64,000 bases of DNA from positions 1 through 64,000 of the forward strand of contig QHVI01000065.1 in NCBI GenBank assembly GCA_003223515.1, given 5' to 3'. This document shows, one piece after another, positions 1 to 64,000 of the stretch. Position numbers and translations under genes: made by a program. The notes beneath the pieces were generated by a model. It was given only the letters and a program-made list of their open reading frames with translations. It ran no database searches and was not told where the DNA came from. The stretch is from Candidatus Angelobacter sp. Gp1-AA117 (GTDB lineage: Bacteria; Acidobacteriota; Terriglobia; Terriglobales; Acidobacteriaceae). The number at the start of each line of letters is the position of its first letter. Within the stretch, counting starts at the first letter, position 1.

Positions 1-168
1 TGCTTGGGCAAACGACGAATCGGGGAGATCGCCAGCCTGGAACAAGAAGTGTCCGCTTGGAACCAAGAGGTAAACCGCCAAGCTATTCAGATTCAATGGA
101 AGTTTGATCGTGCGAAAGCGAGAGAGAAGTTTCGTTATTCTCCCATAATTACCCGGTCAGAGCACTAG
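1..168 (+). pseudogene. 3' fragment of an IS630-family-like transposase (gene runs off the window edge)
   Basis: Frame 1 reads CLGKRRIGEIASLEQEVSAWNQEVNRQAIQIQWKFDRAKAREKFRYSPIITRSEH*; ends like IS630 transposases (LEREVAAWN..RN....I.W.F....AR.K). Only the C-terminus is in the window, so intact vs truncated cannot be judged. Confidence 0.65.
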
Positions 169-269
169 CCGCTGCCGCAGCGGCCTAAAAATGTAGAAAC
201 TCCAGTCCCCGGACTAAAGTCCGGGGCTTCCACCTGTGCCTTACACCATTTTTTGGACCGGCATAAACA

Positions 270-300
270 CCAAAGCCCGCCGGAAGGCGGGCTTTGGCAC
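270..300. terminator. Rho-independent (possibly bidirectional) terminator 3' of the S41 peptidase
   Basis: Inverted repeat CAAAGCCCGCC-ggaa-GGCGGGCTTTG just downstream of the minus-strand stop at 317. Confidence 0.75.
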
Positions 301-316
301 GTTTAATAAGGTTGGT

Positions 317-1921
317 TTACCGATTGGTCTGGGTTGCGGCAGCCGTGCGTTGCGCCAGCACATGCCTCGCGTTGTCGGACAGTTCTTTGGCCTTGGAAAG
401 CAGGTTCAGCGCAGAGAGCACCTGTGGGTCAGTCTGGGCGCGCACCTTCAATCCTTCCTGCTGGCCGAACTGGGCAATGAAGAGCTCACTCTTGATCTGT
501 GACTTGATCCAGTCGAGTCCATCCTTAATGTCAGCCTCGGTGTAGGAGATCTTTTGCGCGTCGAGGAACTTGCGGAACTCCTGCAGCACCGCATCGGTCA
601 CTTCAAAGCTCTTGTCTACACTGCGTCCCTGCAAGTATCGCTGGGCAAAGTTGAAGAAGGCATATTTCTGAAGCAGCGAATCTTCAAAGCGGGTGGTCTT
701 GATGGAGGCGATCTTCACATCGGGAGTGATGCCGCCGCCGCCATACACTGTCCGTCCGCTGTCAGTCAGCTTTACTTCTTTGCCTGCGTTGTTCTCTTCC
801 TGCTCGCGGTTGTAATAGTAGTCGTAGAGCGAAACGCCGTTATAGTCACGCTGGATCAGGCGTCCGCTGGGCGTGTAGTACTTCGCGGTGGTGAGCGCCA
901 GGCCTGTATCTTGTGAGAGCGGGAAAACCGTCTGTACCAGGCCTTTGCCGAAGGTAGTCTCACCGGCGATCAGGCCGCGATCATGATCCTGAATCGCGCC
1001 TGAAACAATCTCAGCCGCTGAAGCCGTTCCACGGTTTACCAGGACCACGAGAGGAAAGTCCCTGCCGCCGTTGCCGTGGGCAGCGCGATAAATCTTCTCC
1101 GGTGAACTGCGGCCGCGATGCGAGACGATGACCTGTCCCTTTTTGAGGAACTTATCAGCCACGCCCACGCCTTCATTCAGCAGCCCGCCGGGGTTGCCAC
1201 GCAGGTCGAGCACCATGCCTTTCATGTCACCGAACTCATCGAGCGCATCTTCCACCTCGTGCTCGGTGGTCTCATTGAAGCTGCTCACATGCATGTAACC
1301 GACGCCCGGCCGCAATTCGAATTTCAGATCGACGCTGTTGCGGGGAATCTCATCCCGCACCACGTTGAACTCCAGGGGCTTGTCTGAGCCCTCGCGCAAA
1401 ATCGTGATGTGTACGTTGGTGCCCTTCGCACCCTTCAGCATGTCGGCCACGTCACCGGCGTTCAAGTTGTCGGTGGGCTTGCCGTCCACGGCAATGATCA
1501 CATCGCCGGGGCGAATGCCGGCTTTGTAAGCAGGCGTGCCCACAAACGGGGCCAGCACGATGACCTTGTTATTGCGCGGGGCAATGGTCATTCCCACGCC
1601 GTAATATTTGCCGCGCTGCTCTTCGCGCAATGACGAGTACGACTTGGGATCGAAGAAGTTGGAGTGCGGATCGAGCACGTGGAGCATGCCAGGGATCGCG
1701 CCGTTGTAGATGGCTTTGTCGGCGTTCACCGGCTCTGCATAGTTCTGCTCTACGAGATCATAAATCTCGGCGAACTGGCGCAGGTTGTCGCGAACGTCAT
1801 TATCGGCCGTTGGAGCCGAGCTGTTTCTCTGGCTGAAGCCAACGCCCAGAAAGCCGCACACAAGAATAACGAGAAGAATAAAGAAGAGCGAACGACGCGA
1901 ACGACGCGAACTACGAGACAT
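317..1921 (-). CDS. S41 family C-terminal processing peptidase (CtpA-like) with PDZ domain
   Basis: 534-aa ORF; N-terminal membrane/signal segment, PDZ region (KAGIRPGDVIIAVDGKPT), S41 core (VLDLRGNPGGLLNEGVGVAD, GTASAAEIVSGAIQDHDRG..GETTFGKGLVQ). Confidence 0.95.
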   Translation of the reverse strand: MSRSSRRSRRSLFFILLVILVCGFLGVGFSQRNSSAPTADNDVRDNLRQFAEIYDLVEQNYAEPVNADKAIYNGAIPGMLHVLDPHSNFFDPKSYSSLREEQRGKYYGVGMTIAPRNNKVIVLAPFVGTPAYKAGIRPGDVIIAVDGKPTDNLNAGDVADMLKGAKGTNVHITILREGSDKPLEFNVVRDEIPRNSVDLKFELRPGVGYMHVSSFNETTEHEVEDALDEFGDMKGMVLDLRGNPGGLLNEGVGVADKFLKKGQVIVSHRGRSSPEKIYRAAHGNGGRDFPLVVLVNRGTASAAEIVSGAIQDHDRGLIAGETTFGKGLVQTVFPLSQDTGLALTTAKYYTPSGRLIQRDYNGVSLYDYYYNREQEENNAGKEVKLTDSGRTVYGGGGITPDVKIASIKTTRFEDSLLQKYAFFNFAQRYLQGRSVDKSFEVTDAVLQEFRKFLDAQKISYTEADIKDGLDWIKSQIKSELFIAQFGQQEGLKVRAQTDPQVLSALNLLSKAKELSDNARHVLAQRTAAATQTNR

Positions 1922-2217
1922 TATTGAGGTTCCTCAGATTCCGGAATCGTGTTGAAAGTATAACACTGGCCAACAAGGCTCAGGCCGTCCATTGTAAGAT
2001 GCTCCCCAAAGCCCCCTGGATGCGGAGAAAGGATGTGGAAACTGCCTCTTTAGAAGGCTTTACATCTCCCTTTCCAGCCTATGCCTGGGGGCCACCCAAA
2101 TCCCCGTTAGAACTAAGTAAACACCAGTGTTTTCAACATTAAGAGAGACGTAATTTTTATGGAAATGGAAGCACAAAAGCAGCAATTCCGCTGTATGATT
2201 ATTCCTACACAAAACCT

Positions 2218-2532
2218 ATGAACCTCGGTTTCTCTGAAGTCGCTTTCCTGGTGCTGATCGCCCTGGTCTTGTTCGGGCCACGCCGACTGCCGGAGATCGC
2301 CCGCGAAATGGGCAAGTTTATGGCCGAATTCAAGCGCGCCAGCAGCGATTTCCAGAACCAGATTCATCAGGAAATCAACAAGTTAGAGTTGGAAGAAACT
2401 GCTAAGGGTGTGAAAGACACGGTGAAAGAAGGCGTTGATCTCACCGAGGAACATAACTCCATAGCCTCCGCTATAAGCCGCCTTACCGAACGCGTCAAGA
2501 CTACCATCCCCCCTCAGGATTACGATGCCTAA
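2218..2532 (+). CDS. tatA: Sec-independent translocase TatA/TatB family subunit
   Basis: MNLGFSEVAFLVLIALVLFGPRRLPEIAREMGKFMAEFK: TatA/B TM helix, FGP hinge and amphipathic helix; overlaps tatC. Confidence 0.9.
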   Translation: MNLGFSEVAFLVLIALVLFGPRRLPEIAREMGKFMAEFKRASSDFQNQIHQEINKLELEETAKGVKDTVKEGVDLTEEHNSIASAISRLTERVKTTIPPQDYDA

Positions 2533-3337
2533 TGTTGCAGTAGGAACAGACTTACAGCCTCAGGAAGAAGAACGGCAGTTAGGCTCCATGGGTCTTCTGC
2601 AGCACCTGGAAGAGTTGCGCAAGCGCGTTATTATCTCTCTGATTTCCATGGTGGTTGGCTTTCTTGCCTGCTGGAAATTCGCCGGATATATATTCCAGTG
2701 GATGCAGGCCCCTCTAACTGCGGCACTCAAGGCCCATAATCTCGACCCTCATCTGGCTTACTTGAATCCTACAGACCCGTTCAACATGTACATGAAGGTC
2801 GGGTTATATGCCGGGATTTTTGTTGCTTCGCCGGTCATCCTGTACCAGGTGTGGTTATTCATCTCGCCGGGACTGTACCGCCGGGAAAAACGCTTTGTCA
2901 TCCCTTTCCTGATCCTGTCAGTAGGGTTATTCCTGAGCGGCGGGCTTTTTGGACACAAGATCGTCTTCCCGGTCGCACTGGACTTCCTGATCGGATATGG
3001 CGGCGACTTCAAGCCGGTCATCACCATCACCGAATACGTGGATTTGTGGCTCACCATCATTCTGGGACTGGCCATTATTTTTGAATTACCGATCGTAATC
3101 GGGTTTACCGCCATGATGGGCGTGGTGGATGCCAAGTTCCTCTTCAAGCATATTCGCGGCGCCGTATTCCTGTTCTTTGTCGTGGCCGCCATACTTACGC
3201 CGACCACCGATCCCCTGAACATGACGATCTATGCCGCGCCCCTGATCGGCCTCTATGTGTTGAGCATTGGTATTGCCTGGCTGGTGCACCCCAAGCAGCG
3301 GCGCAAGCGCAAAGAAAAGCAGCAAAATAAGGGATAG
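2525..3337 (+). CDS. tatC: Sec-independent protein translocase TatC
   Basis: LGSMGLLQHLEELRKRVIISL N-terminus and multiple TM segments typical of TatC; overlaps the preceding gene. Confidence 0.95.
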   Translation: MPNVAVGTDLQPQEEERQLGSMGLLQHLEELRKRVIISLISMVVGFLACWKFAGYIFQWMQAPLTAALKAHNLDPHLAYLNPTDPFNMYMKVGLYAGIFVASPVILYQVWLFISPGLYRREKRFVIPFLILSVGLFLSGGLFGHKIVFPVALDFLIGYGGDFKPVITITEYVDLWLTIILGLAIIFELPIVIGFTAMMGVVDAKFLFKHIRGAVFLFFVVAAILTPTTDPLNMTIYAAPLIGLYVLSIGIAWLVHPKQRRKRKEKQQNKG

Positions 3338-3456
3338 CTAACTCATGGCAAAGCTTTTGCTGGAAGCTAGCAGCCAGGAGCTAGCAGCTTCTCCACTGCA
3401 TCAAACCCTGTGCAATTCGCATTGCCACTTGTCACGACGGAAGGGCACGTATATCT

Positions 3457-4320
3457 TTGAAGCCACAAATGTCAGAACTGCAAAAGAAAGCCACGGGTCT
3501 GAAAACAGACCTGCTCAAAGCTGTTTCCAAACTTCAGCAAGACGTCTCGCCCAAAGGTGTGCACAGGCTGCGCACCACCATCCGCCGGGTTGAAAGTCTT
3601 ATCGAGTATTCGCAACCAAAGCTCAGCAAAAAACAGCAGAAAGCGCTGGAAGAAATTGCAGGTGTGCGCAAGCGCGCCGGCAAGATAAGAGACATTGACG
3701 TGCAGATTCAGCTTCTCAGCGAGATTAGTAATGGCTCTACTGCTCTCGACCGGCGAATGTTGACGCAGTTGCTGAACCGCAAGCGCATGCGCCAGGTGCG
3801 CCGTCTGGCTGCATTGATCAGGAAACTTTCCGATTCCCGTGTAGCTGCCCGGCTTCAAAAGATCACGGACAAACTCAGGCCGGTTCAGTCTCCGGAAGAA
3901 ATGACAGTTCCTCTGCAGCGGGCCGAAGCAGAATTATCAAAGCTGGCGGCGGGCTACGGCCAGGGGCAGCCCCTGAAACCGGCCAGGCTGCACCAGTTGC
4001 GCCTTGACCTGAAGCGCATTCGCTATACAGCCGAACTGGCGGGGGAGTCTCTTCAGCAGGAGCAGTTTCTGGCAGCCATGAAAGCAGTCCAGGACGCAAT
4101 CGGCACATGGCACGACTGGGAGACCCTGGTGAAGACTGCGGAAAAGCACTTTGCCGATCGCGTGAATTGCCCGCTGCTGACAGAAATCCGCGCTCTCATG
4201 GCCGCAAAATATGCTGTCGCAGCTTCCACGGTGACCGGCCTTTTTGCTACCGGCGCTCACGCAGCCAGAAAGCAGCCTCGTTCCGCCGCTCCTGTAACTA
4301 TGCTGGTCCAGCGGGCATAG
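3457..4320 (+). CDS. CHAD domain-containing protein
   Basis: KGVHRLRTTIRRVESLIEY, RKRAGKIRDIDVQ, LHQLRLDLKRIRYTAEL: conserved His/Arg motifs of CHAD domains. Confidence 0.9.
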   Translation: MKPQMSELQKKATGLKTDLLKAVSKLQQDVSPKGVHRLRTTIRRVESLIEYSQPKLSKKQQKALEEIAGVRKRAGKIRDIDVQIQLLSEISNGSTALDRRMLTQLLNRKRMRQVRRLAALIRKLSDSRVAARLQKITDKLRPVQSPEEMTVPLQRAEAELSKLAAGYGQGQPLKPARLHQLRLDLKRIRYTAELAGESLQQEQFLAAMKAVQDAIGTWHDWETLVKTAEKHFADRVNCPLLTEIRALMAAKYAVAASTVTGLFATGAHAARKQPRSAAPVTMLVQRA

Positions 4321-4356
4321 AGACATACACATTCGATAAATCATCAAAGCTAACGA

Positions 4357-5871
4357 ATGCCGGTTTTTGCCGCTGTCGATATCGGTTCCAATTCCGTCCG
4401 CCTGAGCATTGCTGAACTGCAGAAGGCCCGGCTCATTCCTCTTCATCAAGATCGCGAAGTTACCCGGCTGGGCGAAGGTGTCTTTCGTGACGGCAGCCTT
4501 GATCCTCAGGCCATGGCGCACTCTCTCAAGGTGCTGCGGCGTTTTCACCGGACTGCCCAGAGCTATGCGGTAGACCGCATCCGCGTCGTGGCCACCAGCG
4601 CCATGCGCGACAGCAACAATGGACGCGTCTTCGCCGAATGGGTGCGCTCCGCCACCGGATGGAAGATCGAAATCATCTCCGGCCTTGAAGAGGGCCGCCT
4701 CATCCATCTTGGTGTAATCGCCAACCTGCGCGGACGCCCGGGGGCGCTGCTGCTGATGGATCTTGGTGGCGGAAGCTGTGAACTGACCTACTCCCAGCAA
4801 GGACACATCAAGGAGATCGTTACTCTTCCATTGGGGTCCGTGCGGCTGACCGAAGAGTTTCTCGACCATGATCCTCCCAGAAAAGATGAACTCAACCGGC
4901 TGCGTGAATTCATTGCCGAAGAGGTGGCCCGCATCCCGCGCCAGTTAGTGCAAACGCATGTTCAGACCGCCATTGCCACTTCAGGCACGGCGGCGGCGCT
5001 GGCCGAAGCCGCCCAATCGCTCAAGCTCTCTCGCAACGCGGTGACCACGACTGCCGCAGGGAAATTGTTTCAGCGTCTGGCTGCGCTGTCAGAGAAGCAG
5101 CGCGCAACCATCAAGGGCATCAATCCCAAGCGCGCGGAAATCATTGTCGCAGGCGCCGCGGTTTTCGAACACGTGCTGGATTCCTGCGGGCTGAAGAGTT
5201 TTCGCTACTCGCCTCTGGGACTGCGCGACGGCCTGCTCGCGCAAATGGCCGCTGAATACGACCAGCACACGCGTTCCCACCAGCAACTTGAGGCCGACCG
5301 CCAGGATGTGCTCATGAATCTGGGCCGCCGCTATCGCATCGATGCCGCCAACTCCGAGCACGTGCGCGAGTTGGCGCTCTCATTGTTTGATCAGCTTCGC
5401 TCTGTGCACCGGCTCGACCGAGGATTTCGCGAGTGGATCAGCGCCGCCGCCTTGCTCTGCGAAGTGGGCGCATACATCAACCCCGTAGGCCGCCATCGCC
5501 ACACCTACTACATCATTTCGCAATCCGAGCTGTTTGGATTCACGCCGGTGCAGCGGCAGATGATCGCCGTGATTGCGCGCTTCCAGGGCAGCTCGCGGCC
5601 GGACATTCGTGAGCGTCTCATCAAGTTATTACCGGCTCAATTACGGGGAGAGGTGATCAAGGCGACAGCCATTCTTCGCCTGGCTCGCGCCTTGAACCAG
5701 GGCCGCCGCGCCGCCGTGCATTCTGTTCAGGCGGCTGCGCGGGGCGGAGACATTACCATTTCGGTGAAAGCCAGCAAAGCCGGGGCTGAGTTGGAATTGT
5801 GGGCAGCGGAAAAAGAGGTGCCTTATTTCCGCGAGGTCTTTGGCCGCGAACTTCTCTTAAGGTCCGTCTGA
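4357..5871 (+). CDS. ppx: Ppx/GppA family exopolyphosphatase/pppGpp phosphatase
   Basis: AAVDIGSNSVRLSIAE, VATSAMRDSNNG, LLMDLGGGSCELTY motifs of the ASKHA Ppx/GppA family plus C-terminal HD-like region. Confidence 0.92.
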   Translation: MPVFAAVDIGSNSVRLSIAELQKARLIPLHQDREVTRLGEGVFRDGSLDPQAMAHSLKVLRRFHRTAQSYAVDRIRVVATSAMRDSNNGRVFAEWVRSATGWKIEIISGLEEGRLIHLGVIANLRGRPGALLLMDLGGGSCELTYSQQGHIKEIVTLPLGSVRLTEEFLDHDPPRKDELNRLREFIAEEVARIPRQLVQTHVQTAIATSGTAAALAEAAQSLKLSRNAVTTTAAGKLFQRLAALSEKQRATIKGINPKRAEIIVAGAAVFEHVLDSCGLKSFRYSPLGLRDGLLAQMAAEYDQHTRSHQQLEADRQDVLMNLGRRYRIDAANSEHVRELALSLFDQLRSVHRLDRGFREWISAAALLCEVGAYINPVGRHRHTYYIISQSELFGFTPVQRQMIAVIARFQGSSRPDIRERLIKLLPAQLRGEVIKATAILRLARALNQGRRAAVHSVQAAARGGDITISVKASKAGAELELWAAEKEVPYFREVFGRELLLRSV

Positions 5872-6353
5872 AGCTCGCGAGCGATCCTGGGTGTGACCAG
5901 CCAGTGCAGCGTGCCGGTCCTTCCGTTCATCTCCACCTTTGCAACTGCGCCTTTTTTGAATTCAATCTGCGCCGCGCCCGTGGATTCAGAAATGCTCCTG
6001 CTCAGGAACTCAGCGAAGCTGGGATTGTGCCCAACCACAATGATGGCTTCAGATTTTTTGTAGCGCGCCAGCATGGCCTGAAACTCCTCGAACTTCGCTT
6101 CCGGACGAAGCGCGTCTTCTACCTTGATGGGAGTCTCAAAGGCCAGCTCATTAGCAGCCATCGATGCAGTCTGCGTGGCGCGTTTCAAAGGGCTGCTGAT
6201 GATGTGATCTATACGCACATCGAGCTGCGCCAGCATTCTTCCGATGTATCGCGTCTGCAGAATGCCCTCATCATCCAGAGGACGCTTCTCATCTTTCCTG
6301 GAGTTGAGCGTCTTCTTCCCCGCCGCCGCATGTCGTAAAAAATAAATGGTCAT
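5823..6353 (-). CDS. sixA: SixA-like phosphohistidine phosphatase
   Basis: MTIYFLRHAAAGKK (RHG-type motif), SSPLKRATQTA, IIVVGHNPSFAEFL. Confidence 0.9.
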   Translation of the reverse strand: MTIYFLRHAAAGKKTLNSRKDEKRPLDDEGILQTRYIGRMLAQLDVRIDHIISSPLKRATQTASMAANELAFETPIKVEDALRPEAKFEEFQAMLARYKKSEAIIVVGHNPSFAEFLSRSISESTGAAQIEFKKGAVAKVEMNGRTGTLHWLVTPRIARELQTDLKRSSRPKTSRK

Positions 6354-6427
6354 ATTCGTTCAGGAGCAGTTCACCTTACTTGTACTGGTTTCCGATGACC
6401 CGATTTCAGATCACCCGATGGCCCGAT

Positions 6428-8584
6428 CTAATGGTGCACCACACGCTTTTTCCGCACCGGCATTTTCGGCCTGTACTCCAGCGGCTCCGGAATATCACTC
6501 ACCGTAGCCGTCCCTTCCGCCGTTGCAATCAGGAAATCCTGTGAGCTGAAAATCTCGCCCGGCTTGCGGCGTGTGGGCCGCACGTAGCGCCCGCTGCGAT
6601 CCAGGAAACGCACCTTGATATTGTCCGCAAGATAGGCAGCCAGTATCTCATCTTTGATCCGGTCTTTCAGTTGGATGTCGAGCACCGGGGCCAGTACTTC
6701 CACGCGCTCATATAGATTGCGCGGCATCCAGTCGGCGCTTGAGATATAGATTTCTTCTTTGCCGCCGTTGGCAAAATAAAAGATGCGGCTGTGCTCCAGG
6801 AGCCGGCCTACAATGCTGCGCACCGCAATGTTTTCGCTGATGCCCGGCACACCCGGCCTCAGGGAACACATGCCACGCACGATCAGCTCGATCTTTACTC
6901 CTTCCTGCGAGGCGCGGTAGAGCGCCTGAATCACGTTCTTATCGAGCAGGGCATTCATTTTGGCAACAATGCGCGCGGGCCGGCCTTCGCGGGCATGCTC
7001 CAGTTCGCGCATGATGAGTGAAAGAGTGGTGGTCGCCAGGTCTACCGGTGAAATCGCGAGCGGCGCATAGCTTTGCGCCTCGGCATGAGCCGTGAGATAG
7101 TGAAACACCGAATGCACGGCGGCCGTGATCTGCGGAGAGGCAGTCAGCAAGCTTATATCGGTGTAGAAGCGCGCTGTGACGGGATTGTAGTTGCCGGTTC
7201 CGATGTGCACGTACCGTCGCGTCACGCCATCAGGATCGTGCCTTACGATCAGGGCGAGCTTGGCATGGGTCTTCAGGCCCACCAGTCCGTGATAGACCTG
7301 CACCCCGGCATCTTCCATGCTGCGTGCCCACTCGATGTTTGTGGCCTCGTCAAACCTGGCTTTCAGCTCCAGCACTGCGATGATCTCTTTTTCCGCCGCC
7401 GCCGCGATCAGTGCCTCGGCAATCGGGGAATTCTCGCTGGTGCGGTAGATCGTCTGCTTGAGCGAGATCACCGCCGGATCGGTCACGGCGCTCTCGATGA
7501 AATCCACCACCGCGTCAAATGAGTCGAACGGATGGTGCAGCAGAATGTCATGCTTGCGCACTTCCGCAAAAATATTGCTGCTGCTGGCGGGCAGGCGCAG
7601 CTCACGGGTAATGAATGGCTTGTACTTGAGGTTGGGACGCTCGGTGAATTCGTAGAAATGAAATAGCCGGGAAAGATTCACCGGTCCCGGGGTGTGGAAG
7701 ATCTGCCAGTCTTCGAGCTCAAACGTCTGCTGCAATCGGGCCGCAATTTCCGGATGGGCATCAGCGTCGATCTCCAGGCGCACGGCATCGCCTTTGCGCC
7801 GCCTATGCAGCTCCGTGCGCACGCTTTCCAGCAGGTTGCGGCTCTCTTCTTCTTCCAGGTAGAGATTGCTGTTGCGGGTTACACGGAATGATGCAACCGA
7901 AAGAATGTCATACCCGCGATACATGCGCGCCGCATAATGTGTGAGCAGGTCGGCAAGAAAGATGTAATGAATACCGGAACTCGAGGGCAGCCTCGCCAGC
8001 CTTGGCAGCACCCGCGGAACTGTAATTACACCGATGTAGGTGCCGGCGGCGCGCCGTTTGCGTTTCAGCAGCAGGCCGATACACAGGGCTTTATTCAGTA
8101 CCCTTGGAAACGGGTGCGCAGGATCGACCGTGACCGGCGTCAGCAGTGGATCGACTTCCTTCTGGCAATATTCATCGATGAATTCCACCTGCTCCGGGGC
8201 AAGGTCTTTGAGATCGAGAACGCGGATGTTCTCCCGCGCCAACGCCGGCAGCAACTGCTTGTTCCAGCATTCGTACTGCTGTTCTACAAACTCATGCGTC
8301 TCCCGCGCAATCAGTTCGCGCTCCTGCTGGGCGCTGAGCGCATCCGGACCGGAATCGATGAACCCGTCTTCAATGCGCTGCAGCAATCCGGCGACCCTGA
8401 CCTCGAAGAATTCATCGAGGTTGCTGGCGCTGATGGCCAGAAATTTCACACGTTCCAGAAGCGGATTACGGTCGTCATTGGCTTCTTCCAGCACGCGCCG
8501 GTTGAAAGCCAGCCAGGAGGCCTCTCGATTGATATATAAGGACGGATCGTCCACAGACCTTTTCATGGGCAAAATGATTCTCAA
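6428..8584 (-). CDS. ppk1: Polyphosphate kinase 1
   Basis: YINREASWLAFNRRVLEEA N-terminus, HPFPRVLNK, LKTHAKLALIVR (catalytic His region), YVHIGTGNYNPVTARFYTD. Probable start at the second Met. Confidence 0.95.
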   Translation of the reverse strand: MRIILPMKRSVDDPSLYINREASWLAFNRRVLEEANDDRNPLLERVKFLAISASNLDEFFEVRVAGLLQRIEDGFIDSGPDALSAQQERELIARETHEFVEQQYECWNKQLLPALARENIRVLDLKDLAPEQVEFIDEYCQKEVDPLLTPVTVDPAHPFPRVLNKALCIGLLLKRKRRAAGTYIGVITVPRVLPRLARLPSSSGIHYIFLADLLTHYAARMYRGYDILSVASFRVTRNSNLYLEEEESRNLLESVRTELHRRRKGDAVRLEIDADAHPEIAARLQQTFELEDWQIFHTPGPVNLSRLFHFYEFTERPNLKYKPFITRELRLPASSSNIFAEVRKHDILLHHPFDSFDAVVDFIESAVTDPAVISLKQTIYRTSENSPIAEALIAAAAEKEIIAVLELKARFDEATNIEWARSMEDAGVQVYHGLVGLKTHAKLALIVRHDPDGVTRRYVHIGTGNYNPVTARFYTDISLLTASPQITAAVHSVFHYLTAHAEAQSYAPLAISPVDLATTTLSLIMRELEHAREGRPARIVAKMNALLDKNVIQALYRASQEGVKIELIVRGMCSLRPGVPGISENIAVRSIVGRLLEHSRIFYFANGGKEEIYISSADWMPRNLYERVEVLAPVLDIQLKDRIKDEILAAYLADNIKVRFLDRSGRYVRPTRRKPGEIFSSQDFLIATAEGTATVSDIPEPLEYRPKMPVRKKRVVHH

Positions 8585-8865
8585 TTAACCGCGCATACTA
8601 CCAATGGTATATGAAAGGAGTGTTAATTTTCGCGCGGCCTGGATTCTATCCATAGTGTCTATGGAGCAGTGTATATGAGACCCACGGAGGAGTGTTTATG
8701 GAGCGCAGCCGCCCCCGGCTGCGCGGATGACTCTTTCCCAGGGCTTTTGCTTGTGCCCCGCCTTGTTCACTGGGTACGTTCCATTAGGGCAAGGTTTAGC
8801 TAAAAGCCAGCAGCTTGTTCCTTCCCCTTGACATTCTACTAGAGCAAGCAGTATCTTCCCCCAGA

Positions 8866-9228
8866 ATGTCTACTAAAGAAGAAAAACAGCGAACCGAACT
8901 GCTGCAAGGTACCCTCGATCTGCTGATCCTGCGCACCCTCCTGCTGGGCCCAGTCCATGGCCATGCCATCGCCAAAGCCATCGAATACAACTCTGATGAA
9001 GTGCTGCAGGTCGAGCAGGGCTCCCTCTATCCGGCGCTTCACCGGCTGATCAAGCGCGGATGGATCACGGCCGAAGAGGGTATCTCTGAAAACAATCGCC
9101 GCGCCAAGTTCTACCGGCTCACGGCCAAAGGCCGGAAGCAACTCGCGCTGGAGACCACTAAATGGGACAGGTTCGCGGCCGCCATTGGACGGATTCTCCG
9201 GCCCGGCGAGCAGGAGAGCAAGTCATGA
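8866..9228 (+). CDS. PadR family transcriptional regulator
   Basis: [39 protein letters not shown]...[19 protein letters not shown]: PadR wHTH. Confidence 0.92.
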
Positions 9229-11819
9229 GACGCCGCAAGCGCATGCTGCACGACCTGGAACGTGACATGGCCGAACACATTGCCATGGAGACCCAGGACA
9301 ATATCGATCGCGGCATGTCACCGGAAGAAGCCCATTACGCGGCCGTGCGCAAGTTCGGCAATGTGGCCCGGCTTACGGAGCAGACCCGTGAGGTATGGAG
9401 TTTTGTCCGGCTGGAGCAGTTGCTACAGGATTTTCGCTACGGCGCCCGCGTGCTGAGAAAGAACGCCAAACTTACGGCGGCCGTTGTCCTGACCCTGGCG
9501 CTCGGGATCGGCGCGAACACCGCCGTGTTCTCCATTGTGAATGCCGTGCTGTTGAAGCCGCTTTCTTTTTCCCATTCCGAACAACTGGTGCAGATCTGGC
9601 GCACTCACGGGAAGGGTTGGACCGGCAGCATGTCAACCAGCGACCTGGGCGACTGGCAGCGCCAGAACAGCACGTTTACGGGCATGGCTGGCTACGCTGC
9701 ACGCAGATTGAGCCTGCAGAACAAATCTGAAGCGCGAGCGTTTGCCGCGGCTCGCGTTTCCACAAATTTCTTTGACGTAATGGAAGCCCCTCTTGCACAG
9801 GGCCGCGGCTTCACCGCAGATGAAGCCACACTTGGACACGAACACGTGGTGGTGCTGGGATATGACCTGTGGGTGCAGGAATTCGGCAGCGACCCCGCTC
9901 TGGTTGGCCGTGATATCCAGATCAGCGAGGAAAACTACACGGTGATCGGCATTGCACCAAAGGGATTCCACTATCCCGACCGGCTGACACAACTCTGGGT
10001 TCCGCTGGCGCCGGTTGGCCCCGAGCTGCGCCGTGATGCCCACGACTTTCTTGTCATCGGGCGGTTGCGTCCCGGAGTTACGCTGGAGCAGGCAACCGCG
10101 CAGCTTGACGCAATCTCAGCGCGCATGGCCAAAGAGTATGCCGAAGACCAAGAATTGGGAGCATTGCTGGTGCCGCTCAAGACCGCCGTGGTGGGATGGA
10201 TGCGCAATGGGCTGCTGGTTGCATTCATCGTGGTCGGCTTCGTCTTCCTGATCGCCTGCGCCAAGGTTGCCACCCTGTTGCTCTCGCGCGCGGCCATGCG
10301 CCGCCGCGAGATCGCCGTGCGTCTTGCTCTTGGCGCGAGCCGTGGCCGTTTGCTCACGCAGTTTCTTGCCGAAGGATTGTTGCTGGCATTCCTGGCCGCC
10401 GCGCCGGCATTTGCCGCAACCCGCTGGACAGTGGCTGGCGTGATTTCAGTCAGCCACAACTATCTCGCTGTTTCGAATCCCGCTGGTGTTGAACCGCGCG
10501 TAGCCGGTTTCACGGTAGGCATCGCCGCGCTTGCTGCCCTGCTGATCTCCCTGGTGGTGGGCTGGGGTTCCACGCGGCTGGGTGTCTCTGAAGTGCTCAA
10601 AGAGAACAGCGCCAGCGTAGCCAGTGGACGCTCCCGAATACGCGCCCAGCGCATCCTGGTGGCGGTGCAGATCGCCTGCGCTTTCCTGTTGCTGGTGGGC
10701 ACCGGCGCGCTGGTGGAAAGCTTCGTGCACCTCTCACGCATCTATCCGGGGTTTGACTCTCATCAGGTGCTTACCATGCGACTGCCGGTTTCTGCAAAAA
10801 AATATTCGCCCCGGCATCCTCTTTCACTGCTGGTAGAGCCGGCAATGGCGCGCATTGCAGCCCTGCCCAGTGTGCAGGCTGCCGGAGTGATTACTTATCT
10901 GCCCATGCAGGCAGTTGGTACCACCTCTGATTTTCGGTTCTCATCTCATCCTGCATCGGGGCAGGATGAATCCTGGGCCGAAGTCCGGGCTGTAAGCTCC
11001 GGTTACTATCGCGCACTTGGTATCCGGCTGCTGCGTGGACGGCTGATTACACCATCCGACTCGGAAGATGCCCCGCGCGTAGCCGTGGTCAATGAAACGT
11101 TTGTCCGGCGGTATTCGCCCGGCCAGGAGATAGTAGGACGGCAAATTTCCATGATCGACGAGCCGCAATGGTTGACCATCGTGGGTGTTGTTGAAGACGC
11201 GCGCCAGGCCGGACGAAATCAGCCGTCGTTGCCGGAACTGGACCTTCCTTACCAGCAATCCACCTGGGCTTATCTCACGGCTACCATGACCCTGGCGGTG
11301 CGCACCCAGAAAGATCCGCTGGCCATGACAAAAGACCTACGGCAGGCCATCAACACCGTTGATCCCGCCCAGGCGGTCTACGGCATTACCACGATGGAAC
11401 AGATCGTGGCCGATTACGAAGGCAACCGCCGCTTCGCGCTCTGGTTGCTGGCAATCTTCTCGTTGCTGGCGCTCGTGCTGGCTTCCGCAGGACTGTTTGC
11501 GCAGCTCTCCTACGCAGTGGCCGAGCGGACGCACGAAATTGGAGTGCGCATCGCTCTGGGCGCCCGCTACCGGCACATCCTGTACATGGTGTTGAAGCAA
11601 GGCGCTCTGCTGGCGGCCACCGGCATGGCTGTGGGTTTGATCGCATCGCTGGCGCTGCTCAAGGTGATCCGTTCGCTGTTGTTCGGCATAGATCCTGCGC
11701 AGCCGGCAGTGATCGCAGCCGCCGGAACTGCGCTCCTGCTGATTGCGCTTCTGGCCTGCTACGCTCCCGCCCGCCGCGCCGCCAGGGTAGACCCGCTCAC
11801 CGCCCTGCGGCATGAATGA
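9225..11819 (+). CDS. MacB/FtsX-like ABC transporter permease (ADOP type)
   Basis: N-terminal permease-prefix helix region, [69 protein letters not shown]-terminal [20 protein letters not shown]...[20 protein letters not shown] overlaps the PadR stop. Confidence 0.92.
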
Positions 11820-12530
11820 GGTGGAAGAGGAAGTTAAACCTGAATCGGGGAATTCTTGTGCTCTGGGTTTTTGCATTGACGCCAATAGCACCAAGAATCT
11901 GCTTGATGTTACATGGCATGATTTTCAGCATGTACTGAGAGCAGATGTTTCAACACGGGAAAACAAAGTGTTAGAGCGTTAGAGTGTTAGGCCCCGCGCC
12001 ATATTGAGGATTTTCCTAACACTTCAAGAATTTCTAACACTTCGAAGCGTTAGGAAGAGATGCGGTTTGTTGAAAAGACCGAGGTAACGGCAGGCTATCG
12101 ACGATCTAACCGGATTTTTCGACGACCTGGAGCGCATTTTCGGCGACCTAAATCCGCCGAGCAATTTAGAAAAAACTACACTTTGCACGAAGCTCTCCTG
12201 ACGGTGACCACCGAAACTACCTGCCGAATACGGACGTGGCTGCATTTCGTAAAGTTGAAAAGTCCCGTGAACCTGTAGGCGTATGGGGCAAATACCACGA
12301 AAGTTTACGCCCTCGCGGATGGCACCGGGACTGTAACGCAATAAACAGTAGCACTAAAGAGCGCCAGCAAGCAAAGAAAATTTGCCCCCCAAATTTTCCT
12401 GGGGGCATGAAATCGTGCAGAAGATTGGATAAGGCAGAAAGACCCCAGAAATTCTTCGCCGGTTGGGAACGAATTTGATTGTTAGCAATACAGAGGAAGG
12501 GAGTAAGCGGAGGGAAACCGCCAGAAATAA

Positions 12531-12565
12531 CTGATGCCGTACAGTTCGCATCTGTACGGCATCAG
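12531..12565. terminator. Stem-loop terminator candidate 3' of the decayed phosphoesterase gene
   Basis: Perfect 14-bp stem CTGATGCCGTACAG / CTGTACGGCATCAG with loop TTCGCAT, 26 nt past the minus-strand stop; no clear T-run. Confidence 0.5.
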
Positions 12566-12591
12566 TGTGAGTCAACGACGCGCGAGAGGCC

Positions 12592-13564
12592 CTAGCGGTC
12601 GTTGTCATCTCTGTCGTGATGATCTTGGTCGCGGTCGAAATGGAACATATCGAAAAGATCGCTCACGGCAGGGCTGTTCAAAGGCATATAGAGATTGGCA
12701 GGGGCGGCAATCGGGTTGGGCAGATTGTCGCGGCTGCGTGCGGTCAGGGGTTTCAGATGCCAGTTGCGCTCGATGAATTTCAGGAACGAGGCGTGATCGG
12801 CGTAGATGTGGCTGATGTGTCCTCCCCTGGTGAAGGGTGAGACGATGATCATGGGAATGCGCGGCCCATCGCCGAAGAAATCGAGAGGCTGCATGTATCC
12901 GGAGTCATAGTAGCCGCCGCCTTCGTCGAAGGTAATAAAGAAGGCGGTGCTCTCGGCCAGTTCAGGGTGGGCCTTCAGGCCATCGAGAACGCGCTGCACG
13001 ATGCCTTCGAAGATATCGAGCTTGGAGCTGGCAGGATGGCCGTCGCCAAAGCTATCCGGCTTCAGGTAGGAAACCGCAGGCAGATGGCCATGGCTGAGTT
13101 CATCAAAGAAATCAGTAGCGTCTTTGATATGTGCCTTGCGCTGCACCGGGTCGCCCATGATGGAGGTGGCGTACTGGAAGGGATTGCAGATGTCGCAATA
13201 CCAGTCACCGCCGGTGCCGATCAGCACATCAACGGGATCGATAGCTGACGAGGTTGATTGTCTGCAGGGAAAATTGTCTGACCAGATCGGCATGCGGTCC
13301 GGGTGTTCCATCCGCGTTGATGATGCCCCTGGAGAGCAGGTTAGACACGGTGCCATGTTTCGGGACATAGGTGGCATAGATATTATCGAAGGTGCGGTTT
13401 TCGCCAATGATGACGATGACGTGTTTGATGGGCGTTGCGGTGGCCCGCTCTTCTGCGCTCCGGGAGCCGTCTTCGCTCCAGGCCTGATTAAGCAGCAGCA
13501 TCAGCATAGCAAGGGAAAGACTTAACCCTGCCTGCCACTTCTGGGGGGTGCGCCTGAATACCAT
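12592..13564 (-). pseudogene. Phosphoesterase family (phospholipase C/acid phosphatase-like) gene with frameshift and apparent internal deletion
   Basis: N-terminal fragment (13229-13564) HVIVIIGENRTFDNIYATYVPKHGTVSNLLSRGIINADGTPGPHADLVRQFS; C-terminal fragment in another frame (12592-~13260) WYCDICNPFQYATSI..GHPASSKLDIFEGIVQRV..FDEGGGYYDSGYMQPLDFFGDGPRIPMIIVSPF. The central part of the family appears missing. Confidence 0.85.
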
Positions 13565-13684
13565 ACTTCCTCCGTTGATTGGCTTTCTGTGCTTCGCGAA
13601 CGAAGCAGAGGAAAGCCTAGCGGCTGGAGATTGACAGGGCGTGAACCCTTTGTTAATGCTGGATGAATTCATGGACGAGCGAGA

Positions 13685-14299
13685 GTGCGTGGGTGTGGAA
13701 AAGCAGCACATCCGGATTTACCGCAGTGGTTCAACGAATATCACAAGGCGCACTCCGATATTCAGATCAACTATCAGTCGATCGGCAGCGGCGGCGGCAT
13801 CCGGCAGCTTCAGGCCGGCACCGGGGATTTCGGCGCCAGCGACGGCCCGATGACGGATGAACACTGTGGGCATTGGCGCGAAGGGTAATGAAGGAGTTGC
13901 GGGAATGGTGCGGCAGATGGATGGAGCCATCGGTTCTGTTGAGCTCATCTACGCTCTGCAGAACAATATTTCCTATGTTAGCATCAAAAATGCTTCCGGA
14001 GATTTTGTGAAGGCAAGTCTTGAAAGCACCACAGCGGCCGCTGCGTCACTGAAGAGTATGCCGTCAGACTTCCGCGTCTCCATTACCAACGCTCCGGGAA
14101 AAACGCTTACCCAATCGCAAGCTTTACCTGGCTGCTGATTCCCGTGCACGCCAAAGATGCCAATAAAGGCAAGATGATCAAAGAGTTCATTAGCTGGATG
14201 CTGAGCGAAGGCCAGTCCATGACTTCCTCTCTCAGCTATGCGCCTTTGCCGCAAAGGGCGGTCGAAAAAGAGAAGGCTGCTCTCGCCCAGATCAAGTAG
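13685..14299 (+). pseudogene. pstS: Decayed PstS-type phosphate ABC transporter substrate-binding protein gene
   Basis: Fragments in different frames: PQWFNEYHKAHSDIQINYQSIGSGGGIRQLQAGTGDFGASDGPMTDE; TVGIGAKGNEGVAGMVRQMDGAIGSVELIYALQNN; AYPIASFTWLLIPVHAKDANKGKMIKEFISWMLSEGQSMTSSLSYAPLP. N-terminus and middle missing. Confidence 0.85.
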
Positions 14300-14352
14300 T
14301 TTGCCCCTCGCGAGAGAGCACGCAATTTATTCATAAGGAGACACAAGGAGAG

Positions 14353-15975
14353 ATGATGCCAGGTTCGAAACTCGCCGTTATTGTGCTCGCGCTGGGGCTG
14401 ATGTGCTCTGCCCAGTCGAGCGCCCCAAAGACTGCCGCCAAAATTCGGGCAGCGAATGCTACCGCGGTGAAGGCGACAGTAAAAAGGGCAAAAGCCCGTC
14501 ATTCGCCTGCGGCCGCACCCATGCCTGCGCCAGCCCCACCCGCTGCTACTGCTGAAGAAGTACGCCTGCTGCGGGAAGCGATGGCCCAGCAGCAGGAGCA
14601 ACTCAAGCAGCTTCAGCAGGCCATGGCCCAGCGGGACAGCCGGATTGAGCAGCTCACGCAGCAACTGCATGTCACCCCACCGGCAGTCAGTGGCGGTGAG
14701 AGCACCTCGAGTGCTTCTGCCATTCAGGATGAAACGATCAAAAGTCTCCAGGCTGACGTGGCCGACCTCAAGCTGAATCAGACCAACAGTGCGCTCAGCA
14801 CCCAGGAAGACCAGAAGCGCGTCTCGGCGGTGGAGGGAGTGCTGGGGCGCTTTCGCTTCAATGGCGACGTGCGTGTCCGCCAGGAAGATTTCTTCCAGGA
14901 TTTCAACGGCTGCGTTAGGCCCAGTTGCGCACCCCGTTTTCGCGAGCGCATTCGCCTGCGCTTTGGCGTGGATGGAAGAATCAATGAGGATTTCACCGCA
15001 GGTCTTTACGTAGCTTCAGGCGTCCTGACCGATCCTGTCTCCACCAATGAAACGCTTACCAACTTCTTCGAAAAAAAGACCATTGGATTTGACCGTGGAT
15101 TTATTACTTACAATCCAGTGAAGCACAAGTGGCTCTCGCTTACTGGTGGAAAGTTCGCCTACACGTGGAACCGCACTTCGGTCACGCTCGATCCTGACTT
15201 GAATCCTGAAGGCTTCAGCGAGAAGCTCTCATGGGATATCAACAATGCGGGTTTTGTGAAGAACTTCACGGCGATGGGCATGCAGCTCTTCTTCAACGAA
15301 GTGAGCAAAGGCGTGGATTCATTCGCCGCTGGTGGACAGGTTTCCTCGCGGCTGCAGTTGGGACATCTCTGGACCATGACGCCTTCTTATACGGCCCTCA
15401 ATTGGCGCAACATTGATTCGATTCTGAATGCCGCGCCCGCAGTGACTGGCAATGCCACGGTGGGCCCGTTTGCTCCCAACGGACTGACGAACGCGACCTT
15501 CACTGACGCTGCAGGCAACCGGCACGTCCTGTCGCAATTCCTGTATTCAGATTTGATCATCAATAATGTGATCAAAACGCCCATGCCCCGATTCCCCTTC
15601 AACCTGACCGGTGAGTACCTGGTGAACACCCGTGCTGCCACTAATCGTTCTCACGTGTACTACGTGGAAGGTGGACTCGGACAGCAGAGGAACAAGGGCG
15701 ACTGGAATTTCGGCTACGCCTTTCTGCGCCAGGAGCAGGATTCGGTCATCGGCTCCTTCAATGAGAGTGACCAGCGCGCACCCACCAACGTATTGCAGCA
15801 CCATCTCTACCTGCAATACAAGCTGCGCCAGAACCTGCAACTCGCCTTTACGCAGTGGATTGGCCGCACTCTGGATGTGAGGCTGCAAAACGCTGCTAAG
15901 GCCACCGGCCTGCCGGCAGGCCGCCAGGATCCTTTCCTGAACCGCCTGCAGTTCGACGCCATTTACAGCTTCTAA
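14353..15975 (+). CDS. Putative outer-membrane porin with N-terminal coiled coil
   Basis: Signal peptide, Q-rich coiled coil (EVRLLREAMAQQQEQLKQLQQAMAQRDSRIEQL), then beta-barrel-like FRERIRLRFGVDGRINEDFTAGLYVASG..., terminal aromatic (QFDAIYSF). Confidence 0.8.
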   Translation: MMPGSKLAVIVLALGLMCSAQSSAPKTAAKIRAANATAVKATVKRAKARHSPAAAPMPAPAPPAATAEEVRLLREAMAQQQEQLKQLQQAMAQRDSRIEQLTQQLHVTPPAVSGGESTSSASAIQDETIKSLQADVADLKLNQTNSALSTQEDQKRVSAVEGVLGRFRFNGDVRVRQEDFFQDFNGCVRPSCAPRFRERIRLRFGVDGRINEDFTAGLYVASGVLTDPVSTNETLTNFFEKKTIGFDRGFITYNPVKHKWLSLTGGKFAYTWNRTSVTLDPDLNPEGFSEKLSWDINNAGFVKNFTAMGMQLFFNEVSKGVDSFAAGGQVSSRLQLGHLWTMTPSYTALNWRNIDSILNAAPAVTGNATVGPFAPNGLTNATFTDAAGNRHVLSQFLYSDLIINNVIKTPMPRFPFNLTGEYLVNTRAATNRSHVYYVEGGLGQQRNKGDWNFGYAFLRQEQDSVIGSFNESDQRAPTNVLQHHLYLQYKLRQNLQLAFTQWIGRTLDVRLQNAAKATGLPAGRQDPFLNRLQFDAIYSF

Positions 15976-15987
15976 TCAACGGCAGTC

Positions 15988-16024
15988 AACACAGCGCCGG
16001 GCCTATTTGCCCGGCGCTGTGTTT
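15988..16024 (+). terminator. Rho-independent terminator of the porin gene
   Basis: ACACAGCGCCGGGC-ctatttg-CCCGGCGCTGTGTTTT. Confidence 0.85.
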
Positions 16025-16090
16025 TGCGTGCCATGCAGGACATGCCTAACGTTACCCATCGGTGTTCCGCCGTCATTAACCCATCTCCAC

Positions 16091-16121
16091 AAAAAAAAGC
16101 CGGGCATCAGCCCGGCTTTTT
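16091..16121. terminator. Bidirectional terminator
   Basis: AAAAAAAAGCCGGGC-atca-GCCCGGCTTTTT. Confidence 0.8.
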
Positions 16122-16233
16122 CGTTGGAATTCATTTCCCTCAGCATTTCTCGGCGGAATCACATCCCTAATCGGAGCTTTTTGATCTGGATTTATCAGGC
16201 ACCAAATCAAGATTGTTTACCTCAAAATACAAC

Positions 16234-16285
16234 GGGCCGCATCTTCCTCAGCTCTACCGTGGATGGCTGAAGAAGGATGCGGCCC
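16234..16285. terminator. Imperfect long hairpin, likely terminator of the 1344-aa gene
   Basis: GGGCCGCATC-TTCCTCAGC ... GCTGAAGAAGGATGCGGCCC, about 50 bp 3' of the minus-strand stop at 16336. Confidence 0.5.
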
Positions 16286-16335
16286 TTGCGTTTAATGCAG
16301 TGCGGTCTTGCTGCACCACATTAAACTGCCGGCTC

Positions 16336-19300
16336 CTACTCGAAGCTCACAGCCTGCACCGCGAGACTGATCTTTGACCAGTCGGGCACAGCTACGACCA
16401 GGTCGTGCTGCGTGGGCAGGTTTACCCCGGTTGCACTCTGGTTCTGCGGCGTTTTGGTCACCTTGTCTACAGCGAAGGCGCGAACATCGACGGTGCGCGC
16501 GCTGCTGCGGTTGCCCATGCGTACCAGTGAAAGGTCGGGCGATACGGTCAGATCAACGTCTGCTCCGGGCGCCGCGCCTGCACCGGTGATGGCCAGGGCT
16601 CGTGCCTGACCATTCACGTTGCGGCAGATGGTCAGATTAAACGTCTTGTCCGCAGCGGGGGTAAAGCGTACTTGTGTACCGTCCGCGCTGACGGCAAGGT
16701 GGTCTTCATGTCCGGGAACCGTGGCCACGTTCTCCAGTACCAGCGAGCCGTGGTCGGGCATGACAGATGTATAGGTGTAGGTTCCGGTACCGTTGCCGGT
16801 GATCTTGCGGGTCAGCGCTGAACCGACCGGCAGCATGTACATGTTCTTCATCAGGTAGCACGGATGGCTTCCGGGAATCTCCGAGAGAATCTGGTTCCCG
16901 AAGCTTCCAGTACGCGCACCGGTTTCGTTTGTGACCTGAAGGTCGGCCGGTGAGAGCAGGAAGTCAATCACGAAGGTGGTCAGCCCCAGAGGCCCGCTGA
17001 AAGGCAGGTCATGATCGGCGAGGTTGTAGTCGCCATTGGTCCATTCGCCCAGGGTGATGCCATCGTCCGAGGTGAATTCCGGACTGCCTGAGTCAGGGAA
17101 GTACTTGAATACCAGTTGGCCGTTTTTCTTGCTGAATTCGAGGCGGCAGTTCTGCGAAGACGGATGGTTGCAGTCCCAGACAAAAAGTTGCACGCCATCG
17201 AGATCGTCAATTGTGGTTGTTCCATCGGCTGAGAGCTTCGGGCCGGGATGTCCCTTGGGATAAACGAAGCGCCACGGCATCACGCAGTGGGAGTCGCTCA
17301 ATTTATCGAAGTACCCCGAATCCCAGATCTCACCCGAGGGGATGAAGAAGAGGATAGGAGCATTCTGGCGGTCGCATCCGCGCAGGAAGGTGGCTTCGAT
17401 TTCGCGCGCTGTCTTCTCTATGCGCGATATGCCTTCACGTCCCTGATCGTGGAAGTGCAGCAGGCTCTCGCGGCTCAGCAGTTTTCCGTGGATCGCCGTG
17501 AGCTTGGTGCGCATGCCGTCTTCCGTAAGGAGATGCGTGTCAGTCCTGCCCGACCAGAGGTTATCGGCCACAGTGGAGGCCAGCGAGGTGCAGAAGCCCG
17601 TAGCCAGACCACCATGTCCTTTGCCTTTGAGGAAGTAGGTGTAGAAGCCGAAGAACGCGGCGGTCAGAATGGGATGGCCGAAGATCGGATCAAGCAATTC
17701 ATGCCACACCTCTGCCGTTCCAAACGTGTCTTCAAACGTGCCCCATGAGGGAGCACCCTGGGTGAAGTTGGGGAAGGTGTAATTATTCACGCCCCAGGCG
17801 AACGGAATTTCCAGGATGAGCGGCTTGGTCGCGCTGCGCGAGTTGCTGACAAATCCATCAGGATTCCGCACCTGCACCGTGACTGTGCCTCCGGCTGAAC
17901 CGCTTCCGCCGGTGCCCGGCATGTTGAAGCTGAGGTTGGTCTTGCCGGCTACAGTTGCCGGAGCAGCAGTGCCGTCGATGAGCACCGAAGCTCCATTCTC
18001 AAATGCATGGCCGGTCAGAGAAATCGATACGCCCGGAGAGAGCACAACAGTAAAGGCATCGAGCTGTGGCTTGATGTTTACGGTAAGCCGGTTGCTTTCC
18101 GTGCCATCCTGCCGTCGCACCGTGATTGATTTCGCTCCACCATCGATGGTGAGCGGAATCGTGATCGAGATACTCTGGTCCAGATTCACAGTCGGCGTGA
18201 ATGGAGTTCCATCGAGAATCACACGATCATTCGTGGTGAAGGCGCTTCCCCGCAGAGTGAGCGTGTCACCCGGGAAGGCGTCCGTGGGTGTGAGCTGCGA
18301 GAGCCACGGACGAGTCAGCAACTGGTTCCAGGCATCTTCTGAGAATTCGAAGAAGCTGATCTGTCCATCGGCGCCGGCCAATTGAGCCTTGTTTCCTGCG
18401 CGTCCGGGCTGTCCCTGTGCGCCGTTGTGTCCGTTGCGGGCATTGGTGCAGACTTCGCCATTACCGCTGCGTCCGCCTCTGCCACCCAAGCCACCCTGGC
18501 CGCCATCGCCGCCATCACCGGTCTGGCCACCCTGGTTCTTCATCTTGAAGCTCTTGCTGGTCACGGTTGACGCCAGCGTACCCTGGAGCGTGCCGATGGT
18601 GATGTCGGCACCGTTGCCGCCATTGCCGCCGCGTCCGCCGGGACCGCCATTGCCGCCGTCACCACCGTCGCCGCCGTCACCGGCGCCTGACCAGCAATGC
18701 CAGCCGAAGAACCACCACTTCTCGCCGCCATGACCGTCACCGCCGCTGCCGCCGGCTCCGCCACGCTGTCCTGTTCCAGCTTTGCGGCCGTTTTCGCCAT
18801 CAAGATCGACGTTAGGAATAGCAGTCATCGTCTTGACCCACATCTCGATAGATGGAGCATTTCTTCCCCGCGCTCCATCGATGCCGCTTTCACCAGAGCG
18901 GGCGCTGGCGCCATCCAGACCATTGCGGGAATCCGGCTTGGTCTGCACTCCTGACCATCCACGGCCATTCAAATCAGGATTATCCAGGCGTGGCGGAGTG
19001 CTGCCACCCGGTTGTGCCCAGGTGATGGAAGCATTGGGACCGCAAATGACTTCTTCAGCGATGATGTACAGCTTGGTGACCGCCGGATCAACAAGCAAAC
19101 GCGTCTGGGTAAGATCCAGCGTGTGAGCAATGATGACTGCGCTGTCAATGGGAATTGTCTTGACGAACAGGAAACGCGGAGCAGGAGCGCTGATCATGGG
19201 CCACTGGACAGGCGCTGCCGCATGAATCCTGTCGAGCAGGGAAGCGTCAAGCAGCTTAGTCTCAGTGGGAGTGATCTGCAGCGCGTGCGTGAGCAGAGTC

Positions 19301-20370
19301 GACTGGAGAGCGAGTGCGGGCTTGGCCACGGCCGCAGACAAGGCGACTGCCGGCGCGTGGGCTGCAGTGGCTGCAGGCGTTACTGCAGCGGGCTTCGCCG
19401 CTGCGACTGCCGGTGCAGTGGCCGCCGTCATTTTCGTCAGCACGCTGGAACTGTTACGGTTGGTGAGGTATTGGGCCAGGCGGGTGCGCACCGTGGCCGC
19501 ATTACCGGTAGCAACTTCTTTGGCAATAGCGCCCCATTGCACCGTGGTTCCAGTAGAAGCTTTGGGTGCAACCAGGATCTTGCCCCTGGTCATGACCGTG
19601 GGAGTATTGATGCGCAGCGTGGAAAGATCAGAGAGCCGGTTTACACCGGCAGCATCGAGAATGTTGCGAACCTGTTGCAGCCGTGCCATGCTGGGGTCGG
19701 GTTCCAGGTTCACCGTGATCCGCGAGGAGGTTGCCTTTTTCTTGACCTCCGTGAGGATCTGCTGAGAAGCAGCATTTCTGGCGCTCACTACCTGCGCCGT
19801 AACTACGCCCTGAATAATCTGCACGCCGTGGATATTGCCAACGAATGGAAATGCCTTTCCGTCAGCGCCGCTGCCGATCTTGAATCCTGCCGTTCCTACG
19901 CTGGTAATCGGGCCGGGAACCAGCTTTGACCCGCAAGCCACGCCATTGATCTGCAGCGCCATCTGGCCATTGGTTTCGCGGGTGAATTCCACGTTGCCGG
20001 CCACCCCCTGCTTGACCAGGGTATTGCCGCTATCAACGCTCTCCCAGCCTTTGGCGGTGTGGACCGATCCGGTGAGCTTGCCTGTGCTCTCAATGAAGAA
20101 GGCGATGGCCGGTGTTTGTGCTTCAACGATATTGTGGCGCGCGCCGCCGACCTTGGATGGAAGAATCGTGGCTTTGATGGTGAATGTCTGCAGGTTGTCG
20201 AGTACTGCATTGCGGGCCAGTTCCAAATGCCCGTTTTCAACCTGGAACCCGGTATCGCCGGGTAAAGCTTTTGCGTTATTTACATTGAGGACAGCAATTC
20301 CATGCGCCGAACCATCGAACGCCTGGCCTTTGTCCAAGTTCAATTGGAACAGAGTTGTTCCCGTAGTCAT
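16336..20370 (-). CDS. Large multidomain protein: LamG-like N-terminus, Ala-rich linker, Gly-rich collagen-like tract, IPT/TIG-like repeats, cysteine-protease-like region
   Basis: 1344-aa uninterrupted ORF; GGAGGSGGDGHGG...GDGGDGGDGGNGGPGGRGGNGGNG; IPT-like LTPTDAFPGDTLTLRGSAFTTNDRVILDG; C-terminal GFCTSLAS...SDSHCVMPW...VQLFVWDCNHP. Confidence 0.8.
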   Translation of the reverse strand: MTTGTTLFQLNLDKGQAFDGSAHGIAVLNVNNAKALPGDTGFQVENGHLELARNAVLDNLQTFTIKATILPSKVGGARHNIVEAQTPAIAFFIESTGKLTGSVHTAKGWESVDSGNTLVKQGVAGNVEFTRETNGQMALQINGVACGSKLVPGPITSVGTAGFKIGSGADGKAFPFVGNIHGVQIIQGVVTAQVVSARNAASQQILTEVKKKATSSRITVNLEPDPSMARLQQVRNILDAAGVNRLSDLSTLRINTPTVMTRGKILVAPKASTGTTVQWGAIAKEVATGNAATVRTRLAQYLTNRNSSSVLTKMTAATAPAVAAAKPAAVTPAATAAHAPAVALSAAVAKPALALQSTLLTHALQITPTETKLLDASLLDRIHAAAPVQWPMISAPAPRFLFVKTIPIDSAVIIAHTLDLTQTRLLVDPAVTKLYIIAEEVICGPNASITWAQPGGSTPPRLDNPDLNGRGWSGVQTKPDSRNGLDGASARSGESGIDGARGRNAPSIEMWVKTMTAIPNVDLDGENGRKAGTGQRGGAGGSGGDGHGGEKWWFFGWHCWSGAGDGGDGGDGGNGGPGGRGGNGGNGADITIGTLQGTLASTVTSKSFKMKNQGGQTGDGGDGGQGGLGGRGGRSGNGEVCTNARNGHNGAQGQPGRAGNKAQLAGADGQISFFEFSEDAWNQLLTRPWLSQLTPTDAFPGDTLTLRGSAFTTNDRVILDGTPFTPTVNLDQSISITIPLTIDGGAKSITVRRQDGTESNRLTVNIKPQLDAFTVVLSPGVSISLTGHAFENGASVLIDGTAAPATVAGKTNLSFNMPGTGGSGSAGGTVTVQVRNPDGFVSNSRSATKPLILEIPFAWGVNNYTFPNFTQGAPSWGTFEDTFGTAEVWHELLDPIFGHPILTAAFFGFYTYFLKGKGHGGLATGFCTSLASTVADNLWSGRTDTHLLTEDGMRTKLTAIHGKLLSRESLLHFHDQGREGISRIEKTAREIEATFLRGCDRQNAPILFFIPSGEIWDSGYFDKLSDSHCVMPWRFVYPKGHPGPKLSADGTTTIDDLDGVQLFVWDCNHPSSQNCRLEFSKKNGQLVFKYFPDSGSPEFTSDDGITLGEWTNGDYNLADHDLPFSGPLGLTTFVIDFLLSPADLQVTNETGARTGSFGNQILSEIPGSHPCYLMKNMYMLPVGSALTRKITGNGTGTYTYTSVMPDHGSLVLENVATVPGHEDHLAVSADGTQVRFTPAADKTFNLTICRNVNGQARALAITGAGAAPGADVDLTVSPDLSLVRMGNRSSARTVDVRAFAVDKVTKTPQNQSATGVNLPTQHDLVVAVPDWSKISLAVQAVSFE

Positions 20371-20696
20371 ACTTTTTATCCTTTATTCTTTAAATTTGGT
20401 GTGGCTCTTATAAATGCAGCACAGACTGCACACTTTGGTGAGAGCCGCTATGCGATGCGGCTTGTTATGGCTCCTTTGGCGAGCTTAATCATCGTCTCTG
20501 CTGCTAATGACGTGTATTCCTTTGAAATCCCTAAGAGAGTAGCACGTTTTTATCTGTCATCTTTAAATGGCACGGAATAAGTATTTCGTAAACCAATCTG
20601 TGAGATCAGCGAAATTTCCATGAAGGCTAAATGCCTATATGCACAACAGCGAGGGCACCGGAAGCATCCCATCTATAAAGTGTGGGGGAATTTCCT

Positions 20697-21539
20697 ATGA
20701 AAAAGGTACAAAGCAGACGAGGGAAACTGCTGCTTTTAGCAGCAATGGCTTGCCTGGCCGCGATCCTGGTGTTCGCACAGGCCCAGAAGCTGATGATTAT
20801 CAACGGGCCAGTGGTGGAATCGGCGCAGCCCAATAACACAACGATTGCATGGACAACTAACACCGGCGGCAGCACTATTCTGCGCTACGGCACTGACCAG
20901 AACAGCCTCTCGAAAACCGCGCAGTCGCCCTATAAAGAAGGTGCCGGCAATCAGACGCATCGTGTACACATTAACGGGCTGCAACCCGGCGCCAAGTACT
21001 ACTACCAGGCATATTCAGGACAGGGACAGGGCACCGGAACTGAAGCCACAAGCCCTGTAAGCTCGTTTGTAACCACGGGCAATGGTGCTGCTGCACCTCA
21101 GGCAATGTCACGCACAGCTCTTTATAGACTATATTCGGCGGGCGCAGGCCACTTCTACACTTCTTCGCAAGAGGAAGCCCAGGGCGTAGCGGCCACGGGA
21201 GGAATGAAGCTGGAAGGCACCACCGGGTACCTGCTGGCTCAGGCTGCGGATGGCACGGTGCCTCTCTTCCGTGTTCTGCTGCCCGGTGGACAGCACTTCT
21301 ACACTGTCGATGCCAGCGAACGTGATGGCGCGGTGAAGAACAACGGCGGGAAGTTTGAGGGCATCACCGGCTACATTGCCAGCTCTCAGCAGCCGGGCAC
21401 CACAGCGCTCTATCGTTTATATAATGCACAGAACCGCGACCACTTCTACACGACCGATGCTTCGGAAAAAGCCGGCGCTGTTCAGCAAGGATACAAAGAT
21501 GAAGGCGTGGCAGGTTACATCTGGACGTCTCAGCAATAA
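20697..21539 (+). CDS. Secreted protein with FN3-like domain and three DUF5648-like repeats
   Basis: Signal peptide; FN3-like (TTIAWTTNTGGSTILRYGT..HRVHINGLQPGAKYYYQ); repeats ALYRLYSAGAGHFYTSSQEEA / PLFRVLLPGGQHFYTVDASERDGA / ALYRLYNAQNRDHFYTTDASEKAGA. Confidence 0.8.
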   Translation: MKKVQSRRGKLLLLAAMACLAAILVFAQAQKLMIINGPVVESAQPNNTTIAWTTNTGGSTILRYGTDQNSLSKTAQSPYKEGAGNQTHRVHINGLQPGAKYYYQAYSGQGQGTGTEATSPVSSFVTTGNGAAAPQAMSRTALYRLYSAGAGHFYTSSQEEAQGVAATGGMKLEGTTGYLLAQAADGTVPLFRVLLPGGQHFYTVDASERDGAVKNNGGKFEGITGYIASSQQPGTTALYRLYNAQNRDHFYTTDASEKAGAVQQGYKDEGVAGYIWTSQQ

Positions 21540-21709
21540 GGAGCATTCAGCATTCAGCCCCTGAACATCCTCTTTGTCCTTGAGCGAGATGCGAGCAGAC
21601 AATTTTCTGATTTTCCTCTGCGTTCTCCGCGACCTCTCCGGTAAGCCTGAAACTGTGTCTACTCGCGTCGAATTTACGGTTGACGAGGGGGGTGTTCAGG
21701 TGCTGAGTG

Positions 21710-22915
21710 CTATTGTGTTAAATTGGCGCTGCTGAAATCCTCAAGCGCTGCGGAGAGCGTCTGATTGCCGCTTCTGAACAACACCAGGTTGGCTCCCGGA
21801 GTGTTCATATCAAAAACGATCAGCAGCAGGTCGCCATCAGGATTCCCAGGCGCCGGCGTAGTCCATTGCAGCGATGTGAACTTGCTGTTAGGCACACTGG
21901 CGATGAGTGATACGTGATCGTAGATCTCATCAAAGGCAATGGTTCCATCCACCAGCATAGTGATGCGCCGTTTTCCGTGGGAGTTTGCGAGCAGGTAGAC
22001 GTGATCGTCGGGAATGCCCCTGCCGCCAAAATCGGCAGCGATACGTCCGGTGGGCGGCAGGGCATATTTATCCAGGAATTGTGTGGCCGGTTCTGAAAAG
22101 TCCTGCTGGTTAGCTACATGCCAACCCTGCAAACGATGAATCTGCGCTGCATCCAGAGTCGCCATGCCGGGAATGGCGGCAGGCTTGAAAGAGGCCTGCT
22201 CAGACCGGAGTGATGAGATGTCCGGGCTGGCCCACAGCAGAGAGACTGCCAGCAGCATACCGGCAGCGATGATCGCGCGAAATTTCCAATTCGGACGATT
22301 GCCGGCAAGCGGAATAACCTCTACTTTTTCCGCTCCGGGAATCTGCTCACCCAGGCGCGCAAGCACCAGCATCGACTGCAACGATTCAGATACGCGTGAG
22401 GCAAGATGAGCCGGAATTTCCGGTTCAACCAGCTCCATTTCGCCAGGGGCAATGCGGAATTCCATTTGTCTGGAATAGCAGAGCTTGTTCAATGCCGATA
22501 ATGACGCATCATCATTGAAAAGCATTTTGGCCTGGGTGGGCTGGCTGCTGGTAGTGGTGAACTTTGAATCCAGCAGATAACTTCCGGTGCGGATGACGCC
22601 CTGGCGGCGCTCAGCGCTGCCCTCCTGCGGGAGCAACGAAAGGCTGAAAGGCATGCGCGCGCGCATCTGGATTCGGAACTGAGGCCTGCCTTCATCATTG
22701 GTGAGGCGAACGATTGCAGGCAATTTTTGATAGCTGCCGGCGGTAACGAGGTCGCTGCCATCACGGAAAACCTTTGCTCCCAGGCTGCGGGCGATCTGCC
22801 GGATATCATCGGCAACCGGCTGGTATCCACGATACAAGCCAGCGCGCTGCATCCAGTATGCCAATGCAATTACGAAGGGTGACGCGATCATCAAAGCAAA
22901 TGCAATCGGTGGCAT
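21710..22915 (-). CDS. Hypothetical protein with TM segments
   Basis: 401-aa ORF with N-terminal hydrophobic segment (AFALMIASPFVIALAYWM) and central TM (AIIAAGMLLAVSLLWA); same-strand neighbour of the minor pilin genes. Confidence 0.6.
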   Translation of the reverse strand: MPPIAFALMIASPFVIALAYWMQRAGLYRGYQPVADDIRQIARSLGAKVFRDGSDLVTAGSYQKLPAIVRLTNDEGRPQFRIQMRARMPFSLSLLPQEGSAERRQGVIRTGSYLLDSKFTTTSSQPTQAKMLFNDDASLSALNKLCYSRQMEFRIAPGEMELVEPEIPAHLASRVSESLQSMLVLARLGEQIPGAEKVEVIPLAGNRPNWKFRAIIAAGMLLAVSLLWASPDISSLRSEQASFKPAAIPGMATLDAAQIHRLQGWHVANQQDFSEPATQFLDKYALPPTGRIAADFGGRGIPDDHVYLLANSHGKRRITMLVDGTIAFDEIYDHVSLIASVPNSKFTSLQWTTPAPGNPDGDLLLIVFDMNTPGANLVLFRSGNQTLSAALEDFSSANLTQ

Positions 22916-22932
22916 TTCAGTTCTCCCGGCCG

Positions 22933-23496
22933 TTACGGATGCGAAGCAGCGGTGCTGTCGTGATCTGGAGAGGGCTTCACAGCGCCAGAGTTCGAGGATG
23001 AGGATGGCGGTGCACCCGCAATCTGCGACTCTACCTGGCTGATCCTTTTCTGCATGAGTTCAGCATTGTGGCGGTCATTTGCCATGGCTTTCTGGTAAAC
23101 CTCGCGCCGGAACTCGTCGCTTTCCCGAGCAAGCTTTTCCTGGTATTGATCGGCAGAGTGCGTCCATACATCCAGTTCTTGCTTGTAGGATTCGAGTTTT
23201 TTCTTCAGATCGGCTACGTCTTCAGGTTTATTATCCTTCGACTTGCCGGCAGTGCCCGTGTCTTTTTTGCTATCCGGAGCCGTAGCGGTGGACGGTGCTG
23301 CATCCTGATTCTTAACTGAGCTTCTACTGGAATCTGAAGTACTGGCAGAAGGGAAATCGTCATTGGTAATAACGTGCTTCTGCTGATCGCGGTCTTTATG
23401 TGCGATATCAGCCAGGGAAGGTTCGCCGGATTGCGCCAGCGCGGGTGCCGCCAGCGCAATCAGCAGGGCTGTTCGTATCCAGATTGTTTTCTGCAT
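22933..23496 (-). CDS. Hypothetical secreted coiled-coil protein
   Basis: Signal peptide (MQKTIWIRTALLIALAAPALAQ), charged coiled coil (DVADLKKKLESYKQELDVW). Confidence 0.6.
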   Translation of the reverse strand: MQKTIWIRTALLIALAAPALAQSGEPSLADIAHKDRDQQKHVITNDDFPSASTSDSSRSSVKNQDAAPSTATAPDSKKDTGTAGKSKDNKPEDVADLKKKLESYKQELDVWTHSADQYQEKLARESDEFRREVYQKAMANDRHNAELMQKRISQVESQIAGAPPSSSSNSGAVKPSPDHDSTAASHP

Positions 23497-23503
23497 GACT
23501 TTC

Positions 23504-25003
23504 CTAGTACATGATTTCGTGAGTTGTTAAAAGCTTGGGCGGACCGTTGTATGGAATCTGCCGCAGTGCACAGGCGTCATACTGGAAGTTGAAACTGCCG
23601 CCGATGACATCTTCATCAGCGATATCGGTCGCAGTCAAGTCTTCGCCTGCCAGAATAGCGCCGTAGAGGTTCACGTTCTGCGATCCACCGCCAGTGAAGG
23701 AAACTTTACCGCGGACCAGAATGAGCCCATAGAAGTTCAGACCACCATTCACATCCAGGTCGCCGTCTATGATCAGGATGCCTGATCCATTTGCATTTCC
23801 GGTCAAATGAACACTTCCCGGAACATATACAGTCTTGGGAACAGACCCTGATGGTGAATCAGGCATGCCTGAAGGATAGGTGCCAAACGTCTGTCCTGCC
23901 TGCGTGCCGCAATTCTGGTATGTGGGAGGCAAGCTGCTCAGGTTAGTCGTGCCAGTGCAAGAGTAGCTCCAGGGACTAGTCGTAGAAGCATTACTTGCCT
24001 GATTCTTATATGTGTTGATCAAATCGTTGATGTTGTAAGGCCAGTTGGCGTTTTGCTTGAAAGCTGGACTGATGGCCGATGACAAGGTCGTCGCACTACC
24101 CTGCTGAGTCATTCCACCGGCTGTGTAGACCGCATAATGACTCCCATCGCATGCCATTCCACTGCGGGCGGTGCAAACTCCTGTTTTAGGATTACAATTA
24201 CAGGTGCAATTATCATAGCCATTTACCTGCAGGTTACCTTTCAGAAGAATAGGAGCCTGCGTCGATACTGATCCTGGAGGGAAGAGCGGCGGCCAGTTGG
24301 CGATTTCCATCTGGACCATGCGGCGGGAACCAGGAAGGTTGCCCACCGTCGGCGTGATTGCCAGTGAAGTCAGCAGCCATACCGGCCTCATCTCCTGGGG
24401 AATTTGGGCAGCACAGGTTTGGCCTGAGGGAATGACGCGTTCCACCGTGCCGTCAAAGCACACCTGCAAGTTCCCGGCTTTGCTGCTGTCAACGTATTTT
24501 GTGGCTCCCGCCTGGCTCAATACACCCATCAGGTTTTGTTTGTTGGTGATGCGTACCCATTTGAAAAGCAATGCATCACTCTGCCCGGTATTGGGAACTT
24601 GTGTTGTGGTAGTTGAAGGCACCGTGAAATAGCTGCCAGTGCTCATGAGTTGTGAACCGCCTGCACAAGCTGAGCCACTCGGCGCAGTAAGCCCTAAATT
24701 TGCATATTGTTCCAGGCAGAGTTCATCGTCGAGATAAGGGTTACTGTTGATGGTGGCGCCGGAACCGCCGGTGGTGGGATTGATGCCGGCTACAGTTTCC
24801 GAGGCGTTGGGATTTACGACATAAATAGCGCTCTTGTTGTCGCCGCTGTTAGGCATATCCAGTGCGGTGGCGCCGGCGTTCAGAAAAGCGCCGGGCGTGA
24901 GCAGAAGGCGCACATTTTCCGCGCCCCCGCGGGCCGCAAAATAAGCTACCTGCGAGCCACGGTAATTATTGTTCACGCTGTTTTCCGTATCGGCCATGAA
25001 CAT
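23504..25003 (-). CDS. PilX-like type IV pilus assembly protein, N-terminus apparently missing
   Basis: MFMADTENSVNNNYRGSQVAYFAARGGAENVRLLL resembles PilX N-terminal region; reading frame continues upstream as ..AQFLLAAIGVGFMFMADTENS but without an evident ATG/prepilin leader. Confidence 0.65.
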   Translation of the reverse strand: MFMADTENSVNNNYRGSQVAYFAARGGAENVRLLLTPGAFLNAGATALDMPNSGDNKSAIYVVNPNASETVAGINPTTGGSGATINSNPYLDDELCLEQYANLGLTAPSGSACAGGSQLMSTGSYFTVPSTTTTQVPNTGQSDALLFKWVRITNKQNLMGVLSQAGATKYVDSSKAGNLQVCFDGTVERVIPSGQTCAAQIPQEMRPVWLLTSLAITPTVGNLPGSRRMVQMEIANWPPLFPPGSVSTQAPILLKGNLQVNGYDNCTCNCNPKTGVCTARSGMACDGSHYAVYTAGGMTQQGSATTLSSAISPAFKQNANWPYNINDLINTYKNQASNASTTSPWSYSCTGTTNLSSLPPTYQNCGTQAGQTFGTYPSGMPDSPSGSVPKTVYVPGSVHLTGNANGSGILIIDGDLDVNGGLNFYGLILVRGKVSFTGGGSQNVNLYGAILAGEDLTATDIADEDVIGGSFNFQYDACALRQIPYNGPPKLLTTHEIMY

Positions 25004-25014
25004 GAAGCCGACGC

Positions 25015-25722
25015 CTATAGCCGCCAGCAGGAATTGTGCACACTCGGATCTTTGAGTTTGCCTTGTACGGTCAAAGTAATGCGCACAGTCTTAATGCCCT
25101 GCAGCAAAGTTTGAGCAGTAGGCGTGACTGTTGTTCCTGATCCAAGCACCAGGGGCGTTGAGAGATTTACAGACGTGCCGTCTGCCAGGTAAGCGGAAAA
25201 AATCGGCTGGCCAGCCACCGGAACTACGTTCTGCACCTCGGTGTAGTAAATCGGCGTACCTTGGGCCCAGGGCCATGCAGCATCGGTCTTCGATATTTCA
25301 CTGCGCCGCAGGCAGGGGCAGGGATTCAGGTTTGCAGCACCCGTCCATGAAGAGCCATCGTCATAGTGATAAGAGATGGACTGCACCACGCCCGAACCGC
25401 TCACGTCGCCTTCCATCTGCAGATCTGTCTGCGAGATGTACCACACTCCGGCGGCTATCCACTTGGAGTTCAACCCGTACTGGTTGGCATATTGAGCAAT
25501 GCTGGGAAAGCCGGCCTGGTGCAGATCGCGCGTCATCTGGTCGATGAATTCGCGGTCCTGCTGCGTCAGGTCAAGTTTCTGGTCTTCGGCGAGATACCGG
25601 TTTTGCGCTCGTTCGATTTGTTTGAACAGCGCTCCCAGCACGATGCTCAGGATGAATACGACCATCAGCATTTCCATTACGGAAAAGCCGCGCTGCGCGT
25701 TTCTTCTTTTTTGTGTCTTCAT
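25015..25722 (-). CDS. PilW-like minor pilin
   Basis: MKTQKRRNAQRGFSVMEMLMVVFILSIVLGALF: prepilin cleavage motif; C-terminus ends abruptly at the junction with the next gene. Confidence 0.75.
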   Translation of the reverse strand: MKTQKRRNAQRGFSVMEMLMVVFILSIVLGALFKQIERAQNRYLAEDQKLDLTQQDREFIDQMTRDLHQAGFPSIAQYANQYGLNSKWIAAGVWYISQTDLQMEGDVSGSGVVQSISYHYDDGSSWTGAANLNPCPCLRRSEISKTDAAWPWAQGTPIYYTEVQNVVPVAGQPIFSAYLADGTSVNLSTPLVLGSGTTVTPTAQTLLQGIKTVRITLTVQGKLKDPSVHNSCWRL

Positions 25723-25730
25723 GGCAAGTC

Positions 25731-26267
25731 TCACATTCCCACAATGGTGCGCAGTGTCACCGGCGGCAGATATGCGATTCCCTTAGTGGTGTTCACGAAC
25801 TGCTGTTGCGCGGAAACCGTGACCAGCTTTCCGTATGTCCCCATGCTTTGCACCTTCCAACGCACGTCATACACCACCTGCTGTCCATTGGTGCCGCAGA
25901 CGGTATAGTTCATCTGATAGTGATTTGCACTCAGCGTGGTGGTGGCCTGGGTGAAATCAATATAGCCATTGGAGAGCAGATTCGCTCCACCGGCGGTAGT
26001 ATTGATTTGCAGGCTGGTCCCGGTGCAATCGGTAACCGTCAGCGTGGGATTGGTATTCGGCGGGGTGCCGGAGATTTCTTCCAGCACTGTTTGCGCCACG
26101 TTGGTTGCCGTGGTATCGAACCGGTTGCTGCCGTTACGCGATACGCCCACGATCACCATGGTCATGGCGGCGAGAATTCCAAAAGTCAGTATGAACAGGG
26201 CGAACATCAGTTCAATGAGCGAGAAGCCCTGGTTCGCTTGGTGGCGTGTTCTTCTGCTTGTCTTCAT
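25731..26267 (-). CDS. PilV-like minor pilin
   Basis: MKTSRRTRHQANQGFSLIELMFALFILTFGILAAMTM. Confidence 0.8.
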   Translation of the reverse strand: MKTSRRTRHQANQGFSLIELMFALFILTFGILAAMTMVIVGVSRNGSNRFDTTATNVAQTVLEEISGTPPNTNPTLTVTDCTGTSLQINTTAGGANLLSNGYIDFTQATTTLSANHYQMNYTVCGTNGQQVVYDVRWKVQSMGTYGKLVTVSAQQQFVNTTKGIAYLPPVTLRTIVGM

Positions 26268-26275
26268 GCTTGCAC

Positions 26276-26881
26276 CTATAGCCAGCAGGCCAGATAACCG
26301 CACTTTGCCTTCGTGCTGTCCAGTTGACCCAGCCGCCAGGACTTGATTCTTCCTGCGGGCGTGACTGTAACTGCTTCCCAGCCATTATTTGTACTGCTCT
26401 GCATGAACCATTCAAAACCTACGCCTTGCTGGCAGGGAGGAGTGGTGGTCGATACGATACAGGGCAGGCCCCGGGCCGTGAAGCCAATCGTGGTTCCCGG
26501 TGTCTGCAAAACTGATGTCGTACCCTGTACGTAATCATCAAGCTGCTGGTGATCCGGAAGGCCGGTAGTCCGGAAACTTAGATCATTGCTGATCGCGACA
26601 CTAGGATCGCCGGTTTGGCGGGCTCCCGTATCCGGCCGGAGATACACAAAACCAGGCGTGCCGCTGGTGTCGGTATTCACGTAATAGACTTGGTTGGTTT
26701 TAACCGCCAGCAGCCTGGCCTGTTGTATCACGCTGGTTGTGGAGTGACCGCCTGCATCGAGCCGGTAATTGGCGATTGTTCTGCTCATCATGGGCACAGC
26801 CAGTGCCGACACGATCAGCACTAAGGCGACAACTACCATGACTTCCAGCATGGAAAATCCGGTTTGACGACGATTCAGCAT
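26276..26881 (-). CDS. GspH/FimT-like pseudopilin
   Basis: MLNRRQTGFSMLEVMVVVALVLIVSALAVPMM. Confidence 0.8.
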   Translation of the reverse strand: MLNRRQTGFSMLEVMVVVALVLIVSALAVPMMSRTIANYRLDAGGHSTTSVIQQARLLAVKTNQVYYVNTDTSGTPGFVYLRPDTGARQTGDPSVAISNDLSFRTTGLPDHQQLDDYVQGTTSVLQTPGTTIGFTARGLPCIVSTTTPPCQQGVGFEWFMQSSTNNGWEAVTVTPAGRIKSWRLGQLDSTKAKCGYLACWL

Positions 26882-27198
26882 GAATGAACCTTTATTTGTG
26901 CTACTCCTGGTTTTTCGGATTCCCCGATAATCCGATTGAATAAAAGCTTTCCGGACACAGAAGCCGCTCTTCGACACAGAAGCCGCTCTTCAGCGAGATC
27001 AGTTTTTGGTCGCCTCTGGTGAAGCAAAAACTCCCGGATACACAGTTGCAGGTTAATGGTATTTCAGGTGGGAAGAACTTCAATGTAACCAAAGTACCGG
27101 CAAAGGGATAACCCCAACGGTACTGAAGAAGAACTGCTCCAGACCGATGGTTTCACGCCTTTGCCGGGTTTAAGAGCTTCAAAATGTACAATTGAGGC

Positions 27199-28108
27199 AT
27201 GGCTTCAGGAGGCAGGCATATGTCGCCCAGCAGTGGCAAAATCTGGTACGGTCTGTTTGTAGTAGTTCTAATGCTGCTTGCGGGTTGCGAGCATGGCAAC
27301 TCCTCTCCTACAGCAGGCGAGCCTTCTTCGCCAGGAGCCGGCCAGACTGCTCCTGGTTCATCGGTCGCGCAAATTCAATTCGCAGAACCCTCAGGGCCTG
27401 CCTTGCATGTGGATGGCGGCCGCGCCATGCAGTACACCAGAGAGATCGTCGCCCTGGGGCCGCGCTGGCCCGGCAGCAAGGGACAGGAAAAGGTGGCCGC
27501 TTACCTGCGCGGCAAACTGAAGAACGACAACCTTGCTGAAGACGCTTTCGAAGCCGATACGCCCGCAGGCAAGCTGCCCATGCGGAACTTCGTTGCCAAA
27601 TTTCCGGGAGCGAAAGACGGGATCATTGTCATATCTTCACACATTGATACAAATTACCCCTTGCGCAATACCAATTTCATTGGTGGCATCCGTGTGGCAA
27701 CAGGATGGCACACTGGCCAGGATCAAAGGCTTTCTGGTGGCTGACATGATTGGCGATGCCGATCTCAATATCCAAAGAGATGCAAACTCCACGCCCTGGC
27801 TTGAGGACATGGTGTATCAGGCGGCCAAGCGGCTAGGGTATCAGTCACATTTTTTTCAGCGGGAAGAAGGGATTGAAGACGATCACCTGCCGTTCGCGCG
27901 TCTCGGGGTGCCCGTGGCAGATATCATTGATCTTGATTACGGGTATAACAACGTCTATCACCACACCACGCAGGATACGCTCGATAAACTCAGCACCAAG
28001 AGCCTGCAGATCAGCGGCGACGTAATATTAGAAACCATACGACTGCTGAATACTAACGCCGATAAGCTGCCTAAAGCAGCGCCGCCCTCCTCCAAAGTGC
28101 CATCCTGA
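27199..28108 (+). pseudogene. M28 family peptidase (glutaminyl-cyclase-like) with frameshift and apparent internal deletion
   Basis: Frame 1: AMQYTREIVALGPRWPGSKGQEKVAAYL...ISSHIDTNYPLRNTNFIGG; then frame 2: VWQQDGTLARIKGFLVADMIGDADLNIQRDANSTPWLEDMVYQAAKRLGYQSHFFQREEGIEDDHLPFARLGVPVADIIDLDYG. Confidence 0.85.
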
Positions 28109-28454
28109 AAACTGAGTGGATTGGTTCTTTCATATAAGGCGATGAAACATAATTAAACAATGCGCACCTCAGTTATCCTCTCTTCCTGGACTGATCCACG
28201 GTAAACGTTGTGAAGCAATTGGAAATCGCTTCGCAGAAATACTCTATGGCTTAGAAATTATTAATGACTTTCGTCATCGCACCCCTTATCTCAAAGGCGT
28301 GATTGCTGAGACCTCTGGGCGAGAATTTCCGCCTTACCCAATGAAAACCAATGAATGTGGTGAGTAAGTCAACTGAGATTTCCCAGGCGAAGTCTTCTGG
28401 GTTCCCTGTCATTTGCCTTGGACAATCACCCATTCTCAAACTCAAGGAGAGAGA

Positions 28455-29744
28455 ATGAAAATAAGAGTTCTTCACGCAACCGCCTTGCTTGCTATTGCTG
28501 CAGGCATTTGTCTATGTAGTCAAATTCAGAACGGAAGAGCTTCTTTGATTCCGACTGCCAATGCCGCTCCTCAGGCAGTCCAAAAGCCGGCGGTAGGCGA
28601 CCCTGTTTCTGCCGCGGCCTTTGCCTGGAGCCTGTTCGTGCAGGCTATGACACCCAGTAATGGGGCCCTGACGTTCGAGGGCTGGACAGAGCAGACCTGC
28701 CTTATACAGCCGGGCAGTTGCCCGAATTCCGCGACCGCACAGACCGGAGGCAAAAGCAGATTGCACCATTTCCATCGCAGCCCGCTTCGCCAGAAAAATG
28801 CCACTTCCAAAACAAAAGCCATCCAGGCAGGGGTCAATTGCGGTCCCGGCGCCCCAATGAATGCGCCCGGGCCAGGCACCACGCCGGTTTTCAACGGATT
28901 TTTCCCTAAGAACCTGAGCTCGAATCCCTGCTTCTTCGAAGAGGTGTTTGTCAATCCAGCCGAATCCACCTTCATTACAAAAAACGGATTGACAACACTG
29001 ATTGGGCAACAGGCGTATGGTAACCAGCATTCGAACGCAATCACTTTTCCCTGGGATGCGGTGGAGATCAAAGTCGACTGGGTCCCCGCTTCTTCGTTTA
29101 CCAATGCCACATTCAAATGTCCTGACCCGACTCATCAGCTCTACACCGAGAATATCAATGGAACATGTTATGCGCTGGTGGGTATTCACATCTCTTCAAA
29201 AGCTCTGCCGGACTGGCTGTGGGCAACCTTCGAACCAAACAACGGGATCACCAACCCAAACCGGTGCAACCAGGCGCTGTACAATCCCTGCTATGACCCC
29301 TTTGGCACGACTTCCACTCAACCTTATGGGCCCGGCCAGAAACCCACACAGAGCCAGCCGCTACAGCAGGCAATGAAGGCGGCGCAGCTCGACCCGGCCT
29401 TCAATAACTATTTCCTCACGGGAGTCGCGACACAATTTGTCGATAACCAGAAAACGGCGATACCGATGGGGAACTCTTTCGTGGAATTCAACGCCCAGGT
29501 GGCCCCAGGCCAGGCATCATGTATTACATGCCACAGGTATGCCTACTTCAATGGACAGCCACCTTCGAATGGCGTAGAGCAGAACTTCGGCGGCCCCTTA
29601 GGCGCCCCGAATTTTCCAAACTGGCCGGCCATTGGAAATGCGTGCTATAGCAATCCGAACGGGAACTGCCTGCCTCCTTCCAACACCTCAGGCTGGACAT
29701 CGCAGGACTTCTCATGGATGCTCGGCCTTATGGGCTACAAGTAG
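28455..29744 (+). CDS. Secreted hypothetical protein with a single CXXCH heme-binding-type motif
   Basis: Signal peptide MKIRVLHATALLAIAAGICLC; QASCITCHRYAYFNG. Confidence 0.7.
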   Translation: MKIRVLHATALLAIAAGICLCSQIQNGRASLIPTANAAPQAVQKPAVGDPVSAAAFAWSLFVQAMTPSNGALTFEGWTEQTCLIQPGSCPNSATAQTGGKSRLHHFHRSPLRQKNATSKTKAIQAGVNCGPGAPMNAPGPGTTPVFNGFFPKNLSSNPCFFEEVFVNPAESTFITKNGLTTLIGQQAYGNQHSNAITFPWDAVEIKVDWVPASSFTNATFKCPDPTHQLYTENINGTCYALVGIHISSKALPDWLWATFEPNNGITNPNRCNQALYNPCYDPFGTTSTQPYGPGQKPTQSQPLQQAMKAAQLDPAFNNYFLTGVATQFVDNQKTAIPMGNSFVEFNAQVAPGQASCITCHRYAYFNGQPPSNGVEQNFGGPLGAPNFPNWPAIGNACYSNPNGNCLPPSNTSGWTSQDFSWMLGLMGYK

Positions 29745-29841
29745 GATTTCTCAATCACCCGGCCCGGATTCATCATCCGGGCCGTCTTCTTTGTTCCATA
29801 TCGCAGAAGCACGCACGTTAACTGGCAAATTCCGGGGAAGC

Positions 29842-32010
29842 TTACTGCGGCGGCTGTTGTGCCGGGGGCTGACCCTGCGGCTGAGTCGGCGGCTGGTCAG
29901 TGGGCGCTGGGGGGCTCTGCAGCAGTTGTTCATTGCGAACCAGGCCGGGCACATGTGGCGGTGTTTTTACCTGGCCGCGAACAGCATCGACCAGGCTGAT
30001 GCCGACGCGATCGAGCGTCTGGGCAGTATCGCGATCCAGTTGTACCCGCGATTTTGCATAAGAAGTCATGGCCGTAACCACGTTCGATTCCGCCTGTGCC
30101 AGATCGCGTTGTGCAGAAAGCACGTTGAAATAAGTTGAGGCTCCCAACGCATACTTCTTCTGCTCCGCGTCCAGTGTCTGTGCAGCCAACTTCTGGGCTT
30201 CCTGAGCGGCTACAACGCGGGCGCGGTTTTGCTCCACCGCAAACTCGTCGTTGCGCACCTGGATGCCGATCTGGTTTTCAACCTGTTTCAGGTTCAACTG
30301 CTGCTGCCGGTACTCAAGCTGCGAACGGATCTGTACGGCCTGGGCAGCGCGGTTACGGATGGGGATCGAAAGCGTGAACTGGATGCCCTTATCCGGGGCG
30401 CTGGAATTAAATAAATTACTGAACGCGTCGGAAAATCCGGTGGTGGGAATTGTTCCCGGAAGAAGGCATCCAGTGGAAGGACTCACTCCAGGCGCGCAGG
30501 TGGTAAATGGGCTTTGCGGGCCCCCAAGACCTGATGCGCCATAAAAACCGGTGACGTCAAGAGTAGGCAGCAGCCCGTTGTTCGCGCCCTTGAGGCTGAT
30601 TTCACTGTTCTTCAGATTAATCTTCTGCTGGATGTAATCGGGACGGTTGGTAAGAGCCTGTTGAATCAGGTCCTGCACAGGAGAAAGGTTTTCCTGTTCG
30701 GGAATCTGGATGGTATCCGTGGGAATAATCTCGGCCTGCAGGAGGGGTGATCCATTCGGCAGATTGCGGGTGATGGCATTCTTCATGGTCAACTGCTGAA
30801 GTTGAAGATTCGTACGCGAGGTGAGCAGATCCTGTTCGTCCTGAGCCACGGTGCTCTGGGCGCGCACAATCTCAATGGGAGCGAGAGTACCGATCTCTAC
30901 CTGTTTTTTATTGTCGGCGAGCGTCTTCTGTGCGAGAGCGAGCGAACGTTCCTTCACCTTTACGTCTTCATAAGCATTCACCAGGTCCCAATAAATATTT
31001 TGGATTTGGCTTACGGTAACGGTTACCTGGTTGCGGAAGCCTTCCTCGGTAATCATTTTGTTATTGCGGGCCTGAACCATGAAGCGCCGGTTGATAGTGG
31101 GGCCAAACCCCTGCAGCAAATGCTGGCGAATGGCAAAACGAAAAGCTGAGTTCAGTGTGGGATCCAGAATGCTTCTGGTGCTGTTGGTTGCCTGCCGGTT
31201 GTTCTGGAACGAAACTGTCATCGCTGTGCCGGTGCTGAATCCCTGGAAATAGCTGAAGTTGCCGGTGGTGGTGTTCTGCTGGAAATTGGCCGTACCGGTC
31301 AAAACCGTACTGGACTGCGGAAAAGTAGCGTGTTCAAACGCAATGGTTCCGCTCAGCACAGGATCGAAAGTGTCCGGTTGCGGACCTGCGCCACTGGCGG
31401 AGAGCACCTGTCCGGATGCGCCTGCGCCCGCGCCGCCCGCGCCTGCACTTGTACCACCCGCGCCCGCACCCTGAGCGCCTGCACCGATGCCGCCGACTCC
31501 GCCACCAGGCGTACCCTGGACAACGCCGGCATTGACGCCACGGGGTGATCCGCCCGCTTTGGTCAGCAGGATGTCAGTATCGGCAATAGACAGGTTATAG
31601 CGCGCGATCGCAATATCGAGGTTATCGGCGAGGGCGAGCGCCATTGCATCGTCCATGGAGAGCATGATCTTGCCGTTCTGCAAAAGTTCTTCAATGCGCG
31701 GCGCGTTAGTGAAAACCGGCGGCGGCACGGTGTGCGGCGTGTAAGGAGCAATCGGATTGGGAAAATGCCTGGCCGGTTTGGAATAATCTACGTCGGTTGG
31801 CGAAGGCAGATTCTTCGGTTCAGGCGCCGATGGGGTCTGGCCCGGTGCTGCGCCCTGCTGCGGAGCGGACGTGGATTGCGTGGATGATTGCGTGCCCTGC
31901 TGGGAGGGTTGCGTATTTCCTCCCTGTTGTGCGCCCAGTGACACTGCCAGCAGGCAAATAGTAAGGGCCGTCCCGATTTTTGACGCCCGGTGTAAACCGA
32001 TCACAGACAT
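29842..32010 (-). CDS. TolC family outer-membrane efflux protein
   Basis: Two OEP-type repeats (VTVSQIQNIYWDLVNAYEDVKVKERSLALAQKTLADNKKQVEIGTLAPIEIVRAQSTVAQDEQDLL; QVRNDEFAVEQNRARVVAAQEAQKLAAQTLDAEQKKYALGASTYFNVLSAQRDLAQAES). Probable start at MSVIGLHRAS. Confidence 0.9.
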   Translation of the reverse strand: MSVIGLHRASKIGTALTICLLAVSLGAQQGGNTQPSQQGTQSSTQSTSAPQQGAAPGQTPSAPEPKNLPSPTDVDYSKPARHFPNPIAPYTPHTVPPPVFTNAPRIEELLQNGKIMLSMDDAMALALADNLDIAIARYNLSIADTDILLTKAGGSPRGVNAGVVQGTPGGGVGGIGAGAQGAGAGGTSAGAGGAGAGASGQVLSASGAGPQPDTFDPVLSGTIAFEHATFPQSSTVLTGTANFQQNTTTGNFSYFQGFSTGTAMTVSFQNNRQATNSTRSILDPTLNSAFRFAIRQHLLQGFGPTINRRFMVQARNNKMITEEGFRNQVTVTVSQIQNIYWDLVNAYEDVKVKERSLALAQKTLADNKKQVEIGTLAPIEIVRAQSTVAQDEQDLLTSRTNLQLQQLTMKNAITRNLPNGSPLLQAEIIPTDTIQIPEQENLSPVQDLIQQALTNRPDYIQQKINLKNSEISLKGANNGLLPTLDVTGFYGASGLGGPQSPFTTCAPGVSPSTGCLLPGTIPTTGFSDAFSNLFNSSAPDKGIQFTLSIPIRNRAAQAVQIRSQLEYRQQQLNLKQVENQIGIQVRNDEFAVEQNRARVVAAQEAQKLAAQTLDAEQKKYALGASTYFNVLSAQRDLAQAESNVVTAMTSYAKSRVQLDRDTAQTLDRVGISLVDAVRGQVKTPPHVPGLVRNEQLLQSPPAPTDQPPTQPQGQPPAQQPPQ

Positions 32011-32176
32011 TCTTTTCTCCAAGTAATGTGGACTGCTTATATACAGACTGATGCCTGGTTCTTCCGTCAACCTTGAGTACGTATAAAGTTGCGTCAAGGT
32101 TCCCAACAGCAACAACAGTCTTATAGACAGAAACCGGATAGTATATCGGCTCAGCAGCTTTCATGCTTGTTAAAAA

Positions 32177-32947
32177 ATGTTAGGTGGTGCGTTGCCGCGT
32201 AATATCAAACTTACGATTGCTTACGATGGTCACGATTTTGCCGGATGGCAGATTCAACCGGACAGGCCGACCATTCAAGGCACATTGGTGTCCGTTATCG
32301 AACAGATCACCGGTGAAAAAACTCTGCCGCAGGGATCGGGCAGGACTGATGCGGGCGTGCACGCGCTGGCCCAGGTGGCCACTGTGAACATCGAGTGTCC
32401 GATTCCGGTCAGTAATCTGCGCAAGGCGCTCAATGATGTGCTGCCTGCATCCATCCGCATTCTGGCCGCAGAACAAGCAGCGGCAGATTTTCACGCCCGC
32501 AAATCCGCTACGGCAAAAACTTATCAATACCGGATTTACCGCGCAGAAATATGCCCGCCGTTTTTGGCGCGCTACGTCTATCACCATCCATTCCCGCTCA
32601 ATGAAGAGGCCATGCGCGATGCGGCAGAAGTGGTCATCGGCAAGCACGATTTCACCTCGTTTGCAGCGGTTGATCCGGAGAGTAGAAAAGAAGGATTGGA
32701 AGTAAACAATGTACGCACCATCTATTCCTCACAATGGCATCGTTCTGGAGACGAGTTGATTTACACGGTGCGCGGCAGCGGCTTTCTGCATCACATGGTG
32801 CGCAATTTGGTGGGAACTTTTCTGATGACCGGCAAAGGCACTCTTACGCACACAGACCTGCAACGCATCCTGGAGTTGCGCCGCCGCAGTGCCGCCGCAG
32901 CAACCGCTCCCGCCAGCGGCTTATTTCTGGTGAGTGTGGAGTACTAG
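32177..32947 (+). CDS. truA: tRNA pseudouridine synthase A
   Basis: NIKLTIAYDGHDFAGWQIQP, GSGRTDAGVHALAQVA, GSGFLHHMVRNLVGT. Confidence 0.95.
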   Translation: MLGGALPRNIKLTIAYDGHDFAGWQIQPDRPTIQGTLVSVIEQITGEKTLPQGSGRTDAGVHALAQVATVNIECPIPVSNLRKALNDVLPASIRILAAEQAAADFHARKSATAKTYQYRIYRAEICPPFLARYVYHHPFPLNEEAMRDAAEVVIGKHDFTSFAAVDPESRKEGLEVNNVRTIYSSQWHRSGDELIYTVRGSGFLHHMVRNLVGTFLMTGKGTLTHTDLQRILELRRRSAAAATAPASGLFLVSVEY

Positions 32948-32999
32948 AGCAAATAGCGATTAGCAAGAGCCGCTTCCCAAAAGAGGGTCGTAGAACAAA

Positions 33000-33030
33000 C
33001 AAAAAAGCCCTGCGTGAGCAGGGCTTTTTG
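33000..33030. terminator. Bidirectional terminator between truA and the S8 peptidase
   Basis: AAAAAAGCCCTGC-gtga-GCAGGGCTTTTT. Confidence 0.85.
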
Positions 33031-33048
33031 TAGGTCCGAATTCCCGTT

Positions 33049-34431
33049 TTAATCGTCATCAACGGTACTTCCGAAACTGAAAGCTGTATCGCAGCCGCCG
33101 CTCGGAATTCTCTGGGTAAGTGCCTGATAAAAATCAACGCGTCCTTTGCCCATCAGGGGAACAGGGACTGCACGCGCGAGCGCGTTGGCCACACCGCAGG
33201 CGCTTGCTCCGCTGTTACTCTGCAGGGCCAGAGCCACAGAGCCGGCCACCATCGGCGCACTGAAGGAGGTTCCCCAGCCTGCGGCATAGTTCCCACCAGG
33301 GTAGGTAGTGATTACGCCTTCACCAGGCGCCGCGAAAAGCACGTCAGGACTTCCAAAGTTGCTGAAGGTGCTGGCGACATCGCTATTGGTAGTGGAGCCG
33401 ATCCCGAATACGCGGTTGGCTCCGGCGGGAAATACTGAAGCTCCGGAGCTATCGTTTCCGGCAGAAGCCACCAGAATTACATTCTTGTTCTGCGCATACT
33501 TGATGGCAGCTATCAGCGCATTGGAAGGCTGCCCTACTTCAAAGCTCATGCTGATCACATTGGCTCCGTGATCGGCAGCGTAATAGATGGCTTGAATGAT
33601 GCTGAATACGTCTGACGTGCCATCGGCGTGGAAGGCCTTCAGCGGCATGATCCTGGCTCTGGGTGCTACTAGATGGGCCAAACCTGCGGTCATCGTCCCG
33701 TGTCCGAATGCCTGCGGCAACGTGCCTTCCAGAATGGGGGTAACTGATTGGTCCAGAATTGCCAGCGTGGAATTGTTGACTGGAACGACTGTCTGGCTTT
33801 CCAGAATCGGGGTAACAGATTGAGTCAACCCTGGCTGCAGCGCTGGGGCAAGGTCCGCCAGTTCAGAAGGCACACCTGGCTGGTTGCGAGTGAAATCGAA
33901 GCCAGTCGTGAGAACACTGCTGAGAGCCGGATGTTTGGGATCAACACCCGTATCGATGACTGCAATGGTCAATCCTGACCCGGTCAAACCAGTCGCAAAC
34001 CGCATTTCGTGCAGCCGGACGATCCTGATGGCAGGCTGAATCAAGTAATTGCTGGGTACAATGGAGCCAAAATAAAAAATTGGAAAGCGAGTGGAAAGCG
34101 ATTCGAGAATCGGGGTAACTGACTGCGAAAGCTGGGCAGCAGTGGCGCCTGATAATTCAGGCATAGCTACCGGCTGGTTGGCCTCGAAATTGGCAATCGT
34201 CGGATCACCGTATTCGATAGTGGCTGGATCTACGTTGGTAGGGGAGGAAACGAGATAAACACCGCTGACTCCATTCGTCCAGCCTGTGGCCACAACGGTC
34301 AAGCCATGACGCCCGCAGGTATCCAATACGGTAGAAGGAGATGACGTTGTAAGAACGTAGTTGGTTTGGGCGAAGAGCGGCATGCTTAGCAGCAAAGCCC
34401 CCAACCAAATAGATAAATAATGTAGCCGCAT
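33049..34431 (-). CDS. Secreted S8 (subtilisin-like) serine peptidase with three QSVTPILE(S/G) repeats
   Basis: Signal peptide; catalytic Asp AVIDTGVD, His FGHGTMTAGL, Ser GTSFSAPMVAG; LSQSVTPILES, LTQSVTPILES, LDQSVTPILEG. Confidence 0.92.
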   Translation of the reverse strand: MRLHYLSIWLGALLLSMPLFAQTNYVLTTSSPSTVLDTCGRHGLTVVATGWTNGVSGVYLVSSPTNVDPATIEYGDPTIANFEANQPVAMPELSGATAAQLSQSVTPILESLSTRFPIFYFGSIVPSNYLIQPAIRIVRLHEMRFATGLTGSGLTIAVIDTGVDPKHPALSSVLTTGFDFTRNQPGVPSELADLAPALQPGLTQSVTPILESQTVVPVNNSTLAILDQSVTPILEGTLPQAFGHGTMTAGLAHLVAPRARIMPLKAFHADGTSDVFSIIQAIYYAADHGANVISMSFEVGQPSNALIAAIKYAQNKNVILVASAGNDSSGASVFPAGANRVFGIGSTTNSDVASTFSNFGSPDVLFAAPGEGVITTYPGGNYAAGWGTSFSAPMVAGSVALALQSNSGASACGVANALARAVPVPLMGKGRVDFYQALTQRIPSGGCDTAFSFGSTVDDD

Positions 34432-34510
34432 TGCCTAACCTTCCTCTTCTACTATTAAGGTTCTCTAATAATGCTCGGCAATTGTACTCTAGAAGAGCCG
34501 GAAGTAGAAG

Positions 34511-35152
34511 TTAGTTAATTTCAAGTCCAGTCTGATTTAAAGCCACTTCGAGCTCCTGGCCCTTGGATCCCAGCGGTACGAGCAGATGCAAATCCGATTG
34601 GGGAGTATACTCTAACTGAAACTCTCCAAAGGAGTTACTAAGAGACCTGGTCAATTCCCGGCTTCCGGACAACAGGATGACGGGAAAATGGGCTACCTGC
34701 TCTTCCGGGGTTTGCCGGTTAGCAATCTGCCCTACCATGACCATGCTCGAAGAACCCTTTTCATGCTCGAAACGCAAATCCACTGAATAATCCCCTGCCT
34801 GGAATAGCACATGGCGGCTGATTTGATGCCCCATACGTACTCCAGCGGGCTGAGGATCGTTCAAACTGTCATACATAAGGTTCCCGATAACACGTTTCAA
34901 TAGAGAGACTTGCGGCTGTTTGTGCAGAGCAAAGAAAGCCTTGACCGAACGCTCCACATGCTCAGGAACGTTGTAGGCTTCCTCACGGGCACAAATGACT
35001 GCAAACCTCGTTAATTGATCCACGACCTTCCGACATTTTGTACAGCCTGACTGGAGATGGGCCAGCATCTCGCTGTGCTGTACAGGAGCAACTTGCTCGC
35101 GTACGTAATCTACCCAGTCGGCAATATCGAAATGGCGCACAGTGTTGAACAT
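34511..35152 (-). CDS. zf-HC2-like (putative anti-sigma-type) zinc-finger protein
   Basis: N-terminal AHLQSGCTKCRKVVDQL (H..C..C); C-terminal beta-rich region (YSVDLRFEHEKGSSSMVMVGQI); lies in the same gene train as the ECF sigma gene. Confidence 0.65.
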   Translation of the reverse strand: MFNTVRHFDIADWVDYVREQVAPVQHSEMLAHLQSGCTKCRKVVDQLTRFAVICAREEAYNVPEHVERSVKAFFALHKQPQVSLLKRVIGNLMYDSLNDPQPAGVRMGHQISRHVLFQAGDYSVDLRFEHEKGSSSMVMVGQIANRQTPEEQVAHFPVILLSGSRELTRSLSNSFGEFQLEYTPQSDLHLLVPLGSKGQELEVALNQTGLEIN

Positions 35153-35281
35153 AGAATCCCAATATATGAGGGAGGGTACAGCTTCCGGGTCTGTACCCTC
35201 CCGTTGTAGCAGTCGACGGATGAGCCTGCTGTTCTAGTAGAGTAGAAGTTCATCCGGAAAATATAGCTTTTTTTAAAAATA

Positions 35282-38146
35282 TCACGAGAACTTGCCCACC
35301 AGGGCAAAGGCCCCCCAGAAATATGGATGAGGGCGCTTTTCCCTTAAGTTCAATATTGCCTGACGCAAAGCCATAGCCTTATTGGGCAAATGGCGGTAAG
35401 AGGCATAGAACTCACGCATGAATTCTGCTGTACTTTCGTCATGTACCTCCCACAGGCTTACCATCAGGGTTTGAGCCCCGGCATAGAGGAGGCCGCGCAC
35501 CAGCCCGATCAGCTCGTCTCCGCCGATGACCACGTTCATCCCCGTGCCACAGCCGCTCAGGGTCACCAGTTCAGCCTGCAATTGCAACTGATACAGGTCA
35601 AAAAGGCTGAGCAGGGAATTACCCAGCCGTATGGAAGAAAACATCGGGTTGTCCTGGCGAAAATACCCATGGGTGGCAATGTGAATAAAACGGCTTTGCG
35701 GGCCATAAGCGCGCAATTGCTCTTCGCTGGCCTGATCGCCAATGAAAAGCCGCGCGTTCCCCAGGGCCGCTGCCACATACTCGGCTTCTTCGCGAATGTG
35801 AGGAGCGCGCTGGTCCGGGATGGCCAGCACCAGGGCCTCACTGCTTTTTGCCGCCGGCTTCTCCTGGCACAGGGCAAAGACTCCAGCGCTGGGTGCGTAG
35901 GAGATTGAAAAATCATCGATGAGTGCCCGGTTTCCGCTCAAGAGCGCATGGAATGGCAGGTAATGCAGGAATGAATGGGGCACGATGATGAGATGAGAGG
36001 CATTCAGGTGTTTGCGGATAGGAGCAATCAGCAGCGTGTTCAGACGCTGGAGGTGCGCAGTCGTGGCTTCGAGCAGCATTTTCTCCAGCGGCTTTATGTA
36101 TTCCTCTCCCAGGCGGAACTTGGCGATTTGCAACTGAAGCAAGCGCAGCTCTTCGCGTACTTCAGCCACTTCTGCCACCGGGAAGATATGAACCTGGTCG
36201 TGGGTCACCAAGCAGGCGTAAAACCAGTTGCGCGCCGAGTAATACTCGAGCAGGATGCCGTCTTTGGGCAGCTTCGATTGTAGTTCTGCCACCGAACGCG
36301 TTTCAGCAACCTGCAGTCCGGCGAGTTCCTGGTCCATGCTCTGGAAGCTGGAGAATGCTTTCATCAGGGCATCTTCAAACTGTCGCCCCTGCTTACGCAG
36401 ATTCTGGATGCGGTTTGCAGAACGATCGCCGGGACTGAGTTCCTCCAACTCGATCTGGTGGTACACCCAGTTCAGTTTCTGCCGCAGGTCACGCAATTGC
36501 GCGGTTGCGGCAGAGTTTTCGGCCTTGCGCGATTGCAGTGTCGAGGTGCGGAAAGCGATCAGGTCGGCAAGGCTCTTTGATTTCGCCTGCTCGATATATT
36601 CAAACGCCCTGGAGTTTCTGGTCTTGCCCTTGTCCACTGCCAGTGAAGTGACCACCAGCCCTTCGTATACTGCCAGCTTGTTTTTCAGGAAGGCAATCTT
36701 CAGTTCTTCGCGTCCCAGGCTGCTGCGCAGTCCTTCGAGTTTCTGAAAGGCATTCTCGTAAGCCTGGCGGGCAAGCTCAATGTTGCCGCTGGCCTCCTCT
36801 GCCTGCCCCAGCATGAAATATGCCTGGTACACCGCAGGAGATTCGATGTGCAGTAAACGGGCAAGGGCAGAACTGCAGTAGCGGCGCGCGTTCCCGGTTT
36901 CTCCAAAACGAAGATCAATCGCCGCCAGCAACAACTCGCAGATGGCTGCTTTGGCGGGCAGCGGTGAAGGATCGAAGTAGCGCAGTGCCGAGGATGCCAG
37001 TTCATGAGCCAGATCATCATCGCCGGTCTCATACAGCACCAGCGCCTTGTAGAGATCGATCAGAGTGGGCCACAGATAGTTCTTTTCCTTCACGAACAGC
37101 TCACGCGCTTCATCAAACAGCTTCAGGGAGAGTTCGTGATTGCCCTGCTGGTTCAGAGCAATGCCAAAGAATGCCTTGGCTTTGGCCGCCTCATACTGCA
37201 ATCCAAGTTCCTGGAAACTTATGGCGGCAGAGCGAGCCATCTCCGCGCCGCCTTCGGTCAGGTTCAGTTCAAGATAGATTTCAGACTGGTCGAGATCACA
37301 AAGTGCGCGATGGTACCGGTCATCCAGTTCTTCGCAAAGAGCGCGCGTCTTATCGTAAAGCTCGATGGCGCGCAGGTATTCACCGCGCTGATAGTAGAGA
37401 TACGCAATGTTGTAATCTACCTCGGCCACCAGCCGGGTAAAGCCGTGCTTTTCGGAAAGTTTGCGGGCCTGCTGGTAAGTGCGTTCCGCACGCTCGAATT
37501 CATTCAGGCTGATATAACAAACGGCCAGATTGCGCAGGATGGCGGCCAGGTCTTCGGCGTCTCCGTGCAGCAGGAATTCCTGGTAGGCCCGCTCATACAT
37601 TTGCGCCGCTTCGTGAAAACGGTCCTGCCGGTAAAACATGATGGCCATGTTGGTATCAAGACGGGCCAGACGCAGCTTGTCACCATGTGCGGCAAAGATG
37701 CTGCGCGCCTTCTCACCGAGTTGATGTGCATAGTCATACTGTCCCTGGTACACCAGGCTATGCAGGGCTCCGTTGATGGTGAGTGCAACTTCCAGATCGG
37801 AGCCGAGACGTTCAAAGATTGCAATGGCCCGGTCATATTCCTGTACCGCTTCAGCGTGTTTCCCGGAGTGGAAGAAAACGTGGCCTGTGGCGCGGGCGCT
37901 TCTTGCGGAAGCAAATTCATCATGCAATTGTGAGGTGATCCAGGCGCCTGCTTCGGCCAGGCGTTGCGCGCGTTGCACGTCCACACGGGTCAGCGAGATG
38001 ACCGCGTCATAGATTTTGTCGAAAGCTTCTTTGCTGCAAAGCTGCGGTTGCCCTTTCAGAAAGTGGGAGCGGTCGTCTTTGCCCGGAATCATGGACAACT
38101 CCGTAATCCATGGCTCCAGCTCTTTTGTGTTCACGGCGGGCGACAT
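35282..38146 (-). CDS. TPR-CHAT (caspase-like peptidase domain) protein
   Basis: Multiple TPR-like repeats; C-terminal CHAT with FIHIATHGYF (His) and ELVTLSGCGTGMN (Cys), GLVRGLLYAGAQTLMVSLWEVHDESTAEFMREFY. Confidence 0.92.
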   Translation of the reverse strand: MSPAVNTKELEPWITELSMIPGKDDRSHFLKGQPQLCSKEAFDKIYDAVISLTRVDVQRAQRLAEAGAWITSQLHDEFASARSARATGHVFFHSGKHAEAVQEYDRAIAIFERLGSDLEVALTINGALHSLVYQGQYDYAHQLGEKARSIFAAHGDKLRLARLDTNMAIMFYRQDRFHEAAQMYERAYQEFLLHGDAEDLAAILRNLAVCYISLNEFERAERTYQQARKLSEKHGFTRLVAEVDYNIAYLYYQRGEYLRAIELYDKTRALCEELDDRYHRALCDLDQSEIYLELNLTEGGAEMARSAAISFQELGLQYEAAKAKAFFGIALNQQGNHELSLKLFDEARELFVKEKNYLWPTLIDLYKALVLYETGDDDLAHELASSALRYFDPSPLPAKAAICELLLAAIDLRFGETGNARRYCSSALARLLHIESPAVYQAYFMLGQAEEASGNIELARQAYENAFQKLEGLRSSLGREELKIAFLKNKLAVYEGLVVTSLAVDKGKTRNSRAFEYIEQAKSKSLADLIAFRTSTLQSRKAENSAATAQLRDLRQKLNWVYHQIELEELSPGDRSANRIQNLRKQGRQFEDALMKAFSSFQSMDQELAGLQVAETRSVAELQSKLPKDGILLEYYSARNWFYACLVTHDQVHIFPVAEVAEVREELRLLQLQIAKFRLGEEYIKPLEKMLLEATTAHLQRLNTLLIAPIRKHLNASHLIIVPHSFLHYLPFHALLSGNRALIDDFSISYAPSAGVFALCQEKPAAKSSEALVLAIPDQRAPHIREEAEYVAAALGNARLFIGDQASEEQLRAYGPQSRFIHIATHGYFRQDNPMFSSIRLGNSLLSLFDLYQLQLQAELVTLSGCGTGMNVVIGGDELIGLVRGLLYAGAQTLMVSLWEVHDESTAEFMREFYASYRHLPNKAMALRQAILNLREKRPHPYFWGAFALVGKFS

Positions 38147-38734
38147 TCAGAAACCCAGCTCCGACAGGATTTTCTGCAGGCGGTTCAGGCAGCGGCCGCG
38201 AATGAATCCAATCGAGCCGGTGGCCAGGCCCAGGCGCTTTGCCAGTTCGTTATAAGGAACCGGAGGCTGCTCGAAAAACAGCATCTTCACCAGTTCCGCG
38301 CAACGTGGCGGCAGCAACTGGACTGCATCTCTCACCATCTGCTCCTGCTGTATTTCCTGCAGAGTGTCTGGAGGAGCGGCGGCAATCTCTTCCGCAACTT
38401 CCTGCTCCATGGCATCCAGTTCCACGTCCTGGCGCCGCTTCTTTATGTGAAAACATTTGTGAGTAGCGACGGTGATCAGCCAGGAGCGCAATGATTCAAC
38501 CTTGCGCAGCTTTTGCAGATTGGTAAAGAGATCGACGCATACTGCCTGGAAGACGTCGGCCGCATCCTCAGGGCTCAGCGTGTATTTGACTGGTATGGAA
38601 TAGATCAGACGCTTGTACTTGTCGACGAGCCGGTTCCAGGCCTGCTCATCGCCGCTCAGGCATTCCTGTACCAGCCGCTCATCTTCAGCAGCAATCGGCG
38701 GAGGTGCAAGCGATATGTCCTGTTCTTTTTCCAT
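38147..38734 (-). CDS. ECF-type sigma-70 family RNA polymerase sigma factor
   Basis: WNRLVDKYKRLIYSIPVKYTLSPEDAADVFQAVCVDLFTNLQKLRKVESLRSWLITVATHKC (sigma2), LPPRCAELVKMLFFEQPPVPYNELAKRLGLATGSIGFIRGRCLNRLQKIL (sigma4). Confidence 0.9.
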   Translation of the reverse strand: MEKEQDISLAPPPIAAEDERLVQECLSGDEQAWNRLVDKYKRLIYSIPVKYTLSPEDAADVFQAVCVDLFTNLQKLRKVESLRSWLITVATHKCFHIKKRRQDVELDAMEQEVAEEIAAAPPDTLQEIQQEQMVRDAVQLLPPRCAELVKMLFFEQPPVPYNELAKRLGLATGSIGFIRGRCLNRLQKILSELGF

Positions 38735-40470
38735 TACTTATTTTTAGCCGGAGTGCGCCAGAACAACTCCTCCACATTCCAAAGAGTGTAATGCTCGAGG
38801 ATGGCGGGCTGAAAGTTACCGAGGTCGTCCTTCGCTGCGACCAAGATGTGAGGGCTGGCCAGTGAGATAAAAGGCAACTGCTGGGCAATGATCTCCTGCA
38901 CGCGGTCATACAGCTTCTTGCGCGCGGGATAAGACAAAGTCACCAACTGCTTTTGCATGAGCTGGTCGATTTCCGCCTGCCATGGAGTAGAGGGTTTGTT
39001 CTCCCCCGAATGCCACACATGCGTCGGCCCATCTGACGCCAGTAAACCAATGTCGGGGTTCGGATCTGCATCGCTTCCACCGAATCCCATCAAGGCCGCT
39101 TCAAAATCATGGCTGTTGAGTACCCGGGCGATCAACGACCCGGAGTTCATTGGCACCACATTCACTTTCATGCCCAGTTGTTTCAGGTCATCCTGCACCA
39201 GGGTGGCCATCTCTACACGCTGTGGATTGCTGGAACTCACCACGATGCTGAATTCCACGGACTGGCCGCCAGTATCCTGCAGGCTGCCATCCGGCTTCCA
39301 GGTAAACCCCGCGTCTTTCAGGTACCGGCGCGCCTGGGCAACATCATGTGGCGGAACAGGAACGGAATAGTTGATCCACTCGTTATTTGCGGGAGTTACA
39401 TGAGTGGCCAGGGGAGCGCCGCGCCCACGATAAACCAGCCGCACGATTCCCCCGCGGTCCACGGCGAAAGATACTGCCCGGCGGAAGCGCACGTCATTGA
39501 ACCATTGCTGTTTGCGGTTGATTGCGGGAAGCTGGCCCTGCGCATCGCTGTTCAAGTTGAAGAACAGGATGTTGTACTCGAGCCCCGGCCCCACATCGAT
39601 GAGCTTGTAACCGTGCGATTGCTGATCTTTCGAGAGCGCAGCAAAATTCTCTCCACTCAGCGTGTTCAGCACCTGCGTGTCTCCGGCCTGAAAGCGGATC
39701 ACCTGGGCGTCTTGTGTAGGAACGGCGAGAAAGGTTAACTCATCGAGATAAGGAAGCTGTTGTCTCCTGGAATCAATCTTCCAGTAATAAGGATTACGTT
39801 CAAGAATGATGCTCGATCCCGGAACAATTTTCTTTACCCTGAAAGGACCCAGCCCAGCCACCTTTTCAGGTGGTGTATTGAGCGTCCATGCCTGCTGCAG
39901 CGTGCCTGCCGCGTAATCCGTTTCCAGAAGATGCCGGGGCAGGATGGCGATGCTGTCGAAAAATCTGTCTCCAACGGCATATGGAGCAGGAAAGGTGAAG
40001 CGCACGGTGAAGTTGTCGAGCTTTTCTACCGAAACCGGTTTTCCGGAGATCGTCAGCAGGTCGCGCTGGGGCGCCCCTACCTTTTCATCGAGGTAAACCT
40101 TGCAGGTGAACATTACATCGTTGGCATCAAAGGGGATACCGTCAGAGAAGCGGAGCCCCTGGCGCAGCTTCAACGTGAACTGCTTTCCATCTCGGGATGC
40201 AGTCCATGACTTCGCCAGGGCGGGCTCAGGTTTCAGGGTAGAGCGATTGATATGAATAAGGTCTGCTGCCGTCCGCCAGATAACGGCCCGCGAGTTCTGG
40301 TCGATGGCGGTGATCGGGTTCAGGGTCTTTGGTTCGGCTGCCAGAGCGATGGCAAGATGCCCGCCCCGTTGCCCCGGTTCAGCCGTGGAATGCATGTAGT
40401 CCTGCGCTGGTAGCAGGACCGGAACGGTCGCGGCGATAAGGATCAGGCAGGTTCTCCGAAAGCTGTTCAT
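38734..40470 (-). CDS. Peptide ABC transporter substrate-binding protein (SBP_bac_5)
   Basis: Signal peptide; EPKTLNPITAIDQNS, WTASRDGKQFTLKLRQGLRFSDGIPFDANDVMFTCKVY, FRRAVSFAVDRGGIVRLVYRG. Confidence 0.92.
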   Translation of the reverse strand: MNSFRRTCLILIAATVPVLLPAQDYMHSTAEPGQRGGHLAIALAAEPKTLNPITAIDQNSRAVIWRTAADLIHINRSTLKPEPALAKSWTASRDGKQFTLKLRQGLRFSDGIPFDANDVMFTCKVYLDEKVGAPQRDLLTISGKPVSVEKLDNFTVRFTFPAPYAVGDRFFDSIAILPRHLLETDYAAGTLQQAWTLNTPPEKVAGLGPFRVKKIVPGSSIILERNPYYWKIDSRRQQLPYLDELTFLAVPTQDAQVIRFQAGDTQVLNTLSGENFAALSKDQQSHGYKLIDVGPGLEYNILFFNLNSDAQGQLPAINRKQQWFNDVRFRRAVSFAVDRGGIVRLVYRGRGAPLATHVTPANNEWINYSVPVPPHDVAQARRYLKDAGFTWKPDGSLQDTGGQSVEFSIVVSSSNPQRVEMATLVQDDLKQLGMKVNVVPMNSGSLIARVLNSHDFEAALMGFGGSDADPNPDIGLLASDGPTHVWHSGENKPSTPWQAEIDQLMQKQLVTLSYPARKKLYDRVQEIIAQQLPFISLASPHILVAAKDDLGNFQPAILEHYTLWNVEELFWRTPAKNK

Positions 40471-40556
40471 TTTACAATTTCTTTACAACTGGGCCAGCGG
40501 GCCCATGCCCCAGCCAAACTTCATTAGGCAATGAGTCTGAATTGCTTGTGAAAGTT

Positions 40557-41585
40557 TCAATTGTACCGGAGATGAAGATTATCTAATAATTGATGGTAGG
40601 CAAGGAAGACCGGAATCAGGATCAACCCCGGAACCAGCATCCACCACCGCGCCGTAAGTAATAGATGTTGTTGGGCATAGGCGAGCATGTTGCCCCAACT
40701 GGGTACCGGCTCCCCGATGCCTAAACCGAGAAACGACAGAACTACTTCAGCCAGAATAAAGAGGGGGACGAGCAGGGCAATCTGCGTCAGGATCACCCCG
40801 ACGGCCGACGGAAATATATGTCGCCGTAAGACATATACGCCAGACGCGCCAAACCCCTGCGCCGCCAGCACGAAGTTGCGCTCCCTGGCGCTTAACACGA
40901 CGCCGCGTACCAGCCTTGCCGGACGGCCCCAACCCACCAGGCCAATTACCCCGACTACCAGGAAAAAGGCCGTAGCCGGCTCGATCTGTAGGGGCAGGAA
41001 GGCGCGGATGGCCAGCAGCAGGTAAAACCAAGGGACAGCGATGAAGATTTCCGCCAGCCGCATGATGACATCATCTACCACCTTGCCGTAGTAGCCGGCG
41101 ATCCCGCCCATCAATAAACCTGCTGCTCCTGATAGTAGAGCCGCAAATAGACCTGCAAAGAGTGAGACACGGCCTCCATACAAAGTTCGCGAAAACTGGT
41201 CACGGCCAAAGCCATCTGCTCCGAAGAGATAGATACGCGCCGGTTCGTCTGCGCCGAAAAGATGGATGGTGGCATCGGTCATTCCCAGTAAGCTGTAACG
41301 GTCTCCCCGGACGAAGAGCCGCACGGGAAACATTGCCGACTGGTCTTCTTTATATTCGGTGGAATTCTCAATGTCGCTAACGGATTTGTAGATGAATGGC
41401 CGCCAGTGAAACTTGCCGCCGGCATCGATGAAATGAATTCGGGCCGGGGGAGCAAAAGGTTGATAACGATCCTGCGCATCATAGCTGTACGGCGCAAAGA
41501 ACCCGGCAAACACCACCAGCAAGTGGAGTCCCATCAAAAACCAGATCGCCAATGCAGCGCCTTTAGCTTTCATAATCCTGGTCAA
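40557..41585 (-). CDS. Oligopeptide/dipeptide ABC transporter permease (OppC/DppC type)
   Basis: Six TM pattern; FGADGFGRDQFSRTLYGGRVSLFAGLFAALLSG and EAA-like ERNFVLAAQGFGASGVYVLRRHIFP. Confidence 0.9.
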   Translation of the reverse strand: MTRIMKAKGAALAIWFLMGLHLLVVFAGFFAPYSYDAQDRYQPFAPPARIHFIDAGGKFHWRPFIYKSVSDIENSTEYKEDQSAMFPVRLFVRGDRYSLLGMTDATIHLFGADEPARIYLFGADGFGRDQFSRTLYGGRVSLFAGLFAALLSGAAGLLMGGIAGYYGKVVDDVIMRLAEIFIAVPWFYLLLAIRAFLPLQIEPATAFFLVVGVIGLVGWGRPARLVRGVVLSARERNFVLAAQGFGASGVYVLRRHIFPSAVGVILTQIALLVPLFILAEVVLSFLGLGIGEPVPSWGNMLAYAQQHLLLTARWWMLVPGLILIPVFLAYHQLLDNLHLRYN

Positions 41586-41960
41586 ACGATTTGGAATTCA
41601 CCGCAGAGAACGCAGTATAGCGAAACCACAACCAAAACTTTTTACCACAGCGTGGCGAGCCACAACCAAACGGCTTTAACCGCAGAGAACGCAGAGAGCG
41701 CAGAGGAAGGCAAAAGTAGTTTATGTGTATTTGATCTGGCACTGTTTTTGTTCCCTCAAGATTTTCGGTACGCCAAAGCTGGACTTGGAAGAGGTAAAGC
41801 AGCATGAAAATTCTTCGCAGGAATACAAGAATTTTGGATATAGCAATGCGGAGGGCGCAGAGGACGCAGAGGGAACAAATTCTTTTTACTCGCGTTCCGC
41901 AAACTCTCTTCAATCTTTCTCTGCGTTCTCTGCGCCCTCTGCGGTAAAGATTCGGAAAAC
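41570..41960. repeat. Dispersed CGCAGAGR-type repeat block inserted between permease genes
   Basis: CCACAGCGTGGCGAGCCACAACCAAACGGCTTTAACCGCAGAGAACGCAGAGAGCGCAGAGGAA plus inverted TTTCTCTGCGTTCTCTGCGCCCTCTGCGGTAAAG; near-identical sequence recurs at 60811-60872. Confidence 0.85.
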
Positions 41961-42929
41961 TCATTCCTGCACCCGAATGCGCGGATCGACCGCATAGAGC
42001 AGCAAATCGGCAAACAGATTTCCCACTCCCATCAACAGAATCGACAGCATCGTCGCGCCGATCACCACAAAAAGATCATGGCTGAGAATCGCTTCCACCA
42101 GCAGTGGTCCCATGCCCGGCCAGCTCATCACCACCTCTACCAGTAAAGAAACACTGAGCAAGGCTGCCACGGACAGCCCCAATAAAGTAATGAGCGGATT
42201 GGCGGCTGCCGGAAGCGCGTAACGATAGAGCAGGTCGAACCGGGAAAGTCCGTGGCCTTCAGCGGCCTTCAAATAAGAGGAGTCAAGCACTTCAACCATG
42301 CTGGCGCGCACGTGGCGGATGATTGTAGGCATAGAGCCCAGGACCAGCACGGTCACCGGCAGAACCATGTGCCAGGCCGTATCCACAAGGGTCGCCCACC
42401 AGCCCGAATCAGCGGCGTCATGAGAATTCATTCCACCCACCGGGAAGGCATGAGTACGCAACGCAAATACCAGCACCAGCAGCGCCAGCAGCAGATCGGG
42501 GATTGCCAGCAGCGTGGACGTTCCCGCCGAAAACGCGCGGTCAATCCAGCTACCTTTTCGTGACGCTGCCAATACTCCCAGCGGCAAGGCGATGATCCAC
42601 GATAGAAAGAGCGCTGGCACTGTCAGCAGCAGGGTGTGGAGCATCCTCGGCCAGAGCAGAGAAGAGGCGGGCACGTCATAAACAAAGGAGTAGCCCAGAT
42701 TTCCACGAACAACGGAGCTGATCCACTTCCAATATCTGGTGGGCAGCGGCTGGTCGAGTCCATATTGAGCGCGCATGGCCTGCAGCGTTTCCGGAGAAAT
42801 CTGCGGGTTCAGGCGTGCTTCGCTGAGCACGTCTCCGGGAGCCGCTGCCGATAGCAGAAACATCAGGATGGAAACGCCCAGCAACATGAGCGCGATATTG
42901 CCGGCGCGGCGCAGCAGATAGCGGATCAC
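41961..42929 (-). CDS. Oligopeptide/dipeptide ABC transporter permease (OppB/DppB type)
   Basis: MIRYLLRRAGNIALMLLGVSILMFLL; RYWKWISSVVRGNLGYSF; SSYLKAAEGHGLSRFDLLYRYALPAA. Confidence 0.92.
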   Translation of the reverse strand: MIRYLLRRAGNIALMLLGVSILMFLLSAAAPGDVLSEARLNPQISPETLQAMRAQYGLDQPLPTRYWKWISSVVRGNLGYSFVYDVPASSLLWPRMLHTLLLTVPALFLSWIIALPLGVLAASRKGSWIDRAFSAGTSTLLAIPDLLLALLVLVFALRTHAFPVGGMNSHDAADSGWWATLVDTAWHMVLPVTVLVLGSMPTIIRHVRASMVEVLDSSYLKAAEGHGLSRFDLLYRYALPAAANPLITLLGLSVAALLSVSLLVEVVMSWPGMGPLLVEAILSHDLFVVIGATMLSILLMGVGNLFADLLLYAVDPRIRVQE

Positions 42930-44536
42930 CGTGCCACCTCGATGCCCGACACATGCAGCCGCCGGCTCGCCTCCAGCAAAGCGCGCGTTTCCGGCTCTGC
43001 GCTTTGCTGCAACAGTAACGGAGTAGAGCTCTCCACGATGCGGCCCTGCTGCATGACCATGATCTTATGCGCAAAGAGCGAAACGAAGTTCAGGTCATGC
43101 GAGATATACAGGTAAGTGAGGCGATGCCGCGTCTGCAATTCCAGCAGCATGCGCACGATTTGTGCCTGCAAAGGAATGTCGAGGCCTGAAAGCGCTTCAT
43201 CAAGGATGAGCAACCGCGGCTGGAGCACCAGCGCGCGGGCAATCGCCAGTCTCTGCCGCTGGCCGCCGCTGAACTGTGTTACCGGACGTCCGCTTGAATC
43301 GGGATCAAGGCCGGTTTCTTTCATCGCATTCAGCACTCGCTCCCGCGTTTCTGAAGCTGTGCCCCAGTGATTGATTTTCAGCGGCTCGGCAATCGCCTGC
43401 TCGGCCGTAAAGCGCGGATTCAACGCGGTGGTGGCATCCTGAAAAAGTAATTGGATTTGCTGGCGTGATCTCTTGGTCAATGTGTGAATGGGCATGCTAT
43501 CAAGAAGAATCTCTCCCGAATCAGGTGATTCAAATCCGGCAATGCAGCGGGCCAGCGTAGATTTTCCGGAGCCTGATCGCCCTACCAGCGCAATTATCGA
43601 TTGTTCATACAGGGCTAAGTCCACGTCTTGCAGGGCATTCACAGTTGCTTTCTGTGAGAAGAAGCGTTTGCGGCGGTAATGTTTGCTGACATGCTGGATT
43701 TCCAGCAGTGGCTTTGGCGTTTCCACGGCGCCGGGATTGGTCAGAGCCAGGGGCACGATGCGCGCCGGAGAGATAAGCTGCTGTACGTAAGAGTCAGATG
43801 TTTGCTGCAACTCATCGAAACGTCCGCTGGCGGCGATTTGTCCACGCTGCATGACTGCAATCCGGTCAGCAAACGAAGCCAGCACCCCGGCATTGTGCGT
43901 AATAAAGAGGATAGAGAGATTCAATTCGCTCTTGAGTCTTTGCAGCAGCGCCAGCACTTCTGCCTGGGTCACCGTATCGAGCGAACTGAGTGGTTCATCG
44001 GCAATCAGAAGCTTCGGGCGGCATACCAGTGCCTGGGCAATGGCAACACGTTGACGCTGGCCTCCGCTGATCTGGCTGGGATACGCTTGTGCGATTTTCT
44101 CCGGCTCATCAAAACCCACCTGGCGCAGCATGGAATGGGTCTTCTCCACTGTGTCAGCTTTGCTGAATGTTCCGTGGGCTTTGAGAACATCCCTGATCTG
44201 CACGCCCACTGGCAAAACCGGATTCAGCGCCAGCGCCGGCTCCTGAAACACCAGCGAGATCTCAGCGCCGCGTAGCTTCCGCAATTCAGCACTCTGGAGT
44301 TTCAGCAGGTTGCGGCTTTCAAAGATCGCTTCACCGGAAATATTCCTGGTATTTGCGGGCAGCAGCCGCAACAGCGCCAGCGCCAGCGAACTTTTCCCGG
44401 AGCCGGACTCCCCCAGAATGCCCACGGTTTCCCCGGCATTGATCTCGAGATTGAGGTCGCGCAGCGCAGGAACAACGGTCCCGTTGCCCGCCAGATAATC
44501 CACACTCAACCCCGCAACCTGCAGCAGTGGCTTCAT
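42926..44536 (-). CDS. Dual-ATPase peptide ABC transporter ATP-binding protein (DppD-DppF fusion type)
   Basis: Two Walker A (GESGSGKSSLAL, GRSGSGKSTLAR) and two signature motifs (ISGGQRQRVAIAQAL, FSGGQRQRLAIARAL). Confidence 0.95.
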   Translation of the reverse strand: MKPLLQVAGLSVDYLAGNGTVVPALRDLNLEINAGETVGILGESGSGKSSLALALLRLLPANTRNISGEAIFESRNLLKLQSAELRKLRGAEISLVFQEPALALNPVLPVGVQIRDVLKAHGTFSKADTVEKTHSMLRQVGFDEPEKIAQAYPSQISGGQRQRVAIAQALVCRPKLLIADEPLSSLDTVTQAEVLALLQRLKSELNLSILFITHNAGVLASFADRIAVMQRGQIAASGRFDELQQTSDSYVQQLISPARIVPLALTNPGAVETPKPLLEIQHVSKHYRRKRFFSQKATVNALQDVDLALYEQSIIALVGRSGSGKSTLARCIAGFESPDSGEILLDSMPIHTLTKRSRQQIQLLFQDATTALNPRFTAEQAIAEPLKINHWGTASETRERVLNAMKETGLDPDSSGRPVTQFSGGQRQRLAIARALVLQPRLLILDEALSGLDIPLQAQIVRMLLELQTRHRLTYLYISHDLNFVSLFAHKIMVMQQGRIVESSTPLLLQQSAEPETRALLEASRRLHVSGIEVAR

Positions 44537-44732
44537 TGAAATGATTAGAGAAACTTTATCCTAGTAGCTTACGTCAAAGATGCCGACAATGAGCATTTTA
44601 AGAATGGCAAGGGAAGCTTAGTTGTTGATCAATGAGCGATGACCCGATGAGCAAGCTCATACAGTATTTTATTTGGAAGGGAATTTTTCAGGGCCACCTA
44701 TATTTTCATTACCAGCGGCCTGTCCCTATATA

Positions 44733-44843
44733 GACGGATTCGTGGCTCGAATCCCGCTGTCCAGCAATAGAGCTGGGGCGATATTGTTGGACAGCTAAAA
44801 GTTTGAGGGACGCAAGGTGATTAAACCCTGCGTCTCTTTTTGC
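44733..44843 (+). ncRNA. Candidate structured intergenic RNA: two hairpins followed by an intrinsic terminator
   Basis: Hairpin 1 GGATTCG-tggct-CGAATCC (44736-44754); hairpin 2 GCTGTCCAGCAATA-12nt-TATTGTTGGACAGC (44756-44795); terminator AGGGACGCA..TGCGTCTCTTTTT (44806-44841). No ORF spans it. Confidence 0.5.
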
Positions 44844-44994
44844 TTATCAGGCTCCTCTTATGAACTGAATCCGGTCACTCGTCTTTCGGCAGAAGTACCA
44901 TGCAAGCATTTCCCTCCAGTCACCCTGTCTAATCCATTCTTAATTCATTAATGAGGTTTTTGTCTTAATACAGATTAAGCCCACAGGAATTACA

Positions 44995-45867
44995 GTGTTC
45001 CGCCACTGGCCGAAACTCAGGTTCGTTCTTGGGGGGGTGATCTTGCGGCATCGGGATTTCACAGCGGCTATCTCTCTACTTCTGCTTCTTGCAGCATTAG
45101 CCTTGGCAGGATGCGGTGGCAGCACAACTCCTGCACAGAGCGCTCAGACCGTAAAGCCTCCAAGTGGAACAGGAGGAAGCGGGGGGACTGGAGGAAATGT
45201 CCCAGCCGGCGCTACCGTGATTGACAACGTTGAGGACACGCCCAACTGGCTCACCTGCGGGGCTTGCGGCAATGATGGGGCTACTGGAGCCATCGCTCCG
45301 CATTCGATATCAATAGGCGTGCCGTCGCCCAGTGAAGATGGCCGGGCCACGCAGTTTTCCATAGCCGCTACCGTGCCCTTTACAAACATTTACTGGTACC
45401 AGCAGCACACCCCGGTGCGCGACCAACTCAGCTTCCTGATGTATGAATTCGATCTTTATATTCCCGTGGGTTCGGAAAATGCACCCCAGGCAATTGAGTT
45501 TGAGTGCCAGCAGATTCTGAATGGATGGGTCTACAACTACAGTTGGCAGGCGATCTACACGATGAACCTGTGGCGCATCTTTAATTATGGCGCCAAGCAG
45601 TGGGAGTCAGCCAATGTTTCCTTTCAGCATTTCACTCCGGGAACCTGGCACCACATGGTGGCCGAGTATCACAATGACGTGACCACGCATTCTGTTTTTC
45701 ACGATGCGCTAACCGTGGATGGCACCCGTTATCCGCTCAACATCCGTCATGACGCATTCTTCTCAGGCTCCAATGACCAGTTCACCAACGCGATCCAACT
45801 CGACAGCAACCTCCACCCCGATCCTTACAGCATCATGGTGGACAAGATGAAGATCACGTATAAATAA
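44995..45867 (+). CDS. Hypothetical lipoprotein with a lectin/polysaccharide-lyase-like fold region
   Basis: Lipobox-like LALAGCGG, Gly-rich linker, then WLTCGACGNDG...; GTG start at 44995 or a later start. Confidence 0.6.
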   Translation: MFRHWPKLRFVLGGVILRHRDFTAAISLLLLLAALALAGCGGSTTPAQSAQTVKPPSGTGGSGGTGGNVPAGATVIDNVEDTPNWLTCGACGNDGATGAIAPHSISIGVPSPSEDGRATQFSIAATVPFTNIYWYQQHTPVRDQLSFLMYEFDLYIPVGSENAPQAIEFECQQILNGWVYNYSWQAIYTMNLWRIFNYGAKQWESANVSFQHFTPGTWHHMVAEYHNDVTTHSVFHDALTVDGTRYPLNIRHDAFFSGSNDQFTNAIQLDSNLHPDPYSIMVDKMKITYK

Positions 45868-45938
45868 CACTGTTCAGCAAAGGTTCCTCTCGGAATGACA
45901 GAGGGTAAATGAATTCCCTACATGTTAGCTAAAATGCT

Positions 45939-46676
45939 CTAGCTCCCGCAATACTTCGCATAGTCCTTGCTCTCTTTTACATTGATCACCGCTCCCGGAC
46001 GGATCACATATTCCGAGGCACCGTATCTGTCTGCGCCTTTCTTCCAATCGTAGGTATAGCCGAGGCGGGTCCAGGGATAGCTGCAGCAATGATCGGGCGG
46101 CGTCAGCACCATGTATGAATCCAGACCCTGCTGCGTAATCCATCGCCGGTGTTCATCGCTCACCCAGTCAGGAAAGACCTGTCCGCATTTCTTGTCCCTC
46201 TGCACATTGCACAGCGTCGGCGTGGTAGGAATCGGATTGAGAGCCGGACGAAAGACGTCACGCTCGTCTACGCTCATGATTACGAAGCGGACGACCGGTG
46301 CATCCGGCTGCAACCCGAGCAACTGTCTCAGCCGCAAGGCCAGATCCTTTTCTTTGAAAGTCTTGCATTTGTTTTGCACTTCGGGCGCAACGGTCACCCA
46401 AATCGCGCGGGTGAGCGTCTGCCTGCCTTCAGGATAGGCATAGTCGGTGAGGGTTACGACAGTGGCCCGGCCTGAATCACTTGTAGGCAGCGGAAATAAA
46501 TCACGAACATTCTCCGGCTTGTAAACGGCTGCATCCATCACAGCGGTGTTGTAATCGACCCAGAGTTCGGCCACGGATGCACCGGTATCCGTCTGAAATG
46601 CCGGAGCAATGCACAGCAACGCAAGCACCAGAACCACGCGCACATACTTTGAAGACTGCCAGGAAGAAAACCGCAT
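45939..46676 (-). CDS. Hypothetical secreted protein
   Basis: Signal peptide (YVRVVLVLALLCIAPAF) and Cys-containing C-terminus. Confidence 0.6.
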   Translation of the reverse strand: MRFSSWQSSKYVRVVLVLALLCIAPAFQTDTGASVAELWVDYNTAVMDAAVYKPENVRDLFPLPTSDSGRATVVTLTDYAYPEGRQTLTRAIWVTVAPEVQNKCKTFKEKDLALRLRQLLGLQPDAPVVRFVIMSVDERDVFRPALNPIPTTPTLCNVQRDKKCGQVFPDWVSDEHRRWITQQGLDSYMVLTPPDHCCSYPWTRLGYTYDWKKGADRYGASEYVIRPGAVINVKESKDYAKYCGS

Positions 46677-46893
46677 CGCTCTCTCCTTTATTTATGCAGA
46701 TAAATTGCCGGGGGTAGGTGCTGTTCTTTATACGAGATTTCGGTTTTTACCGCAAAGGTCGCCAAAGGTCGCAAAGGCAACCTTCAAATATCGCGGAAAA
46801 CAGTGGGGAATCCGTTCATCCCGCACCCGTCCGTCTGATGAACGTTCAGGGACTGATTGCTGAATGCTGCTGCTGTTGTACAATCTCGCCTCA

Positions 46894-48519
46894 ATGAACA
46901 CCATGATGGATTACCCGCTCACTCTTGCCCCAGTGCTGGAGCGTGCGGGAATGCTGTTTCCGAATGGACAGATTATCTCCCGTCTACCTGACCGCTCTTT
47001 TCACCGTTATACATATCGTGAGTTTCGCGAGCGGGCGCGCCGCCTGGCCGAGTCTCTCACCGCTGCCGGGCTGCAGTGCGGTGAACGGGTAGCCACACTC
47101 ATGTGGAACCATTACGCGCATTTCGAGGCTTATTTTGGTGTTCCCATTGCAGGCGGCATTCTTCATCCACTGAATCTGCGCCTGCACCCGAATGAAGTTT
47201 CTTACATCGCCAACCATGCCCAGGATCGCTTCCTCATCGTGGATGACGTTCTTCTGCCGGTGCTGGAGAAATTCAAAGCCCAGACCAATTTTGAGCGGAT
47301 ATTTGTTGTGCGTCACTGCTCTGATCGTGTTCCCGAGGGTTTTGAAGATTACGAAGAATGGATCAGCAAGGCGACGGGGGATTTCCAATATCCCGATTTA
47401 CGCGAAACCGATGGCGCTTCCATGTGCTTTACCTCCGGAACCACCGGCAATCCTAAAGGAGTGGTTTACTCGCACCGCTCGATCATCCTGCACAGCCTTG
47501 CTGGAACCATGGCAGACAGTATGGGAGTGTCACAGCGCGACACCATTCTGGTGGGCTCGTCCATGTTTCATGCCAATGCCTGGGGACTGCCGTATACGGC
47601 CGCGCTGGTCGGCGCAAAGCTGGTTTTTCCCGGACCGAATCTCGATGCCGAGAGCCTCTTGAACCTGATGGAAGATGAGCACGTCACTGTGGCTGGCGCC
47701 GTTCCCACCATCTGGCTGCCGATTACCGAGATGCTGGCCAGCCAGAAGGGCCGCTGGAAGCGCGAACATACGCTGCGCATCATGTGTGGAGGCACCGCGC
47801 CACCGGAGGCGCTCATTCGCACTCTTGATGAGCACAAGTTGCACATTATTCATGCCTGGGGCATGACCGAGACTTCACCGGCGGCTACCATGTCAGTTCT
47901 GCGTCCGCACATGGACGACTGGCCGGAAGAGCAGCGCTATGCGATGCGCGCCAGACAGGGCTGGCCTCTGCCGTTTGTTGATCTCCGCATTATGACTCCG
48001 CATGGGGAGGCCCCTCACGATGGCCAGACCCCCGGCGAACTTGAAGTGCGCGGGCCGTGGGTGGCCGGTTCCTACTTCAACGCCCCCGAAACCAGAGATC
48101 GTTGGACGAAAGATGGCTGGTTCCGCACCGGAGACGTTGCCAGCATGGAACCCGACGGCTGTATCAAGCTGGTGGATCGCAGCAAAGACCTGATCAAGTC
48201 CGGCGGTGAATGGATCAGCTCCGTCGATCTGGAAAATGCATTGATGAGCCATCCCGCCGTACGTGAAGCCGGCGTGATTGCCATGCCCCATCCCAAATGG
48301 CAGGAGCGTCCACTGGCCGTAGTTGTGTTACGCGATGGCCAGCAGGCTTCTGCAGAAGAGCTACGAACATTTCTTGGTCAAAAGTTCGCAAAATGGCAAT
48401 TGCCCGACGACTTCGCCTTCGTCAAAGAACTGCCGCATACGTCGATAGGCAAACTCTCCAAAGTCGAACTGCGCAAACAATTCGCAAATTGGGATTGGCA
48501 AACACCTCAACACAGATGA
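46894..48519 (+). CDS. Fatty-acid--CoA ligase / AMP-dependent synthetase
   Basis: MCFTSGTTGNPKGVVYSHRS, HAWGMTETSPAAT, GWFRTGDVASMEPDGCIKLVDRSKDLIKSGGEWIS. Confidence 0.95.
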   Translation: MNTMMDYPLTLAPVLERAGMLFPNGQIISRLPDRSFHRYTYREFRERARRLAESLTAAGLQCGERVATLMWNHYAHFEAYFGVPIAGGILHPLNLRLHPNEVSYIANHAQDRFLIVDDVLLPVLEKFKAQTNFERIFVVRHCSDRVPEGFEDYEEWISKATGDFQYPDLRETDGASMCFTSGTTGNPKGVVYSHRSIILHSLAGTMADSMGVSQRDTILVGSSMFHANAWGLPYTAALVGAKLVFPGPNLDAESLLNLMEDEHVTVAGAVPTIWLPITEMLASQKGRWKREHTLRIMCGGTAPPEALIRTLDEHKLHIIHAWGMTETSPAATMSVLRPHMDDWPEEQRYAMRARQGWPLPFVDLRIMTPHGEAPHDGQTPGELEVRGPWVAGSYFNAPETRDRWTKDGWFRTGDVASMEPDGCIKLVDRSKDLIKSGGEWISSVDLENALMSHPAVREAGVIAMPHPKWQERPLAVVVLRDGQQASAEELRTFLGQKFAKWQLPDDFAFVKELPHTSIGKLSKVELRKQFANWDWQTPQHR

Positions 48520-48726
48520 CACAGATTAAACAGATCACCACAGATCATTTTTAATGCTCCTGTTTAATGCTCCTGTCTTATCTGTGGTGATCCGTGTTCA
48601 TCGGTGGTGAGATTTGGTTTTACCTAAAATGCTCTCCTGTGCAAAACATCTGTGGAAAACCTGCTCTAAATTCTCCAATTCCACATTGACGCAAACCCGT
48701 GAATCGCTGACAATCCAATTCACGCA

Positions 48727-49260
48727 ATGCTGATCTATCTCGCAGGTTCCATTGAATATTCTCCGGACTTAGGCAAAGGATGGCGCGCGCAAATCACGCC
48801 GCTGCTCCAGTCCCTGGGACACGATGTTTACGATCCTGCCAAAGACGAGATGAAGAACCTGAGCGAGACCGAGGTGAGGGAGTTCCGCTCGTGGAAGCAT
48901 AGTGATCTGCCGCGTTTCCAGCAGACCGTCCGCAAGATCATTGCCTATGATCTCGACCTGATCGAGCATCGCTGTGACGCGATTGTCTGCTACTGGGACT
49001 ATCACGCGGGCAAGGGCGCAGGCACCCAGGGAGAGTTGACCTTCGCGCACCGGCTGGGCATTCCTGTCTATCTGGTTTCGGTAATTCCTGTTGCAGAAAT
49101 CAGCGGCTGGCTTTTAGGATGCGCATCAGAAGTCTTTACCGGCTTCGATCAGTTTTGCGAGTTTATGAGCACGACGATGATTCTTATGGACCGCAACCGC
49201 CCTCGGCTGCGCGGAAAGAACTTTACAAATGCAAGCAAAGCAGAAATTCTTGCCAAATGA
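48727..49260 (+). CDS. Nucleoside 2-deoxyribosyltransferase-like protein
   Basis: MLIYLAGSIEYSPDLGKGWRAQI ... DLDLIEHRCDAIVCYWDYHAGKGAGTQGELTFAHRLGIPVYLV. Confidence 0.65.
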   Translation: MLIYLAGSIEYSPDLGKGWRAQITPLLQSLGHDVYDPAKDEMKNLSETEVREFRSWKHSDLPRFQQTVRKIIAYDLDLIEHRCDAIVCYWDYHAGKGAGTQGELTFAHRLGIPVYLVSVIPVAEISGWLLGCASEVFTGFDQFCEFMSTTMILMDRNRPRLRGKNFTNASKAEILAK

Positions 49261-49305
49261 GCCGGAATTTCGATGAAGACTAGAAATCGATAGGGGAAGT
49301 CTGGA

Positions 49306-49920
49306 ATGAATGCAATGCGGGGAAATCTTGGCTGGATTGAAGTAATCTGCGGACCCATGTTCAGCGGCAAGAGCGAAGAATTGATCCGGCGCTTGCGCCG
49401 CACCGAGATCGCCCGCCAGCGCGTGCAAATCTTCAAGCCCCAGATTGACCAGAGATACGCAACCGACCAGATCGTCTCCCACAATGATGCACGCATTCGT
49501 TCCGAGTGCGTAAGCACGGCCGCTGAAGTACAGACCAAGGTTGATTTGCGGACTGAAGTAATCGGGATCGATGAAGCCCAGTTCCTGGGCGACGGGATGG
49601 TTGATCTGGTGGTGCGGCTTGCCGATATGGGCAAACGCATCATCATCGCCGGCCTTGATACGGATTATTTAGGGCGTCCATTTCACCCCATGCCGGAACT
49701 GCTGGCGGTCGCTGACGAGATCCAGAAGACGCTCGCCATCTGCATGCAGTGCGGCAATCCCGCCAAACACACGCAGCGGCTGATCGCCAGTGAAGAACTC
49801 GTGGTAGTAGGCGCAGAAGGAATGTACGAAGCCCGCTGCCGCCGGTGCTTCGAACCAAACCTGGCAGCAGAAGAGATCAGAAGTAAGAAAAAAGCAGAGC
49901 TGGTGGCGACAGTGAAATAG
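49306..49920 (+). CDS. tdk: Thymidine kinase (type II)
   Basis: [56 protein letters not shown], zinc-ribbon Cys ([15 protein letters not shown]). Confidence 0.95.
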
Positions 49921-50106
49921 TTTTGGCTCTTGGCTCTTGGCTTTTAGCTATTGCTACCTTAGCGTCCTTTGCGGTTCATTCGCATTGATCTGTGCACTGG
50001 GAATAGTGCAAACCAGCTTCCCGCAAAAGCGGTACAATTTCCTTCCTGTAGAATTACCAATCCGAAATACCTGCTAATTCAGGCTCTTGCTCAAGAGGTG
50101 GTAGAA

Positions 50107-50595
50107 ATGAAAACTAAAATCAATGTCACGGTGAATGGTGTCTCGCACCAGGGTGAAGTCGAGCCGCGCATGCTGCTGGTCCACTACCTGCGTGACGCAC
50201 TCAACCTGACCGGCACTCATATTGGCTGTGAAACATCGCTGTGCGGGGCCTGCACCGTGCTGGTCGATGGACTGGCGGTAAAATCCTGCACCTTGTTTGC
50301 GGTCCAGTTAGATGGCTCGAAGGTCACCACCATCGAAGGACTGGCTGCCGAAGGCAAGCTGCATCCCGTGCAGGAAGGTTTCTGGGAGCACCACGGCCTG
50401 CAATGCGGCTACTGCACTCCCGGCATGATCATGACCGCGGCCCAGATACTGGAACGCAATCCTGATCCCAGTGACGAAGAGATCCGGCACGGCCTGGAGG
50501 GGAACCTCTGCCGCTGCACCGGCTACCAGCACATCGTCCAGGCAGTACAATGCGCTGCCAAAAAAATGAAATCTAAAACGGCTGTTGCCCGCTAA
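50107..50595 (+). CDS. (2Fe-2S)-binding small subunit of a molybdenum hydroxylase (CoxS-like)
   Basis: [28 protein letters not shown] and [26 protein letters not shown]. Confidence 0.93.
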
Positions 50596-50609
50596 CCTCT
50601 GGAGGCCCC

Positions 50610-53027
50610 ATGGCGGAAAATTACGTAGGCAAAAGAGTAAAGCGTACTGAAGACCCGCGCCTCATTCAGGGTCTGGCCCATTATGTGGATGACATCAAGC
50701 TGCCGGACACGCTCCATGCTGTGTTCCTGCGCTCCATCTATGCGCATGCCCGCATTAAGAGCGTGGACACCAGCGCCGCCGCGAAGGTCCCCGGCGTTGT
50801 TGCCGTCTATACCGGCAAAGATGTTTCAGCCAAAATTGGCCCGGTGCCCTGCGCCGGCGCGCTGCCGGACTTGAAGACGCCTGATCACCGCGTGCTGGCC
50901 ACCAACAAGGTTTATTTTGTCGGACACCCGATTGCGGTTGTGGTGGCAGAAAACCGCTATGCTGCCAAAGACGCTGCCGATCTGATCCAGGTGGATTATG
51001 AAGAACTGCCGGTGGCGCTCGATGAAGAGAAGGCCACGCAACCCGGGAGTCCGGTGATTCATGAGCAGTTTGGCACCAACGTGGCTTATAAGCTGACCGC
51101 CGGTGAAGGCGACATTGAAGCCGCGCTGAAATCCGCAGACAAAGTCATCAAACAGCGCATCCTTAACCAGCGCCTTGCGCCCATTGCCATGGAGCCGCGT
51201 GGCGTTCTGGTCCGTTATTATCCCGGCGAGCAGGAACTCACCATGTGGACCTCCACCCAGATTCCCCACCTGGCGCGCACCCAGATCGCACTGATGCTGG
51301 GTTTCCCTGAGAACAAGTTCCGTCTGATCGCCCCGGAAGTGGGCGGCGGCTTCGGTTCCAAGCTGAACGTCTATGCTGAAGAGGCGCTGCTGGGCTGGAT
51401 TGCCATGCAACTGAACCGTCCGGTGAAGTGGATTGAATCACGGCGCGAAAACATCCAGGCCACCATCCATGGACGCGGCCAGACTGGCTATCTGGAAATC
51501 GGCTATAAGAAGGATGGCACGATCACCGGACTGCGTTACAACGTCTTTGCTGATCTCGGCTCTTACTTCCAGCTATTGACTCCGGCCATTCCCACTTTGA
51601 CCGGACTGATGCTCTCCGGCTGCTACAAAATTCCCGCGATCCAGATCAACGTGACCGGCGTCTTTACTAACAAGATGGCCACGGATGCCTATCGCGGCGC
51701 CGGACGCCCCGAAGCGACATACGTTGTGGAGCGCGCACTCGACCTGGTGGCCGCCGATATGGGCAAGGACCCGGTGGAGGTGCGCCGCAAGAACTTTCCC
51801 GCGCCCAGCGAATTTCCATTCAAGACCGCAACCGGACTTTTCTATGACAGCGGCAACTACGAAGGTGCGCTGAAGAAGGCCCTCGACATCTCCGGCTACC
51901 ACAAATTGCGCGACGAGCAGGCCAAGGCACGCAAGGAAGGCCGACTGATCGGCATCGGTGTGTCCACCTATGTAGAAATCTGCGCGCTCGGGCCATCGCA
52001 GGCCATGCCTGCCGGAGGCTGGGAGAGCGCCACCGTAAGGATCGAGCCGACCGGGAAAGTCACGGTCCTGACCGGTGCTTCTCCTCATGGCCAGGGACAG
52101 GAAACCTCATTCGCGCAGCTGGCTGCCGACCAGTTGGGCGTGCATATTAATGATGTGACCGTCATCCACGGTGATACCTCCATTGTGCAGTACGGTATCG
52201 GCACCTTCGGCAGCCGCGCTACCGCCGTAGGCGGCACCGCAGTCTGGTACGCCATTGAAAAACTGAAAGAAAAAGCCAACAAGATTGCTCATCATTTGCT
52301 TGAGGCCGGTGAAGGAAAGGTCACTTTCAAAGACGGCAAGTTCTCGGTCGAAGCTCCCAAAGTGAAAGCCGCCTCCGTGCCTGAGCCTGTCCTTCCGGCT
52401 GCGGGTATGGCGCCGGGCGCATCGTTGCCTGATCCGGAGCCGCATGGAAAACACGTCTCGCTTCAAGATGTAGCCTTGGCAGCACACCTGGCCAAGAGCC
52501 TGCCGCAAGACATGGAACCGGGACTCTCAGCAACGTACTTCTTCGAGCCGAAGAATTTCACCTTTCCTTTTGGCACACACATCGCCGTGGTGGAGATTGA
52601 CCGCGAGACCGGCGAGATTCACTTCCAGCGCTACGTCGCCGTCGACGACTGCGGCAAAGTCATCAATCCAATGCTGGTAGATGGACAGGTGCAGGGCGGC
52701 ATCGTGCAGGCGCTGGGGCAGGCGCTGTTTGAAGAAGTAGTTTATGACGACCAGGGACAGCTCGTCAGCGGGACGCTCATGGATTATGCCGTGCCGCGCG
52801 CCAGCAACATTCCATGGATGGAACTCGACCGCACGGAGACGCCCACGGACGTGAATCCCATGGGCGTGAAAGGCGTTGGTGAGGCCGGTACTATCGGCGC
52901 AACGCCTGCCATCGTGGCCGCCGTGGTTGACGCGCTCTCGCCCCTCGGAGTGCGCCATCTCGACATGCCCATCAAGCCGGAAACTGTCTGGCGCATTATC
53001 GGCAAGAACAAGACCGGAGCCGCGTAA
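50610..53027 (+). CDS. Molybdopterin-binding large subunit of a xanthine dehydrogenase/CoxL-family enzyme
   Basis: VGKRVKRTEDPRLIQGLAHYVDDI; VGGGFGSK; DAYRGAGRPEATYVVER; GVGEAGTIGATPAIVAAVVDAL. Confidence 0.93.
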   Translation: MAENYVGKRVKRTEDPRLIQGLAHYVDDIKLPDTLHAVFLRSIYAHARIKSVDTSAAAKVPGVVAVYTGKDVSAKIGPVPCAGALPDLKTPDHRVLATNKVYFVGHPIAVVVAENRYAAKDAADLIQVDYEELPVALDEEKATQPGSPVIHEQFGTNVAYKLTAGEGDIEAALKSADKVIKQRILNQRLAPIAMEPRGVLVRYYPGEQELTMWTSTQIPHLARTQIALMLGFPENKFRLIAPEVGGGFGSKLNVYAEEALLGWIAMQLNRPVKWIESRRENIQATIHGRGQTGYLEIGYKKDGTITGLRYNVFADLGSYFQLLTPAIPTLTGLMLSGCYKIPAIQINVTGVFTNKMATDAYRGAGRPEATYVVERALDLVAADMGKDPVEVRRKNFPAPSEFPFKTATGLFYDSGNYEGALKKALDISGYHKLRDEQAKARKEGRLIGIGVSTYVEICALGPSQAMPAGGWESATVRIEPTGKVTVLTGASPHGQGQETSFAQLAADQLGVHINDVTVIHGDTSIVQYGIGTFGSRATAVGGTAVWYAIEKLKEKANKIAHHLLEAGEGKVTFKDGKFSVEAPKVKAASVPEPVLPAAGMAPGASLPDPEPHGKHVSLQDVALAAHLAKSLPQDMEPGLSATYFFEPKNFTFPFGTHIAVVEIDRETGEIHFQRYVAVDDCGKVINPMLVDGQVQGGIVQALGQALFEEVVYDDQGQLVSGTLMDYAVPRASNIPWMELDRTETPTDVNPMGVKGVGEAGTIGATPAIVAAVVDALSPLGVRHLDMPIKPETVWRIIGKNKTGAA

Positions 53028-53127
53028 ATGCGCTTTAGCGCAATTGGTGGAAGAGCGGGCCTTCAGGCCCGCGTTACAGGATGAAAGAGAAAGGGCTTTA
53101 GCCCTGGTGAAATGACCGGAGAACACC

Positions 53128-53991
53128 ATGATTCCTACTCAATTCGAATACGTTGCCGCCAAGAGCCTCGACGAAGCGCTCTCGTTGCTGGGCAAGCATA
53201 AAGATGATGCCAAGCTCCTGGCCGGAGGCCACAGCCTGATTCCGGCAATGAAACTCCGGCTGGCGCAGCCGCAAGTGCTGATCGACATCAGCCGCATCAA
53301 AGACCTTTCTTATATTCGCGAAGAGAAAGGCCAGGTGCGCATCGGATCCATGACCACGCATTACCAGATCGAGTCTTCCGATCTTTTGCGCCGCATCTGT
53401 CCGCTGCTTCCCGAGACTGCCACTCATCTGGGTGATGTCCAAGTGCGCAACAAAGGAACCATCGGCGGCAGCCTCGCCCACTCCGATCCGGCGGCTGACT
53501 GGCCAGCCGCGGTGCTCGCCTTGGATGCGGAGATTGTCGTTGCCGGGCCCAAAGGCGAGCGCGCCATAAAGGCCGATAAATTCTTTGTCGATCTGCTGAC
53601 CACCGCGCTGGAGCAAGGCGAGATTCTGCGCGAAGTCCGCTTCAACACTCCGCAGGGAACCGTGGGTCAGAGCTATGTAAAAGTCCGCCATCCCGCTTCG
53701 GGATTTGCCGTTGTTGGTGTTGCCGTGAACCTCTCGGTGAATGGCGGCAAGTGCCAGTCAGCAGGAGTCGGCATTACCGGAGTAGCGCCCAAGGCCTACC
53801 GCGCGAGCGGAGTAGAGAAGGCGTTACAAGGCAATGCGCTGGATGCGAAGACGCTCAGCGTAGCCGCAGCCCATGCGAGCGACGGAGTAGATGCGAACAC
53901 AGACCTGTTTGCTTCTGGCGAATACCGCCGCCACCTGGCAGAGGTCTACACGCGCCGCGCGTTGGGAACCGCAGTCTCAAGGGCGAAATGA
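53128..53991 (+). CDS. FAD-binding medium subunit of a molybdenum hydroxylase (CoxM-like)
   Basis: LLAGGHSLIPAMKLRLAQP, TIGGSLAHSDPAADWPA, RHPASGFAVVGVAV. Confidence 0.92.
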   Translation: MIPTQFEYVAAKSLDEALSLLGKHKDDAKLLAGGHSLIPAMKLRLAQPQVLIDISRIKDLSYIREEKGQVRIGSMTTHYQIESSDLLRRICPLLPETATHLGDVQVRNKGTIGGSLAHSDPAADWPAAVLALDAEIVVAGPKGERAIKADKFFVDLLTTALEQGEILREVRFNTPQGTVGQSYVKVRHPASGFAVVGVAVNLSVNGGKCQSAGVGITGVAPKAYRASGVEKALQGNALDAKTLSVAAAHASDGVDANTDLFASGEYRRHLAEVYTRRALGTAVSRAK

Positions 53992-54400
53992 TTTTGATTA
54001 ACCACAGCGTAGCGAAGCCACAACCAAAACCTTTTACCGCAGAGGACGCAGAGGACGCAAAGGTAACAAAAGTAGTTGATGTGTATTGAATTTGGCGGTG
54101 TGTTGCTCCCTATGGACCGCACCCGCCCTTGGCCAATGTCACTTACTTTGCACATTCGAGCATGAATTAAGAGAATTTTCGCATGGGCGGGCGGCAGCGG
54201 GGCAGATTCCTCCGCCCTACTCACGCGCTGAAGAAAACGCGCGTGAGCTTAACGGGCGTTCGGAATGACATTTCTCACTGGGATACAGCATGGTCTTCCC
54301 TAAAGTAAGTGGCATTACCCGCCCTTGGCTGCGCGGGAGAATTCGTCGCAAGCAGGGAAGAATTCGAATGTTAGTAATACAGAGGAAAGGAGGGAACAGA
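53992..54400. repeat. Dispersed repeat (CGCAGAGR type) interrupted by a MITE-like element
   Basis: CACAGCGTAGCGAAGCCACAACC...GTAGTTGATGTGTATTGAATTTGGCGGTGTGTTGCTCC...[element]...CCCGCCCTTGGCTGCGCGGGAGAATTCGTCGCAAGCAGGGAAGAATTCGAATGTTAGTAATACAGAGGA; uninterrupted equivalent at 60991-61142. Confidence 0.9.
54134..54317. mobile_element. MITE-like element, copy A (non-coding, ~184 bp, TIRs, 12-bp target duplication)
   Basis: Ends AATGTCACTTACTTT ... AAAGTAAGTGGCATTA; direct repeats CCCGCCCTTGGC at 54122-54133 and 54318-54329; second copy at 61458-61639. Confidence 0.85.
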
Positions 54401-54461
54401 GGATTTTTGATTTCCTCTGCTTACCCGGTTCCTCTGTGTGAAAAGCTTTTCTTGAGACCAG

Positions 54462-54911
54462 ATGAAAATTGAAGGAAGTCACAAGATTTCTGCATCGAGA
54501 GCGCGCGTCTTTGAAGCGCTGAATGATCCTGCTGTCTTACAGAAATGCATTCCTGGCTGTGAGTCGCTGGAGAAGACTTCTGAGAATCACTACAACGCCA
54601 AACTTTCAGCAGGAGTAGGCGCAATCAAAAGTAAATTCACCGCTACAGTAATTATTTCCGATCTGGTAGCGCCCTCACATTACAAACTCACGGTTGAAGG
54701 CAAAGGCCAGCCGGGCTTCGTGAAGGGTTCCGGCGATCTCAGCCTGGAAGAATTCGAGGGCGGAACGGAGATCAAGTACACAGGCGAGGTCAACGTAGGT
54801 GGCGTGATCGCCAGCGTCGGCCAGCGCATGATCCAATCCACGGCCAACATGCTGGCCGGAAAATTCTTCACCGCACTCGAATCAGAAACCAAGGCTGAAT
54901 CTACCCCGTAA
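54462..54911 (+). CDS. CoxG-like SRPBCC family protein
   Basis: MKIEGSHKISASRARVFEALNDPAVLQKCIPGCESLEKTSENHYNAKLSAGVGAIKSKFTATV...GGVIASVGQRMIQSTANMLAGKFFTAL. Confidence 0.92.
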   Translation: MKIEGSHKISASRARVFEALNDPAVLQKCIPGCESLEKTSENHYNAKLSAGVGAIKSKFTATVIISDLVAPSHYKLTVEGKGQPGFVKGSGDLSLEEFEGGTEIKYTGEVNVGGVIASVGQRMIQSTANMLAGKFFTALESETKAESTP

Positions 54912-54927
54912 ATTGATTCCATAAAAA

Positions 54928-54960
54928 GGGGAACTGCGGGCCGGAAGCCCGCAGTTCCTC
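54928..54960. terminator. Bidirectional terminator-like hairpin between coxG-like gene and the 1451-aa gene
   Basis: GGAACTGCGGGC-cggaa-GCCCGCAGTTCC. Confidence 0.65.
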
Positions 54961-54972
54961 AGGACTATAGGA

Positions 54973-56070
54973 CTATGGTGAAGTAATGGTGAAGTTGTCA
55001 TACTTCACATTGGTGTCATAGTTTTCCATGCCCGGCACACCGGTTGTAATCTGGCTTGCAGAGCTATCGTCGAAGACGATCTTCTGCACCCCGTTCAGCC
55101 ACACTTCGAGATGCACCGGACTGGCGCCCGATACCAGCAGCTTCAGGTTGTAGCTGGTATTAGGGACAATTCCGGCGGCTATGGCGGCCAGTTGTGTCCA
55201 GCCCCAATCGTTGCGTCGGTAGAGATAGATGTTGCCATCGGTTGCGATTTGGGCCGTATACAAATTACGGTCAAAATTTGCCGGGTCACTGCTGCGTGCC
55301 ACCAGTCCCGAATCGAGTGAGCCTGAGGGCACGATTATGTCAGCGGACACCGAGTAGTTGTTGGTTCCCACGGCCGGCACGAGTGCAGCCCAGTTGCCTG
55401 TGCCGCTGGAGGTCATGGTACCGGAGACTGCGAGGTTTCCATCTGTGGAGAAGCTCCCGTGCTGGACGGTCCACGCGGTTCCCAGTCCGGTTGTGCGGTT
55501 GAAGTCATCCACAAACAGCGGAGCGGCGGTCACGGTGAAGTTGTCATACTTCACGTTGGTGTCATAGTTTTGCAGGCCGGGTATGCCGGTCCTGATCTGG
55601 CTGGCGGAATTGTCGTCAAAGACGATCTTCCGTACTCCGTTGACCCACGCTTCCAGATGGACGGGGTCAGCGCCGGACACCAGGAGCCTCAAGTTGAAGC
55701 TGGTGTTGGCGACAATGCCGGCGGGCGCTGAAGCCAGTTGTGTCCATCCCCAGTCAATACGTCGATAGAGATGGACGCTGCCATCGGTAGAGATTTGGGC
55801 CGCATACAGGTCCTGGTCGAAACTGGCAGCGCTGCTGCGCGCCACCAGCCCCGAAAACTGCGAACCCGCCGGCACGATCAAGTCAGCCGCTACCGAGTAG
55901 TTATTTGTTCCCAGGGCGGGCACGACTGCTGCCCAGTTGCCTGTACCGGTACCCGTCATGGTGCCGGCCACGGCAAAGCTTCCGTCTGTGGTGAAACTAC
56001 CAGGACTGACGGCCCAGTTGGCGCCGAGCCCGGTTGTGCGATTGAAGCTGTCTGCAAAAAGAGCCGCCTG
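54973..56070. repeat. Intragenic tandem duplication (~545 bp units) in the 1451-aa ORF
   Basis: Translated units align closely over their length: FNRTTGLG..NWAA.VPA.GTNNYSV.AD.IVP.GS..SGLVARSS..FD..LY.AQI.TDG..YLYRR.DWGWTQLA.. Confidence 0.9.
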
Positions 56071-59000
56071 CACGGTGAAGTTTGAATGAGCAGGCGCCAA
56101 CTCGATAAAGTTGGTGCCGTCAAAATAAGCAGGCCATGCGCTGTAGTTGCCCGCAGTCGCGAATGACCGCGTAGCCGTGTAAGTAAATGTTGCTCCGGGT
56201 GCGATCGTTTGCTGGCCGGAATTCAAAAAGTCTACGTTGGCATTCGAGGGATCACGCGCTGGTACCAAGAAGTACGGCACGGTACCGGACGCCGTACCGG
56301 TGTTCTGCACCGTAAACGTGGCCGTCACGGGCTGGTTGGTTCCTGGTGATCCCGGTGACAGTGACAGAGGAGTGATCAGCGTGTACTGAGGCGTGCCGGT
56401 GCCGCTTGGTGGTGGCGTGGTAAATGTGAAATCCGCCGCGCTTGCAGTGCCACTGGCATTGGTCGACTGTACCTGGTAGTGATAGGTTGTGCTGGCGGTC
56501 AAGCCAGACAGGCTGACCGAGTGTGAGGTTACCGCCGTTGCATCATGTTGTGAACTCCCGTAAGCGCTGGTAGTGCCATAGTTCACCGTGCTGTCAGCGG
56601 CAGTATTGGTTGTCCAGGTAATCGTGGCCGTAGTAGCGCTTGGAGTTGTCGATTGAACGTTGGATATCACCAGGCTGCTGTTTGACCATGAGCAGGTAGT
56701 CCCGATGCATGTGCCAGCGGCTCCATTGAATGTTGCTGAAGTCGCACCATTGGCCTTTACCTGGGCTGATGTGGGAGGAGTGGTGGCGCTCCACTCAACG
56801 GTCACGGCAGTGCCGTTCCACCGCGCTTCCGCCGAATCCACGGCTGTATTGAAGTTCAGCTCATCCGAGGCGTCATACTGAACGTCAGTGCCTTCAAAGA
56901 GTCCCGCTCTAAGTATTGCGCCGCTGCTATTGGTCGCAATCACTCCGGCAATTCCTGAGAGCGTGAGCGAGTGCGGCGTGGTTCCGCTGCTGCGCGTATC
57001 AGTTGGCAGGCGATTGAAGATCCACTGTTCGGTTTCAGCAGCCGCGCCATTGAATGCTCCGGTTACCAGCAGAGATCCGCCTGAAACCAGGTCGCCAGCC
57101 GGCACTGAAACCGAAGGACGGTTAGCCCAGATTCCGCCGACAGCGCCAATGGGAGCGATCAGATGCAGAAACGTCACATTCGCGCCGCTGCTCTGCACTT
57201 GAGCGAGTTGGTAGGAGGACAACCCGTCAAAGTCATTTGTATTAACTGGAGATTGCGACTGGGTGGCGACAATGTTCGCCCCAGAAGGCGCCGCGACAAA
57301 GATTCCCACCTCGCCGCCAGTCTGGGAAGTTCCGTGCAGCCAGCCAGTATCCAAAACCTGGGAGGCCTCGAAGTGCCAGTCCACCTCATAGGAATGGCTG
57401 GATGTGGATTCAATCACGTCGCGGACGATGCCGTAGCGGCCCCCATGAGCGCGCGACATAAAAACATGCCGGTCAAAACGCTGCAGCGGAGATGAGTAAT
57501 CCGCCGGGCTTGCGAACAACGAAGAGAAAGTTTTGTAATAGAGGCTTTTTCCATCGCCCATGGCATAGGCGAATGAGGTGGTGCCGGCATGATACTGCAC
57601 GTGGCCATAGCGATTGCAGTACCAGGTGGTTGTATCATCCTCGCCATGCACGCCTGCGCTGAGGGAGTCGGCTGAGTTGAAGGTCCAGTGCCCGCCGCCA
57701 AACTGCCCATGTCCATCCACGAGCAGGCTGTTGTGGTAGACCGTGAGATTCGCCGGCTCTCCCGGAGAATCAGCGTGGCCGATGAAATAGCCTGCGCCCT
57801 CCGGTACCAACTGGTCTTTGCCAAATGTAAGGTAGAGACCGTTGTCGTCGGAGTGGTTATGGCCGTAGTTCAGCTCAATCGTGCCCTTATTTTGTCCATT
57901 ATTGTCACAGATGTGATGCCACTCAGCGTCACCGCCCAGGTTCCCGGACTTGAGAGTGAGCAGCATGGTGTTGTTGGTTGAGTTGTCGGGAGCGCCCCGC
58001 ATAGTAAACATCTGTGCGTCTCCCAGATAAAGATCGCTGGTTGTCGCCGGCGGCACCGCGCTCGATGGCAAGATGCCCGTGTCCCAGTTGAACAGTTCGA
58101 ACACCAGCACTTCGTCATCCGGCGCGTAAGTGTTGTAGCCGCTGACAAGATTCGTGCCCCTTCCGAAGTGACCTGCGCCGTTGCGCCATGCATTGGCCAA
58201 CCACTGCGCCGACGCGGCAAATTGCGGCGCGCTCGCCCCATACTGCCACGCTGCCCAACGCGCCACCACAGGATGCTCCTGGCTAAACCCGAAGAAGTCG
58301 CCATGGTAGTCCGGACCTTCTCGCGCTACCTCCGGCATGTAACTGCCGAGTTGGGCATTCACATACGCTTTGAAGTAGGAAGGCGAACTGGGCGAATCGG
58401 TAATATAGTCTGCAACACCCATGTTCTGGAGTACGGTATAGATGAGGAGCAATGACCCTACAGATTCCTGGTAGGACTGGCCCTCATGCCAGGTTCCGTC
58501 GGTAATGGATTGCACTCTGCTGTGCACTCCGCTGAAGTTCGTACTCACTGCATTGATCCAGGTGTTCGCGTCCGCTGCATAGGGAGTGCCGGGATACCGG
58601 GACAGAGCGCAGGCCCCCACGCCCAAGGACCCCCAACTGGACCAGTTGTGATTCTGCAGTATGGTAGCTTTCCAGTACGGCGGACTTGCGCTGTTGATGG
58701 CGTTCCACAGTTGCACACCGGCGCTGTGAATGTCGTTCAGGAGCGTGGTACGCTGGCTTGCAGTCAGCCCATCATAACCAATATCAAGCGTCAGAGCTGC
58801 GGCAGACAGCATGCCGGGGAAGGCTGTATCGAACTGGCTCTCACCCGTCGATTTGAATTGGAAATTGTTCCATGCACCATCAATAAAATTGAATGCAGTT
58901 GTTAAGGCGGTAAGGTCTCCCGTGGAAGCATATTTTCCCAGCCATACCATGGCGACCCCTCCGTTCTCGCCTACTACGCCTGGGTTGGGATTGAAACTTG

Positions 59001-59328
59001 AAAAGCTGGGATCAACACTCAAATTGATAATTGCATTCTTGAGAGCGCCCCGGCATGGTCCGCTGCAATTCGTGGCATCGGCACGAATGGAATCGATCCG
59101 GCTCTGGGGAACATAGCACCCCAGAACACTGGCGCCGGCCGTGGATGAGGAGAGTAAAAGCGCGAAGACTGCGACGAGCGCCGTCCGGCAGAAGGCGAGC
59201 GGCTGCCGCAGCGCGGTCACGGTTTCGGCAAAGATCGTGCCGGCGTTCCATACAGCCAGTCTTTTCAGCGCAAACGTGCATCGTTGACGAAGCGCAAACG
59301 TGTGCGCATATTTGCTTTGCACAAACAT
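54973..59328 (-). CDS. Large secreted heparinase II/III-like polysaccharide lyase with FN3-like domain and two C-terminal jelly-roll-like repeats
   Basis: NHNWSSWGSLGVGACAL, GHNHSDDNGLYLTFGKDQLVPEGAGYF; FN3-like TTATITWTTNTAADSTVNYGT; two ~180-aa repeats DSFNRTTGLGANWAVSPGSF.. and DDFNRTTGLGTAWTVQHGSF... Confidence 0.85.
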   Translation of the reverse strand: MFVQSKYAHTFALRQRCTFALKRLAVWNAGTIFAETVTALRQPLAFCRTALVAVFALLLSSSTAGASVLGCYVPQSRIDSIRADATNCSGPCRGALKNAIINLSVDPSFSSFNPNPGVVGENGGVAMVWLGKYASTGDLTALTTAFNFIDGAWNNFQFKSTGESQFDTAFPGMLSAAALTLDIGYDGLTASQRTTLLNDIHSAGVQLWNAINSASPPYWKATILQNHNWSSWGSLGVGACALSRYPGTPYAADANTWINAVSTNFSGVHSRVQSITDGTWHEGQSYQESVGSLLLIYTVLQNMGVADYITDSPSSPSYFKAYVNAQLGSYMPEVAREGPDYHGDFFGFSQEHPVVARWAAWQYGASAPQFAASAQWLANAWRNGAGHFGRGTNLVSGYNTYAPDDEVLVFELFNWDTGILPSSAVPPATTSDLYLGDAQMFTMRGAPDNSTNNTMLLTLKSGNLGGDAEWHHICDNNGQNKGTIELNYGHNHSDDNGLYLTFGKDQLVPEGAGYFIGHADSPGEPANLTVYHNSLLVDGHGQFGGGHWTFNSADSLSAGVHGEDDTTTWYCNRYGHVQYHAGTTSFAYAMGDGKSLYYKTFSSLFASPADYSSPLQRFDRHVFMSRAHGGRYGIVRDVIESTSSHSYEVDWHFEASQVLDTGWLHGTSQTGGEVGIFVAAPSGANIVATQSQSPVNTNDFDGLSSYQLAQVQSSGANVTFLHLIAPIGAVGGIWANRPSVSVPAGDLVSGGSLLVTGAFNGAAAETEQWIFNRLPTDTRSSGTTPHSLTLSGIAGVIATNSSGAILRAGLFEGTDVQYDASDELNFNTAVDSAEARWNGTAVTVEWSATTPPTSAQVKANGATSATFNGAAGTCIGTTCSWSNSSLVISNVQSTTPSATTATITWTTNTAADSTVNYGTTSAYGSSQHDATAVTSHSVSLSGLTASTTYHYQVQSTNASGTASAADFTFTTPPPSGTGTPQYTLITPLSLSPGSPGTNQPVTATFTVQNTGTASGTVPYFLVPARDPSNANVDFLNSGQQTIAPGATFTYTATRSFATAGNYSAWPAYFDGTNFIELAPAHSNFTVQAALFADSFNRTTGLGANWAVSPGSFTTDGSFAVAGTMTGTGTGNWAAVVPALGTNNYSVAADLIVPAGSQFSGLVARSSAASFDQDLYAAQISTDGSVHLYRRIDWGWTQLASAPAGIVANTSFNLRLLVSGADPVHLEAWVNGVRKIVFDDNSASQIRTGIPGLQNYDTNVKYDNFTVTAAPLFVDDFNRTTGLGTAWTVQHGSFSTDGNLAVSGTMTSSGTGNWAALVPAVGTNNYSVSADIIVPSGSLDSGLVARSSDPANFDRNLYTAQIATDGNIYLYRRNDWGWTQLAAIAAGIVPNTSYNLKLLVSGASPVHLEVWLNGVQKIVFDDSSASQITTGVPGMENYDTNVKYDNFTITSP

Positions 59329-59771
59329 GGTGTTATCTCTCTGGCAGTTGCTTGTAGGGGAAGAAGGGCCCTGATGCGTAATGCATCGATGACACTGCCA
59401 GCGGCATGGGACGGCAGATCATCGCACGGCGGTTACCGCGCAGAGCGGTCCTTGTTGAGCAAGAACTGATCCGAATAGTTTCGACGCATCAACTTGCAAT
59501 TAAGATGTCAGCAGTAGCATGGAAAAAAGCTTCGCTGTTTTTATCCGCGTCCTGTCACAAAACTGACAATCGAAGGTAAAGTCATTTCCGGCTGCTCACG
59601 CACATGCCGATTCCAATGTCTATGAATGAATAGAAGTGATCGCCTGTCCACAGTCCCAATTCCCGCAAAGGGCGGCAAACCATAATTTTAATTTTCTCCA
59701 AAGCTTGCATGTCGCCTGTGGTATAGGTAGGATATCTTCATATGTAGGCTACCTAGGCCTTGAGGTGATTT

Positions 59772-60107
59772 TTGCCCGAAGATAAATCAGAACTGCTGCA
59801 GGGTACGCTGGATCTTTTGATCCTGAAGGTCGTGGCGCTCGGTCCCATCCACGGATACGGCATCGCGCAGCGCATCCGGCAAATATCGAAAGATGTGCTG
59901 CAGGTGCAGCAGGGCTCACTCTATCCCGCATTGCACCGGCTGGAGAAACGTGGATGGCTCGAATCGGCATGGCGCGAGTCGGAGAACGGACGCCAGGCAA
60001 AGTTCTACAAGCTCTCTGCCAAAGGCCGCAAACAACTGGCACAAGAACAGCAGAGCTGGCAACGGCTCAGCGGCGCAATCAGCCTGATTTTGACGACAGC
60101 GGAATAG
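59772..60107 (+). CDS. PadR family transcriptional regulator
   Basis: [60 protein letters not shown]. Confidence 0.92.
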   Translation: MPEDKSELLQGTLDLLILKVVALGPIHGYGIAQRIRQISKDVLQVQQGSLYPALHRLEKRGWLESAWRESENGRQAKFYKLSAKGRKQLAQEQQSWQRLSGAISLILTTAE

Positions 60108-60116
60108 GAGTTTCCA

Positions 60117-60684
60117 ATGAATCTTCCTAAGTGGGTTCAGCGCAAACAGTCCCTGGAGAGCGAATTCGACCGCGAACTCCGGTTCCATATCGAGGAACTC
60201 GAGCAGAACGTTGGCGCAGCGCTCCAAACACATTCTCGAAACCCTGGCCACGATTCCCGGAGTTGAAGCTGCGACAGATGTCTCCTCGCTGCCGGGCATT
60301 CCCGGCCAGCGCCAGACGGAGTTGAGAATCATGGAAGGCGAGCAGGACCCGAATCGCAAGATACTCGCCGACAGCCGCTTCGCCACTGTGCGCCGGCGCG
60401 AAGTCGGGTTGCGGCTGGCGCTTGGAGCACAGCGGCGGCAGATCGCGCTGCGCTTCCTGCTTCAGGGAGTCTTCGTGTGCGGAATCGGTTGCATCTCTGG
60501 ACTGCTTCTGGCCCTGGCCTCGGTGCGTTTGCTCTCAGGCATGCTCTACGGCGTCTCGCTTTTCGATCCGCTCACCTTCACCACGGTGGCCGGAATTGTG
60601 CTGCTGGTAGCAGCCATCGCAACGCTGGTTCCTGCCACCCGCGCCGCCCGCACCGATCCCATGCGAGTGTTGCGGGAGGAGTAA
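60117..60684 (+). pseudogene. MacB/FtsX-like ABC permease reduced to ends by apparent internal deletions
   Basis: MNLPKWVQRKQSLESEFDRELRFHIEELEQ (N-term), then another frame ILETLATIPGVEAATDVSSLPGIPGQRQTEL..ILADSRF directly joined to ATVRRREVGLRLALGAQRRQIALRFLLQG...PATRAARTDPMRVLREE. Confidence 0.85.
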
Positions 60685-60810
60685 TCAAGGCGCAGCGACT
60701 CTCCGGCTGTCTCAGTCTAGAGGTTCACTCTACGCCTTTGCGACAAGGCCATAAAGGTGAAAAAAGCGACCGCCAAGCACAGAACGAGATTCTTCATTCG
60801 GTGATCTCCT

Positions 60811-61142
60811 GCAGCGTGGCGAGCCACAACCAAACGGCCTTAACCGCAGAGAACGCAGAGAGCGCAGAGGAACGCAAGTAAGCCGCGAATGACGCGAACT
60901 GCGCGAATCTCGGGAATCAGAAATGGGATTAGCATTTAGCTGCCCAAGCAGAATTCTTCGCGGCTTGAGACGAATTTGATTGTTAGCAATGCAGAGGACG
61001 CAAAGGACGCAAAAGTAACAAAGGTAGTTGATGTGTATTGAATTTGGCGGTGTGTTGCTCCTTACGACCGCACGCGCCCTTGGCTGCGCGGGAGAATTGG
61101 TCGCAAGCAGAGAAGAATTCGATCGTTAGTAATGCAGAGGAT
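60811..61142. repeat. Dispersed CGCAGAGR-type repeat block (contains the uninterrupted counterpart of 53992-54400)
   Basis: CAGCGTGGCGAGCCACAACCAAACGGCCTTAACCGCAGAGAACGCAGAGAGCGCAGAGGAA; GTAGTTGATGTGTATTGAATTTGGCGGTGTGTTGCTCC..CGCGCCCTTGGCTGCGCGGGAGAATTGGTCGCAAGCAGAGAAGAATTCG. Confidence 0.9.
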
Positions 61143-61364
61143 GTGCGGGGTGTGATGTTAGCATCGCAAAAGGCAAGATGAAGCGGAACACGGAACAAAT
61201 TGAGCTAAGTGGTTATACTGCTTGGGGTTGCGCTGTTCCGGTTGGCGTTTCCTGTTCCGGTACACAAGCGGAACAAGCCGCTTCCGAGGTGTCATCAAAG
61301 TACTCCCGCCACAGAACTAAAGATAGTTCACCAGGTAGCTGGTGAGGCGCGGGGGGTGCGGCTA

Positions 61365-61456
61365 TACCGGTTTAGCAAATAGTGTGCCGAAGCAATCCTC
61401 TTTAGAATCAGACATTTAACAGCCAGGTATGCGGTACACTATTTCACAAACCGGTA
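61365..61456. mobile_element. Small TA-flanked inverted-repeat element (Tc1/mariner/IS630-type MITE candidate)
   Basis: Arms TACCGGTTTAGCAAATAGTGTGCCG and CGGTACACTATTTCACAAACCGGTA (21/25 complementary), flanked by TA on both sides. Confidence 0.7.
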
Positions 61457-61457
61457 T

Positions 61458-61639
61458 AATGCCACTTACTTTGCACATTCGAGCATGAATTTAAGAGAAT
61501 TTTCGCATGGGCGGGCAGCAGCGGGGCAGATTCCTCCGCCCTACTCACGCGCTGAAGAAAACGCGCGTGAGCTTAACGGCGTTCGGAATGACATCTCTCA
61601 TTGGGATACAGCCTGGTGTCCCTAAAGTAAGTGACATTA
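61458..61639. mobile_element. MITE-like element, copy B
   Basis: (TA)ATGCCACTTACTTT ... AAAGTAAGTGACATTA; outer direct repeats GGGGGGTGCGGC at 61351-61362 and 61640-61651 enclosing this element plus the nested 61365-61456 element. Confidence 0.85.
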
Positions 61640-61874
61640 GGGGGGTGCGGCTTCGCTGAAAGGCCCCGCGAATGTCATGCAGAAGGTTGATCGAAATGCA
61701 ACCGCAAAGGACGCGACGGAGACAAAGGTAGAGCAGGTCTCACACCGCCACCGGAGCACAAAATTCCGTGAAAACGCAGTGACGGTGTGACAACCACACT
61801 TCACCCAAGGCGCACGGCTGCCGGTTCGCAAGCAGTCCTATGGTTATTCAGTTGTCAAAGAGCGGGTACAGCAT

Positions 61875-61888
61875 GTCACCTAGGTGAC
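61875..61888. promoter_or_regulatory. Perfect palindrome, candidate operator
   Basis: GTCACCTAGGTGAC, further flanked by ACAGC...GCTGT. Confidence 0.35.
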
Positions 61889-62182
61889 GCTGTAACAGTA
61901 GTACTATAGAATTGGAAAGTCAAGGGACAGGACAAGAAAATTCAGGGTCAAATTCTCAGGTTTGTGGAAGGCTGCCGAACCATTACCTTGCAAGCATCAT
62001 GCGCGCGCTTTCAACAGTTCCGTGAGAACACCTTGTAACAGCATGGTGGAGCAAACATCTTCGGGTTTTCCTTCGCTTCGCTCAGGACAGGCTCTCCACT
62101 CCGTCCTCCCTCCTACGCCGGTCGGACTCCGGTCGGAATGAGAAGAGGGGTGTGAATTCCCTACCCCTCAACCTAAAATGCT

Positions 62183-62596
62183 CTAATGCGCAAATCTGAG
62201 CCGCTCCTGCTGTACTGCATAACGGACTGTCTGCTTGTCTCGTGTATCCCACTGCTTTGCATGGCGGCTTGCAGCGGAATTAAAAAGAACAGCGTCGGTG
62301 TTGCTGTCCGTTTCGGAGACCCCGAAATCCTGGTATGAATGAACGTGGGCGGCATGCAGCAACGGATATTCATGTTCATGCAAGTCGGCAACCGTCTTTC
62401 TGTCCAGGATGGTGGCGGCCAACTCCCCTTCATCCGTCAGGGAGAATTGGGCGACAAAGGATGCCAGGGGACGGACGCTTGCCACTTCACTGGCTGCCAA
62501 GGGGATGGCTTTGGCTGTGGCTTCTTCTTCGCTGGAAGCATCCGCTATGATGCAGTTGCCGTCACGCAAACGTAAGACATAAAGAGACATCTTCAC
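62183..62596 (-). CDS. Hypothetical protein
   Basis: 137-aa ORF MKMSLYVLRLRDGNCIIADASSEEEATAKAIPLAASEVASVRPLASFVAQFSLTDEGE; no competing better ORF. Confidence 0.5.
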   Translation of the reverse strand: MKMSLYVLRLRDGNCIIADASSEEEATAKAIPLAASEVASVRPLASFVAQFSLTDEGELAATILDRKTVADLHEHEYPLLHAAHVHSYQDFGVSETDSNTDAVLFNSAASRHAKQWDTRDKQTVRYAVQQERLRFAH

Positions 62597-62642
62597 TCCT
62601 CACAGAATGTCCGTACCCTGTGCAACGCTGTTCTTGAGAGGC

Positions 62643-62873
62643 TCAGTTTCTTGATCCCACGATGAGAACCGCCATCTCCTCAAGAAACTGGTCGCGTTCT
62701 TCATTTGTTCCCCAGCCTCCGGACACCAGACCGCATTTCCTGCATTCCATTACGTAGGGATGGAGGCGGGCATATTGCTTTTCCGCCATTTTGATTACTT
62801 GTCCGGAGCAGCGCGCACAAACAAATTCTTTGCCCTCAACCGTGGCTCGGGCGGTAAATCCAATCTTAATCAT
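62643..62873 (-). CDS. Hypothetical small protein with two CXXC pairs (zinc-ribbon-like)
   Basis: VCARCSGQVIKMAEKQYARLHPYVMECRKCGLVSGGW. Confidence 0.55.
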   Translation of the reverse strand: MIKIGFTARATVEGKEFVCARCSGQVIKMAEKQYARLHPYVMECRKCGLVSGGWGTNEERDQFLEEMAVLIVGSRN

Positions 62874-62885
62874 TCATACTCTCCA

Positions 62886-63326
62886 TCAGCCGAATAACAC
62901 CGGCTTCAGCAGAAACTGCGAGGTCTCCGCGGCAGTCAATGGCTTGGGAACTTCACTTCCCGGAGAACCTGCAAAAAGGCCCTCGGAGTTTATTTGCAGC
63001 TCTCCGCTATGCCGCATCCAATGATTGGACTGCCGGGTGGGAGCCGAATACTTCACGACCAGGGCACGCGGATCGAGGTGCAGTTCCAGAATCGATCCAA
63101 GCTGACCTGCATGATGCAGGCTGATTTGCCCCGCAGATTGATTGAGTTGCAACTGTGTTCTTTCATTTTTGCAGTTCCATTCCGCAAGGTTCGCCTCTAT
63201 TGCCGCAATCAGGTTCAGCCAGGCGGATGGCGGCTGTTGCTCCAGTTGGTGTGTTTCCTGCTGAACGCGTTTCTTCTCCTCCTCGTCCAGCCTGAGGGCC
63301 TCGAGCCTGGAATCCATCCAACTCAT
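62886..63326 (-). CDS. Hypothetical protein
   Basis: 146-aa ORF, same orientation and spacing as neighbours. Confidence 0.45.
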   Translation of the reverse strand: MSWMDSRLEALRLDEEEKKRVQQETHQLEQQPPSAWLNLIAAIEANLAEWNCKNERTQLQLNQSAGQISLHHAGQLGSILELHLDPRALVVKYSAPTRQSNHWMRHSGELQINSEGLFAGSPGSEVPKPLTAAETSQFLLKPVLFG

Positions 63327-63399
63327 AAATCATTTCCTTGCTGTCGCAGTGGCAGCTCAAGCGCGAGCATAGATATCAGCAATGGGGAGTTTCTGCCGC

Positions 63400-63801
63400 T
63401 CATCGCGCGTGCCTGATAGCTTGCAGGAGATCGTCCTGAAAGGATTCACTTTTAAATTGCAACAACGCGAGTTGCTGGTTCACGTCACCAAGAATAACTC
63501 CAAACCAGCCAGCCTGCACGTCACCATCTTTCAGGAATGGATCGCAGATAAGATAAAAATTCTTGCTTTCGATGGAGAAATAGATCCGGCCGCGAACGCC
63601 TGTATTTGCACCTTCAAATCGAGGAGACAAAAGAGCCAGCAGGCCGGGTTCCAGCGCGGCGGCCAGGCTGCGGGCCATAGAAGCCACGGCACGCTGCCTG
63701 TTGCTCTCTTCTCTCTCCACTGGCGTCTGGGCATTCTCTAAATCACTTCTCTTGCGGATGCGAATGTCAGAGGCAGCAATGAACGAGTCAAGCTCTCTCA
63801 T
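63400..63801 (-). CDS. Hypothetical protein
   Basis: 133-aa ORF, charged N-terminal helix; same-strand train of small genes. Confidence 0.45.
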   Translation of the reverse strand: MRELDSFIAASDIRIRKRSDLENAQTPVEREESNRQRAVASMARSLAAALEPGLLALLSPRFEGANTGVRGRIYFSIESKNFYLICDPFLKDGDVQAGWFGVILGDVNQQLALLQFKSESFQDDLLQAIRHAR

Positions 63802-64000
63802 GCATTTCCCCCTGCCCGGGCTCTTTGATCAACAGCAGCCCTATATCCGTAAACGAGAGTGCAGGCTGCTTTTCGCCGGGGCCGCCACGCAAAAAGCGGA
63901 CAGCCAAATCAGAAATACGCAAGGCCAGCGCTAAGAGCCACATGAATGAAGTCCTCCCCGTCCGGCAATTCTCCGGCCATGACACCGTGATTCACGGGCC

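What the first reader, a model, noticed from the sequence alone, without database searches (positions are those of the whole stretch)
33049..44536. Eight-gene same-strand train coupling a peptide ABC importer to an ECF sigma factor, CHAT caspase-like protein, zinc-finger protein and secreted subtilase
Seen directly: all genes from 44536 down to 33049 are on the minus strand. Dual ATPase and OppB-type genes overlap by 4 bp; the substrate-binding protein stop overlaps the sigma ATG (TAATG); the sigma TGA is immediately followed by the CHAT ATG (38147/38146); the ZnF and S8 genes follow at 130 and 79 bp. CHAT keeps a His (IATHGYF) and Cys (LSGCGTG); S8 keeps its D/H/S triad and has a signal peptide. 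Established: CHAT domains are caspase-like and occur in bacterial conflict/signalling modules; zf-HC2-like proteins often restrain ECF sigmas. Inference: this could be a peptide-sensing protease cascade in which the secreted subtilase makes peptides, the Opp-type system imports them, and intracellular CHAT plus sigma/anti-sigma respond. This is the best candidate for an undescribed system in the window.
Basis: partly seen in the sequence, partly recalled or inferred. Interest (0 to 1): 0.85.

Follow-up and report, generated by a model that had tools for sequence, protein, structure and literature searches.

The report
Peptide signal hidden in a protease
In a soil Acidobacteria genome, a secreted protease carries three copies of a short eight-letter peptide whose spelling is private to each species, and next door sit a peptide importer, a caspase-like receptor and a gene switch, which together look like an undescribed bacterial chemical-communication system.

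Summary
The eight-gene train is real and is a conserved module of Acidobacteriota: Opp importer, SBP, ECF sigma, TPR-CHAT, HxCxC protein, subtilase. The subtilase carries three copies of QSVTPILE, in disordered loops. Homologues carry 2-16 copies of a different octapeptide, identical within a module (98%) although flanks are 47% alike and codons are near-random. S8 paralogues 47-68% identical share the same octapeptide (9/9 pairs), even where the duplication predates the genus. Two modules in one genome use different ones. With phylogeny controlled, octapeptide divergence tracks the N-terminal TPR superhelix of TPR-CHAT (P 0.002), mainly its concave-lining helices; SBP, CHAT, sigma and HxCxC protein do not track it. 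Best reading: a peptide pheromone system in which the subtilase is the precursor, Opp imports, the TPR domain receives, and CHAT proteolysis frees the ECF sigma, as in Craspase. Sequence evidence makes the peptide-TPR link strong; release, import, cleavage and sigma activation are inferred. A small-RNA family sharing one promoter, with a copy between CHAT and the HxCxC gene, is a likely output. A CHAT/subtilase/ECF neighbourhood is published for ECF54; I found no report of the octapeptide.

The parts
42926..44536 (-). OppDF: fused dual ATPase of a peptide/nickel-type (family 5) ABC importer
   Evidence: (ABC_tran x2); linked in 36/46 homologous loci with enough flank
41961..42929 (-). OppB-type permease
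   Evidence: 43/52 loci
40557..41585 (-). OppC-type permease
   Evidence: 50/61 loci
38734..40470 (-). Family 5 peptide-type substrate-binding protein
   Evidence: SBP_bac_5 4.9e-84; 63/70 loci
38147..38734 (-). ECF sigma factor (regions 2 and 4)
   Evidence: TIGR02937 9.8e-23, Pfam
35282..38146 (-). TPR-CHAT caspase-like protease; catalytic dyad H826/C866
   Evidence: AlphaFold2 model pLDDT 85, Foldseek best hits Csx29 and separase
37247..38026 (-). TPR sensor region, residues 41-300 of TPR-CHAT: the part whose divergence tracks the octapeptide
   Evidence: partial r 0.50-0.53 against matched pseudo-motif nulls, P 0.0007 and 0.002; A helices exceed B helices
35236..35265 (-). Promoter-like element TATATTTT-N-ACTCTACT shared with stand-alone small-RNA copies elsewhere in the genome
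35170..35232 (-). Small-RNA-like element: two hairpins, invariant loops CTCATCCGTCGA and ACCCGGAAG, covarying second stem
   Evidence: no Rfam match
34511..35152 (-). HxCxC (zf-HC2-like) protein with C-terminal beta domain; candidate anti-sigma and CHAT substrate
   Evidence: H32, C37, C40 conserved in 65 homologues; no Pfam match; function inferred
33049..34431 (-). Secreted pro-subtilase (S8) that carries the octapeptide; signal peptide, I9-like prodomain, intact triad
   Evidence: Foldseek best hit pro-subtilisin E 3whi
34102..34125 (-). Octapeptide copy 1 QSVTPILE (residues 103-110), linker between prodomain and catalytic domain
   Evidence: low-confidence loop 102-105 in the model
33799..33822 (-). 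Octapeptide copy 2 QSVTPILE (residues 204-211), insert between catalytic Asp and His
   Evidence: low-confidence segment 207-230
33727..33750 (-). Octapeptide copy 3 QSVTPILE (residues 228-235), same insert

Best explanation
A peptide-pheromone (kin- or density-sensing) module. The exported pro-subtilase is both protease and precursor: its disordered linker and Asp-His insert carry copies of a private octapeptide (QSVTPILE here), released outside the cytoplasmic membrane during subtilase maturation or by the subtilase acting on itself. The linked SBP-OppBCDF importer brings the octapeptide in. It binds the concave groove of the N-terminal TPR superhelix of TPR-CHAT and switches on the caspase-like CHAT protease, which cleaves the HxCxC protein (a soluble anti-sigma) and frees the ECF sigma. 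Likely outputs are the co-promoted small RNAs, the ZnF-S8 genes (positive feedback) and, in many relatives, an HD-GYP gene. Shown by sequence: conserved linkage, private and homogeneous octapeptide under amino-acid-level selection, and its co-variation with the TPR region. Inferred: release, import, binding, CHAT activation, the substrate and sigma release.
For: Linkage in tens of Acidobacteriota genomes. Octapeptide: 82 S8 proteins, 34 distinct octapeptides; codon pairs between copies differ 3077 times synonymously and 112 times non-synonymously (the non-synonymous count is lowered by how copies were chosen); codons differ 89% as often as independent draws, motif identity 98% against 47% in flanks, so neither recent duplication nor gene conversion explains it. 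In six congeners all 7-8 copies over two S8 paralogues are identical although the masked tree puts the duplication before the genus split. Genome-wide the octapeptide occurs only in these S8 genes apart from stray partial matches. Unlinked S8 genes in one genome share it. Two modules of one genome differ: L115 QSTVSLLN and QSTVAFLD; G304 QRSLAFID and QRSQAFID. Octapeptide divergence tracks TPR 41-300, concave-lining A helices most. Motif loops are low-confidence segments of an otherwise confident S8 model. TPR-CHAT matches Csx29, which by PMC10028731 cleaves an inhibitor of an ECF sigma.
Against: No peptide has been detected. The SBP does not co-vary with the octapeptide beyond the null (P 0.34), though a generic importer need not. 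In more distant families the importer is often not adjacent. The S8 prodomain also tracks the octapeptide weakly (P 0.046). Nothing tests whether CHAT cuts the HxCxC protein, and that protein has no database match as an anti-sigma. Passage of an octapeptide across an outer membrane is not explained.
Confidence: 0.72

Rival explanations
1. Processing-site model: the octapeptides are cleavage or pseudo-substrate sites that control subtilase maturation, matched to the subtilase's own specificity; the released pieces carry no message and the neighbours regulate protease secretion.
For: Copies lie in the prodomain-catalytic linker and the Asp-His insert; S8 prodomain tracks the octapeptide weakly (P 0.046) and the catalytic domain P 0.09.
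Against: The cytoplasmic TPR region tracks the octapeptide far better than the S8 catalytic domain; general proteases rarely need eight fixed residues; does not explain the importer or one octapeptide per module.
Confidence: 0.1
2. Export-failure sensor: TPR-CHAT recognises octapeptides on subtilase precursor that failed to leave the cytoplasm and then triggers the ECF sigma as a secretion-stress response; no peptide is imported.
For: Explains TPR co-variation without import and fits families where the importer is not adjacent.
Against: Strong linkage of SBP and Opp genes in the nearer lineages; gives no reason for octapeptide diversification or for two modules with different octapeptides in one genome.
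Confidence: 0.1
3. Self-assembly motif: identical repeats stack (amyloid- or solenoid-like), so copies must match each other rather than a receptor.
For: Short tandem repeats with hydrophobic cores, up to 16 copies.
Against: Ends in an acidic residue or Asn; low-confidence loops in the model; co-variation with the TPR region is unexplained.
Confidence: 0.04
4. Conflict/defence module: CHAT as a suicide protease with a subtilase effector.
For: CHAT and S8 proteins occur in defence loci (established knowledge).
Against: No PADLOC match for the CHAT or ZnF protein; S8 matches only the generic subtilase model and IetS weakly; the module is a conserved chromosomal block with an importer; S8 is exported.
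Confidence: 0.03

Closest known systems
RRNPP peptide signalling (Rap, Rgg, NprR, PrgX, PlcR, AimR) of Bacillota
   Same: Short secreted peptide, importer, cytosolic TPR receptor next to the precursor; weak profile matches of the TPR region to Rgg C-term (E 0.002) and AimR (E 0.007)
   Different: Precursor is a whole subtilase with 2-16 copies, not a 10-100 aa propeptide; receptor is a 950-aa protease, not a 250-500 aa regulator; output is an ECF sigma; phylum Acidobacteriota; importer genes linked (criteria from PMC10075063)
Craspase / type III-E CASP (Csx29, Csx30, CASP-sigma)
   Same: TPR-CHAT protease beside an ECF sigma and its candidate inhibitor; Csx29 is the best structural match (E 3.3e-17)
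   Different: No Cas7-11, crRNA, Csx30 or Csx31; the presumed trigger is a peptide, not target RNA
ECF54 sigma-factor group neighbourhood (Casas-Pastor 2021; Huang 2015; reviewed in PMC8999054)
   Same: ECF gene with CHAT, subtilase and carboxypeptidase-domain proteins; control by proteolysis was proposed
   Different: Model member is actinobacterial; the review passage mentions neither the octapeptide nor an importer; group membership could not be tested
Yeast alpha-factor type precursors (from memory)
   Same: Several copies of one peptide in one secreted precursor
   Different: Here the precursor is itself a protease

Membership tests
RRNPP quorum sensing | Cytosolic receptor with TPRs that bind the peptide | tested here: inconclusive
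   TPR domain present and co-varies with the octapeptide; binding not shown
RRNPP quorum sensing | Small dedicated propeptide (10-100 aa) beside the receptor | tested here: not met
   Octapeptide lies in a 460-aa subtilase, one gene away; criterion from PMC10075063
RRNPP quorum sensing | Receptor of about 250-500 aa | tested here: not met
   954 aa with a CHAT protease domain
RRNPP quorum sensing | Sec-type secretion of the precursor | tested here: inconclusive
   Signal-peptide-like N-terminus by a crude test in 82/82 S8; no SignalP here
Craspase (type III-E) | TPR-CHAT protease with His/Cys dyad | tested here: met
   Foldseek to Csx29; H826/C866 invariant
Craspase (type III-E) | Cas7-11 effector and Csx30 substrate in the locus | tested here: not met
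   No such genes seen among the ORFs; NCBIfam Csx29 score 59 against cut-off 300
ECF54 group | Sigma sequence falls in the ECF54 clade | not testable with these tools
   No ECF group models held; neighbourhood alone agrees with the description
Zinc-binding anti-sigma (zf-HC2/ZAS) | H-x3-C-x2-C zinc motif and sigma binding | tested here: inconclusive
   Conserved H-x4-C-x2-C, no Pfam zf-HC2 match even at E 5, binding untested
Peptidase S8 (subtilase) | Asp/His/Ser triad and fold | tested here: met

The most novel reading that the evidence does not exclude
A phylum-wide peptide language of Acidobacteriota: each module has its own octapeptide (hexapeptide in one family) encoded in multiple copies in an active subtilase, read by a caspase-like TPR-CHAT receptor that works by proteolysis, with several mutually insulated channels in one genome and a small-RNA output. 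No receptor, precursor or output would be homologous to known quorum-sensing parts.
Probability: 0.55. Interest if true: 0.95.

Novelty: new variant of a known kind. Interest (0 to 1): 0.88.

Why it matters
Acidobacteriota are among the commonest soil bacteria, and I know of no peptide signalling described for them; PMC10075063 places oligopeptide signals in Bacillota. If right, this gives them a genetically encoded, species-private signal with a ready list of predicted ligands (34 octapeptides) and matched receptors. It would also give CHAT/ECF/subtilase neighbourhoods a trigger, and show caspase-like proteases acting as pheromone receptors. Because the ligands are short linear peptides, the claim is directly testable with synthetic peptides.

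Tried and rejected
Recent duplication, slippage or gene conversion of the repeats: rejected, codons between copies are near-independent. The octapeptide as a general cytoplasmic or genome-wide motif: rejected, it is confined to these S8 genes; the two extra hits in the window's genome are SSVTPILD in two related 440-aa proteins. Rate artefact behind the TPR co-variation: faster regions show none and matched pseudo-motifs rarely reach it. SBP as the specificity filter: not supported (P 0.34). Known riboswitch or sRNA for the CHAT-ZnF leader: no Rfam match; the three hits at E below 1 are plant/animal miRNA models on a palindromic repeat. Defence-system reading: no PADLOC match for CHAT or ZnF. 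Plasmid carriage: only partial CHAT or catalytic-domain matches. One Rfam call exceeded its size limit. Full-text search for six of the octapeptides found no paper; Casas-Pastor 2021 and Huang 2015 are not held.
Full report
WHAT IS THERE. The eight minus-strand genes exist exactly as described. The window lies on contig C57 of a 6.48-Mb genome whose relatives are Acidobacteriota. Pfam and NCBIfam identify the importer (OppDF, OppB, OppC, family 5 SBP), an ECF sigma, a TPR-CHAT protein and a Peptidase_S8 protein; the HxCxC protein has no family. Catalytic residues of both proteases are invariant in alignments.

THE LINKAGE IS CONSERVED. In the window's genus the block OppDF-OppB-OppC-SBP-sigma-TPR/CHAT-ZnF-S8(-S8) recurs in six congeners (one of them cut by its contig end) and, in diverged form, in G008. 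A scan of 84,980 species genomes with the CHAT alignment gave 80 loci, nearly all Acidobacteriota; around them SBP is adjacent in 63/70, ZnF in 64/69, S8 in 55/63, OppC in 50/61, OppB in 43/52, OppDF in 36/46 and sigma in 59/78 of the loci with enough flank. An HD-GYP-type gene (PF13487) follows S8 in 31/54, though not in the window. In a draw of 297 Acidobacteriota genomes 25 have this TPR-CHAT, from a dozen families; there the order can be sigma-ZnF-CHAT-S8 and the importer is often not adjacent.

The window subtilase holds QSVTPILE three times. In the AlphaFold2 model (mean pLDDT 86) the segments with confidence below 50, apart from the C-terminal end, are 102-105 and 207-230, which overlap these copies. 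One copy lies in the linker between the prodomain and the catalytic domain, two in an insert between catalytic Asp and His. The closest solved structure is pro-subtilisin E. Homologues carry the same kind of repeat with another sequence: QSTAGILD, QSTAGILE, QSTTSILD, QSTSTVLE, QSTVAVLD, QRTVAVLD, QSTAAVLD, QHTAAMLD, QETTPILD and so on, 2 to 16 copies, 34 distinct octapeptides in 82 proteins. The register is eight residues, and where copies are in tandem they mostly follow without spacer.

WHY IT IS NOT A DUPLICATION ARTEFACT. Between copies of one protein, same-residue codons differ 89% as often as if drawn independently from that gene's codon usage; motif identity is 98% while the four residues either side are 47% identical. 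Serine is written with both TCN and AGY codons among copies of one protein at 18 of 95 serine positions. So the copies are old and are held together at the amino-acid level. Caution: the family of copies was chosen by similarity, which lowers the count of non-synonymous differences; the congener comparison below does not depend on that choice.

CONCERTED CHANGE. Six congeners have two tandem S8 genes, 51-58% identical. A tree with the octapeptides masked puts the paralogue-2 genes in one clade (99/98) together with the window gene, so the duplication predates the genus. Yet each genome has one octapeptide in all 7 or 8 copies over both genes, and it differs between genomes. All nine S8 pairs within one module share their octapeptide exactly. 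In G042 twenty copies sit in two S8 genes on separate contigs, none elsewhere, with the CHAT gene on a third contig. Conversely, modules of one genome differ: L115 has QSTVSLLN beside one CHAT and QSTVAFLD (two S8 genes) beside the other; G304 has QRSLAFID and QRSQAFID; G328 and G322 have pairs of hexapeptide-type repeats GRSWSI/GGSWSI and GGSWSI/GHSWAI. This is the pattern expected of a ligand shared by several precursors and read by one cognate receptor.

WHICH PROTEIN READS IT. Over 40 modules with 22 octapeptides I compared octapeptide distance with distance in each protein region, controlling for overall divergence. TPR residues 41-300 track it clearly (partial r 0.50-0.53). Pseudo-motifs of matched variability taken from the other module proteins, which keep the phylogeny, reach this in 0.07% and 0.2% of draws; with eight regions tested the second value stays near 0.016 after correction. 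None of 1103 contiguous 8-mers elsewhere reached it. Values for the others: S8 prodomain P 0.046, S8 catalytic 0.09, SBP 0.34, helical 301-600 0.73, ZnF 0.90, sigma 0.93, CHAT 0.95. It is not a rate effect, since faster windows (401-500) show negative values. Within TPR units the A helices, which line the concave groove where TPR proteins bind peptides, carry the signal (0.098 against 0.028 in B helices; P 0.017). The TPR region has weak profile matches to the peptide receptors Rgg and AimR, which TPR similarity alone could give.

MECHANISM. TPR-CHAT folds like Csx29 and separase. In the type III-E CRISPR system Csx29 cleaves Csx30, which inhibits an ECF sigma (PMC10028731). By analogy the octapeptide would replace target RNA as trigger and the HxCxC protein would be the inhibitor. 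Steps shown: linkage, octapeptide under selection, co-variation with the TPR region. Steps inferred: release by or from the subtilase, import by the linked Opp system, CHAT activation, cleavage of the HxCxC protein, sigma release.

LIKELY OUTPUT. Between CHAT and ZnF lies a promoter-like TATATTT-N-GACTCTACT followed by a two-hairpin RNA with invariant loops CTCATCCGTCGA and ACCCGGAAG and a covarying stem. The same promoter and RNA occur as stand-alone copies: five in all in the window's genome, two to four in G001-G004, G006 and G007, none in G005 (where no ZnF or S8 homologue of the module was found), G008, G018 or G034. In the window's genome all four matches of the promoter pattern lie at these RNAs. 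Rfam has no match. That the module's sigma reads this promoter is inferred from co-occurrence.

WHAT IS KNOWN. A review reports that ECF54 sigma factors sit with CHAT, subtilase and carboxypeptidase-domain proteins and may be controlled by proteolysis (PMC8999054). The original papers were not held. A full-text search for six of the octapeptides found nothing, and searches for peptide signalling with CHAT or in Acidobacteria found nothing relevant. By the published criteria for RRNPP (small propeptide, 250-500 aa receptor; PMC10075063) this is not a member, but it appears to work like one. I rate it a new variant of a known kind (imported-peptide signalling) built from parts not known to do this.

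Noticed in passing
window 35170-35265 (-); G000:C45:19896-20311 (three tandem copies), G000:C82:10536-10577: Family of small-RNA-like elements with a shared promoter, two hairpins whose loops can pair (UCCG/CGGA), terminator-like T-runs at stand-alone copies; found only in genomes of this genus that have the module; not in Rfam.
   Followed up: partly
L138:15124-15816, L077:11498-12154, L086:11655-12347, L089:10979-11680 and others: An HD-GYP-type (PF13487) gene directly follows S8 in 31 of 54 loci, suggesting c-di-GMP turnover as an output in those lineages; absent from the window.
   Followed up: partly
L241-L244, L254 (family f29 of the phylum): S8 genes beside CHAT carry two copies of a six-residue repeat (GRSWSI, GGSWSI, GHSWAI, GRSWAV) instead of an octapeptide; two modules of one genome differ.
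   Followed up: partly
L079/L118 7780-9246: In G018 a sigma-54-type response regulator sits between CHAT and ZnF, and its S8 carries 16 octapeptide copies.
   Followed up: no
L096:9241-10797: A subtilase without a CHAT neighbour in view carries five copies of another repeat (LDGGETILP).
   Followed up: no
window 41841-41950: Imperfect palindromic repeat (GCGCAGAGGACGCAGAGG...) in the OppB-OppC gap, MITE-like; gives false plant and animal miRNA matches in Rfam.
   Followed up: no
window 44995-45867 (+): Divergently oriented lipoprotein-like gene without Pfam match next to OppDF, kept beside the module in G006 (L073) and L110.
   Followed up: no
L182: One module locus is titled Betaproteobacteria in its record; with a module like those of Acidobacteriota it may be a mislabelled genome bin.
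   Followed up: no
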